Origin: Candidatus Dormiibacterota bacterium
GTDB taxonomy: Bacteria; Chloroflexota; Dormibacteria; Dormibacterales; Dormibacteraceae
DNA length: 41,889 nt
Reading direction: 5' to 3'
Assembly: GCA_003151935.1 (NCBI GenBank)
Contig: PLYZ01000010.1
Coordinates: 26,158 to 68,046, forward strand
A program made the position numbers and the translations under genes. Below are positions 1 to 41,889 of the stretch, piece by piece; position 1 is the first letter of the stretch, and each line of letters starts with the position of its first letter. The notes under the pieces are model-generated. The model made no database searches. It had not been told where the DNA came from and was given only the letters and a program-made list of their open reading frames with translations.

Positions 1-2160
1 ATGAAGGGCTACGACTCGTTCGCCGGCTCGATCAAGTCGGGCGGGACGACTCGCCGCGCGGCCAAGATGGTCCTCCTCAACGCCGACCACCCGGACATCC
101 TCGAATTCATCCGCTGCAAGGCGGAGGAGGAGAAGAAGGCCTGGGCCCTGATCGATGCCGGCTACAACGTCGGGTTCAACGTGGCGGGCGGAGCGTACGA
201 CTCGGTCCAGTTCCAGAACGCCAACAACTCGGTCCGCGTGAGCGACGCCTTCATGCAAGCGGTCGACAACGACAAGAAGTGGGAGACGAAGGCGGTCGTC
301 GACGGCCGCGTGATCGACACCTACAAGGCTCGTGATCTGTGGCATGAGATCGCCGACGCGACCTGGATCTGCGGCGACCCGGGCCTGCAGTTCGACACCA
401 CAATCCAGGACTGGAACGTAGTGCCCAACACGGGCCGCATCAACGCCACCAACCCATGCTCGGAATTCGTCTTCCTCGATGACACCGCCTGCAACCTGCT
501 TTCGCTCAACCTGATGAAGTTCCAGACCGAGGACGGTAAGTTCGACGTCGAGCGCTACCGGCACGCCATCGACATCTGCTTCACGGGTCAGGAGATCATC
601 GTCTCCAACGCCTCCTACCCCACCCCGGCGATAGCCAAGAACTCGGAGGCGCTTCGCCCACTGGGTCTTGGCTACGCCAACCTTGGGGCGCTTTTGATGT
701 CGATGGGACTCGCCTACGACTCCGAAGAGGGCGGCCGCTTCGCCGGCGCGCTCACCGCGATCATGACCGGCCGCGCGTTTGCCCAGTCGGCGCGCATGGC
801 CCAGGTCAAGGGCCCGTTCAGCGAGTTCGCTAAGAACCGCCAACCGATGCTGCGCGTGATGGAGAAGCACCGCCAGGCGGCGCACCAACTCTCCACATCA
901 CCGGAATCGGCCGAGGTCGTGGATGCCGCTCGCGAGACATGGGACGAGGCGGTCAAGCTCGGCCGCGCCCACGGATATCGGAATGCCCAGGCCACAGTGC
1001 TGGCCCCGACCGGCACCATCGGCCTGATGATGGACTGCGACACGACCGGCATCGAGCCCGACCTTGCGCTGGTCAAATACAAGAAGCTGGTCGGCGGCGG
1101 CCTGCTGAAGATCGTGAACACCACCGTCCCGGCCGCGCTGCGCAAGCTTGGCTATGACGAGCTGAAGGTGAAGGAGATCGTCGAGTACATCGACGAGAAC
1201 GACACCATCGAAGGCGCTCCCCACCTGATGGATGAGCATCTGAAGGTGTTCGACTGCGCGTTCAAGCCGGTCAATGGCGCTCGATCGATCGCTCCGATGG
1301 GGCACGTGCGGATGATGGCCGCGGTCCAGCCGTTCATCTCAGGCTCGATGTCCAAGACCGTGAACCTCCCGACCGAGGCAACCGTCGAAGACATCCAGCA
1401 GACCTACATGGAGTCCTGGAGGCTCGGGCTCAAGTGCATCGCGATCTACCGCGACGGTTGCAAGCGCTCGCAGCCACTGTCGACATCGCTCGACAAGGAG
1501 AAGAAGGCGACCGCCCCTGGCGAGGTCGAGTACCGAGCGCTCCGGCGCAAGCTGCCCGACGAGCGCAAGGCTATCACCCACAAGTTCGACATCCAGGGCC
1601 ACGAGGGCTACCTCACGGTCGGACTGTTCGACGACGGCACGCCCGGCGAGCTGTTCGTGACCATGGCCAAGGAGGGCTCGACGATCTCGGGCCTCATGGA
1701 CGCATTCGCAACGCAGACCTCGTACGCGCTGCAGTTCGGCGTGCCTTTGAAGTTCATGGTCGACAAGTTCAGCCACATGCGATTCGAGCCCTCGGGGTTC
1801 ACCAAGAACAAAGAGATCCCGATCGCGAAGTCGATCGTGGACTACATCTTCCGCTGGATGGCAAGCCACTTCCTCCCGGTCGAGGATCAGGACGAAGCGG
1901 GCGTCGTCAGGCGCGAACCAGCGCCGGCCGAGCCGTCATCCGCACCCACTCGCGTTGCCGACAATGCCAGGCCGGCTGCCTCCCAGACGGAGCTGAAGGT
2001 GATCGCCCACCCCACGACCAACGGCAACGGCGGAAGCGTCCAGAAGATCGCCTTCATCAACACCGACGCCCCGGCGTGTCCTGACTGCGGCGCGATCACC
2101 GTGCGCTCAGGCTCGTGCTACAAGTGCCTGAACTGCGGAGCAACGACGGGCTGCAGCTAA
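1..2160 (+). CDS. nrdJ: Adenosylcobalamin-dependent (class II) ribonucleotide reductase, 5'-truncated
   Basis: This enzyme reduces ribonucleotides to deoxyribonucleotides using a B12-generated thiyl radical, so it needs no oxygen. The frame is open from base 1 and the window starts inside the gene; the ATG at base 1 is internal, because class II enzymes of this type are usually longer than the 719 residues here and the N-terminal part is missing. The active-site motif NPCSE (Asn151, Cys153, Glu155 in this fragment) carries the radical cysteine and its partners. After the barrel comes a basic, proline-rich linker (about 630-690), then a cysteine-rich tail starting with CPDC at 693 and continuing with CYKCLNC, typical of the C-terminal thiol/zinc-ribbon region that re-reduces the active site. 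A strong terminator follows directly. The family assignment is secure; the upstream end, including any cobalamin riboswitch, is outside the window. Confidence 0.95.
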   Translation: MKGYDSFAGSIKSGGTTRRAAKMVLLNADHPDILEFIRCKAEEEKKAWALIDAGYNVGFNVAGGAYDSVQFQNANNSVRVSDAFMQAVDNDKKWETKAVVDGRVIDTYKARDLWHEIADATWICGDPGLQFDTTIQDWNVVPNTGRINATNPCSEFVFLDDTACNLLSLNLMKFQTEDGKFDVERYRHAIDICFTGQEIIVSNASYPTPAIAKNSEALRPLGLGYANLGALLMSMGLAYDSEEGGRFAGALTAIMTGRAFAQSARMAQVKGPFSEFAKNRQPMLRVMEKHRQAAHQLSTSPESAEVVDAARETWDEAVKLGRAHGYRNAQATVLAPTGTIGLMMDCDTTGIEPDLALVKYKKLVGGGLLKIVNTTVPAALRKLGYDELKVKEIVEYIDENDTIEGAPHLMDEHLKVFDCAFKPVNGARSIAPMGHVRMMAAVQPFISGSMSKTVNLPTEATVEDIQQTYMESWRLGLKCIAIYRDGCKRSQPLSTSLDKEKKATAPGEVEYRALRRKLPDERKAITHKFDIQGHEGYLTVGLFDDGTPGELFVTMAKEGSTISGLMDAFATQTSYALQFGVPLKFMVDKFSHMRFEPSGFTKNKEIPIAKSIVDYIFRWMASHFLPVEDQDEAGVVRREPAPAEPSSAPTRVADNARPAASQTELKVIAHPTTNGNGGSVQKIAFINTDAPACPDCGAITVRSGSCYKCLNCGATTGCS

Positions 2161-2178
2161 GTTAGCTTCCAATCATTA

Positions 2179-2208
2179 GGCCGGCCATCGGGCCGGCCTT
2201 TTCTTTTT
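2179..2208 (+). terminator. Rho-independent terminator of nrdJ
   Basis: The 8-bp arms GGCCGGCC (2179-2186) and GGCCGGCC (2191-2198) enclose the loop ATCG and are followed by TTTTCTTTTT. It lies 19 bases after the nrdJ stop codon. Read on the other strand the hairpin lacks a good T-run, so it mainly serves nrdJ. Confidence 0.9.
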
Positions 2209-2212
2209 CCGG

Positions 2213-2587
2213 CTAGCGCTCGAGCGTGACCTCGATCAGCGGGCTCTGCTTGACCATCGTCTCGAGGTCCTTGCGGCCCCATATGCGAGCGATGTGAGGA
2301 AGGATCTCCCGCCGCTCGCGCTCCTCGTCGATCACACGAGCTGTCGCCGGGAGGTCGGCGCGAACCTTGCCCTTGAGATGGAACGTGAAGTGGGGATCCA
2401 CGTCGAGATTGGAAAGCCAGCTCCGGCGCTTGGGGAACGGCGCGCCGCTGATGTAGATCCGCCCGTCCAGGTTGTGGAAGACAATTTCCAGCCTTCGGGG
2501 TTCGCCGGAATGACGTCCAGTCGTGGTGATGTCGATGGTCTGGCTGCCTTGAAGTGCCGCGTCGATCTCTTGTTTGGTCGGTGACAT
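2213..2587 (-). CDS. Deazaflavin (F420)-dependent nitroreductase-like protein, DUF385/Ddn type
   Basis: A 124-residue protein whose segment TTTGRHSGEPRR followed by a split-barrel strand pattern (hydrophobic strand, GRIYISG, then LSNLDVDPHF) matches the DUF385 / Ddn family related to pyridoxamine-phosphate-oxidase-fold flavoproteins. Members bind F420 (or occasionally flavin) and reduce quinones, nitro compounds or unsaturated esters; the substrate here cannot be predicted. The length is normal for the family's small members. It converges on nrdJ and ends 5 bases beyond that gene's terminator. An LLM oxidoreductase and an NpdG-like dehydrogenase elsewhere in the window fit F420 use by this organism. 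The fold is fairly sure; the cofactor choice is inferred. Confidence 0.75.
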   Translation of the reverse strand: MSPTKQEIDAALQGSQTIDITTTGRHSGEPRRLEIVFHNLDGRIYISGAPFPKRRSWLSNLDVDPHFTFHLKGKVRADLPATARVIDEERERREILPHIARIWGRKDLETMVKQSPLIEVTLER

Positions 2588-2619
2588 GTCTGAACGGCTC
2601 TAACCGTCGGCGGGACTTT

Positions 2620-3303
2620 CTATTCCGAAGGGTTCGGCACGCCGGCACGAATCTCGAACAGCGAGCGGCGCTGCCGGCCTTCCTCGTCGAAGTTCTCCGG
2701 CGACAGCCAGGCTTCGAAGGCGGCGCGGATCGGCGGCCACTCGCTGGCCAGCATCGAGAACCAGGCGGTGTCGCGGTTGCGGCCTTTGATCACCATGTGC
2801 TGCCGGAACACGCCCTCGAAGACGAATCCAAACCTTTCCGCGGCCCGCCGAGACGGAAGGTTGAGCGAGTCGCATTTCCACTCGAGGCGGCGGTAGCCCA
2901 GATCGTCGAACGTATGCCGCGCCAGTAGGTAGATCGCCTCGGTCGCCTGGCGCGTGCGCTGGAGCACGGGAGCGAACCAGATGTGGCCGATCTCGATCAC
3001 GCCGTGCTCCGGGGCGATGCGCATGAAGCTGGCCATCCCCTGTGCATGACTGGAGGCGCGATCGACTACCGCGTAGAAAAGCGGGTCATCTGAGGCCGCG
3101 CGCTCTTTCAGCCACTCCGTGAAGGCCCGCCGGCTCTCGAAGGGGCCATAAGCCAGGTAGTCCCATAGGGCAGGCGCGCCCTCAGAGGCCAAGAAGAGGT
3201 CGTTGGCGTGCCGGGCGGGATCGACCGGTTCCAGCAATACGGCGTCTCCTTCCAGCGGGACCCGTTGAGGCAGACGAGCGCGCTTCCAGTCCAGTCCAGG
3301 CAT
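2620..3303 (-). CDS. GNAT family N-acetyltransferase (RimJ/RimL-like)
   Basis: A GCN5-related acetyltransferase that would transfer acetyl from acetyl-CoA to an amine or a protein N-terminus. It opens with the family's VLLEPVDPARH strand, has the IGHIWFAP core strand, and then a helix and LEWKCDSLNLPSRRAAERFGF, the usual acetyl-CoA-binding end of RimJ/RimL-type enzymes. I chose the ATG at 3303. A GTG at 3336 would add 11 poorly conserved-looking residues, and neither start has a strong Shine-Dalgarno, so the start is uncertain. It is divergent from the dehydrogenase gene at 3399. The substrate is unknown. Confidence 0.85.
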   Translation of the reverse strand: MPGLDWKRARLPQRVPLEGDAVLLEPVDPARHANDLFLASEGAPALWDYLAYGPFESRRAFTEWLKERAASDDPLFYAVVDRASSHAQGMASFMRIAPEHGVIEIGHIWFAPVLQRTRQATEAIYLLARHTFDDLGYRRLEWKCDSLNLPSRRAAERFGFVFEGVFRQHMVIKGRNRDTAWFSMLASEWPPIRAAFEAWLSPENFDEEGRQRRSLFEIRAGVPNPSE

Positions 3304-3398
3304 CGGTTGTGAAGTATTGTCCGGCGCGTGGAGCACACGCCCAAACTTGGAGCGAATAAACCGAGCGCGACGTAACGTTCACTCAGGGAGGTGAATTC

Positions 3399-4031
3399 AT
3401 GAAAATTGCGATCATCGGCTCGGGGAACGTCGGCAAGGCGCTCGCGAAATCGAGCGTGAAGGCCGGTCACAAAGTCACCATGACGGCCACGAGCACGGAG
3501 AAGGCCGCCGAAGCTGCCAAGGCGACCGGCGCGCATGCCGCCAACTCCAACCAGGAGGCGGTCGAGGACGCCGACCTCGTGATCGTTGCCGTGCCATACG
3601 ACAAGCTCGGCGAAGTGTTCCGCGGTCTGGGGACCGCGGTCGACGGCAAGATCGTCGTGGATGCCACCAACCACGTCAACATTCAGAATCCTGGCGAGGT
3701 GCTCGGCAGCCTCTCCAACGCAGAAGAAATCCAGAACCGTCACCCCAAAGTGCGCGTGGTAAAAGCCTTCAACTACGCCTTTGCGGCGCGGATGGCCGAA
3801 CCGGTAGTCAGCGGCACTCGCCTCGACGGCTTCGTGGTAGGCGACGACCAGGCGGCCAAGGACAAGGTGCTCGAGCTCGTCGAGTCGATCGGCTTCCGTC
3901 CCATCGACGCGGGTCCGCTGGTCATGGCCCGCGCGCTGGAGAGCATGGGCCTCTTGATCATCATGCTTCAGATCAAGCACAGCTGGCCGTGGCAGAACGG
4001 CTGGAAGCTCGTCGGACCGCCCGACGAATGA
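3399..4031 (+). CDS. NADPH-dependent F420 reductase-like dehydrogenase
   Basis: A 210-residue Rossmann protein beginning KIAIIGSGNVGKALAKS, a clear dinucleotide-binding glycine motif. It continues with the pattern of the F420:NADP oxidoreductase (NpdG) / YrrB-like family: DLVIVAVPY, then VVDATNHVN, then VRVVKAFNYAFA and a predicted substrate cap ending in IDAGPLVMARALE. Such enzymes exchange hydride between NADP(H) and F420 or an organic substrate. The start is well fixed by the strong Shine-Dalgarno AGGGAGG seven bases before the ATG. Its stop is followed after one base by the VOC gene, so the two are probably cotranscribed. Whether it truly uses F420 cannot be read from sequence. Confidence 0.85.
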   Translation: MKIAIIGSGNVGKALAKSSVKAGHKVTMTATSTEKAAEAAKATGAHAANSNQEAVEDADLVIVAVPYDKLGEVFRGLGTAVDGKIVVDATNHVNIQNPGEVLGSLSNAEEIQNRHPKVRVVKAFNYAFAARMAEPVVSGTRLDGFVVGDDQAAKDKVLELVESIGFRPIDAGPLVMARALESMGLLIIMLQIKHSWPWQNGWKLVGPPDE

Positions 4032-4032
4032 G

Positions 4033-4617
4033 ATGACCACCGAACACTGGGGCAAGGCCGTTCCGGGAGTCGTGCCCAGGGAGCGAAGCCCACGATCCAT
4101 CGACGCCGGCGTGGATATCGGCCACGTCCACCTCAAGACCGCCGACATCGACCGTATTCACGACTTCTACGTCGACATCCTTGGGTTCGACGTCGTGTTC
4201 CGGCGCCCCGACGCGCTGTTTCTATCGGCCGGCGGTTATCACCACCATCTCGGGTTCAACACCTGGGAGTCGAAAGGCGGCACTCCGCCTCCGCCCGGCA
4301 CCACGGGCCTGTACCACGTCGCCATCCGGTACCCGACCCGTGCCGCGCTGGGCGATGCGCTGCGCCGGCTGGTGGCGGCGGACTGGCCCCTCGATGGTGT
4401 CAACGACCACGGCACGCATGAGGCTCTCTACCTACGCGATCCGGACGAGAACGGCCTCGAGCTGGCCTGGGACCGTCCCGAAGACCAGTGGCCGCGCGAC
4501 GCGGAGGGCCACCTGACCTTCAGCGGCCGCCAGCTGGACCTGGAAGGACTGGTCAAGGAACGGGCCGAGCCGGATCAGGTCAACACCCGGCGAGCCCCCC
4601 AAAACTCCGAAGCGTAG
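4033..4617 (+). CDS. VOC-superfamily protein (extradiol dioxygenase / glyoxalase fold)
   Basis: A 194-residue protein with the vicinal-oxygen-chelate pattern: IGHVHLKTADIDR with a metal-ligand histidine, a conserved ILGFDVV strand, YHHHLGFNTW, then a second module with LYHVAIRYP and NGLELAWDRP giving the second histidine and the glutamate. This His/His/Glu set matches catechol-2,3-dioxygenase-type (CatE-like) members of family PF00903. The reaction is not determined; options are ring cleavage or another metal-assisted step. The ATG lies one base after the preceding stop, which suggests translational coupling. The 3' end overlaps the convergent NlpC/P60 gene by 43 bp, so one of the two tails may be dispensable. 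Confidence 0.85.
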   Translation: MTTEHWGKAVPGVVPRERSPRSIDAGVDIGHVHLKTADIDRIHDFYVDILGFDVVFRRPDALFLSAGGYHHHLGFNTWESKGGTPPPPGTTGLYHVAIRYPTRAALGDALRRLVAADWPLDGVNDHGTHEALYLRDPDENGLELAWDRPEDQWPRDAEGHLTFSGRQLDLEGLVKERAEPDQVNTRRAPQNSEA

Positions 4618-5633
4618 GGCTGAGCGGCAATCGAGACCTCCTGCACGCCCTTGCCCAAGTCCGGCGAGTCGAGCAGCATCCCCGAGCCAAGGTAGATCGC
4701 AACGTGGTGCACCGCCCCGCCTCTGGCAAGAAAGATCAGGTCGCCCGGCTGGAGCGATTGGCGGCTGACGGCGGTGCCGACCAACGCCTGGTCCTGGGCA
4801 TCCCGAGGTAGGAGCACGCCGTGGACCCTGAAGACGTTGTACACCAAGCCCGAGCAGTCGAATCCAAATCCTGATGTCCCCGCCCACAAGTACCGGATGC
4901 CGAGGAACTGCCGGAGGCTGTCGATGACGGCGGCACCCGTCGGACGACCTGCCGCGGCGGTTGAGGATGTGATCGCGACCGCGGTCAGCGGCGCATCCAG
5001 GACCTCGCTACCGGGCAGGCCGAGCAGTGCGATCGAACCCTGAATACCCATCATCGGAAGCCGCGTCCCGAAGCTCACCTCAGTCACGGGCACGCCGCTG
5101 CGAAACAGCCACGCGGTCGGCCTGATCACGGTGGCCATAGACTCGGCAGCTGGGGGTGCGACCGGGCTCAGCTGAACGGTCGGCACCCAACCCGGGTATC
5201 CGCGGGAGTCGAGCGTCGTTGCCTGGTCGGGCACGACCACGCTGGCCCATGCGCCGCTCAGGGCGAGCACCTCGACCTGGTCACCGAGCAGCATCTGAGT
5301 GTCGGCCCGGCCGATCAGGCCGGACTGGTCGGATGCGCTCAAGGCCGCCAGCCATTCACGCACGCGGACCGGGTTGGTCAAAGCCGGCGCGTCGACCGGG
5401 CGGGGCGAGCTCGGACTGCGCCACACGGTCGCCATCGCCACGGCGACGTAGGCTGGCGCGCCCCCTCGAACTTCCGGCGGGGTCCGCCTCGGCGTGGAGG
5501 TCACCGCGGTCGGACTCGGCGCAGCCGACGCGCTGCTAACCGGGGTAGGAGACCCTGAGGCGACCGGCGCCGCTTGCCCGCATGCCGCAAGGAGCAGGAG
5601 AAGCGCGCAGGCGACCGCAGGCATGCGTCTCAC
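4575..5633 (-). CDS. Secreted NlpC/P60 (C40) cell-wall endopeptidase, probable lipoprotein
   Basis: A 352-residue exported peptidoglycan hydrolase. The N-terminus is a lipoprotein signal (LLLLLAACG lipobox) followed by a Ser/Thr/Pro-rich spacer. The middle (about 60-230) resembles two SH3b-like wall-binding modules, e.g. GYPGWVPTVQL. The C-terminal NlpC/P60 domain begins IRYLWAGTSGFGFDCSGLVYN with the catalytic Cys; HHVAIYLG gives the catalytic His. Such enzymes cleave D-Glu to diamino-acid bonds in stem peptides. The listed start is GTG; an ATG at 5624, three codons in, is equally possible. It lies 50 bp downstream of the MFS gene on the same strand and may be read through from it, but its function does not obviously belong to that cluster. 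Confidence 0.88.
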   Translation of the reverse strand: MRRMPAVACALLLLLAACGQAAPVASGSPTPVSSASAAPSPTAVTSTPRRTPPEVRGGAPAYVAVAMATVWRSPSSPRPVDAPALTNPVRVREWLAALSASDQSGLIGRADTQMLLGDQVEVLALSGAWASVVVPDQATTLDSRGYPGWVPTVQLSPVAPPAAESMATVIRPTAWLFRSGVPVTEVSFGTRLPMMGIQGSIALLGLPGSEVLDAPLTAVAITSSTAAAGRPTGAAVIDSLRQFLGIRYLWAGTSGFGFDCSGLVYNVFRVHGVLLPRDAQDQALVGTAVSRQSLQPGDLIFLARGGAVHHVAIYLGSGMLLDSPDLGKGVQEVSIAAQPYASEFWGARRVLT

Positions 5634-5683
5634 GTCTCGAACCTAAACGGGAAAGCCCAAAACGAACCGGGCTGGAAGGCCGG

Positions 5684-6895
5684 CTACCGGGAGGCCGCAA
5701 GACCCCCAGTACCGACAGACTCGGTATGGCGCGGGAGCCTGAGCGCGACCGGCACTCCAGCCACGGCGACAACGGCCAGGGCTCCAAGCGCGAGGTAGGC
5801 GTTGCCGATCAGAGCCTGGACGGCCAGCACGAGCAGCAGCCCTCCAAGGTTGCCCGCCATCATCAGGAAGCCCACCGCGGCGCCCTGGCGCTCGGGGCCG
5901 GCGTGGACGTCAGACCAATCGAGCACCACCGGAAGGCTCGCCAGCAGCAGAAAGCCCTGCGCGAAGAGCCACGCTCCCAGCCAGAGCAGGTTGTGGCTGA
6001 AACCGATGGCGACGAATGAGACGGCAGAGACGACGAGGGCGGCCAGCAGCATTTCGCGGCGGCGATTCCGCGCCGAGATCGGCGTCGGCAGCACGGCGGC
6101 GCCGATGATCCCCGCGAACGTCATCACGGCAATGAGATTGCCGGCGGCCCCGCCTTCGCCGAAATGCGCGAGGATGGGCTGCAGCCAGGTCGCGACCGCG
6201 TTGTAGGTGCCCATGCCGATGAAGACGAGCGCGGCGAGGACCCACATGAACCGATCGCCCGCGAGCCAGCGCAGGCTGACGGAGACCGAAGGGTCGTCCC
6301 GGAATGCCGTCGGGGCCCGAAGCGCGATGAGCACCAGGACGGCTGCGAGCACTGCCGCAGCGGCCTGAACACCGAGGAGCAGAGGCAGGCCGCCTGCGTC
6401 GAACAGCGGGCCGGCCATGAGTACCGCGGCGAGAATGCCCACGAACAGAGCCGCGGTTCCGACCGAGATGGCGGTGGCTCGCTCGCCGGGAGCGAAGTAA
6501 CGTGCCGCGACCTTGGTGATGCTGTTCAGCACCAGCGGCTGCCCCGTGGCGATCACGATCTGGCCTACCAGCTGCCAGCCGAACGAGGCCGGCGACACGA
6601 CGCGGATCAAAGCGCCCACACCTGTCAGCAGCGCGCCGGCGCCAAGCGCCTGCCCGAACCGCAGGTCGAGCCAGCGACCCGTAGGCAGCGCCAGCACGAT
6701 GTAGACGAACGGGAAGATGGCCGCGAGATCGCCGACCGTGCCGAGATCGACCTTCATCACGGTAGCGCTGCGGGTGTCGACGGCGGCGAACGTCAGCCAA
6801 AGCAGCTGGGTGCAGGCGGCAAGCAGCGCGTAGGCGGCCAGCACGGCCCAGCGCGTTGCCGACGTTCGAGTCGCAACCTGACCGGTAGCGGTCAT
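5684..6895 (-). CDS. MFS transporter, 12 predicted membrane segments
   Basis: A 403-residue integral membrane protein with two six-helix halves separated by a short hydrophilic loop near residue 200. The stretch PTGRWLDLRFGQ between helices 2 and 3 is the major facilitator loop motif (G-x-x-x-D-R-x-G-R type, degenerate). The general pattern resembles the FLVCR-like / nitrate-porter-like MFS branches, but no substrate signature is visible. The start ATG overlaps the stop of the FGGY kinase by four bases (ATGA), strong evidence of coupled expression. From context I infer it imports the compound that the kinase phosphorylates. Confidence 0.85.
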   Translation of the reverse strand: MTATGQVATRTSATRWAVLAAYALLAACTQLLWLTFAAVDTRSATVMKVDLGTVGDLAAIFPFVYIVLALPTGRWLDLRFGQALGAGALLTGVGALIRVVSPASFGWQLVGQIVIATGQPLVLNSITKVAARYFAPGERATAISVGTAALFVGILAAVLMAGPLFDAGGLPLLLGVQAAAAVLAAVLVLIALRAPTAFRDDPSVSVSLRWLAGDRFMWVLAALVFIGMGTYNAVATWLQPILAHFGEGGAAGNLIAVMTFAGIIGAAVLPTPISARNRRREMLLAALVVSAVSFVAIGFSHNLLWLGAWLFAQGFLLLASLPVVLDWSDVHAGPERQGAAVGFLMMAGNLGGLLLVLAVQALIGNAYLALGALAVVAVAGVPVALRLPRHTESVGTGGLAASR

Positions 6896-8439
6896 CCGGG
6901 GCTCCCGCGATTGAGGCGCGCGTAGCTGGCGTGCAGGCGGCTGTAGAACTGCTTGAACTCGGCATACATGGGTTCGTAGATCGCGCGAGCCGCCGGCTGC
7001 GGCTCGAAGGTGTCAGTCACTCGGACGAGCTCGCGAACGTCATCCAGCGTAAGGCGCCCGAACGAGATCGCGGCAAAAAGCGCCGCGCCACGCAGGTTGG
7101 CGTACATGGGTTCAGCCACCCGCTCGAGGCGGTGTCCAAGCACGTCAGCGTGGACCTGGCACCAGAGATCCGATTGCGCGCCACCACCGAGAATCCTCAG
7201 GCTTGCGAACGGCCGGCGCACGAAGCCTTCGACCGCGTCCTGCAGCCAGCGCGCGTTGAATGCGACGCCTTCCAGGACCGCACGGCTCAGATGCTCGCGC
7301 CCGGTCGTGAGCGAAACATTGAGAAAGGCCCCGCGCAGCGTGCGGTCCTCAACCGGGCTCCGCTCTCCCTTGAGCCACGGAGTGAACATGACGCCGCCTG
7401 ACCCGGCCGGCACTCTGGCGGCATCAGCGACCACCTCCTCATACGAGTCGGACCCCATGACCGAGTCCTTGAACCACTTCAGGCACAGCCCCGCCGTTTC
7501 GTGGTTGTTGGCTACCAGATACGCACCGGGGCGCAGGCCGGGCACGGTCGCCATCTGGTGGATCACGTCGGTGCGCTTGAACGGCACCTCGCAAGCGATC
7601 CACGAAGTCGTGCTGATGGTGATGTGCCCGTCATACGGGGCCACCGCGCCCGAGCCGATGAACGCGGTGTGGAGGTCCGGCACGCCGCATACGACCGGTA
7701 CCGAGGGGATTCCGAGCTCCTCGCCCACTTCCCGCGTTACGGCCCCGAGCACACTGCCCGTGGGAAGCAGCTCGGGCAAACGGGCCGGATCGCGTCCGGA
7801 ACGCCTGACGAGCTCTGGCACGTACGCGAGCCTGGAACCCGGACGGTTGTCGGTCAGCCACGACAGGATCATCGAAGCAGGCGTCGCCGCCACCCGCCCG
7901 GTGAGCTTCAGGCCGAGGTAGTCCAGAGGCTCGAGCAGGGTGCGCGTCCTCGCATAGACCTCCGGCTCGCAGTTGCGCAGGTAGAGCTCGTGCCCGAGCG
8001 GATCGGCCCCGTTCGGCGATGGTGCGCCCCCGGTGAGCTGGACCCAGCGCAGGATGTTGCCGGGCGAGTAGCCGAACAGCGAAATCTGCCCACCCATCGC
8101 CTTCGCGGAGAAGCGGCCGCCACGGGTATCCGACCAAAGGAGGCAGTCACCCACCGGGCGACCCGCAGCGTCCACGGGCACGGTCGAACCCCACTGGCCG
8201 GTGAGCCCGATCCCTACCAGGTCGCCCGGCCCGACCGCACCGCTCTCGATCACCGACCGCACGCCTTCGCGGATCCGGGTCCACCATTCCGCCGGGTCCT
8301 GCATAGCGCCACCGTCAGGCAGGTAGTTGGTCCGCAGATGACCGATCGCGTGGGCCAGCACCTCGCCCCGCATCGAGACAGCCCCGGTCTTGAGCCCCCC
8401 GGTGCCGAGGTCCATGGCCAGGATCCAGGCCTTACTCAT
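6892..8439 (-). CDS. FGGY-family carbohydrate kinase (xylulokinase-like)
   Basis: An ATP-dependent sugar or polyol kinase of about 515 residues, normal for the family. The N-terminal actin-like fold starts ILAMDLGTGGLKTGAVS with the phosphate-1 loop. It continues with VGIGLTGQWGSTVPVD and WSDTRGG, as in xylulokinases, and the C-terminal domain has GVPDLHTAFIGSGAV and ILGGGAQSDLWCQVHADVLG, the second FGGY signature. I start it at the ATG at 8439, because residues before MSKAWILAMDLG are unlike the family and overlap a hairpin. It lies 57 bp after the PLP lyase gene and overlaps the MFS gene by 4 bp. The exact substrate is unknown; xylulose, another ketose, or an aminopolyol are all possible. 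Confidence 0.88.
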   Translation of the reverse strand: MSKAWILAMDLGTGGLKTGAVSMRGEVLAHAIGHLRTNYLPDGGAMQDPAEWWTRIREGVRSVIESGAVGPGDLVGIGLTGQWGSTVPVDAAGRPVGDCLLWSDTRGGRFSAKAMGGQISLFGYSPGNILRWVQLTGGAPSPNGADPLGHELYLRNCEPEVYARTRTLLEPLDYLGLKLTGRVAATPASMILSWLTDNRPGSRLAYVPELVRRSGRDPARLPELLPTGSVLGAVTREVGEELGIPSVPVVCGVPDLHTAFIGSGAVAPYDGHITISTTSWIACEVPFKRTDVIHQMATVPGLRPGAYLVANNHETAGLCLKWFKDSVMGSDSYEEVVADAARVPAGSGGVMFTPWLKGERSPVEDRTLRGAFLNVSLTTGREHLSRAVLEGVAFNARWLQDAVEGFVRRPFASLRILGGGAQSDLWCQVHADVLGHRLERVAEPMYANLRGAALFAAISFGRLTLDDVRELVRVTDTFEPQPAARAIYEPMYAEFKQFYSRLHASYARLNRGSPG

Positions 8440-8444
8440 TTGGG

Positions 8445-8468
8445 GTCCCCGCGACGAAGTCGCGGGAC
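8445..8468 (-). promoter_or_regulatory. Hairpin directly upstream of the FGGY kinase start
   Basis: In the mRNA, GTCCCGCGAC pairs with GTCGCGGGGAC (one bulged base) around a three-base UUC loop, ending 5 bases before the kinase ATG. It lies in the 57-bp gap after the lyase gene. There is no T-run, so it is not a classical terminator. It would bury the only G-rich stretch that could act as ribosome-binding site, suggesting control of kinase translation or mRNA processing. The structure is seen; the role is inferred. Confidence 0.5.
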
Positions 8469-8496
8469 GGTGCCCCTGCGCGCGCAAGGCCCATGC

Positions 8497-9903
8497 TCAG
8501 GCCCTTGCCTCGGTGGGCGCCACCTCATACATCGCGTCGAGCGCGGCGGTGAAGAGCGTGTTGAGGATCTCATTTCCCTCCGGCGTGCCGCCCAGTCCGT
8601 AAAGCGCTCCGCTCTTAGGCTCCGCCCGCGCGGGATGCTTGGCGTAGTCGACCGCGTCGCGAAGATCAGCCAGGAACGCATCCGGCACGCCGGGCGCGGT
8701 ATTGGGACGGGTGACGCAGAAATGCAGCGCCGCCGGCAGCTGGAGCGCGTTGAGCCGCCAACCCTTGGCGATCAGGTGATCGTTGACGTGGTAGATGTTC
8801 AGATCGGGCGAGCGGAAAGCCACGAGGAACGTGGGCTGTCCGATCACCTCCAGCTCCGGAATCGCGTCTATGCCGTGGCGGATGGTCGCGGCCGTCTCGA
8901 AGATTCCCTTAGCGACCTCGAGGTAGCCGCGCTCTCCCAGGCTCACCATGGCGGCCCACGTCGCGGCCACGATGCCACCCGAACGGCTCCCGGACAGTCC
9001 GGGCGAGAAGTAGATGCCGCCCGGCCAATCCGTGAAGTTGAAGTACTGGTATTTGCGCAGGCCGCTGTCCCTGTACAGCAGGACCGACGTCCCCTTTAGC
9101 GCGTAGCCGTACTTGTGGGTGTCTGCGGAGATCGAGGTGACGCCGGGGACGCGGAAATCGAAGCGCGGGATCTCGTAACCGAGCCGCTCGCCCCACGGCA
9201 GGATGAAGCCGCCGAGGCAGCCGTCGACGTGCAGGCCGAGATCGTGCTCGAGCGCGATCGCCGCGAGCTCCTCGATGGGGTCGATGAGCCCGTGCGCATA
9301 GTTCGCCGCCGAACCGACGAGGGCGACGGTGTTCCTGGTCACGTGAGCCCGCATCCAGTCGACGTCAGCCACCCACTCGCCGGTCAGGGGCGCCTTGAGG
9401 ATCTTGATGCCGAGCAGGTGGCCTGCCTTCTCGAGCGCAACGTGCGCGGTGACCGGGATGATCACCTCAGGCTCGGTGATCCCCTTCTCGGCGCGGCCGC
9501 GGTCGCGGTAGACGAGCATCGGGTTGATCAGGCTCTCGGTGCCGCCGAACGTAACGACGCCACAAACCTCGGGACCGCCGTGCAGCATGGCCGCAGTCAT
9601 TGCGACGATCTCAGCCTCGAGCTTGGTGGCGCTCGGATACATGTCGCGCTGCAGCACGTTCGAGTGCGCGAACAGGCGAAAGGCTTCGGTCAGGAACGCG
9701 TAGTGATCGTGGCCGCCGTGGTAGATCGAGCCGGAAACCCGGCCGAGGCCGGCGATCCGGTCCTCTTCATGGGCCATCGTCCCCAGCTCGTCCAGGATGT
9801 TCTGGTGATCCCTACCTTCGGGCTCGAGCCGCTCATAAGTCTTGAATCGAGCGCGGTATGGATAGAAGTCGATGAGCGAACTGTCCTCGTCGTCGACACT
9901 CAT
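8497..9903 (-). CDS. PLP-dependent sphingosine-1-phosphate lyase-like enzyme (group II decarboxylase family)
   Basis: A 468-residue fold-type I PLP enzyme. The landmark is SISADTHKYGYALKGTSVLLY, with the PLP-binding lysine in THKYG; SADTHKYG followed by a YAxKG loop is characteristic of sphingosine-1-phosphate lyases rather than ordinary glutamate decarboxylases. Upstream, GVVTFGGTESLINPML gives the cofactor phosphate site and LHVDGCLGGF the Asp that pairs with the pyridine nitrogen. S1P lyases split a phosphorylated 2-amino-3-hydroxy compound into an aldehyde and phosphoethanolamine. Here there is no N-terminal membrane anchor. It is followed by a kinase and a transporter, which suggests a soluble pathway for a phosphorylated aminopolyol. 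An amino-acid decarboxylase function cannot be excluded. Confidence 0.8.
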   Translation of the reverse strand: MSVDDEDSSLIDFYPYRARFKTYERLEPEGRDHQNILDELGTMAHEEDRIAGLGRVSGSIYHGGHDHYAFLTEAFRLFAHSNVLQRDMYPSATKLEAEIVAMTAAMLHGGPEVCGVVTFGGTESLINPMLVYRDRGRAEKGITEPEVIIPVTAHVALEKAGHLLGIKILKAPLTGEWVADVDWMRAHVTRNTVALVGSAANYAHGLIDPIEELAAIALEHDLGLHVDGCLGGFILPWGERLGYEIPRFDFRVPGVTSISADTHKYGYALKGTSVLLYRDSGLRKYQYFNFTDWPGGIYFSPGLSGSRSGGIVAATWAAMVSLGERGYLEVAKGIFETAATIRHGIDAIPELEVIGQPTFLVAFRSPDLNIYHVNDHLIAKGWRLNALQLPAALHFCVTRPNTAPGVPDAFLADLRDAVDYAKHPARAEPKSGALYGLGGTPEGNEILNTLFTAALDAMYEVAPTEARA

Positions 9904-9929
9904 GACGACGAAAGCTTAGGACGGTTCAG

Positions 9930-11006
9930 CTACGCGACGCGGCTGATCCTCTCGCTCCATCGCTCGTCGATTCGACGGGCTTTGTAAATCAGGAGCGCCG
10001 CTCCCCAGGCCACGACGAACGCGGCCACGATGAAGTAGCCGGCCCGTCCGATCAGGTCGAAACCCGCGATGGCGGCGAAAACCCCGCCCTTCAAACCGAA
10101 CGCCTGAATGAGCGCCTGCATGAGCTCGATCGTGCCGATGAACAGTGCAACGAAAACCGACAGGCTCGTCATCGTCAGGTTGTAAAAGACCTTGCGGATC
10201 GGGCTGGTGAAGGCCCACGAGTACGCCTTGGCCATGAATGCCCCGTCCGCCGTGTCCATCAGCGACATTCCCGCCGCGAAGATCAGCGGGAGCGCAATGA
10301 CTGCGACAAAGGGCAGGCCCTTCGCCGCGGCACCGGCCGAGATCGCGAGGATCGCCACCTCCGAGGCGGTGTCGAAACCAAGCCCGAAGAGGAAACCAAT
10401 CGGATACATCTGCCAACTGTGCCGGATGACCCGGAAGAGGCGGCCGAAGATCCGGCTCATCACACCGCCGGCTGTGAGGTCGAGCTCGAGAGACTTATCG
10501 TCGTATCCGCCCGCCTTGAGGCGCCTGTAGACGCGAACGATGTCGAGGAGGATGACCAGGTTGAGGACACCGATGAGGACCAGGAATCCCCCCGACACGA
10601 CCGTACCCAGTATTCCGCCAACGCTCCTGAGCTGACCGCCGTTGCCGGCGACCCCGTCGACGATCCATTTGACGGTCAGCCCCAAAGCCGCGGCAATGAT
10701 GAAGACAACCGTGGAGTGCCCTAGCGAGAAGAAAAAGCCGACCCCGACGGGTTTGCGGCCGTCCTGGAGCAGCTTTCGCGTCGTGTTGTCGATCGCGGAA
10801 ATGTGGTCCGCGTCGAACGCGTGCCTGAGGCCGAACGTGTAGGCGAGGCCGCCCAGCGCCAGGATGGTCGGCTGCCCACCGGCGACGGCGAAGAGCAGGC
10901 CCCAGCCCGCGACGTGAAGCAGGCCCACCCCGCCGAAGAACCCGGCCAGGCGCCTGCGCTCACCGCGGTCGAAGGACCCACGCACCAGGGCGCCCAGAGA
11001 TGCCAC
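9930..11006 (-). CDS. nixA: Nickel/cobalt permease, NiCoT (HoxN/NixA) family
   Basis: A 358-residue transporter with about eight membrane helices. All NiCoT signatures are present: RHAFDADHISAIDN in helix II, which binds the metal, then FFFSLGHSTVV, then LGFDTASEVAIL and GMSLMDTADG. Such permeases import Ni2+ or Co2+ with high affinity. Both metals would be useful here, cobalt for the B12 required by NrdJ and nickel for enzymes such as urease or hydrogenase, but neither substrate can be chosen from sequence. The listed start ATG fits the short N-terminus before the first helix. A perfect palindrome 18 bp upstream is a likely metalloregulator site. The PLP lyase gene follows after 26 bp on the same strand. 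Confidence 0.92.
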   Translation of the reverse strand: MASLGALVRGSFDRGERRRLAGFFGGVGLLHVAGWGLLFAVAGGQPTILALGGLAYTFGLRHAFDADHISAIDNTTRKLLQDGRKPVGVGFFFSLGHSTVVFIIAAALGLTVKWIVDGVAGNGGQLRSVGGILGTVVSGGFLVLIGVLNLVILLDIVRVYRRLKAGGYDDKSLELDLTAGGVMSRIFGRLFRVIRHSWQMYPIGFLFGLGFDTASEVAILAISAGAAAKGLPFVAVIALPLIFAAGMSLMDTADGAFMAKAYSWAFTSPIRKVFYNLTMTSLSVFVALFIGTIELMQALIQAFGLKGGVFAAIAGFDLIGRAGYFIVAAFVVAWGAALLIYKARRIDERWSERISRVA

Positions 11007-11024
11007 GTCCCGAGCCTAACGCTT

Positions 11025-11043
11025 GTTGCGACTCAGTCGCAAC
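11025..11043. promoter_or_regulatory. Perfect palindrome, putative Fur-family operator of the Ni/Co permease
   Basis: GTTGCGAC (11025-11032), spacer TCA, GTCGCAAC (11036-11043) is a perfect 8-3-8 inverted repeat in the 116-bp divergent gap between nixA and the EcsC-like gene. Its symmetry and TTGCG/CGCAA half-sites resemble operators of Fur superfamily regulators (Fur, Zur, Nur). On the plus strand TTGCGA could also be a -35 with TATTCA 16 bases on. Regulation of nixA is inferred from position. Confidence 0.6.
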
Positions 11044-11122
11044 TTGGTATTCAAATCGGCTCCCGACATGTGCGACTTCCTCCCACTATGAGCAGACTGG
11101 ACCGCCGAGGTACGCTTCGCGG

Positions 11123-11839
11123 ATGGACCTAGACGGCCTGCCGCCCCAGCTGCGATCGGTTCTCGGAGTCCTCGCCCATGCGGTCAACAGCCGCGAACCC
11201 GCCATCCGGGCTACCGTCGAGCAGCTGCGGACGACCCATCCGAGCCACACCAATCATCAACTGGCTCTGGCGTTCATCCGTTCCACGCGGCGCAGGGTTG
11301 CCGCGACGGGCGCTCTGAGCGGCGCGGTGTCGATCGCGCCCGGCCTCGGCACCCTGCTCGCGATCGGCACCATCACCAGCCAGACGCTCTACGCGCTGGA
11401 GCAAGAGGTCGAGCTCGTGCTGGGCATCGCGATGATCTTCGGCCACGAGCTCGGCGACTCGGATGGGCGCGTGATCGAGGCGCTGGTCGTGGTCGGGATC
11501 ACCTCAGGCGCCGTCAAGCTGCGCGAGAATGTGCTGGTCGCCGGCGGCGAGCGTATCGCCATTGCCGCAGTCAGACATCTGCCAACCCTTCTGCTCACGC
11601 ATGGTGGCGGTCGCATCCTGACGCGGATCCTCGCCCGGTTCGCGACCTCGGGCGTCGCCAAGGTCGCGGCGCGAGTGGTGCCGCTCGGCGTCGGGGTCGC
11701 GGTCGGTGCGGGCTTCGACTGGCTCGCCGTGACCGGCCTGGGCCGGGCCGCGATGAAGTACTACGGACCGGGTGGTCCCGGCGCCCGGCCGCTGCTACTT
11801 GCTCCCGAAGATTCCTCGCACGTCGAACTCGGCCGCTGA
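11123..11839 (+). CDS. Uncharacterised membrane-associated protein, distantly EcsC-like
   Basis: A 238-residue protein with an alpha-helical N-terminal domain (about 1-55), then a hydrophobic glycine/alanine-rich segment (GALSGAVSIAPGLGTLLAIG) and a second hydrophobic region near 185-215 (VVPLGVGVAVGAGF). This small-residue membrane hairpin followed by an amphipathic helix recalls EcsC/DUF697-type proteins, but the match is weak. I place the start at the ATG at 11123; the frame is open upstream to 11000 but that part is basic, has no family-like character and covers the divergent control region. Its 3' end overlaps the convergent ligase gene by 45 bp. No function is assigned. Confidence 0.7.
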   Translation: MDLDGLPPQLRSVLGVLAHAVNSREPAIRATVEQLRTTHPSHTNHQLALAFIRSTRRRVAATGALSGAVSIAPGLGTLLAIGTITSQTLYALEQEVELVLGIAMIFGHELGDSDGRVIEALVVVGITSGAVKLRENVLVAGGERIAIAAVRHLPTLLLTHGGGRILTRILARFATSGVAKVAARVVPLGVGVAVGAGFDWLAVTGLGRAAMKYYGPGGPGARPLLLAPEDSSHVELGR

Positions 11840-12844
11840 CGCGATCTGGTCGAAGCCGCATTTGCGCGGAGGCTTGTCGGTCCGCCAGCGCAGGAAGCGC
11901 GTCGCATGGCGGAACCGCTCGCCCGCCTCGAGCTTGTCGTAGGCGACCTCACACACCAGCTCCGGCCGCACTGCAACCCACTCCGCCTCCTTGCCTCGCG
12001 ACCACCGGCTGGCGCCGCCCGGCATACGCCCGGGGTTAGCCTTCCATTCCGACTCGGGAATTTCCATGGTGAGCGGTTTGAGCTTCGCGATCAGCTCTTT
12101 GCGCTCGGCCGCATTGAAGGACGAGGTATGGCCGACGTAGTGCATCGTGCCCTTCTTGTCATAGAGGCCAAGCAGGAGCGATCCGAGGCTGGACCCATCG
12201 TTGGATTTGCGCCATCCGATCACGACGCAGTCGGCCGTGCGCTGGTGCTTGATCTTGACCCACAGCCGCTTGCCCGGGACGTAGGCGCCGTCCCATGACT
12301 TCGCGATCACGCCGTCGAGGCCGGCGCCCTCGAAACGCTCGAACCAGCTCTGCGCCGTTGGGTGGTCTCGCGTGTAAGGCGTGAGGAAGATGGGCTGCTT
12401 GACACCTTTGAGCAGGCGCTCGAGCCGCTTGCGCCGCTCTCCCAGGGGCAGCTTGCGCAGGTCATCTCCACCTTCGGCCAAGACGTCGAAAGCGATGAAC
12501 CAGGCCGGCGTGGCCTCGCTCAACATTCGGACCCGTGACTCAGCCGGGTGTATGCGCTGCTGCAGCGCGCCGAAGTCCAGACCGTCCTTCGCCACGACCA
12601 CGAGCTCGCCGTCCAGCACCACCTGGGACTCCCGAAGCCCGCGGAAGGCCGGCAGGACCTCCGGAAAGTAGCGGGTCATCGGCTTGGCGCCGCGGCTGAT
12701 GAGCGCGACCTCGTCGCCGTCCCGGAAGACCAGGGTGCGGAAGCCGTCCCATTTGGGCTCGTACTCCCAGCCGTCGCCCTTGGGGATCCCATCCGCCGGG
12801 CCGGAAAGCATCGGCTCCATGTCGAGCGGGATGGGCAATTTCAA
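11795..12844 (-). CDS. ligC: ATP-dependent DNA ligase, LigC type
   Basis: A 349-residue ligase with the adenylation motif EPKWDGFR (catalytic Lys near residue 31), then VVLDGELVV (motif III), WFIAFDVL (IIIa), GLDGVIAKS (IV) and WVKIKHQ (V), followed by an OB-fold domain ending in VCEVAYD. Length and order match the LigC family of actinobacteria and relatives, used in base-excision or other repair rather than replication. The start is TTG, with a GGGG stretch upstream. No Ku or LigD polymerase/phosphoesterase gene is visible in the window, so classic end joining is not indicated here. The tail overlaps the convergent EcsC-like gene by 45 bp. Confidence 0.93.
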   Translation of the reverse strand: MKLPIPLDMEPMLSGPADGIPKGDGWEYEPKWDGFRTLVFRDGDEVALISRGAKPMTRYFPEVLPAFRGLRESQVVLDGELVVVAKDGLDFGALQQRIHPAESRVRMLSEATPAWFIAFDVLAEGGDDLRKLPLGERRKRLERLLKGVKQPIFLTPYTRDHPTAQSWFERFEGAGLDGVIAKSWDGAYVPGKRLWVKIKHQRTADCVVIGWRKSNDGSSLGSLLLGLYDKKGTMHYVGHTSSFNAAERKELIAKLKPLTMEIPESEWKANPGRMPGGASRWSRGKEAEWVAVRPELVCEVAYDKLEAGERFRHATRFLRWRTDKPPRKCGFDQIASAAEFDVRGIFGSK

Positions 12845-12960
12845 GGGAGTTGTCCCCAGGTGTCTATATCTTGTGGACGCACGAACACTGTGCTACCATA
12901 TCGGCGGCCGGTAACCCGGCCCCTGAATTTGACGTCACGCCCCCACCCCAGCCTTGGGAA

Positions 12961-13058
12961 GCTCGCGCAAGCGGGCTTCCCGCTTTTATAGGCAGCTCGT
13001 GTAAGCGGCTTCCCGCTTCATAGGCAGCTCGCGTGAGCGGGCTTCCCGCTTCTAAGGG
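12961..13058. repeat. Triple tandem hairpin repeat, about 33 bp per unit
   Basis: Three imperfect copies start at 12961, 12995 and 13027 (34, 32 and 32 bp), each of the form GCTCGCG-AAGCGGG-CTT-CCCGCTT-ATAGGCA with a few changes. The middle copy has lost one G of the stem. Every copy can fold into an AAGCGGG/CCCGCTT hairpin, and the flanking GCTCGCG/GCGCGAGC can form a second small stem. The flotillin stop codon lies inside the third copy, so the repeats form the 3' end of that mRNA. The first copy is followed by TTTTAT on the plus strand. They probably act as mRNA 3'-end stabilisers or terminators. Confidence 0.85.
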
Positions 13059-14890
13059 TGAAATCGCTTGAGCAGGTCGCCAACAGTGACCTGCCCGTAG
13101 TCCTTCCCAAGCACCGCCTGCGCGGTCGCCCAGACGGCTCGCGCCGGGATCGGACCCTTGTTCACCAAATCCGAGAGCCGCAGCGCGTCGTAGACCCGGA
13201 TGTCGGGCACCTGGTGCAACTGGTCGGCCAACCACTTCGCCCACTGGGCGACGTTGCCGTCGCTGGGAGAAACCTTCGCCACCGTGGCGGCGACCTTCGT
13301 TTCGACGGCCGCCTTCTCGGCGGCTCCGGCTGCTTTGAGGGCTCCGGCCACCGACTTCGCCTTCGCCGCCTCGTCGGCAGCCTTCTCGGCGGCCTTCTCC
13401 TTCGCCTCCTCAGCCTCTACCTCAGCTTTGGCGGCCGCCGCGGCCGCCTGCGCCTTCAGCGCGCTCAACCCGTGACCCGCGATCTCGCTGATCCGGTCCG
13501 CAGCGCTCCCCGGGTCGCTCCCGCCGATGCCATCCCCGGTGCGGAACCGCTCACCGAAGCCTCGCCCCAGCGCCCCACCGATCAGGTTGGGCACGTCGAG
13601 CCCGGTCAGGCCCTTGATCGCCGTGGTCGATTCGATCATCGCGCGGGTCGCGTTCTTCACGATGTCTGAGGCGCCGTCAGCGCTCATCACCGTCAGTGAG
13701 TCGATGTGGCCCATCGGCTCTGCGGCCGCCCGCACGATGTCCGGCAGCGCGGCCAGCACCGTCTGGATGATGGCGGCCTCGTTGAACTGCTTGTAAGCGT
13801 CGGCGCGCATCGCGAGCGCCTTGGCCTCCGCCTCGCCTTTGGTTAGAACGATCTGTGCCTCTGCCCCACCTTCGAGCCGGGTCGTCTCAGCGTCGGCTTC
13901 GGCGGATGCGATCCGCGCCCGCTTGTCACCTTCGGCGCGCGCGATCACGGCCTGGGCCTCAGCGGCGGCCGGCTTGACCGTGGACGAAAGCAGCTCCTTC
14001 TCCTTGCGGTCGGCTTCCAGCTGGGCGAGCTCGGTCTGCTTGCGAACGACCTCCTGCTGGGCCTCCGCCTGCGCCAACGGGCCGGCCTGGTCAGCGCGCG
14101 CCTGCGCGGCGGCAACCTGCATCTTGGTCTCCGCCTCGCGCAGCGAAACGTCTCGCCCGGCGTTGATCTTGATCTGCATCGACTCCGCCTCTCGCACCGC
14201 CGCCTCCTGGTCGGTCGTGGCCTTGACCATGCGCGCGTCGCGGGTGATCGTGGACACGCTCTGCTGGCCCAGGAGCTCGATGTAGTTGGACTCGTCCGAG
14301 AAGCTCTGGATGGTGAACGCGTCGATCTGGAGACCGCTGGTCGCGAGGTCGCCCTTGGCCGCGTCCTGCACCTGCTGGAGGAGCTTCTGGCGGTCGCGGA
14401 TGAGCTCCTCGATGGTCAGCGTGCCGACGATCGAACGCAGCGATCCCTCGAGCACGTTCTTGACAATCGAGTCGACCTGCTCGGGCTTGGCGTCGAGAAA
14501 GCGCTCGGCCGCGTTGCGAAGCGATTCCACGTCGCGTCCGATCTTGAACGTCGCCACGCCCTGCACTTGAACCTTGATGCCCTGGCTGGTCACGGCATCG
14601 CTCAGCTGCACGTTGATCTGGCGGGCGGTGAGCTTCAGGCGGCCCACGCGGTTGAGCAGCGGCATCACGATCGTGCCGCCTCCGACGACCACCTTCACTC
14701 CCTTGTCGCCCGGGGTCGACACGACCCTGCCGTGCTCGTCGCGCACCTTGGCGCCTCGCGAGCCGGCGACGATGATGGCCTCATTGGCGCCCGCCACCTT
14801 GTAGCGGCTCGCGACAAACGCGAGGATGAGGATGATGATCACGACGCCGGTTACGACGAGAAATGGCGAAGACGACGCGAAATTAGGCAT
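13052..14890 (-). CDS. floT: Flotillin-like SPFH protein with Ala-rich tail and extra C-terminal domain
   Basis: A 612-residue membrane scaffold protein. An N-terminal hydrophobic helix (about 7-28) is followed by an SPFH/band-7 domain (ANEAIIVAGSRGAK to LQIDAFTIQSFSD, about 33-200). Next is a long flotillin coiled coil rich in EAE/QAE repeats (about 210-400), ending in the typical AAIIQTVLAALPDIVRAAAEP. Flotillins organise functional membrane microdomains and often pair with NfeD. Unusually, the tail holds a charged Ala/Glu/Lys helix (about 490-550) and then a compact domain of about 60 residues (VAQWAKWLADQLHQV to DLLKRFHP). I start it at the ATG at 14890, which has GGAG ten bases upstream and overlaps the nfeD stop by eight bases. 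Confidence 0.92.
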   Translation of the reverse strand: MPNFASSSPFLVVTGVVIIILILAFVASRYKVAGANEAIIVAGSRGAKVRDEHGRVVSTPGDKGVKVVVGGGTIVMPLLNRVGRLKLTARQINVQLSDAVTSQGIKVQVQGVATFKIGRDVESLRNAAERFLDAKPEQVDSIVKNVLEGSLRSIVGTLTIEELIRDRQKLLQQVQDAAKGDLATSGLQIDAFTIQSFSDESNYIELLGQQSVSTITRDARMVKATTDQEAAVREAESMQIKINAGRDVSLREAETKMQVAAAQARADQAGPLAQAEAQQEVVRKQTELAQLEADRKEKELLSSTVKPAAAEAQAVIARAEGDKRARIASAEADAETTRLEGGAEAQIVLTKGEAEAKALAMRADAYKQFNEAAIIQTVLAALPDIVRAAAEPMGHIDSLTVMSADGASDIVKNATRAMIESTTAIKGLTGLDVPNLIGGALGRGFGERFRTGDGIGGSDPGSAADRISEIAGHGLSALKAQAAAAAAKAEVEAEEAKEKAAEKAADEAAKAKSVAGALKAAGAAEKAAVETKVAATVAKVSPSDGNVAQWAKWLADQLHQVPDIRVYDALRLSDLVNKGPIPARAVWATAQAVLGKDYGQVTVGDLLKRFHP

Positions 14891-15434
14891 CGGATCGAGC
14901 TCCTTCAGTACTGGCCACTGGGTTGAGGGCAACGACTAGATTGCCGCCGGCCACGGCCACAACCTTGACCACGCGTCCCGCCGGTATCTCGGTATCGGCG
15001 GTGGCGGTCATGTTGTGTGATGTGCCGGCGAAGCTGATGAGAACCGTTCCGAAATGGTTGGCGGGGATCCCGACCGACACCCGGCCGGTCGAACCCACCA
15101 TGTCCTCCAGGCTGAACGAGTCAGTCGACTCCGCCTGCTGCAGGACCTTGTACGCGCCGAACGCCACACCCGCCCCGAGCAGGCCCGCCGCGGTGGCGAT
15201 CAGCGTTGAGCCTCCGACCCCGGCGTTGATGCTGTGGAGGCCGAAGAGGCCACCCGCCCCGAACATGGCGACGAATCCGAGCAGGAGAGGCGTCGGCGAG
15301 ACCCCCGCGACGTCGAAACCGAGATGCATGGCGCCTAGCAAGCCGCCGAAGATGTCATCGACAACCAGCGTCAAAAGCAGAAGACCGCCCCCGAGCGCGA
15401 GGCACACGCCGAATACGAGATCAGCCGCGCCCAT
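14883..15434 (-). CDS. nfeD: NfeD-like membrane protein, flotillin partner
   Basis: A 183-residue protein with about four membrane segments in the first 100 residues, followed by a soluble domain of about 70 residues (LEDMVGSTGRVSVGIP to GGNLVVALNP). The latter has the OB-fold pattern of NfeD C-terminal domains (MVGxxGxVxxxI, then GRVVKVVAV-G). NfeD proteins pair with flotillins or stomatins. This short form lacks the ClpP-like protease domain of long NfeD. Its stop overlaps the flotillin start (ATGCCTAA), so the two are translationally coupled, supporting joint action in the membrane. Confidence 0.9.
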   Translation of the reverse strand: MGAADLVFGVCLALGGGLLLLTLVVDDIFGGLLGAMHLGFDVAGVSPTPLLLGFVAMFGAGGLFGLHSINAGVGGSTLIATAAGLLGAGVAFGAYKVLQQAESTDSFSLEDMVGSTGRVSVGIPANHFGTVLISFAGTSHNMTATADTEIPAGRVVKVVAVAGGNLVVALNPVASTEGARSDA

Positions 15435-15480
15435 TTCGTAACCCTGCTGTTGCCACTCGAGTTGTCACCCGAGTTGATGT

Positions 15481-15499
15481 TAGGCCGCCCGACGGCCTA
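15481..15499 (-). terminator. Hairpin at the 3' end of the serine hydrolase gene
   Basis: TAGGCCG (containing the stop codon), a five-base loop and CGGCCTA form a perfect 7-bp stem. No T-run follows, so this is a terminator-like or mRNA-protecting hairpin rather than a standard terminator. Confidence 0.45.
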
Positions 15500-16651
15500 C
15501 CGCAGGCAGCTCAGCAGCGCTTCCACGAGCCCGGACGTACGTGGGTCCCGACCATAGACGGGACGCATCTGGTTCATGACGTATCCGAACGAGATGCCGA
15601 GCTCGCTGTGCGCAAAGCCGACCGAGCCGCCGCTTCCATAGTGCCCGAAGGACCCGGCACCGGCCATCGGCCTGAACGGGAACGCCAGCTGGAAGCCTGT
15701 TCCGAACTGCGTCTCATAGCCCTGGACCAGGTCGAGTCCGTGCGCCTGCGTCCTCGTGGCATGATCCAGGGTTCCAGGCTCCAGGAGGCGGATGCCATCG
15801 ATCGGCCCGATGCAGGCGGCATACAGCCGCGACAGGGCGCGCGCCGAGCCGATGCCGTTACCGGCCGGCACCTCCGCTCCGCGGAACGGATACTCGTTGA
15901 ACGCCGCCGGCGGGATGGCCGGGTTCGCCCAGGACTTGTGCGCAAGCGAGTTCGGGTCGGCGAGGCGCGCTGCCCACGGATCGGCTGGCGCGCCGGCCGG
16001 TTCCGGAAGCGGCGGCAGAACCGGCGCGACCCGCGCGTTCGTCGCTTCGGGAAGGCCGATCCAGAACTCGGCCTGGAGGGGCTTCGCGATCCGCTTGGCC
16101 ACGAATTCGCCCACGGTGACGCCGGCCACCCGCCGGATCACCTCGCCTGCCAGCCACCCGTAGGTCCAGGTGTGGTAGCCATGCGCCGTCCCGGGCTCCC
16201 AGTACGGCCGCTGCGCCGCGAGCGCTTCGACGCAGGGCGTCCAGGCGAGGACATCGTCGAGGCCGAGCGGGCGGTCCACGGCGGCCAGGCCGGACTTGTG
16301 GCAGAACAGCCAACGCACCGGAATCGTGGCTTTGCCCTCGGCGGCAAACTCGGGCCAGTAATCCGTGACCGGGGCGTCGAAGTCCAGCTTTCCTTCCTGG
16401 GCCAGCATGTGGGCGGCCATGGCGACCACTCCCTTGGTGGTGGACCAGACCATCTGCAGCGTGTCAGCGGTGTACGGCTCTGAGCCGCCCGGCGTCGTGA
16501 CACCTCCCCAGAGATCGACGACCCGCCGGCCGTGGAGGTGGATGCAGCAAGCGGCGCCGACCTCGCCATGGCGCTCGAAGTTGGCGGCGAACGCCTCCTG
16601 CACCGGCTCGAAACCAGCCGCCACGGACCCGCCAACTTTGGTCTCAATCAT
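15497..16651 (-). CDS. Beta-lactamase-fold serine hydrolase / esterase (class C-like, EstB type)
   Basis: A 384-residue enzyme of the serine beta-lactamase-like superfamily. The nucleophile motif S-x-x-K is STTKG (near residue 70), followed by the conserved MAAHMLAQEGKLDFDAPVTDYWPEF pattern. The catalytic tyrosine lies in HTWTYGWLAGEV, and the third motif is GHYGSGGS near the end. There is no signal peptide, and HLHGRRVVDLWGG near the start is typical of cytosolic EstB-like esterases rather than secreted beta-lactamases. It probably hydrolyses esters or amides; the substrate is unknown. A small plus-strand frame begins 48 bp upstream of its start. The call is solid at superfamily level only. 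Confidence 0.9.
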   Translation of the reverse strand: MIETKVGGSVAAGFEPVQEAFAANFERHGEVGAACCIHLHGRRVVDLWGGVTTPGGSEPYTADTLQMVWSTTKGVVAMAAHMLAQEGKLDFDAPVTDYWPEFAAEGKATIPVRWLFCHKSGLAAVDRPLGLDDVLAWTPCVEALAAQRPYWEPGTAHGYHTWTYGWLAGEVIRRVAGVTVGEFVAKRIAKPLQAEFWIGLPEATNARVAPVLPPLPEPAGAPADPWAARLADPNSLAHKSWANPAIPPAAFNEYPFRGAEVPAGNGIGSARALSRLYAACIGPIDGIRLLEPGTLDHATRTQAHGLDLVQGYETQFGTGFQLAFPFRPMAGAGSFGHYGSGGSVGFAHSELGISFGYVMNQMRPVYGRDPRTSGLVEALLSCLR

Positions 16652-16699
16652 GTCGACGGAAAGCGTACTACCCGCTCTGCGGCGAGTAGCATCGCTGCC

Positions 16700-16903
16700 G
16701 TGAAGCGTTGGATCGACAGCTCGTGGCGAATGGCGCTTGCCGCAGTCGTCGTCATCGCCAACGTCGCAGCGCCTTCGTTGTCCTTCCCACCGCCAAGAGG
16801 TGCCGTCGTGGCAACGAGGGGGACGACTCTCGTGGCCATCACCGCCACCGACACGCCGGCGACGCTTACGCAGATTGAGGCTTTGGTCAACCAGCTTCTA
16901 TAA
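16700..16903 (+). CDS. Possible small secreted or membrane protein
   Basis: A GTG-started frame of 67 codons in the 337-bp space between the serine hydrolase and the lipoprotein gene. It opens with a basic stretch (KRWIDSSWR), then a hydrophobic run (MALAAVVVIANVAAPSLS) that could be a signal peptide or anchor, and a short tail of about 35 residues. There is no clear Shine-Dalgarno and no family that I recognise. It ends just before a tRNA remnant. It could be a real small exported peptide or chance. Confidence 0.35.
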   Translation: MKRWIDSSWRMALAAVVVIANVAAPSLSFPPPRGAVVATRGTTLVAITATDTPATLTQIEALVNQLL

Positions 16904-16918
16904 CCCCGCCAGACGTCG

Positions 16919-16985
16919 TGGTCGCGCGAGATTCGAACTCGCGGTCTCCGGGTCCCAAATCGGAGCTACTTGCCTACCAACGCCA
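16919..16985 (-). pseudogene. Truncated tRNA-Pro remnant (3' half)
   Basis: The minus strand carries the T-arm (GCGAG-TTCGAAT-CTCGC), the TTTGGGA anticodon-loop sequence and a CCA-like end of the intact tRNA-Pro at 17737-17813. The acceptor 3' strand has lost about four bases, the anticodon stem no longer closes around a seven-base loop, and the 5' half (D-arm and acceptor 5' strand) is not recognisable. It lies in the same orientation as the intact gene, 0.8 kb beyond that gene's 3' end. It could be an attachment-site relic or a decayed duplicate. Confidence 0.75.
16926..16959. repeat. Direct repeat copy 1 (att-like, tRNA-Pro 3' half)
   Basis: A 34-bp segment matching 17748-17781 at 33 of 34 positions; the single difference is the base after GGTCTCC (G here, T there). 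It spans the T-arm and part of the anticodon arm of tRNA-Pro, the part of a tRNA gene most often used by tyrosine integrases. Confidence 0.8.
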
Positions 16986-16988
16986 GTG

Positions 16989-17552
16989 TCAGCAGTCTGG
17001 CTTTGCCGAGAAGATTGACGCGGCCGGTCCGGTACCGGAGGCCAGATCGGAGGCAAGCCAGAGACCGTTTTCGAGGGTCATGGTCGCGGTGAAGTCGGGC
17101 GGTGGCGGTCCACGCTGGATGACGACGGTGACGCTGCCGCTGGCGTCGGCGACCGCCGACACGACCTGGGGGGCGACAAAAAGGCCGTTTTGGGTGCCAG
17201 TGATGTAATCCTCGCCGCAGACGCCGGACGGTGGGGCGTCGCCGAAATAGCCGATGCTGGAAAGGTAGTTGAGGCGGTCGCTGAGCACGGGGGCGAACGG
17301 GCAAGCGGCAAAGTTGCTAGCAAGCTGGGAGCAGGGAACCCAAACGCCCGGGCTGCCGGGAAGGGGGACGATGATGCTGCGCGCGGCGGTGCGCGCGGCG
17401 GCCACATCTGGGGTCGGAGAAGGTACAGGCGTCGCGCTGGGAGTAGCCGAGGTCGGTGTGGGACTGGAGACGCTGCTGGTAGCAGCGGTCGCTCCGCAGC
17501 CGGCCAAAGCCACCAGAGCCGCCAAGGGCATCAGAGCACCGAAGAATTTCAT
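16989..17552 (-). CDS. Hypothetical lipoprotein inside the tRNA-Pro-bounded islet
   Basis: A 187-residue exported protein. The N-terminal signal peptide ends in the lipobox LAGC (Cys19) and is followed by a Ser/Thr/Pro-rich linker to about residue 50. The remainder (about 55-187) is a small domain with five further cysteines (WVPCSQ, FAACPF, GVCGED and the C-terminal residue), suggesting disulfides outside the cell; it includes a VTVVIQRG strand and the segment NGLWLASDL. I recognise no family. It sits alone between the intact tRNA-Pro and its truncated copy, so it may be the passenger gene of a mobile segment. No partner gene is nearby. Confidence 0.75.
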   Translation of the reverse strand: MKFFGALMPLAALVALAGCGATAATSSVSSPTPTSATPSATPVPSPTPDVAAARTAARSIIVPLPGSPGVWVPCSQLASNFAACPFAPVLSDRLNYLSSIGYFGDAPPSGVCGEDYITGTQNGLFVAPQVVSAVADASGSVTVVIQRGPPPPDFTATMTLENGLWLASDLASGTGPAASIFSAKPDC

Positions 17553-17736
17553 CGTCCCGCCGATTGCGTCGTCGCAGCGAAACTACCGACAAGTCCCCGG
17601 GGTACGGTCTGCGGGATCGCTGTCGCCCGCATTTGGCCTGTACGATCGAAACGCGTGCGCTCCATGCTGGTGGAACGTCGGCTCAGGCAGTCAGTTACGC
17701 ACCCTCGCGGCAATTGTTAGCTCAACAAAAGGGCGC

Positions 17737-17813
17737 TGGTCGGGCGGGCGAGATTCGAACTCGCGGTCTCCTGGTCCCAAACCAGGCGCTTTGCCGAGCT
17801 AAGCTACCGCCCG
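17737..17813 (-). tRNA. tRNA-Pro (UGG), CCA encoded
   Basis: The acceptor CGGGCGG/CCGCCCG, anticodon arm CCTGG-TTTGGGA-CCAGG (anticodon TGG) and T-arm GCGAG-TTCGAAT-CTCGC fold into a complete cloverleaf, with discriminator A and genomic CCA (17737-17739). The 3' half is duplicated at 16919-16985. Confidence 0.96.
17748..17781. repeat. Direct repeat copy 2 (within intact tRNA-Pro)
   Basis: The partner of 16926-16959, lying inside the intact tRNA-Pro gene. The repeats are 822 bp apart, start to start, and in the same orientation. Confidence 0.8.
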
Positions 17814-17862
17814 CCTTTGTCTCTTTTCGGCGGCGCTCATTCTAGTCAGGCACCATCTGAGT

Positions 17863-18465
17863 TCACCAGCCGTTGCGGTGGACCATGTCGTCGAACTGGC
17901 GACGCCGCTCCTTGAATCGCGTGAGGTCGACGACCTCATCTGAAGCCCGGTGGCCGAGCCCGATCACCCCAAGTAGCTTGTGGCCTTCAGGCACTCCAAC
18001 CTCACGCAGAATGTCTGCTTCTCCGTGCGTGATCCCGAAGTAAAGAGCCCCCACATCGAGGTCAGTGGCAGCCAGCAAGACCAGCATGATCGCCATCGCG
18101 GTGTCGGTCTCCCAGAACTTCACCGGCCAGCGCGCCTCGTCCATCAAACCAAAGGCGACCTTGTCCGGTCGCGAGTACCGCTCGAGGTACGCCGCCTTGT
18201 TGGCCAGCGGCAAGACGATCACTGTCGGCGCGGTGGCGGCGAAGTCCGGAGGATTTAGAAAGGCCGGGTCGTCGGTGATCTCCCAAAAGCGAGAAACCAG
18301 ATCGGGCTTGTCGAGGACCACGAAATCGAAGCCCTGGCTGAAGCCGGCGGAGGGCGCATGGCGGGCGCTCTCGAGGATGCGATCCAACAATTCGGGTTCG
18401 ATTGGCCGCTGGCTGAACTGGCGCACCATGCGCCGCCGCCTGAGCACTTCCTGAAACGTGGCCAC
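17863..18465 (-). CDS. Nitroreductase-family FMN oxidoreductase
   Basis: A protein of about 200 residues of the nitroreductase superfamily. The N-terminal FQEVLRRRRMVRQFSQRPIEPELLDRI carries the FMN-phosphate-binding arginines, ARHAPSAGFSQGFDFVVLD follows as in the family, and the C-terminal HKLLGVIGLGHRASDE segment contributes to the flavin site. These homodimers use NAD(P)H to reduce nitroaromatics, quinones or other electrophiles. I prefer the GTG at 18465; a TTG at 18486 would add seven residues. It stands alone between tRNA-Pro and a membrane-protein gene. The physiological substrate is unknown. Confidence 0.85.
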   Translation of the reverse strand: MATFQEVLRRRRMVRQFSQRPIEPELLDRILESARHAPSAGFSQGFDFVVLDKPDLVSRFWEITDDPAFLNPPDFAATAPTVIVLPLANKAAYLERYSRPDKVAFGLMDEARWPVKFWETDTAMAIMLVLLAATDLDVGALYFGITHGEADILREVGVPEGHKLLGVIGLGHRASDEVVDLTRFKERRRQFDDMVHRNGW

Positions 18466-18521
18466 GATTAGCGAGGATAACCTCAACTGGCGGGCAGGGC
18501 CCCGACCTCACCCCGCGATGG

Positions 18522-18998
18522 CTACTGGTCTAAGGGCAACTTGAGAGGCGCGGGAAGCGAGTCGGCCGCGACGCGCAGCAGGTGCAGGAAAACGTACTCG
18601 AGGAGGAAGCAACCACCGAGCGCCACCACGACCAGAAGAGCCAGCCAGGGATCAGAGACATGAAAATAGTTGACGGGTACCGCCACCATGACGGCCAGCA
18701 CCAGTAAGGCCAGATAGAAGACGAAGTAGTGGAACGGAGCAAACCAGGTCGCCACGAAGAAAGAACCCAATGCAGACGAAGCGGACGGTGGGGGCGACGC
18801 AGTGAGCGGGGCTGGCGTGGAGAGAGAGACGTAGAGAGCTCCCAGAGCCAGTAAGAGGCTCGCGGCAAGGCAGAAAAGCGCGACGACTTCCAGGGTTGCA
18901 CCCACCGTGCGCACGAAAAAGGTTTGAAGGCCGAGCAGGAAGGAAAACAAGGCGTATACCGCCAGGCGGGCGGGTGGTGAAGGGTGCAGATCATGCAT
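18522..18998 (-). CDS. Hypothetical four-helix membrane protein
   Basis: A protein of about 158 residues with four hydrophobic stretches: LAVYALFSFLLGLQTFFV, VVALFCLAASLLLALGAL, YFVFYLALLVLAVMVAV and WLALLVVVALGGCFLLEYVF. A Ser/Pro-rich loop separates helices 2 and 3. I recognise no family. The longer open frame extends to 19064, but the residues before MHDLHPSPPAR are unconvincing. An overlapping frame on the same strand is not hydrophobically organised, which supports this reading. The gene is isolated, with about 180 bp to rdgB upstream. Confidence 0.6.
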   Translation of the reverse strand: MHDLHPSPPARLAVYALFSFLLGLQTFFVRTVGATLEVVALFCLAASLLLALGALYVSLSTPAPLTASPPPSASSALGSFFVATWFAPFHYFVFYLALLVLAVMVAVPVNYFHVSDPWLALLVVVALGGCFLLEYVFLHLLRVAADSLPAPLKLPLDQ

Positions 18999-19178
18999 TT
19001 CTGGCCTAAGCCGGGGCACCGGCGCTGATTGAACGGTTAGCGCCGGCGCACGCGGGTAGTGCAAACGTGGTGAAAGTAAGCGCCACGAGAAGGCACTTGC
19101 CCTGGGTAGGAATCACCGGCGCGAGCATGCGTCGCCGCCCAGAATAATCTCAGTAACTTTGAAGAAGCCGCGGTCTGA

Positions 19179-19769
19179 TCAGGCTGGCGCTGATAGGCGA
19201 TCCAGCGCGCCCGACTCCAGAAGCGTTTGCACTGCCCGAGCCCGGTGGCTGTACAGCTGCTTCTCCTCCGGTGGCATCTCGCCAAAGGTCTTTCCCGTAC
19301 CGGGCACAAGGAAAATTGGGTCGTAGCCGAACCCAGCCCGGCCGCGCCACTCGGGCACGATCTCGCCGCGACATTCGCCCTCGAAGAACTGGGTCGGATG
19401 TTCTGGCACGGCCAGCGCAATCACGCACACGAATCGCGCGCTCCACGGTCGCGGCTTGCCTTCGAGCTGCTTCAAGAGCTCTGCAGTTCGCTCTTCCTGC
19501 GTCGGGCCCAGGCGCGCCGAGCGCAAGCCGGGGTAACCACCCAGCGCCTCCACCTCCACCCCCGAGTCATCTCCCAGGGCCGGAAGGTCGGATCGGCTGC
19601 ACGCGGTTTCAGCTTTGAGCCGCGCGTTCTCCGCGTAGGTCTCCCCCACCTCTTCGACCTCGCTGTCGAAAGCCACGAGCTCGAATCCCGTGTCCGCCAG
19701 CAGCTCTCGATACTCGCGCAGCTTGCCGGCGTTGCCGGAAGCGATAACGAGCCGCCGGCGCTTATCCAA
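19179..19769 (-). CDS. rdgB: Non-canonical purine NTP pyrophosphatase (RdgB/HAM1 family)
   Basis: A 196-residue housekeeping enzyme that hydrolyses dITP, ITP and XTP to monophosphates, keeping deaminated purines out of DNA and RNA. It starts with VIASGNAGKLREYRELL (family motif SxNxxKxxE), has ALGDDSGVEVEALGGYPGLRSAR (the catalytic D-D-S-G motif) and AGFGYDPIFLVPGTGKTFGEM (the G-Y-D-P-I-F motif). The length is typical. The TTG start overlaps the stop of rph by eight bases; rph-rdgB is a widespread gene pair and here follows tatC. It is the last gene of a long minus-strand run. Confidence 0.95.
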   Translation of the reverse strand: MDKRRRLVIASGNAGKLREYRELLADTGFELVAFDSEVEEVGETYAENARLKAETACSRSDLPALGDDSGVEVEALGGYPGLRSARLGPTQEERTAELLKQLEGKPRPWSARFVCVIALAVPEHPTQFFEGECRGEIVPEWRGRAGFGYDPIFLVPGTGKTFGEMPPEEKQLYSHRARAVQTLLESGALDRLSAPA

Positions 19770-20496
19770 GCGCGGCGATAGCTCGCTTCTGTCCCACGAT
19801 CAGCTCTTTGATGCCTTTGCCGGCCAGCGCGAGCATCGACTCGAGCTCGGCGCGCGAGTACGGCGCGCCCTCGGCGGTGGCCTGCAGCTCGACGAGGCGG
19901 CCGTCTTCCGTCATCACGCAGTTGAGGTCGGTCGAAGCGTGGAAGTCCTCGGTGTAGTCCAGGTCGAGCATCGGCGTTCCCTCGACGATGCCGCAGCTTA
20001 CCGCGGCCAGGTACTGGCGCACCGGGACCTCGGCGACCATTCGCGCGTCCTTCATCTTCTTGATCGCCATGTACAGAGCGCAGAACGCACCGGTGATCGA
20101 CGCCGTGCGCGTTCCCCCGTCTGCCTGCAGCACGTCGCAGTCGAGCGTGATGGTCCGCTCGCCGATCTTCCCCATCTCCACGGCGGCGCGCAGCGAGCGA
20201 CCGATCAGGCGCTGGATCTCGTGCGTCCGCCCGCCAATCCGGCCCTGGATCGCCTCGCGCGTGCCGCGGTCGTGGGTGGATCGCGGGAGCATCGAGTACT
20301 CGGCGGTGATCCAGCCCTGTCCGCTGCCGCGACGGTGCTGCGGTACGCGGTCCTCGACGCTCGCTGTGATCCACACGCGCGTGCGCCCCATCTCGATCAG
20401 ACACGAGCCCTCCGCGTGCACGTTCACGCCAAGCTCGATCTTCAGCGGGCGGAGCTCGTCGGGCTGGCGCCCGCCAGACCGCGACACCTCCGTCAT
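19762..20496 (-). CDS. rph: Ribonuclease PH
   Basis: A phosphorolytic 3'-5' exoribonuclease that trims tRNA precursors. The 244 residues match the normal length. The N-terminus has the RPLKIELGVNVHAEGSCLIEMG pattern, then GWITAEYSMLPRST, the arginine-rich IGGRTHEIQRLIGRSLRAAV for phosphate binding, TITLDCDVLQADGGTRTASI and a conserved C-terminal LDLDYTEDFHASTDLNCVM. The start ATG overlaps the tatC stop (ATGA), and its own stop overlaps the rdgB start, so all three are coupled. Confidence 0.97.
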   Translation of the reverse strand: MTEVSRSGGRQPDELRPLKIELGVNVHAEGSCLIEMGRTRVWITASVEDRVPQHRRGSGQGWITAEYSMLPRSTHDRGTREAIQGRIGGRTHEIQRLIGRSLRAAVEMGKIGERTITLDCDVLQADGGTRTASITGAFCALYMAIKKMKDARMVAEVPVRQYLAAVSCGIVEGTPMLDLDYTEDFHASTDLNCVMTEDGRLVELQATAEGAPYSRAELESMLALAGKGIKELIVGQKRAIAALG

Positions 20497-21242
20497 CGCC
20501 TGAGAACCTTGAGCAATAACGCAGTCACCTCATAGAAAAGGTACAGCGGGACGAACATGATCAGGGGTGTCACCAGGTCGGCGCCGGGCGTCAAGAAGTT
20601 GGCGAGCAGACCGAGGCCGAGGAACCAGTACGGCCGGTTCTTGTACAGCCAGCGCGAATTGATGATGCGCATCATTCCCAACATGAAGAGGACCACCGGC
20701 AGCTCGAAGACCAGACCGAACCCGATGGTCATGAGCAGCACGAAGCTGATGAACCCACCGACGTCGGCGAGGTAGACGGTGTTGGGCGGCGCGAACGAGT
20801 TGAGGATCTTGATGTACAGCGGCAGCGCGAAGACGGCCACCGCGACGCCTATCGCGAAGAAAAAGATCGTCGCGACGATCATCGGCAGGATGAACCTGCG
20901 CTCGTGCACGTGAAGGCCGGGGCTGACGAACCACCAGACCTGCTGGATCACGATGGGCGCGGCGATCACGACCCCGATGTAGAGCGCGACCTTCACCTCG
21001 ATGAGCACGCCGCCGGCGGGCTGCAGGTAAATCAAATGATTGATCCCGGCCTGGTTCGAAAGAAAACCGATCACCGGGCGGGAGACGAAGAATGCCGCGA
21101 ACGTCGCCACTCCCCACGCGACCAGGGACACGATCAGCACGCGGCGTAGCGCCTCGAGGTGCTCGATCACGGACATTCGCGGCTCCTCGACGGGAGCGCG
21201 GGAGCGCGGCGCGCGCTGCAGGACCCTGCTCAGTAAGGCCAC
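20493..21242 (-). CDS. tatC: Twin-arginine translocase subunit TatC
   Basis: The six-helix receptor core of the Tat system, which exports folded proteins carrying RR signal peptides. The sequence has the signature MSVIEHLEALRRVL at its cytosolic start, a conserved FVSPGLHVHERRF loop, FELPVVLFMLG, and the end segment ANFLTPGADLVTPLIMFVPLYLFYE. The listed GTG start adds 22 basic residues before MSVIEHLE. An ATG at 21176 with GAGGAG six bases upstream is an equally good start. It follows tatA by 13 bp and overlaps rph by four bases. Confidence 0.96.
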   Translation of the reverse strand: MALLSRVLQRAPRSRAPVEEPRMSVIEHLEALRRVLIVSLVAWGVATFAAFFVSRPVIGFLSNQAGINHLIYLQPAGGVLIEVKVALYIGVVIAAPIVIQQVWWFVSPGLHVHERRFILPMIVATIFFFAIGVAVAVFALPLYIKILNSFAPPNTVYLADVGGFISFVLLMTIGFGLVFELPVVLFMLGMMRIINSRWLYKNRPYWFLGLGLLANFLTPGADLVTPLIMFVPLYLFYEVTALLLKVLRR

Positions 21243-21255
21243 AGGGACGCCAGCC

Positions 21256-21513
21256 TCAGCTCGGCGGGGGACTAGCCTCGGACGTCGAGCCCTTGGCGGC
21301 GCTCTCGGGAGTGACCGCTGCGCTCGGAGCCGGCGGTTCCGGCTTTGCCTGGGCGGCGGTCGTCACCTCGTTGGTCAGCTCTGTGGTCGCCTTGCGAAAC
21401 TCGCGCATCGCTTTCCCCAACGCGCCACCCAGCTCAGGCAGCCGGCCGGGGCCGAATACGATCAGAACGACCACCAGAAGAACGACGATCCAGAGCCAAT
21501 GTTGACCTAGCAT
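21256..21513 (-). CDS. tatA: Twin-arginine translocase subunit TatA/TatE
   Basis: An 85-residue pore-forming Tat subunit. It has a single N-terminal membrane helix ([14 protein letters not shown]), then the hinge [23 protein letters not shown] amphipathic helix that defines the family, then a disordered Ala/Pro/Ser tail. The [10 protein letters not shown] motif is decisive. It sits directly upstream of tatC; no tatB gene is seen, so a two-component TatAC system is likely, as in many Gram-positives and relatives. Confidence 0.95.
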
Positions 21514-21562
21514 CTCGGGGCGATTATAGGACGAAGGTGATCAAGGGACGTTCACCGGTGTG

Positions 21563-22258
21563 TCAAGAAACCTGGATGGTGATCGAGGTGATCGTATCCG
21601 TGGCCTGGAGCAGTTGAGCCTTGTCCATGCCTGAGATCACGGTCCCGAACCGGTTGTAAACGGCCGTCGGCCCAGGGTCCGGCCACGCTGCTTTCTGGAT
21701 GAAGAACTGGCTCCCATTCACCGCGCCTCCAGGGACCCGCGCCATCCCGACCGCCGCGAGGTCCCATGGATCCGTGCTGGGCTCGTCGGGCAGCACGTAG
21801 CCGGGACCGCCGCGCCCGTTGCCCAGCGGATCGCCACCCTGAACCACCCAGTCCTCGCTATCCCAGAACGTGAGGCCGTTGTAGTAGCCGTGGATCGCCA
21901 GGACGATGAAGTTGTTGACCGTGACCGGGGCGATCTCGGGGTGAAGCTGGATGACGATCGAACCCTGCGTGGTGTTGACGGTCGCCTGGTACGAGTGATT
22001 GGCCGTGATGCAGATCGGTTGAGGACCGATGAACTCGTGCTGGCCTATCTGGGTCGACGTCTGGCAGCCCGCAAGCGCAGCCGGTAGCTGGGGCTCGAGC
22101 GCCTTGTCCACCAGCAGACCCGTCCCGAGCACGGCGCCAATCAAGATGGCGACGATGAGAACCGGCGCCCATTGTCGCCCGCGCACTGCTTCGGGAAGGT
22201 CAGCCGTGTCCGCCTCCACTGCCACCGGCCGGCGCGGCGCGATCTTGGCTTTGGTCAC
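21563..22258 (-). CDS. Membrane-anchored cyclophilin-type protein, key catalytic residues altered
   Basis: A 231-residue protein with a cytosolic N-terminus of about 30 residues, one membrane helix (APVLIVAILIGAVLGTGLLV) and an extracytoplasmic cyclophilin domain (about 85-231). The core is recognisable: QGSIVIQLHPEIAPVTVNNFIVLA, VVQGGDPLGNGRGGPGY, VNGSQFFIQ, then YNRFGTVISGMD. Active cyclophilins have F-H-R before the I-Q-G-G-D-P strand; here the sequence is TFWDSEDWVVQGGDP, so the catalytic arginine is missing. It may be a weak isomerase or a binding or chaperone protein for exported substrates, fitting its place beside tatAC. The GTG start overlaps the upstream stop (GTGA). Confidence 0.85.
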   Translation of the reverse strand: MTKAKIAPRRPVAVEADTADLPEAVRGRQWAPVLIVAILIGAVLGTGLLVDKALEPQLPAALAGCQTSTQIGQHEFIGPQPICITANHSYQATVNTTQGSIVIQLHPEIAPVTVNNFIVLAIHGYYNGLTFWDSEDWVVQGGDPLGNGRGGPGYVLPDEPSTDPWDLAAVGMARVPGGAVNGSQFFIQKAAWPDPGPTAVYNRFGTVISGMDKAQLLQATDTITSITIQVS

Positions 22259-23685
22259 TTGCGTGCGGCCGATTCGGCGATGGCCTGCACCAGCCCGTGC
22301 GTCGTGTATTCGCGCGCCACGATCGAGACGGTCAGTCCAAGTTTGCGCGCAACGTCGGCCGTGACCGGGCCCATGCAGGCGATCTCGGCGTCGCCCAGCA
22401 CAGCAGGTAGGCGGTCGTCCGGAAACGCGCGGACGAAGTTGGTCACGGTGGACGAGCTGGTGAAGGTGATCACGTCGACGCCCTCCGCGTTGAACAGGCG
22501 CAGGAGCGCGTCACCCGTCCCCGACGGGCACATGGCTCGGTAGACAGGAAGAATCTCGACTTCGGCACCTCGGTTGGCAAGCAGCGATGGTAGTGCGTCG
22601 CGCGCGACCTCTGCTCGCGGCACCAGCACGTGCATCCCATCCATCTCCCAGCCCTCGAGCGCCTTGGCCAACCCCTCGGCGGTGTATTCCGACGTGATCA
22701 GCTCCGGCCGGAGCCCGTGGCGCTTGAGCGACTCGGCGGTCTCCTGGCCGATCGCGCAGAGCTTTGAGCCGTGCAGCGCGCGCGCGTCCTTGTCGGAAGC
22801 CAGCAGCATCTGAAAGAAGATGTCGACCGCGTTGGCCGACGCGAAAATGACCAGCGCCGTCACCTCCAGGTGCGAGATCGCTTTGTGCACCCGATCGTCC
22901 AACGGCATCGGCTGGATCTCGATCGTCGGGATCTCCACCACGGAAGCGCCCAGCTCGACCAGCTCCCGGCGGAATGGGTCAACCTGGTGCCGCGCTCGTG
23001 TGATCAGGACCCGCCGGCCGTGCAGCGGCCGCTTCGACATCGTATCCAGGCGATCCGCCATGACCACGCCAGGGCCCAGGACGAGAAGAGCGTCCCCGCG
23101 TAATCCATAGGTGGTGGCCTTGCGCGCCAGCTCGCCCAACGGGGCGCTCACCCGATGTTGACCCGGCTGGCCCGGGTTGAGGATCAAGGCGGCCGGCGTC
23201 TCAGAGTCCCGTCCGTCCGACAGCAGTGCTGAGATGCCGGATTCCCACCAGCCCGACGCGAGCCTCAGGACCACAGTTTCCGCGCCCTTGACGAGCCCGA
23301 ATCCGATCGACGCCGAGCGCCCTTCGATGGTGAGCGGGATTCCGCTCATCACGGGCGCCGCCAGTTCGATGATGAGCCCGGGCACCGCTTCGAAATCGAC
23401 GCCCGCCCTCTCGAGCTTCTCCGCGACCTCGCTGCCGTTGGAGAACGCGTACGGGTTGCCCGGAAAAAGCACAGACACCCGCTTGCCGGCGCGAGCGAGG
23501 CGCACGATCTCGTCGGTCGATTGAAACGGCGCCACGTCGGCAGTCGCGGCTGCGAGGTGTAGAAGGTCGACGCCACAGCCATCGCTGTGACGAATGACGT
23601 CAGCGTCCTTGATCGCTTCGACTGCCTGGACGGTGGCCAAGCCTGGGTGTCCAGGTCCGACACCAACGAGCTTGACCTTGCTCAA
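22255..23685 (-). CDS. hemD: Fused SUMT-like / uroporphyrinogen-III synthase (CobA-HemD fusion)
   Basis: A 476-residue two-domain tetrapyrrole protein. The N-terminal part (1-225) is a tetrapyrrole methyltransferase fold: VKLVGVGPGHPGLATVQAVEAI, VPGLIIELAAPVMSGIPLTIEG. The usual G-G-D-P-F SAM/substrate loop is changed to PGNPYAFSNGSE, so methyltransferase activity is uncertain. The C-terminal part (about 225-476, GRRVLITRARHQVDPFRREL to YTTHGLVQAI) is HemD, which closes hydroxymethylbilane to uroporphyrinogen III on the way to heme, siroheme and B12. The start is TTG with GGAG four bases upstream. It overlaps the cyclophilin by four bases. The HemD assignment is firm; the status of the SUMT half is open. 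Confidence 0.9.
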   Translation of the reverse strand: MSKVKLVGVGPGHPGLATVQAVEAIKDADVIRHSDGCGVDLLHLAAATADVAPFQSTDEIVRLARAGKRVSVLFPGNPYAFSNGSEVAEKLERAGVDFEAVPGLIIELAAPVMSGIPLTIEGRSASIGFGLVKGAETVVLRLASGWWESGISALLSDGRDSETPAALILNPGQPGQHRVSAPLGELARKATTYGLRGDALLVLGPGVVMADRLDTMSKRPLHGRRVLITRARHQVDPFRRELVELGASVVEIPTIEIQPMPLDDRVHKAISHLEVTALVIFASANAVDIFFQMLLASDKDARALHGSKLCAIGQETAESLKRHGLRPELITSEYTAEGLAKALEGWEMDGMHVLVPRAEVARDALPSLLANRGAEVEILPVYRAMCPSGTGDALLRLFNAEGVDVITFTSSSTVTNFVRAFPDDRLPAVLGDAEIACMGPVTADVARKLGLTVSIVAREYTTHGLVQAIAESAARK

Positions 23686-23717
23686 GTCTCCATCCCCACC
23701 CGGGACACGCTGACAGG

Positions 23718-24662
23718 TTAGAGCTTTCGGCTAACCACGTAGTCAGTGAGCGCCGTCAGCGCATCGCGGGCCTGTCCCGCTTCAATGGCGCTGAGCTCTG
23801 CGCTTGCCTGACGCGCGAAGTCCTCGGCCTGCGCGAGCGCTCGTTGCGGGGCTCTGCTCTCGCGCACGATCTCCGCCACCGCGAGCGCATCTTGAATACC
23901 GAGCTTGCGTCCATCGTGCAGGACTTTCTTGAGCCTGGCCGCGGTCGGTCCGTCTTCCATCGCGACCATCAGCGGCAGCGTTGCGAATCCTTCGGCGATG
24001 TCCTTGCCGATCGGCTTACCGAGCTCGCCCTCGCTGCCCAGGTAATCGAGCACGTCGTCTGCGATCTGAAACGCAAGGCCCAGGAGTCGGCCGTACGAGT
24101 GCAGCGCGGACCGCTGCACATCCGGCAGGACACCTACCACCGCACCGATGTCACAGCACGCAGCGAGCAGTGCTGCCGTTTTGGCCTCGATGCGGTGCAT
24201 GTACTCCTCGACGCCCGTGCTGTAGCGATAGCGGATCGCCTGCTGCCGGACCTCCCCCGCGCAGATCTCCATGACCGCCCTTGCGAGGATGCCGACAACC
24301 TCGGTCGAGTCGCTCCGGGCCGCGTGCTCGTAGGCTTTGGCGAAGTAGAAATCTCCAACCACGATGGCGGGCTCATTGCCCAGCGAGGCCGCCACGGTCG
24401 GGCGTCCGCGCCGGACCGGCGAACGATCGATGACGTCGTCGTGCACGAGAGTCGCCGCGTGAGTGAGCTCCACCGCCATCGCGGCGGGCGTCAGGCGGCC
24501 GAGGTCGTAGCGGCCACAGCTGGCCGACAGGAGCACGAGCGCCGGACGAACTCGCTTGCCTCCCGCGGCAAACAGATCGGCCATGGGCGCGGACACCACG
24601 CCGGGATCGCGTCCTATCTCTTGGCGCAATTCGGCTTCGACGGTCGCGAGGTCGGCGACCAC
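23718..24662 (-). CDS. Trans-isoprenyl diphosphate synthase (polyprenyl synthetase)
   Basis: A 314-residue enzyme condensing isopentenyl diphosphate onto allylic diphosphates. The first aspartate-rich motif is LVHDDVIDRSPVRRGRPT and the second is QIADDVLDYLG; GGKRVRPALVLLSA precedes them. The residues before the first DDxxD (AATL) are small, and the pattern resembles long-chain (heptaprenyl/octaprenyl, quinone side-chain) synthases more than farnesyl synthase, so a menaquinone-chain role is plausible. The start is GTG, 14 bases after the murI stop. It lies among heme and cell-wall genes, all on the minus strand. Confidence 0.9.
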   Translation of the reverse strand: MVADLATVEAELRQEIGRDPGVVSAPMADLFAAGGKRVRPALVLLSASCGRYDLGRLTPAAMAVELTHAATLVHDDVIDRSPVRRGRPTVAASLGNEPAIVVGDFYFAKAYEHAARSDSTEVVGILARAVMEICAGEVRQQAIRYRYSTGVEEYMHRIEAKTAALLAACCDIGAVVGVLPDVQRSALHSYGRLLGLAFQIADDVLDYLGSEGELGKPIGKDIAEGFATLPLMVAMEDGPTAARLKKVLHDGRKLGIQDALAVAEIVRESRAPQRALAQAEDFARQASAELSAIEAGQARDALTALTDYVVSRKL

Positions 24663-24676
24663 CGGACCGAAGAGCT

Positions 24677-25501
24677 CTACGTCTTCTGCGGCTCCCAGAT
24701 GTGCACCTCCTCAGCCGCGATCGCCTCTCCAAACAGATTCGCCGCGATCTCGTCGAAGTGCTGCGGGAAGTCTGTGACCAGCACCTCGTGGCGCGGCCTG
24801 CGGTCCGTTGCTCGCAATCGCGAGTGCTCCAGGTGCCGCTCGACCTTGAATGCAGTCGTCGTGGCCGAGTCGATGAGCTCGAAGCTTCCCGGGTAGACAC
24901 GGTTGATCGCCGGTTTCAGCAGCGGGTAGTGCGTGCACCCGAGAACCAGAGTGTCGGCACCGAGGTGGACGATGTCGGCCAGGTTGTCGCGCAGGACTCG
25001 CTCCGCCCTGGTCGAGTCGGCCTCACCTGCCTCGACGATCTCAACGAGCTCCGGGCATGCCTTCTGGTACACGCCCACCATCGGATCGATCTCCTTGATC
25101 GCGTGCAGGTATTCCTGGCTGCGCATGGTGCCTTCGGTGGAGATGACGCCGATGCGGTTGTTCTTGGTCGCCTCGACCGCAGCCTGCGCACCGGGACTGA
25201 TCACTCCGATGATCGGCAGCTCGAACAGCTCGCGTGCCTGGTTGAGAGCTGCTGCCGTGGCCGTGTTGCACGCGATGACGACGAGCTTCACGTCGCGCGA
25301 TTCGAGGTAGCGGATGATGTCGATGGCAAAGCCCCGCACTTCGTCCTGGTAGCGGGGGCCATACGGGAAGTGCAGCAGGTCGGCGACGTAGATCGTCGGC
25401 TCGAGCGGAAGTCGCTCACGGATTTCCTTGAGCACCGTGAGCCCGCCCACTCCAGAGTCGAAGATGCCGATCGGGCGCTGGTCCCCCACCGATCGGTTCA
25501 A
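24677..25501 (-). CDS. murI: Glutamate racemase
   Basis: A cofactor-independent racemase that makes D-glutamate for peptidoglycan. The 274 residues are typical. The N-terminus IGIFDSGVGGLTVLKEI is the family signature. The two catalytic cysteines lie in VVIACNTATAAAL (Cys78) and LVLGCTHYPLL (about residue 188). The TTG start overlaps the TGA of the response-regulator gene by four bases; a GTG four codons on is an alternative. It is part of the run with polyprenyl synthase and hemD. Confidence 0.95.
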   Translation of the reverse strand: MNRSVGDQRPIGIFDSGVGGLTVLKEIRERLPLEPTIYVADLLHFPYGPRYQDEVRGFAIDIIRYLESRDVKLVVIACNTATAAALNQARELFELPIIGVISPGAQAAVEATKNNRIGVISTEGTMRSQEYLHAIKEIDPMVGVYQKACPELVEIVEAGEADSTRAERVLRDNLADIVHLGADTLVLGCTHYPLLKPAINRVYPGSFELIDSATTTAFKVERHLEHSRLRATDRRPRHEVLVTDFPQHFDEIAANLFGEAIAAEEVHIWEPQKT

Positions 25502-26181
25502 ACGGATTTCACCGACAGACGGTAACCCAGCCCTGGAACGGCTTCCAGGCTCACGCCCGAGTCCGAGTGATCGAAAAGCTTGCGGCGCAGGCGCTGCACG
25601 TGAGGGTCGACCGAGTGGTCATCCAGGTCATGCGGATACCCCCACACCTTGTCTCGAAGCTGGGCGCGCGTGAGCACGCGCTCCGGGTTCGCCGCCAGAA
25701 CGGCAAGCAGGTTGAACTCGGTCATCGTGAGGACGATCTCCTCGTCGGCGATCTTCACCCTGCGGGCGGCGTTGTCGATCTGGAGCGCGCCGATGCTGAG
25801 CACACCCTCGCGCCCTCCTCCGGCCTCGGCCAGCGCCGACCGCCTTAGGTGAGCGTTGATCCGCGCGGCCAGGATCCGCGAGTCGAACGGCTTGGTGATG
25901 TAGTCGTCGGCGCCGATCTCGAGGCCGACCACCTCGTCCATCTTGGTGCTGCGGCCGGTCAACATGACCATCGGGCTGAGAAGGCCCTGGCGGCGGAGCT
26001 CGCGGATGACCTCCGTGCCGCTGATGTCCGGCAGCACCCAGTCGACCAGCACCAGGTCGGGTTGGCTGCCGGTCGCCAGCTCGATCGCCTGGGCACCCGT
26101 CCCGGCTTCGAGCACGTCATGGCCCTGGAGCCGGCAAACCTCTGCGACGAGCTTGCGGATCGGAGCGTCGTCCTCGATCAC
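25498..26181 (-). CDS. OmpR/PhoB-family response regulator (start uncertain)
   Basis: A two-component DNA-binding regulator. The receiver domain has the acidic pair EDD near the start, the phosphoacceptor in VLVDWVLPD (Asp47), the switch Thr in VMLTGRS and the conserved Lys in ITKPFD. The C-terminal winged helix (LTMTEFNLLAVLAANPERVLTRAQL to GLGYRLSVK) is OmpR-type. The GTG at 26181 cuts into the first beta-strand: the codons before it read RRILV in frame. The true start is probably upstream, possibly the CTG at 26220, which overlaps the stop of the DUF4177-like gene. No histidine kinase gene is adjacent, so it is an orphan here. Confidence 0.9.
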   Translation of the reverse strand: MIEDDAPIRKLVAEVCRLQGHDVLEAGTGAQAIELATGSQPDLVLVDWVLPDISGTEVIRELRRQGLLSPMVMLTGRSTKMDEVVGLEIGADDYITKPFDSRILAARINAHLRRSALAEAGGGREGVLSIGALQIDNAARRVKIADEEIVLTMTEFNLLAVLAANPERVLTRAQLRDKVWGYPHDLDDHSVDPHVQRLRRKLFDHSDSGVSLEAVPGLGYRLSVKSV

Positions 26182-26216
26182 CAGGATGCGCCGCCTGCGT
26201 CGAGCGGGCGCTGTGG

Positions 26217-26549
26217 TCAGTTTTGCTTTGGAGGCGCGAAACCCACCCGCCGCGACTCACGCAATGAGCGCTTGGGTCTCCGCATCAGGAGCACGCGCTT
26301 CTCCCCTCCGTCGATGACGTCGGTGAGGTCCCACCCATCCGCGCCGGCCTCCTTCAGGAGTTTGACCAACGTGACCCCATCGACCAGCTGAGCTACGGTC
26401 AGAACCTGTGTCGAGAACTCCCACTCGCGTACAGGAAGGCCCACCGAGGGCACCATGTGGGCGGCCATCGCCGCGCCGTCGCCCGGCGCATTCGGCTGAT
26501 CGGGCTCGTCAGGTTCCTCGTCGGGGTCTTCTTCAGATCGGAGGTCCAT
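26217..26549 (-). CDS. DUF4177-like small protein
   Basis: A 110-residue protein with an acidic, proline-rich N-terminal 30 residues followed by a small alpha/beta domain. The pattern REWEFSTQVLTVAQL, then LLKEAGADGWDLTDVIDGG, then KRVLLMRRP matches the DUF4177 family (W-E-Y strand, L-N-x-x-G-x-x-G-W-E-L helix, then an L-K-R-P strand). No function is known for the family. The ATG lies 25 bases downstream of the short tRNA. Its stop abuts the response-regulator frame, suggesting cotranscription. Confidence 0.75.
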   Translation of the reverse strand: MDLRSEEDPDEEPDEPDQPNAPGDGAAMAAHMVPSVGLPVREWEFSTQVLTVAQLVDGVTLVKLLKEAGADGWDLTDVIDGGEKRVLLMRRPKRSLRESRRVGFAPPKQN

Positions 26550-26573
26550 TTCCAGTCGATTGTAGGAGCCGAA

Positions 26574-26646
26574 TACCCCCGGCGGGGGTCGAACCCGCGC
26601 TGGACCGGGTTTAAGCCGGCTGCCTCTGCCATTGGGCTACGGGGGC
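26574..26646 (-). tRNA. Unusual tRNA with UAA anticodon and short variable arm
   Basis: A 73-nt cloverleaf: acceptor GCCCCCG/CGGGGGT, D-region GCCCAATGGCAGAGGC, anticodon arm GCCGG-CTTAAAC-CCGGT (anticodon TAA, plus-strand bases 26611-26613), variable loop of only five bases, and T-arm GCGGG-TTCGACC-CCCGC. A UAA anticodon would read the leucine codon UUA, yet tRNA-Leu normally has a long variable arm. The D-stem has three good pairs plus a C-A mismatch, and CCA is not encoded (TTC follows the discriminator A). It is therefore a tRNA-like gene whose amino acid identity is doubtful. Confidence 0.8.
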
Positions 26647-26672
26647 AAAACCAATTCTGGCCTGCCCGCCCC

Positions 26673-27533
26673 TTACTTCGGGTATTCGAAGAACCCCTGG
26701 CCCGATTTCCGGCCTAGATGACCGGCTTCGACGAGCTTCCGGAGCACCTCGGGCGCGTCCCCGCCTTCGCCCTGGCGCTGGCGATCCTTCATCGCCCCAT
26801 AGAAGATGTCGAGGCCGCTGAAGTCGAGCAGGTGAAATGGACCCATAGGCCAGTTAAGGCCTTTCTGAACCGCGATGTCGATGTCCTCGGCGCTCGCGTA
26901 GCCGCCTTCCAGCAGGCGCATCGCCTCCTCGGAGGCCGCGAACAGGATGCGGTTGACGATGAAGCCCCAGATCTCCTTCTGAAGAAGCACGGGAGTGCGA
27001 TCGATGCTGCGCACAAACTCCATGGCGGCCTCAACGGTTGCGTCAGAGGTTTTTGGACCCCTGACGACCTCGCACAGCTGCATCACGGTGACCGGGTGGA
27101 AGAAATGCGTGTTGCAGCACTGCTCGGCACGTCCGGTGAATCCGGCCAGCCGGCTGATCGCGATCGTGCTCGAGTTGCTGGCGAGAATTGCATCCTTTCG
27201 CGCGTCCTTGCCAAGGGTCTCGAACACGCTCTTTTTGGCCTCGAAGTCCTCGATCACCGCCTCGATCACCAGATCGGCCGTGCCCGCCACCGAGGCGAGA
27301 TCGTTCGAATCCTGGATTCGGGCGAGCGCGTCGTCCGCCGCGGCCCCGCTGAGGCGCCCTTTCTCGACCGAGCGGTCGAGCAGCCGGCGATTCTGTGTCC
27401 GCGCGCGCTCGAGCTGGCCCGGAGCGGAATCGACAAGGGTCACCTCGTAGCGGCCGGACAGCGCGGTCTGCAGGGCGATCTGCGAACCCATGGTCCCGGC
27501 GCCGACGACCAGCACACGCTTCAATTCATGCAT
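26673..27533 (-). CDS. 3-hydroxyacyl-CoA dehydrogenase
   Basis: A dehydrogenase of about 286 residues that oxidises L-3-hydroxyacyl-CoA (or 3-hydroxybutyryl-CoA) with NAD+. The Rossmann motif RVLVVGAGTMGSQIALQTA opens the protein, followed by LVIEAVIEDFEAKKSVF, LASNSSTIAIS (catalytic Ser region), NTHFFHPVTVMQLCEVV with the catalytic His, and a C-terminal helical domain with GFIVNRILFAASEEAMRLLE and GPFHLLDFSGLD. I start it at the ATG at 27533, right before the Rossmann strand. An ATG at 27545, four codons earlier, overlaps the divergent gene's ATG. It may act in fatty-acid or butyrate-type metabolism. Confidence 0.93.
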   Translation of the reverse strand: MHELKRVLVVGAGTMGSQIALQTALSGRYEVTLVDSAPGQLERARTQNRRLLDRSVEKGRLSGAAADDALARIQDSNDLASVAGTADLVIEAVIEDFEAKKSVFETLGKDARKDAILASNSSTIAISRLAGFTGRAEQCCNTHFFHPVTVMQLCEVVRGPKTSDATVEAAMEFVRSIDRTPVLLQKEIWGFIVNRILFAASEEAMRLLEGGYASAEDIDIAVQKGLNWPMGPFHLLDFSGLDIFYGAMKDRQRQGEGGDAPEVLRKLVEAGHLGRKSGQGFFEYPK

Positions 27534-27543
27534 GCGGGTGAGC

Positions 27544-27843
27544 ATGAAGCAATTCGAAGCGGCGGCGCAGGCGGCCGTCGATTCGATCCCTGACGAATTC
27601 AGGCCCTATCTGGAGAACACCGTGTTCATCATCGAGGAGAGCTCGCGCGAGGGCCTGATGGGGCTGTATGAGGGCGCGACCGCTCTCTCCTACCTCGGCA
27701 TGCCCGAGCGGATCACGCTCTACAAGCGCGCGCACGAGCAGGCATCCGGCTCGATCGATGAGCTCGTAGAGGAGGTCCGGCGCACGATCCTGCACGAGGT
27801 CGGCCATCACTTCGGCATGGACGAAGACGACCTGCCCTATTAG
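27544..27843 (+). CDS. Zincin-like mini-metallopeptidase (PF06262 family)
   Basis: A 99-residue protein ending in TILHEVGHHFGMDEDDLPY. This is the H-E-x-x-H zinc site with the extra HFG and the downstream E-D-D-L, typical of the minimal zincin family PF06262. The upstream part has IPDEFRPYLENTVFIIEE and LGLYEG-type strands. Family members are single-domain and often lie in housekeeping loci; their substrates are unknown. I start it at the ATG at 27544, since the upstream in-frame region is the divergent gene's N-terminus. It meets the flavin reductase gene tail to tail with a four-base overlap. Confidence 0.88.
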   Translation: MKQFEAAAQAAVDSIPDEFRPYLENTVFIIEESSREGLMGLYEGATALSYLGMPERITLYKRAHEQASGSIDELVEEVRRTILHEVGHHFGMDEDDLPY

Positions 27844-28322
27844 CGGAGGGTCCAGAAGGCTCGATCCCACAGGATGAGCGGGTCGCCTGAACCGGTGCTC
27901 GCGGCGGTCACCTCGCCGACGCAGACGTCGTGGTCTCCAGCCGGGCGGATCTCGATCAGCCGGCACTCGAGCCAGGCGGCGCAGCCCTCGATCAGCGGGA
28001 TGCCGTTGGCTCCCAGGCGATGAGGTACGCCCTCCCATGTGGCGTCGATCGCCGGTGCGCGGCCGGCGAACCTGTCGGCGATGAATTCCTGGGAACGGGT
28101 CAGCACGCTGACGTTGAAAGCTTTTCCTTCCACCACCGCCGCGCGCGTGGCCGCCTCACGCTCGAGTCCGACCAGAACCATAGGTGGCTCAACCGAGATG
28201 GAGACGAGGCTGCTTGCGGTCAGCCCGCGATAGCCGTTCTCGGTTCGCGCGCTGATGACGACAACCCCGGCCGGCACCCGCGCCATCACGTCGCGAAAGT
28301 CGTCGTCTGGCACCAGCTCCAC
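27840..28322 (-). CDS. Flavin reductase-like FMN-binding protein
   Basis: A 160-residue split-barrel flavoprotein of the flavin reductase / HpaC-like family. The pattern is DVMARVPAGVVVISART, then GLTASSLVSISVEPPMVLVGL, then FNVSVLTRSQEFIADRFAG (family signature), IEGCAAWLECRLIEIRPAGDHDVCVGEV and a C-terminal LILWDRAFWTL. Such proteins supply reduced flavin to monooxygenases or act as stand-alone oxidoreductases. No monooxygenase partner is adjacent. The start is GTG. Confidence 0.9.
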   Translation of the reverse strand: MELVPDDDFRDVMARVPAGVVVISARTENGYRGLTASSLVSISVEPPMVLVGLEREAATRAAVVEGKAFNVSVLTRSQEFIADRFAGRAPAIDATWEGVPHRLGANGIPLIEGCAAWLECRLIEIRPAGDHDVCVGEVTAASTGSGDPLILWDRAFWTLR

Positions 28323-28373
28323 AGCCTAACCGCGAGCCGGGCGGCCCAAGCGGCGAAGGTAGAATCGACTCGC

Positions 28374-28447
28374 GGCGACGTAGCCAAGTGGCAAGGCAGA
28401 GGTCTGCAAAACCTCCATCCCCAGTTCGATTCTGGGCGTCGCCTCCA
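28374..28447 (+). tRNA. tRNA-Cys (GCA), CCA encoded
   Basis: The acceptor GGCGACG/CGTCGCC, anticodon arm GAGGT-CTGCAAA-ACCTC (anticodon GCA) and T-arm CCCAG-TTCGATT-CTGGG form a normal cloverleaf, with CCA at 28445-28447. Confidence 0.96.
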
Positions 28448-28470
28448 ATCACCCTCCAGGCAGGGTCGGG

Positions 28471-28770
28471 CTAGTGGGACCCTCCGGACACAACCCGTGG
28501 CGGGCTGCCGCCGCCCTGCTGGAATGATCCATCCGCGGGCGGCTGGAGCTGCCCGTCGTCGGTGAAGGTGCTGGCGGAGCTGTTGGAGGTATCGGAGCTC
28601 GGATTTGTGTTCGCGGTGTTCTGACTCTGCCCCGGGAGCGTGACAGCCGCAATCACCGAAAACACCACCACCAGGCCGGAGGCCCACATGAAGCAATTCC
28701 AGGTAAGGTCGCGCAGCTTCTGCATCGCCCGGTCGCGCTGCTCCATGGCTTCGAACGGTGGCTGGACCAT
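28471..28770 (-). CDS. Hypothetical small single-pass membrane protein
   Basis: A 99-residue protein: a charged N-terminus (MEQRDRAMQKLRDLTWN), one membrane helix (CFMWASGLVVVFSVIAAVTL), and a low-complexity Asn/Ser/Thr/Gly/Gln tail predicted to be disordered outside the membrane. The layout looks like a real bacterial small membrane protein, but I recognise no family. The start may be the ATG at 28770 or at 28746. It is divergent from the lipoate operon and could be an envelope component of unknown role. Confidence 0.6.
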   Translation of the reverse strand: MVQPPFEAMEQRDRAMQKLRDLTWNCFMWASGLVVVFSVIAAVTLPGQSQNTANTNPSSDTSNSSASTFTDDGQLQPPADGSFQQGGGSPPRVVSGGSH

Positions 28771-28925
28771 TGAATTGAAGCGAAACTACCACGACACCCT
28801 TGGAATCGGCTTGGAAACGCGCTTATCCCGGATTTGGGTTGCCCTCGGTTAAACTCGATTCAAGGCGCGCTCGAAGCTAACCGGGGCGCCGCCTCCACCC
28901 GATATTTGCGCGAGGAGTAGCCGGG

Positions 28926-30215
28926 ATGGGCTTGGCCCAGATCAAGATGCCGCAGCTCGGCGAATCGGTCACCGAGGGCACGGTCGACAAATGGCTGAAG
29001 CATGAGGGCGACTTCGTCAAGCGCGACGAGCCGCTGGTCGAGGTGGTGACGGACAAGGTCAACGCCGAGATCCCGTCGCCCTTCGAAGGCAAGCTGGTCA
29101 AGATCTCGGCCACCGAAGGCGAGACCGTGCGTGTGGGAGCCGTGATCGCCCAGATCGAGGTCGCCGGCGCAGGCACCCCCGCTGCCGCGGCGCCTCCCGC
29201 AGGCCCGGCGCGCCAGGCCGGCGTGGCGCACACCGAGGTCCCGCCCGAACCCAAGGTCGGCCCGGCTCCAGGGCCGGCTGCCGGGGCCGCGGGTGGCGAC
29301 GGTGCCGGGGATCGGGCGCGCCTCTCCCCCGCCGTGCGCAAGCTGGCGGCCGAGCACGGGATCGACGCCGCGTCGCTGCGAGGCTCGGGTATGGGCGGCC
29401 GGGTCACCCGCGACGACGTCCTCGCGGCTGTCGGATCGGGCCAGGCCGCGGCCCAGGCTGCTCCCGCGCCCGCCGCTCCGGCCCAGGCAACGCCGATACC
29501 GGCGCGCGTGGATGGCGCGCGCGAGGAGCTCATGAAGCTCAGCGTGATGCGCCGCTCGATTGCCGAGCACATGGTGCGCAGCCTCGCGACGTCACCCCAC
29601 GCGTGGACTCTGCAGGAGATCGACGTCACCAACCTCGTCCGCTACCGCGACGCCGAGAAGGAGAGCTTCAAGGCGCGACACGGCGCCGCGCTGACCTACC
29701 TGCCTTTCGTGGTGCAGGTCGTCTGCGAGGTCATCAAGGAGTACCCATGGCTGAACTCCACGTGGACTGACGAAGGGGTCGTCCTGAAGCACTACATCAA
29801 CATGGGCATCGCCGTCTCGATCCCGGACGGCCTGATCGTGCCGGTGGTGAAGGACGCGGACCAGCGCGGCTTCAGCGACCTGGTGCGCACGCTCAAAGAC
29901 CTGATCGAGCGCGCACGGAACAAGCACCTCAAGCCGGAGGACGTGCAGGGCGGCACCTTCACCCTCAACAACACCGGCGCAACCGGGTCGGTCGCGAGCC
30001 AGCCGATCATCAATCAGCCCCAGGCGGCGATCCTGACCACCGAGTCGATCGTCAAGCGACCGGTCGTCGTCAACGACGGGATTGCGGTCCGCCAGATCAT
30101 GAACATCTGCCTCAGCTTCGACCATCGCATCGTCGACGGGATGATGGCGGGACAGTTCCTCGGAGCGATCAAGAAGCGGCTCGAAGAATGGACGCCCGGT
30201 AGCATCCGCCTGTGA
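28926..30215 (+). CDS. 2-oxoacid dehydrogenase E2 (dihydrolipoyl acyltransferase)
   Basis: The core enzyme of a pyruvate, 2-oxoglutarate or branched-chain 2-oxoacid dehydrogenase complex. The lipoyl domain (1-80) carries the lipoylated lysine in VVTDKVNAE (Lys44). An Ala/Pro-rich linker leads to the E3/E1-binding domain ([14 protein letters not shown] to RDDVLAAV, about 136-172). After a second linker comes the catalytic acyltransferase domain, ending in [17 protein letters not shown] with the catalytic His and Asp. A single lipoyl domain and the TDKVNAE sequence suggest a branched-chain or 2-oxoglutarate type. AGGAG precedes the ATG. Its stop overlaps the lipA start (GTGA); E1 and E3 genes are absent from the window. 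Confidence 0.93.
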
Positions 30216-31105
30216 GCGCCACGCAGCCGCTGAAACCCGCGCCAATCCCCGAATGGATTCGCGTCCGGGTCACCGAGGGCGACAACTTCAAAGATCTGAA
30301 GCAGATGGTGCGCAGCGGTCGGCTGCACACGGTGTGCGAAGAGGCAAGGTGCCCCAACATCTTCGATTGCTGGAACCGCCGGACGGCCACCTTCATGATC
30401 CTCGGCGACGTGTGCACCCGCGCGTGCCGGTTCTGCGCGGTGACATCGGGCAGGCCCACCGAGCTCGACCTCGGCGAGCCGCTGCGCGTGGCCGAATCGG
30501 TCGCCGAACTGGGCCTTAAGCACGCCGTCATCACCTCAGTCGACCGCGACGACCTGAAGGACGGCGGCGCCGGCATCTTCGCGCGCACGATTCGCGCCAT
30601 CCGCCGCCGCAGCCCGGGGACGACGATCGAAGTCCTGACGCCTGACTTTCAGGGTGACCTCGAGTCGGTGCGGACCGTCGTCGACGCCGGGCCCGACATT
30701 TTCAACCACAACACGGAGACCGTGCCGCGGCTCTACTCCCGAATCAGGCCCAAGGCTGTTTACGCCAGCAGCCTGGCCCTCCTGCGGCATGTGAAATCGC
30801 TCGCGCCGCACATGGTCACCAAATCAGGCCTGATGGTCGGTCTCGGCGAAAACGAGGACGAGCTGCTGGACGTTTTCCTCAACATGCGAGCGCATAACAT
30901 CGACGTGCTGACCGTGGGCCAGTACCTGCGCCCGTCGAAACAGCACGCGGAGGTTGTCCGTTACTACCGACCCGAAGAGTTCGCGCGCCTCAAGGAGAAG
31001 GCGCTCGAGATGGGATTCGGTCACGTCGAAGCCGGGCCGCTCGTCCGCTCCTCATACCATGCCGATGAACAAGTCCCGGTCCGTACGAGCCTGCTGGCTG
31101 GGTAG
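30212..31105 (+). CDS. lipA: Lipoyl synthase
   Basis: A radical-SAM enzyme inserting two sulfurs into protein-bound octanoyl groups. The auxiliary cluster is bound by C-x4-C-x5-C (Cys42, Cys47, Cys53 in [14 protein letters not shown]), the radical-SAM cluster by C-x3-C-x2-C (Cys68, Cys72, Cys75 in CTRACRFC), and the C-terminal RSSYHA motif provides the serine ligand. The 297-residue length is normal. The start is GTG, overlapping the E2 stop by four bases. Its product, lipoyl-E2, is the protein encoded just upstream. Confidence 0.97.
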
Positions 31106-31760
31106 GACTCCCTACCGGGAGGCCTGGGACCTGCAGGCGGAGCTCGTCGCCGCGCTGCGCGACGGTCATGCGCCCGACACGTTGCTCCTGCTCGAGCATC
31201 CGCACGTTTTCACCATGGGCAAGGCCGCGACGGCCGATCACCTGCTGTGGGACGACGCCGAGCGCGCTCGACGCGATGTGGACGTCGTCTGGTCGGACCG
31301 CGGAGGCGAAGCTACATACCACGGCCCTGGACAGTTGGTGGGATACCCGATCCTCGACCTCGCCCAGCTTGGCCTCTCGATTCCGCAGTACCTGGAGAAG
31401 CTCGAGCTGTCAGTGATCGACTACCTGCACGACCTCGGCGTCGACTCCCAGCCTGGCGAGCCCGGTCTCACGGGCGTCTGGTCCCAGGGTGAGAAGGTCG
31501 CGGCCATAGGCATCAAGCTGAACCGGTCGATCGTCAGCCATGGGTTTGCGCTCAACCTGACGACCGATCTCGCCTACTTCGACGGCATCGTCCCGTGCGG
31601 GCACGCCGACCTGCGGCCGACCTCGGTGGAGGCGATCACGCGCAAGCAGGTGGAGACGCAAGCCGCGGCCCGCGCCTACGCAGACCATTTCTCGAGCATT
31701 TTCGATGTCGAGATCGAGTGGGGCTCCGCCCAGAAGGTTCTGCCGAACCTGGCGCGCTGA
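31059..31760 (+). CDS. lipB: Lipoyl(octanoyl) transferase
   Basis: Transfers octanoyl from acyl carrier protein to the lipoyl domains that LipA then sulfurates. The 233 residues include [38 protein letters not shown] (the HGPGQ family motif), [16 protein letters not shown] with the catalytic Lys, and the catalytic Cys in [15 protein letters not shown] choose the ATG at 31059, which puts the first family-like strand at residue 9. The longer frame to 30954 lies wholly inside lipA and is unlikely. It overlaps lipA by 47 bp; an ATG at 31065 is also possible. Confidence 0.95.
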
Positions 31761-31766
31761 GATCGG

Positions 31767-32483
31767 ATGGCGCTGTCCATACCGGCGCTGACCGCGTTTC
31801 TCGACTTCGACGTGCCCGATTGGCTGCGCGAGCCGACCTGGTGGCGGCCCCTGACTCACTTCATCAGCGCGTTCGTGCTCGACCACCAGGCCGGCGGCCT
31901 ATTTTTCGTCATCTTCTTTGAAGAGCTTGGAGTGCCACTGCCGGCGCCAGGCGATGTGGCGATCATCTACGGCGGCTACCTCACGACCACCGGCGCAATC
32001 CCGTACCCGCTGGCTTTCGCGGCCGTGGTTTCTGGCGCGGTCCTGGGAAGCGCCTGCAACCTGACCATCAGCCGGCGTTACGGCCGGCCCTTCATCCAGC
32101 GATTTGGGCGATATATCGGCATCACGGACGAACGCATGGTCCGGGCCGAACGGATCTTCAAGCGCTGGGGGCCGTGGGCGATCATCGTCGGCCGGCAGAT
32201 CCCAGGGATGCGGATCGTCCTTTCCGCACTGTCTGGAATACTTGACGTCCCCTACAGGGTATTCATACCGTGCGTTCTGATCTCAGCCTCGATCTGGGCG
32301 GCCGTCTTTCTCGAGATCGGGCGTCGGCTCGGACCTTCAGTGAGAAATCTCTTTTCCCTCTTCCCCGGACAGCTGATCCCCTGGCTGGCTCTGGGTTTGA
32401 TCCTCTTCGCGATCGGGTATCTCGGATATAGACATGGCTTCAAACCGAAAGAGCCTCGAGACGCCGTCAACCAGCCGCAGTGA
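31767..32483 (+). CDS. DedA-family membrane protein
   Basis: A 238-residue integral membrane protein with the DedA/SNARE-associated signature: FFVIFFEELGVPLPAPGDVAIIYGGYL (the E-x-x-x-P-x-P-x-x-x-x-L motif) followed by SACNLTISRRYGRPFIQRFGRY and the conserved RQIPGMRIVLSALSGI loop. These proteins are flippases or proton-linked transporters needed for membrane homeostasis, e.g. undecaprenyl-phosphate recycling. It starts six bases after the lipB stop and is cotranscribed with the lipoate genes. Confidence 0.9.
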   Translation: MALSIPALTAFLDFDVPDWLREPTWWRPLTHFISAFVLDHQAGGLFFVIFFEELGVPLPAPGDVAIIYGGYLTTTGAIPYPLAFAAVVSGAVLGSACNLTISRRYGRPFIQRFGRYIGITDERMVRAERIFKRWGPWAIIVGRQIPGMRIVLSALSGILDVPYRVFIPCVLISASIWAAVFLEIGRRLGPSVRNLFSLFPGQLIPWLALGLILFAIGYLGYRHGFKPKEPRDAVNQPQ

Positions 32484-32766
32484 GCTGGTTCACCTGAACA
32501 GCGTCTCCATGGACGAAGACGACGAGATCCTCCCGGACTTCGAGGCCGAGGTGGATGGGCGCCGGGTCTGGGTGACCGCGGTGCTCGAGCGGACTGCCGT
32601 GGTGGAACCCGCTCCCGGCGAGCCCAAGGTGCTGGTCAACCGTGGCCGCCTGATGGTCAACCCCGACCACCTGCGAGTACGCCACCTGGCGAGCAAGGAA
32701 GCGGCGCGCCGCGGGCGCGAGGCCGCCCGGCAACTGCGTATGCAGGAGCACAGCTCCGCGGCTTAG
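32434..32766 (+). CDS. Small uncharacterised protein A (VDG-LERT family)
   Basis: A protein of up to 110 residues overlapping the end of dedA. Its core, EVDGRRVWVTAVLERTAVVE, then KVLVNRGRLMVNPDHLRVR, is repeated with changes in the next gene. The C-terminus is a basic Ala/Arg-rich helix. I recognise no family. Starts at 32434 (ATG) or 32509 (ATG before DEDDEILPDFEA) are both possible, and no strong Shine-Dalgarno decides. It is the last gene before a strong terminator. Confidence 0.6.
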   Translation: MASNRKSLETPSTSRSELVHLNSVSMDEDDEILPDFEAEVDGRRVWVTAVLERTAVVEPAPGEPKVLVNRGRLMVNPDHLRVRHLASKEAARRGREAARQLRMQEHSSAA

Positions 32767-32836
32767 CGCTCGGTACCGCTCGTTGAACTCGTCCTACGAT
32801 CGGCGCAAACCTTAAGGTCTGGTAAAGTCCCCTCTT

Positions 32837-32859
32837 GCCGAACTTGGTTCGGCTTTTTT
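32837..32859 (+). terminator. Rho-independent terminator of the lipoate operon
   Basis: GCCGAAC (32837-32843), loop TTG, GTTCGGC (32847-32853), then TTTTTT. It ends the E2-lipA-lipB-dedA-small protein A operon. It also lies only 50 bp upstream of small protein B, so it could attenuate that gene. A second small hairpin (GGCGG/CCGCC) follows at about 32867. Confidence 0.9.
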
Positions 32860-32908
32860 CCATTTCGGCGGCTTGAAACCGCCTATCAGGTCTAGGGGTA
32901 GCCAACAT

Positions 32909-33211
32909 ATGAGCAAGATCGTTGATCTCGTGTCTCTGGCCAGCATCGTCCCACCCCTCAACCACGAGGTCAGCGGCGGATTCAATGCGATGGTCGACGG
33001 CAAGCAGGTCCGAGTTCGCGCGGTGCTCGAGCGGACGGTCGTGATCGAGCACCAGGAGGGCGGCGAGCGAAGCGTCGTCCGAAAGGACAACTGCATGGTG
33101 CAGCCTTCTGCCGTCGAGTTCGTGCCGGGAAACCCGAACAACGGGGTCGGCCCCCGTCAGTGGCGGAGGCTGCCCGGTAAGCCACCCGCCACGCCGAGAC
33201 CAGTCCCCTAG
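32909..33211 (+). CDS. Small uncharacterised protein B, paralogue of A
   Basis: A 100-residue protein with start ATG at 32909, preceded by AGGGG nine bases upstream. Its core, MVDGKQVRVRAVLERTVVIE, then SVVRKDNCMVQPSAVEFV, aligns over about 45 residues with the preceding small protein (EVDGRRVWVTAVLERTAVVE and following), so the pair is a tandem duplication. The predicted fold is all-beta, with the VDG turn and a VLERT strand; the tail is Pro/Gly-rich. No known function. It ends seven bases from the convergent malate synthase gene. Confidence 0.65.
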   Translation: MSKIVDLVSLASIVPPLNHEVSGGFNAMVDGKQVRVRAVLERTVVIEHQEGGERSVVRKDNCMVQPSAVEFVPGNPNNGVGPRQWRRLPGKPPATPRPVP

Positions 33212-33218
33212 CCCAACC

Positions 33219-34820
<1,602 letters not shown>

Positions 34821-34838
34821 CCAATCTACAGGAGCGGT

Positions 34839-35777
34839 TCAGGTGCCCGTCAGCCGCTCTACGAGCGGAGCCAGCTTCTCGGCGGCCCGGTCGGGTAGGA
34901 CGACGTAGGAGATCCCATACCGTTCACGCCGGGCCTGCAGGTCTTCGATCATCTGGTCGATCGTCCCAATCAGAAAGTGCGGCATGTCGAGAAGATCACG
35001 AGGTTCAAGCCCGACCGAAGACGCGAGCCGCGCCGCCATTCCGTCTCGGTCCTCAGTGACACTCGCGACGAACACCGTCGCGCACAGCTCGATCTGCGAG
35101 AAGCGCTCGCCCGCGGCTTCTTTGATCCACTTCAGCTTCTCGTCCGTCGCCTGGGCACGCCCGGTGCTGATCAGGTTCTGATTGATCTGCCCCTCGGTCA
35201 GCTTGTAGTTGACGCTGACGATGTCGGCCTCGCGCGCCGCCAGGCTCAGCATCCGCCGGCCGCCACCTCCGATGAGGATCGGCGGGTGCGGCTTTTGCAC
35301 CGCGGATGGGAATGCGTCGACGCCCTGGACCCGATAGTGCTTGCCCTCGAAGGACACCGCCCCTCCGGCAAAGAATCGCTTGATGATCTCGAGGCCTTCG
35401 GCCATGCGCTCGATCCGAATTCCGATTGAGTCGAGCGGGATTCCGGTCTGTTCGTAATCCGAGGTCAACCAGCCGGCGCCCAGGCCGAATTCCAGCCGGC
35501 CGTCGGACAGCAGATCCAGCGTAGCCGCCTCTTTCGCGAGCACCACAGGATGCCGGTAGTCGTTGTCGAAGACAAGCGAGCCGATGCGGAGCCTGGTGGT
35601 CGCGTCTGCCGCGGACATCAGAGCTGCGATCGGCGACACCTGCTCACCGAAGTGATCGGGTAGGAAGAGCGTCGCGTACCCGAGCGCCTCGAAAAGGCGG
35701 GCCTTGTCGCGCCAGGCTTTAGCGCTGGGGGCGCCGTGCTCCTCCACGCCAAATCGAAACGGACGGGGCATGGTCAC
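34839..35777 (-). CDS. LLM-class F420-dependent oxidoreductase
   Basis: A 312-residue TIM-barrel enzyme of the luciferase-like monooxygenase class. Features are RFGVEEHGAPSA, the LFLPDHFGEQ loop, RLRIGSLVFDNDYRHPVVLAKEAATLDLLSDGRLEFGLGAGW (the class signature) and ILIGGGGRRMLSLAAREADIV. The pattern is that of the F420-dependent subfamily TIGR03621. The substrate is unknown; members oxidise or reduce small organics with F420. It lies downstream of the divergent membrane-protein gene and next to malate synthase on the same strand. The start is GTG at 35777 or ATG at 35771. Confidence 0.88.
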   Translation of the reverse strand: MTMPRPFRFGVEEHGAPSAKAWRDKARLFEALGYATLFLPDHFGEQVSPIAALMSAADATTRLRIGSLVFDNDYRHPVVLAKEAATLDLLSDGRLEFGLGAGWLTSDYEQTGIPLDSIGIRIERMAEGLEIIKRFFAGGAVSFEGKHYRVQGVDAFPSAVQKPHPPILIGGGGRRMLSLAAREADIVSVNYKLTEGQINQNLISTGRAQATDEKLKWIKEAAGERFSQIELCATVFVASVTEDRDGMAARLASSVGLEPRDLLDMPHFLIGTIDQMIEDLQARRERYGISYVVLPDRAAEKLAPLVERLTGT

Positions 35778-35840
35778 GGCCGGTTAGTATGCGGCGTTCC
35801 TGAAGCCGCGTTCGGACGAGTCGGATAACATCGGCCCGTT

Positions 35841-36374
35841 GTGGCCGCTGCCTTTCGGTTGGCCCGCGATCGCGCTCTGGCACCCGCCGTGCCGGCGGCA
35901 ATCAGCTGGCTCTTCCTGTTCGGATACCAGTGGGCCTTCTACCTCACCTACCACGGCCATCTGCACACGGTGTTCGGGTACTACTCGGGCGTGCTGGGCG
36001 ATGGAATCCTGATACCGGCCGTCAACGTCTCGGCATTCGTGCTCCTTCGCCAGCTGGCGCCGGGGATCCCATGGAAACGCCTGCCGATCTATCTGCTGCT
36101 CGGCTTTGCGACCGCCACCGCCGCGTTCCTCGCACAGGGCAGGCTCGACCTGGTCAACTGGTCGATGCCGCTTGCCTTTCACTGGAGCGACATCGGGCAG
36201 TTTCACTTCTTCGTGATGGCCGGCGAGGTCGCATACCTCTACCTGGTCCTGGCGAGTGCGATCAACAACTGGTCTCACCTGCGGCAGGACCCTGTGGCCC
36301 TGAAAGCCTTCGCCATCGGGTGGGTCGGCCTGGCCCTGTTCGCCGCCTCCCTGGCCGCCGACTACATCCGGTGA
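35841..36374 (+). CDS. Hypothetical multi-pass membrane protein
   Basis: A 177-residue protein with five or six hydrophobic segments (ISWLFLFGYQWAFYLTY, ILIPAVNVSAFVLL, LPIYLLLGFATATAAFLA, FFVMAGEVAYLYLVLASAI, WVGLALFAASLAADYI). Conserved-looking histidines lie between them (YHGHLHTVFGY, FHWSDIGQFHFF), which might bind a metal or heme, but I recognise no family. The start is GTG. It is divergent from the LLM oxidoreductase. Confidence 0.7.
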   Translation: MAAAFRLARDRALAPAVPAAISWLFLFGYQWAFYLTYHGHLHTVFGYYSGVLGDGILIPAVNVSAFVLLRQLAPGIPWKRLPIYLLLGFATATAAFLAQGRLDLVNWSMPLAFHWSDIGQFHFFVMAGEVAYLYLVLASAINNWSHLRQDPVALKAFAIGWVGLALFAASLAADYIR

Positions 36375-36496
36375 AGGATTCAACCAAGGATCTCGTCGAG
36401 CCAATAAGCCCCGGACCCAGAGTTGTTGGCAAGGCTGCACGAAGAAAATGGCTGTTAACGGCCAGCCAGCGCGATGACGCTTCGAAGTGGCAGGAC

Positions 36497-36573
36497 TGGT
36501 GCCGAGGGGCGGACTTGAACCGCCGACACCTTGATTTTCAGTCAAGTGCTCTACCAAGCTGAGCTACCTCGGC
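36497..36573 (-). tRNA. tRNA-Phe (GAA), CCA encoded
   Basis: The acceptor GCCGAGG/CCTCGGC, anticodon arm CTTGA-CTGAAAA-TCAAG (anticodon GAA) and T-arm GGCGG-TTCAAGT-CCGCC form a complete cloverleaf with encoded CCA. Confidence 0.96.
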
Positions 36574-36638
36574 ACGGCGGGTAATTCTATCGGCGCCAGT
36601 TGACAGCACGTCGGCCCCTTGCGAGACTACAGGCTCCA

Positions 36639-37241
36639 GTGAGCCCTGCGGGCGCGGCCCACATTCGATCCGCTTTGGCCGGTACCGTTCGCGCGGGCGG
36701 CACGATCGCCCTCGTGGCGATGGTCGGCCTCCTGGTCGGCGCGTGCGGGTCGTCCGGCTCGCCCACCGCTTCATCGGTGAGCCCCTCGCCGACGCCGCCT
36801 CCGGCAGCAAAGCTGATCACGAATGTCGACGCATGCTCGCTCGTAACCGTGGCCGAGGCATCCGGCGCCGCCGGGACAGCGGTCTCGAACATGGGCGCTG
36901 CGAGCGGTGTCCAGATCCCCGGGGCCTGCATCTACGGCAGCTCGGACGGCAAGTCGACCGTCCTGGTCTTTGCCCAGTCGTACCCGGACGCTTCCGCCGC
37001 TGATGCAGTCTCGCCGGACCAGATCGCGGCCGCGATGAATAGCGGCTACGGAGTCTCGAACGCCAAAGCCGTCAGCGGCATCGGAGACAAGGCGATCGAA
37101 TCAACGTTGACGGGCGGAGGAGCCGGCGGAATCATCATCTTTGTGTTCAAGTCCAACGTCGTGATGATGATCTCGGTGACGCCGGCCATCAGCTCGAGCG
37201 CCATCGAGCAGCTCGCCAAGACCGCTGTAAGCCGCCTCTGA
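36639..37241 (+). CDS. Hypothetical lipoprotein (DUF3558-like)
   Basis: A protein of about 200 residues. The N-terminal signal peptide ends in the lipobox LVGAC, followed by a Ser/Pro linker. The mature domain starts NVDACSLVTVAEAS and includes PGACIYGS and IGDKAIESTLTGGG, resembling DUF3558-type lipoproteins with a DACSLVT...G-A-x-x-C pattern. The start is uncertain: GTG at 36639, or TTG at 36600. It is flanked by tRNA-Phe and tRNA-Val on the other strand. The function is unknown. Confidence 0.75.
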   Translation: MSPAGAAHIRSALAGTVRAGGTIALVAMVGLLVGACGSSGSPTASSVSPSPTPPPAAKLITNVDACSLVTVAEASGAAGTAVSNMGAASGVQIPGACIYGSSDGKSTVLVFAQSYPDASAADAVSPDQIAAAMNSGYGVSNAKAVSGIGDKAIESTLTGGGAGGIIIFVFKSNVVMMISVTPAISSSAIEQLAKTAVSRL

Positions 37242-37247
37242 GATCTC

Positions 37248-37324
37248 TGGTGGGCGGTGAGAGGGTCGAACTCCCGACCTCCTCGGTGTAAGCGAGGCGC
37301 TCTGGCCAACTGAGCTAACCGCCC
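37248..37324 (-). tRNA. tRNA-Val (UAC), CCA encoded
   Basis: The acceptor GGGCGGT/ACCGCCC, anticodon arm CCTCG-CTTACAC-CGAGG (anticodon TAC) and T-arm GGGAG-TTCGACC-CTCTC form a complete cloverleaf with encoded CCA. Confidence 0.96.
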
Positions 37325-37344
37325 TTTTTTCGCGAACAGCCAGT

Positions 37345-38544
37345 CTACCCAGGCAGCATTGCGAGCGCGGCGTTGAGCTGCGCGTCCTTTGCGTAGCCCT
37401 GAGACGGAGCAGTCACGTCGTACTCGTCGGTGGGGCTCGTCAGGGTCACCGCCACGTCGGGCGTCAGTCCCTTGTGGTCGATCGTCTGGCCGTTCGGTAG
37501 GTACCAACGCTTGATCGTGAGGTGGATGTCCGAACCATCCGCGAGCTCGAAGTCCTGCTGCACCGAGCCCTTGCCAAAGGTCACCGTCCCGACCAGCTTC
37601 GCCCGCTGGTGCACCTGCAGCGAGCCCGCCACGATCTCCGACGCCGACGCGCTGTTCGCGTCCACCAGGACCTCGAGCGGAATCGACGGCGCCGCGTGCT
37701 TGCCCGACACCATGTGGCGGTCCACCGTGCCGCTGCGGTCGCGGAGCTCGAAAGTCTCGCCACTCGCCACGAACTGGCTGATGACGTCGTCGGCCGCCGT
37801 GATGAAACCGCCCGGATCTCCGCGCAGGTCCAGCACCATGCCCGTCTTGCCCGGCAGCCCGCCGGCCAGCGCCGATGCAAACTCAGTGGAGGTGTCTGTT
37901 CCGAACTGATAGATCCGGACATAGAGCACGTGGTTGCCTATCTCGGCCGATCGAACGGTCGCCACGTGGATCTCGGCGCGAGTGATCGTCACGGAGAATG
38001 TTTGTCCGTTGCGCGAGATCTCCAGCGTCACCTTGGTTCCGTCCGGGCCCTGGATCAGTGTTGTCGCCTGGTCTGAGGTGACTCCTTTCATGTCTTTGTC
38101 CCCCACCTTCACAATCTGGTCGCCCGCCTGCAGCCCGCCGGACGCCGCCGGCGATCCCGGTACGGTTCCCGTGATGACCGGGTAACCCGTCGTAAAGCTC
38201 AGGTAGATGCCGATGCCCGAGTAGAGGCCCTGGTAGCTCTGCTGGAGGCGTTTGTACTGGGTGGGGTCGAAGTAGGCCGAGAAGGGATCGCCCAGGCCGG
38301 AGATCAGGCCCTGCACCGAACTGTGAGACAGCTTGGCCGAGTCGACCTTGCTCGCGTCGACGTAGTCGGCCTGGATGAGCCTGATCGCCTGCTGCAGCTC
38401 GGACACGTCCACGTTTCCGACCGAGCGGTGCCCGAAGTACGGTACGTATTCCGGAAACGCCTGGTCGACATAGACACCCGCGACGAAGGTCACGATCAGG
38501 ATGGCGAGGACGGCGCCACCCCTGAGGGCGGCGCGGCGATTCAT
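37345..38544 (-). CDS. ctpA: C-terminal processing peptidase, S41 (CtpA-like)
   Basis: A 399-residue membrane-anchored serine protease. It has an N-terminal helix (VLAILIVTFVAGVYV), a helical segment with IQADYVDASKVD, a PDZ domain (YQGLYSGIGIYLSF to VTLEISRNG, about 105-185) and the S41 core. The catalytic Ser is in DANSASASEIVAG and the catalytic Lys in GTVTFGKGSVQ. Such proteases trim exported or cell-wall-linked proteins. The ATG lies 27 bp after the M23 peptidase gene; ftsEX with M23 and Ctp genes is a recurrent neighbourhood, suggesting control of the hydrolase by proteolysis. Confidence 0.94.
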   Translation of the reverse strand: MNRRAALRGGAVLAILIVTFVAGVYVDQAFPEYVPYFGHRSVGNVDVSELQQAIRLIQADYVDASKVDSAKLSHSSVQGLISGLGDPFSAYFDPTQYKRLQQSYQGLYSGIGIYLSFTTGYPVITGTVPGSPAASGGLQAGDQIVKVGDKDMKGVTSDQATTLIQGPDGTKVTLEISRNGQTFSVTITRAEIHVATVRSAEIGNHVLYVRIYQFGTDTSTEFASALAGGLPGKTGMVLDLRGDPGGFITAADDVISQFVASGETFELRDRSGTVDRHMVSGKHAAPSIPLEVLVDANSASASEIVAGSLQVHQRAKLVGTVTFGKGSVQQDFELADGSDIHLTIKRWYLPNGQTIDHKGLTPDVAVTLTSPTDEYDVTAPSQGYAKDAQLNAALAMLPG

Positions 38545-38571
38545 ATCAGCAGACTAACGAAATCGCTTGCG

Positions 38572-39804
38572 TCAGCAACCGAGCCAGATGCAAGGGTCCT
38601 TGTAAACGCCATTGATGCGGACCTCGAAATGGAGGTGAGGCCCTGTGGACCACCCGGTCGAGCCCTCGAAGGCGATGGTGGTTCCGCGCGCGACGACCTG
38701 GCCGCTGCTCAGCCCGGGAGCGTAGCCGGCCGTGTGTCCGTAGTAGGTCGAATACCCGTTGCCGTGAATCATCACGACGAGGTTGCCGTAACCGATGCTC
38801 CCCGGGTAGAGGTACACGACGCCCGTGTCCGCCGCGATGATGTTGCTTCCATAAGGGCCGGCGATGTCGAGGCCGGTGTGAATCTTGTGCGGCCACGGAC
38901 AGTTGGGGTCCGGGACTTCCAGGTAAAAGCTCGAGCAGCCGAATCGCTGGCTGATGCAGTTGGGACCGCATGCGGGCTCGGGCCAGGCAAACACGCCCGA
39001 ACCGCCACCGGCTTTCGCCGCCGCGACCTGGTACTGCACGGCGAGCTGGGCGACCTGCGCATCGATCGCGGCGCGCTCGGCCTGCACCGCGGCGTATTGC
39101 GCTGAGAGCTGGACCTCCAGCTGCTGCTCATAAACGAGCGCGGCGGCCTGCGCCTTCAAGTTGCTCTGCATGTCCGCCTCGGTGGCTTTCTGTTGCTCCA
39201 GGAGCGCCGTCACCTGGCTCTTCTGTGCGTCAAGAGCACTGTTGGCGATGGCGACCTGGGAGTGCTGGAGCGCGAGGTCGTCCAGGAGCTTTCGATCCGA
39301 GGCTGCCACCTGCTGGGCCGCGACCATGCGATCCATCATCTGGTTGAAGTTGCTGGCCGTGAGCACGAGCTGAACGTAATTCAGCGCTCCGTGGCTGTCG
39401 ATGTACCGCAGCCTCTGATTCAAGAGCTCGTCCCGCACGCTGGTGTTCGCCACCAGTCGAGTCAGGTCTGCCTCGCCGAACCGGATCTGCCGGTTCAGGT
39501 CGTCGATGGCGGTCTGCGTCTGGGCGATCAGCGCCTGCTGAGCCGCGATCTGGTTCTTCAAGTTGTTGATCAGCGTGTCGATTGCGTTGATCTGGAGCGT
39601 CACGTTGTTGATGTGCGATTGGATATTCGACAGCTGGTTCTGGTTGTTGACCTGCTGGCCGATGCCGCCGTTGTAGGAGAGGCAGGCCTGGTAAACAGCA
39701 GGCGGATCGCCCGAGTAGCAGTAAATCGCGGAAACAGGCTGCACCGACAGCGGGATCCACGCTAGCGTGGCGATCGCCAGGGCGGCCAGGACGCGCACCC
39801 TCAC
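38572..39804 (-). CDS. Secreted M23 peptidase with coiled coil (EnvC-like), Cys-rich
   Basis: A 410-residue cell-wall hydrolase or hydrolase activator. It has a signal peptide (VLAALAIATLAWIPLSV to VSA), a long coiled coil (about 50-260, rich in Gln, Asn and Ala) and a C-terminal LytM/M23 domain with HTGLDIAGPYG (first metal His/Asp) and TGPHLHFEVR (HxH motif), so the zinc ligands look intact. Eight cysteines stand out: two near the mature N-terminus, four in the early M23 domain (CGPNCISQRFGCSS and a later NC), two in the last eight residues. Coiled coil plus M23, one base after ftsX, is the FtsEX-EnvC arrangement. The start is GTG. Confidence 0.93.
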   Translation of the reverse strand: MRVRVLAALAIATLAWIPLSVQPVSAIYCYSGDPPAVYQACLSYNGGIGQQVNNQNQLSNIQSHINNVTLQINAIDTLINNLKNQIAAQQALIAQTQTAIDDLNRQIRFGEADLTRLVANTSVRDELLNQRLRYIDSHGALNYVQLVLTASNFNQMMDRMVAAQQVAASDRKLLDDLALQHSQVAIANSALDAQKSQVTALLEQQKATEADMQSNLKAQAAALVYEQQLEVQLSAQYAAVQAERAAIDAQVAQLAVQYQVAAAKAGGGSGVFAWPEPACGPNCISQRFGCSSFYLEVPDPNCPWPHKIHTGLDIAGPYGSNIIAADTGVVYLYPGSIGYGNLVVMIHGNGYSTYYGHTAGYAPGLSSGQVVARGTTIAFEGSTGWSTGPHLHFEVRINGVYKDPCIWLGC

Positions 39805-39805
39805 G

Positions 39806-40699
39806 TCAGATCCTCACGTAGCGGCGGACGCCGATGTAGCTGCCGAGGGCTCCGAGCAGCGCCCCTCCGATGAGCAGGTCCTGCGCGAGGCTCACCATGA
39901 AAGCCGGATCGTAGGAAAGTGGGATGAAGGCGACATCCGCGCGGAACCGTTCTACCGCGGGCTGATACGCGAGCACCAACAGGGCCAGGGCGAACGATGC
40001 CGCGATGAGGCCTGTCATCACCCCTTCGATGACGAACGGCCCGCGAACGAACCATTCCGTCGCACCGACGAGCTTCATCACCTCGATTTCCTTGCGGCGG
40101 TGATAGACGGCGGTGCGAATCGTGTTCATCACGATCACGATCGAAACCACGACGAGAATCGCCAGCAATCCAACGCCCGCGATGCCCAACCACGCTGACA
40201 GCTGCAGCATCCGGTTGACGAAATCACCCTGGTAGTTCGTCGGATCGGTCGGGTCCACCCCCGACCAGCGGCGCGCGAGCGTGTCGATGGCGGCCACGTC
40301 GTCGAGCTTGGCGACGCGTACCTCGAGCTTCGCGTCGAGAGGGTTCCCGCTGATCTGCTGCGCGAGCACCACGTTGTTGGGGTCTGCCTTGAACTGTGCG
40401 AGCGCCTGGTCCTTGGTGATGAACTGCACGTTGCTCACCCGCGGATCGGCCGCCAGCTGCTGCTGGAAGTCGTAAACGCTCTGCAGCGGCGTGCCGTCGG
40501 CGACGTTGACAGAGATCTCGCTGACCTTGGCCCTGAAGCCGTCCAGCACCTGCGAGAAGGCGTGGCCGACCAGCAGGTTGATGCCGGCAAGGACGAGGAT
40601 GAGCGTGATCGACAACACCGCGGCCGTGCTGACCGCGAGGTTGCGCCAGAAGCTCTGCCAGGCGCTATTGAGCGCGAATCTGAGGTTTCGATAAATCAT
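39806..40699 (-). CDS. ftsX: Cell division protein FtsX
   Basis: The permease-like partner of FtsE. The 297-residue protein has helix 1 (LAVSTAAVLSITLILVLAGINLL) after MIYRNLRFALNSAWQSFWRN. An extracytoplasmic domain follows (about 60-160), with VSEISVNVADGT and VQFITKDQALAQFK. Three C-terminal helices include IVIVMNTIRTAVYHRRKEIEVMKLVGATEWFVRGPFVIEGV, the FtsX signature. It transmits ATP hydrolysis to an extracellular wall hydrolase, here probably the M23 protein. The true start is the ATG at 40699; the frame continues open upstream but runs out of frame through ftsE. It overlaps ftsE by 35 bp. Confidence 0.95.
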   Translation of the reverse strand: MIYRNLRFALNSAWQSFWRNLAVSTAAVLSITLILVLAGINLLVGHAFSQVLDGFRAKVSEISVNVADGTPLQSVYDFQQQLAADPRVSNVQFITKDQALAQFKADPNNVVLAQQISGNPLDAKLEVRVAKLDDVAAIDTLARRWSGVDPTDPTNYQGDFVNRMLQLSAWLGIAGVGLLAILVVVSIVIVMNTIRTAVYHRRKEIEVMKLVGATEWFVRGPFVIEGVMTGLIAASFALALLVLAYQPAVERFRADVAFIPLSYDPAFMVSLAQDLLIGGALLGALGSYIGVRRYVRI

Positions 40700-41408
40700 C
40701 GTGGTATCTGCCTGAACGATCGTCCCTGGCGATCTGCCCGGCGTCGATGGCGATGACGCGCCGGCGCAGCAGGTCGACGATCTCTCGGTTGTGGGTCGCC
40801 ATGACGACGGTCGCTCCACGCGCGTTGATGCGCAGAAAGAGCTGCATGATCTCCCAGGCGGTGGCCGGGTCGAGGTTTCCGGTCGGCTCGTCGGCGATGA
40901 TGAACCGCGGCGCGTGGACGAGCGCCCGGGCGATCGCGACGCGCTGCTGCTCGCCACCGGAAAGGTTGGCTGGATAGGTATTGTCCTTTCCCGACAGGCC
41001 CACGGTGTCCAACGCCTCCGCCACGCGGGACTGGATCATGTTCTCGGCCTCGCCATGCACGCGCAGGGCAAAGGCGACGTTTTCGTAGATCGTCAGATTG
41101 GGCAGCAGCTTGAAGTCCTGGAACACGAGGCCGACCTTGCGCCGGTAACCGGGAAGCTGCCTCCGCTTCATCCGACCAAGCTCGACCCCGTCGACGAAGA
41201 TCTTGCCCTTGCTGGGCTTCTCCTCGCGGATCAGGAGCCTGACGAGGGTGGATTTGCCCGCGCCCGACGGGCCCACGAGGAAAAGGAAGTCCCCTTCCGG
41301 GACGACGAGATTGACGTCGCGGAGAGCTTCAGTTCCAGTCGAATACGTCTTGAAGACGTGCTGGAAGCTGATCACCGGCCGTGTATCGAAATCTGGTGTT
41401 AGAACCAT
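40665..41408 (-). CDS. ftsE: Cell division ATP-binding protein FtsE
   Basis: The ABC ATPase of the FtsEX complex. The 247 residues include Walker A GPSGAGKST (Lys52), Q-loop LVFQDFKLLPNLTIYENVAFAL (family-specific), signature LSGGEQQRVAIARAL, Walker B FIIADEPTGNLDP and the switch His in VVMATHNREIV. The C-terminal tail beyond the ATPase is short. I start it at the ATG at 41408; upstream in-frame residues lie across the promoter. It is the first gene of ftsE-ftsX-M23-ctpA. Confidence 0.97.
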   Translation of the reverse strand: MVLTPDFDTRPVISFQHVFKTYSTGTEALRDVNLVVPEGDFLFLVGPSGAGKSTLVRLLIREEKPSKGKIFVDGVELGRMKRRQLPGYRRKVGLVFQDFKLLPNLTIYENVAFALRVHGEAENMIQSRVAEALDTVGLSGKDNTYPANLSGGEQQRVAIARALVHAPRFIIADEPTGNLDPATAWEIMQLFLRINARGATVVMATHNREIVDLLRRRVIAIDAGQIARDDRSGRYHDDLSKPQIRAQ

Positions 41409-41468
41409 AAGGTGCGACTCTTGCTGTGACGTTCCGCGCCGGAGGGCGCGTGTGGCTAGGTCGCGGGC

Positions 41469-41497
41469 AGTATACCCGATGCCCCCAGATAGTCCAA
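41469..41497 (-). promoter_or_regulatory. Predicted sigma-70-type promoter of the ftsEX operon
   Basis: On the minus strand, TTGGAC (41497-41492), a 17-bp spacer and TATACT (41474-41469). The -10 box matches the consensus TATAAT at five of six positions and the spacing is ideal; the -35 matches only in TTG. It lies 61 bp upstream of the ftsE start, in the gap after prfB. Confidence 0.65.
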
Positions 41498-41526
41498 ACC
41501 GTTCCGAAAGTGCCAACCACGGAGGT

Positions 41527-41889
41527 TTAACGGGGCTGTTTCGAGTTGCTTGCGACGGCCCCGTTCTGGCCCAGGCGCCAGCGCAGCCAGCTCTCGATGA
41601 ACGGGTCGATATCACCGTCCAGCACAGCCTGCGTGTTCCCAACCTCGAGCCCGGTCCGGACGTCCTTCACGAGCGTGTAGGGCTGGAGCACGTAGTTCCT
41701 GATCTGCGACCCGAACTCGGCCGGCATGATCTGGCCGCGGATCTGGTCGCGTTGCGCCGCGGCCTCCTGTTGCTGGCGCTGGAAGAGCCGGGCCTTCAAA
41801 ACCTTCATCGCCGTCTCGCGGTTTTTCATCTGCGAGCGCTCGTTCTGGCACGTGACCACGATGCCGGTGGGCAGGTGCGTGATGCGAAT
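41527..41889 (-). CDS. prfB: Peptide chain release factor 2, C-terminal part (cut by window end)
   Basis: The last 120 residues of RF2, the factor that ends translation at UGA and UAA. The segment [20 protein letters not shown], then [17 protein letters not shown], then [19 protein letters not shown] and [10 protein letters not shown] is the standard RF2 end (typical of bacterial RF2, whose YVLxPYxLVKD is diagnostic). The GGQ catalytic motif and the possible frameshift site are beyond the window. It is followed, after a gap of about 120 bp, by ftsE, an order seen in many bacteria. Confidence 0.95.

Follow-up and report, generated by a model that had tools for sequence, protein, structure and literature searches.

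The window analysed here is a stretch of 41,889 nucleotides from the genome of a Candidatus Dormiibacterota bacterium. On its reverse strand, at 26574..26646 (-), lies the gene for a compact class I tRNA with the anticodon UAA and a leucine-type D-arm. A first-pass annotation had described a UAA tRNA with a short, class I body, and this description holds: ARAGORN and Rfam RF00005 agree on the coordinates and on a variable loop of five nucleotides. The Infernal-type check that had been suggested, run with RF00005, returns a tRNA at 53.8 bits (gathering 29, E 6e-9), compared with 64-72 bits for the neighbouring tRNAs. The minimum-free-energy fold is not the exact cloverleaf, a cloverleaf-like fold lying 0.2-0.7 kcal/mol off. 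Read in order along the window, the gene shows the discriminator A73 (26574..26574 (-)), with no encoded CCA after it; the variable loop CCAGC (26599..26603 (-)), at the place where a class II tRNA-Leu has its long arm; the anticodon (26611..26613 (-)); and a D-arm (26622..26637 (-)) made of a 3-bp stem, an open C13/A22 and a loop with A14 A15, G18 G19 and A20a.

The tRNA lies between two genes of the same strand. A 3-hydroxyacyl-CoA dehydrogenase gene (26673..27545 (-); PF02737 and PF00725) lies 26 nt upstream and served, through synteny and a gene tree, as the marker of this locus in relatives. A conserved ORF of 110 amino acids (26217..26549 (-)) lies 24 nt downstream. Thus the first-pass annotation was right about the dehydrogenase, but its "DUF4177-like" label for the second flank is not supported, as this ORF has no match among Pfam families. 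The ORF is kept beside the tRNA across the family, with 45-92% identity among relatives. The window also holds a tRNA-Cys(GCA) gene (28374..28447 (+)), which in several relatives, whichever form of UAA tRNA they carry, is likewise located close to it. Because scans for promoters and terminators near the UAA tRNA gave nothing above shuffled sequences, it is likely that the tRNA is co-transcribed with the flanking same-strand genes and then processed.

Two peculiarities that had been pointed out are real but do not set this tRNA apart. The C-A mismatch of the D-stem is present and corresponds to pair 13-22, but this pair is open in 128/128 distinct short UAA tRNAs (C-A in 127) and in 28/28 long ones (G-A or A-A). 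Because 13-22 is open in all the short and long UAA tRNAs examined, the mismatch is a leucine trait and no defect. Likewise, an encoded CCA is absent here and present in the window's four other tRNAs, but ARAGORN finds that the full CCA is also missing from the Arg(CCG), Leu(CAA), Ser(GGA) and one of the Met tRNAs of the same genome, so that its absence is not special to the UAA tRNA. What does set the tRNA apart is its variable loop. A class II tRNA-Leu combines an anticodon reading a leucine codon, which we find here, with a variable arm of more than 10 nt, where the window tRNA has 5 nt. In fact, the loop has 5 or 6 nt in 129/129 short UAA tRNAs of cellular origin.

How could such a molecule be recognised as a leucine tRNA? 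In E. coli, the leucine determinants are A73, A14, the A15-U48 Levitt pair, G18 G19 and A20a, while neither the fold nor the sequence of the long arm correlates with leucylation and variants without the arm stay active (PMC9976931). The window tRNA has A73, A14, G18 G19 and A20a. At 15-48, it and its family combine A15 with C48, and A-U is found in 123/129 cellular relatives. Across 128 distinct short UAA tRNAs, A73 and A14 are present in all, G18 G19 are present, and A15, A20a and U48 occur in 98%, 99% and 95%; the discriminator is A73 in 129/129 cellular and 107/107 viral copies. The viral copies have A-U at 15-48 in 68 cases and G-C in 28, a covariation beyond what the search pattern could produce, and the stems of the 128 sequences show compensatory changes. 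In distant relatives, the search patterns prescribed some of the D-arm, and conservation of 10-13 and 18-23 is therefore partly built in there, but they left free A73, base 48, the variable loop and the stems of the acceptor, anticodon and T arms, and copies found without a D-arm-fixing pattern show the same traits. Looked for in register, the leucine D-loop signature occurs in 178/184 leucine tRNAs and 0/230 others. Thus the window tRNA does not carry the D-arm of another isotype but a signature absent from 230 non-leucine tRNAs.

We then asked what the host genome (2.94 Mb, 97 contigs, 99.6% complete) has at its disposal to read UUA. Its other leucine tRNAs have the anticodons GAG, UAG, CAG and CAA, and all are about 85 nt with a long arm. 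Among the 43 tRNA matches of the genome, typed by ARAGORN, there is no second UAA anticodon, and hence no ordinary long-arm tRNA-Leu(UAA), for which a search had been advised. The genome holds one bacterial LeuRS gene. UUA had been expected to be scarce in this GC-rich genome and it is, being the rarest codon of the family (211/272,860 codons, 0.77 per 1000). Nonetheless, ordinary genes use it, among them the genes encoding HemD, TatC and the 49-kDa subunit of NADH dehydrogenase. UUA aligns to leucine at 69% of 65 sites and in 28/33 conserved columns; the other five leucine codons reach 78-84%, a comparison that rests on few UUA sites and on rough gene calls. Reassignment of UUA was dropped as an explanation, the codon aligning with leucine.

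These codon positions bear on the strongest of the rival explanations, a chimeric UAA tRNA charged with another amino acid that would bring about programmed miscoding at UUA. The idea has some appeal: the class I body differs from the other leucine tRNAs of the genome, the acceptor stem is that of the same genome's tRNA-Arg(CCU) except for the 1-72 pair, and there is a precedent in bacterial tRNA-Pro variants charged with alanine, described in PMC10365949. We consider it very improbable, however, given the leucine-only D-loop signature, A73 in all copies, UUA at leucine columns and the fact that no other UUA reader was found. The suggestion of the first-pass annotation that the tRNA may be misacylated thus appears unsupported by the positions of UUA codons.

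The short form is the rule in the family. All 73/73 bases of the window tRNA are identical in 26 genomes belonging to six genera (25 species besides the host). Contamination of the assembled genome was dropped as an explanation, as the 26 genomes share the same flanks. The family was represented by 42 genomes: the short form is found in 34 and the long form in 6, no genome carries the two together, and 2, probably incomplete, show neither. The long tRNA of two genomes (G006, G018) directly adjoins the dehydrogenase gene and the small ORF that flank the short tRNA in the window; three other long-form genomes (G013, G015, G022) have the dehydrogenase gene about 1 kb away from it. An unrooted tree of the dehydrogenase contains one well supported branch that splits the long-form from the short-form genomes. 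Because this single branch separates them, the exchange at the dehydrogenase locus needs only one event, whose direction is not given by an unrooted tree. Exchange in the family as a whole probably occurred more than once, because three genomes (G007, G012, G014) have a diverged short UAA tRNA without the dehydrogenase and ORF flanks within the 1 kb fetched on each side and because genus g11 holds one short-form and one long-form species (G012, G021). The locus is therefore conserved in relatives, a point that the first-pass annotation had proposed to check, and neither a better fold with a long arm nor a lack of conserved homologues was found. One of the long-form genomes (G022) has its long-arm tRNA-Leu(UAA) in duplicate, the identical copies lying on separate contigs (L108, L116). 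A long-form pattern match in G025 (L113) was rejected as no tRNA, and weak matches proved to be Arg or Lys tRNAs (G052, G074, G085, G089, G095) or fragments (G062, G069).

Outside the family, a pattern scan of a species genome collection found a short UAA tRNA in 78/80 loci among the matches listed. These were mostly from Actinomycetota, with some from Chloroflexota, Cyanobacteria, Planctomycetota, Acidobacteriota, Rokubacteria and others. When 39 short-form genomes were searched for the long form, matches appeared in five only, all non-actinobacterial and perhaps not all tRNAs. In 297 genomes of the Actinomycetes class, the first pattern found the short form in 123 and the long form, many of bldA type, was found in 43; no genome had both. 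For independent genomes, the chance of such a lack of overlap would be 9e-12, but these genomes are not independent. Two actinobacterial subtypes escaped the first short-form pattern, and looser patterns applied to part of the remaining genomes added 17 and 21, for a total by pattern of about 161/297; a match of the looser pattern in G338 looks like chance. Within the phylum to which the window belongs, matches to the first pattern are restricted to its own class (11/261 genomes). The pattern is also common in viruses: short UAA tRNAs are present in 119/120 viral loci with the pattern, often in tRNA arrays. Some phage contigs (among viral loci L352-L471) carry short leucine tRNAs with the anticodons UAG, CAA and GAG beside UAA, together with long ones.

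With this distribution in hand, a second rival explanation can be weighed, in which the tRNA is a regulatory leucine tRNA like Streptomyces bldA, its scarcity gating a small set of UUA-containing genes. This role had been raised by the first-pass annotation, and the rarity of UUA in the family speaks for it. We nevertheless find it slightly less credible than miscoding, and very unlikely, since UUA is not confined to auxiliary or developmental genes, as HemD, TatC and the NADH dehydrogenase subunit attest; moreover, the bldA-type sequences of the Actinomycetes set are long-arm and exclude the short form, and the role of bldA itself has been judged possibly not to extend beyond Streptomycineae (PMC4255298). 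The remaining proposal, that of a relic, a pseudogene or an RNA with no translational role, can point to the low RF00005 score relative to the neighbours and to the missing CCA, but is negligible for a tRNA that is invariant across 26 genomes at a conserved locus, belongs to a set whose stems are maintained by compensatory changes and is the only cognate UUA reader found in its genome.

To explain these results, we propose that the window tRNA is a working compact (class I) leucine tRNA that serves as the cognate UUA decoder of this bacterium and would be charged by LeuRS beside four long-arm isoacceptors, a reading to which we give a probability of about 0.9. It is supported by the sequence and its fold, by conservation, by the mutual exclusion of short and ordinary tRNA-Leu(UAA), by codon positions and by the single LeuRS gene, and of the interpretations offered at first, that of an alternative leucine tRNA is the one that prevails. 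We envision that the compact tRNA is probably excised from a transcript of its flanking genes and that a CCA-adding enzyme would complete its 3' end before charging. The single LeuRS may then recognise A73 and the leucine-type D-loop (A14, A15, G18 G19, A20a) and so charge this tRNA alongside the four long-arm ones. The long arm could be lost at little cost because E. coli leucylation does not need it (PMC9976931). On an evolutionary scale, the ordinary and compact forms have been exchanged in this family within the same neighbourhood.

Where the compact form came from is a separate matter. One tentative scenario, which we consider possible though rather doubtful, is that compact leucine tRNAs are phage-derived, that they repeatedly entered bacterial chromosomes and that they displaced the host long-arm tRNA-Leu(UAA), with the result that UUA is now read by phage-derived tRNAs in entire clades. 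The short leucine tRNAs of several anticodons in phages, and the short tRNA-Leu(CAA) of some actinobacteria, bear on this scenario. Identity values do not directly support a phage donor for the window tRNA: its nearest relatives outside the class are actinobacterial, at 92% identity, and the nearest viral copy in the set is about 80% identical. Replacement of the isoacceptor of the rarest codon would fit weak selection combined with a supply of compact tRNAs by phages.

How does this tRNA compare with known systems? A 2023 review states that tRNA-Leu retains its long arm everywhere but in animal mitochondria. With the bacterial class II tRNA-Leu(UAA), Streptomyces bldA included, the compact form shares the anticodon, A73, A14 A15 GG A20a, the open 13-22, the codon and the amino acid, as well as the gene neighbourhood in sister genera; it differs in its 5 nt where the class II tRNA has an arm of 13-17 nt, at pair 12-23 (G-C in the long form, C-G in the short) and at 13-22 (G/A-A long, C-A short). 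Animal mitochondrial tRNA-Leu(UUR) is also class I and, lacking a long arm, is charged with leucine via A73 and A14 (PMC9976931), as we infer for the window tRNA; unlike it, the mitochondrial tRNA is organellar and served by a mitochondrial LeuRS, and it is not homologous by any test made. The short tRNA-Leu of cyanophage P-RSM6, Corynebacterium phage StAB and Mycobacterium phage Myrna come closer, with a short variable loop and a leucine D-arm; the anticodon is UAA in P-RSM6, as here, but GAG in Myrna, and unlike the window tRNA, phage copies often sit within tRNA arrays. A tRNA-Leu(UAG) of a Mycobacterium mucogenicum cluster (PMC6582537) likewise has a short variable loop, but it has another anticodon and is an extra copy beside a normal long isoacceptor rather than a sole reader. 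In M. tuberculosis, tRNA-Leu-2, 3 and 5 are reported to have the long loop (PMC11541572), which fits two of five leucine tRNAs being without it. Databases already list short genes as tRNA-Leu; the literature searched did not yield an explicit account of a short tRNA-Leu(UAA) in bacteria, although older or subscription work may hold one.

The best reading is thus that the compact tRNA works like a leucine tRNA, and would be leucylated as one, yet lacks the defining feature of a class II tRNA-Leu. The long-arm rule is then broken by a free-living lineage, by roughly half of the Actinomycetes-class genomes sampled and by many phages, and no UUA reader other than the short tRNA was found. Such a tRNA constitutes a natural test of what LeuRS requires and is relevant to models of tRNA isotype as well as to designing orthogonal leucine tRNAs. 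It also raises the question of why the UUA isoacceptor above all has been replaced; candidate reasons are the rarity of its codon, a phage supply and the evasion of enzymes recognising the long arm.

Some minor observations concern other compact forms. Mycolicibacterium, M. intracellulare and Tsukamurella have large plasmids with short-UAA-like sequences (matches H26, H27, H29-H32, H34); these are unannotated in the gene table of PLSDB, where RNA genes are not listed. A conserved subtype of the short tRNA-Leu(UAA), found in 21 actinobacterial genomes (for example at loci L474-L483, L328 and L339), has C33 in place of the near-universal U33 (loop CCUAAAA). In two genomes of this set, G373 and G156 (L327, L340), the tRNA-Leu(CAA) found is short as well, and both UUR codons may be read there by compact leucine tRNAs.
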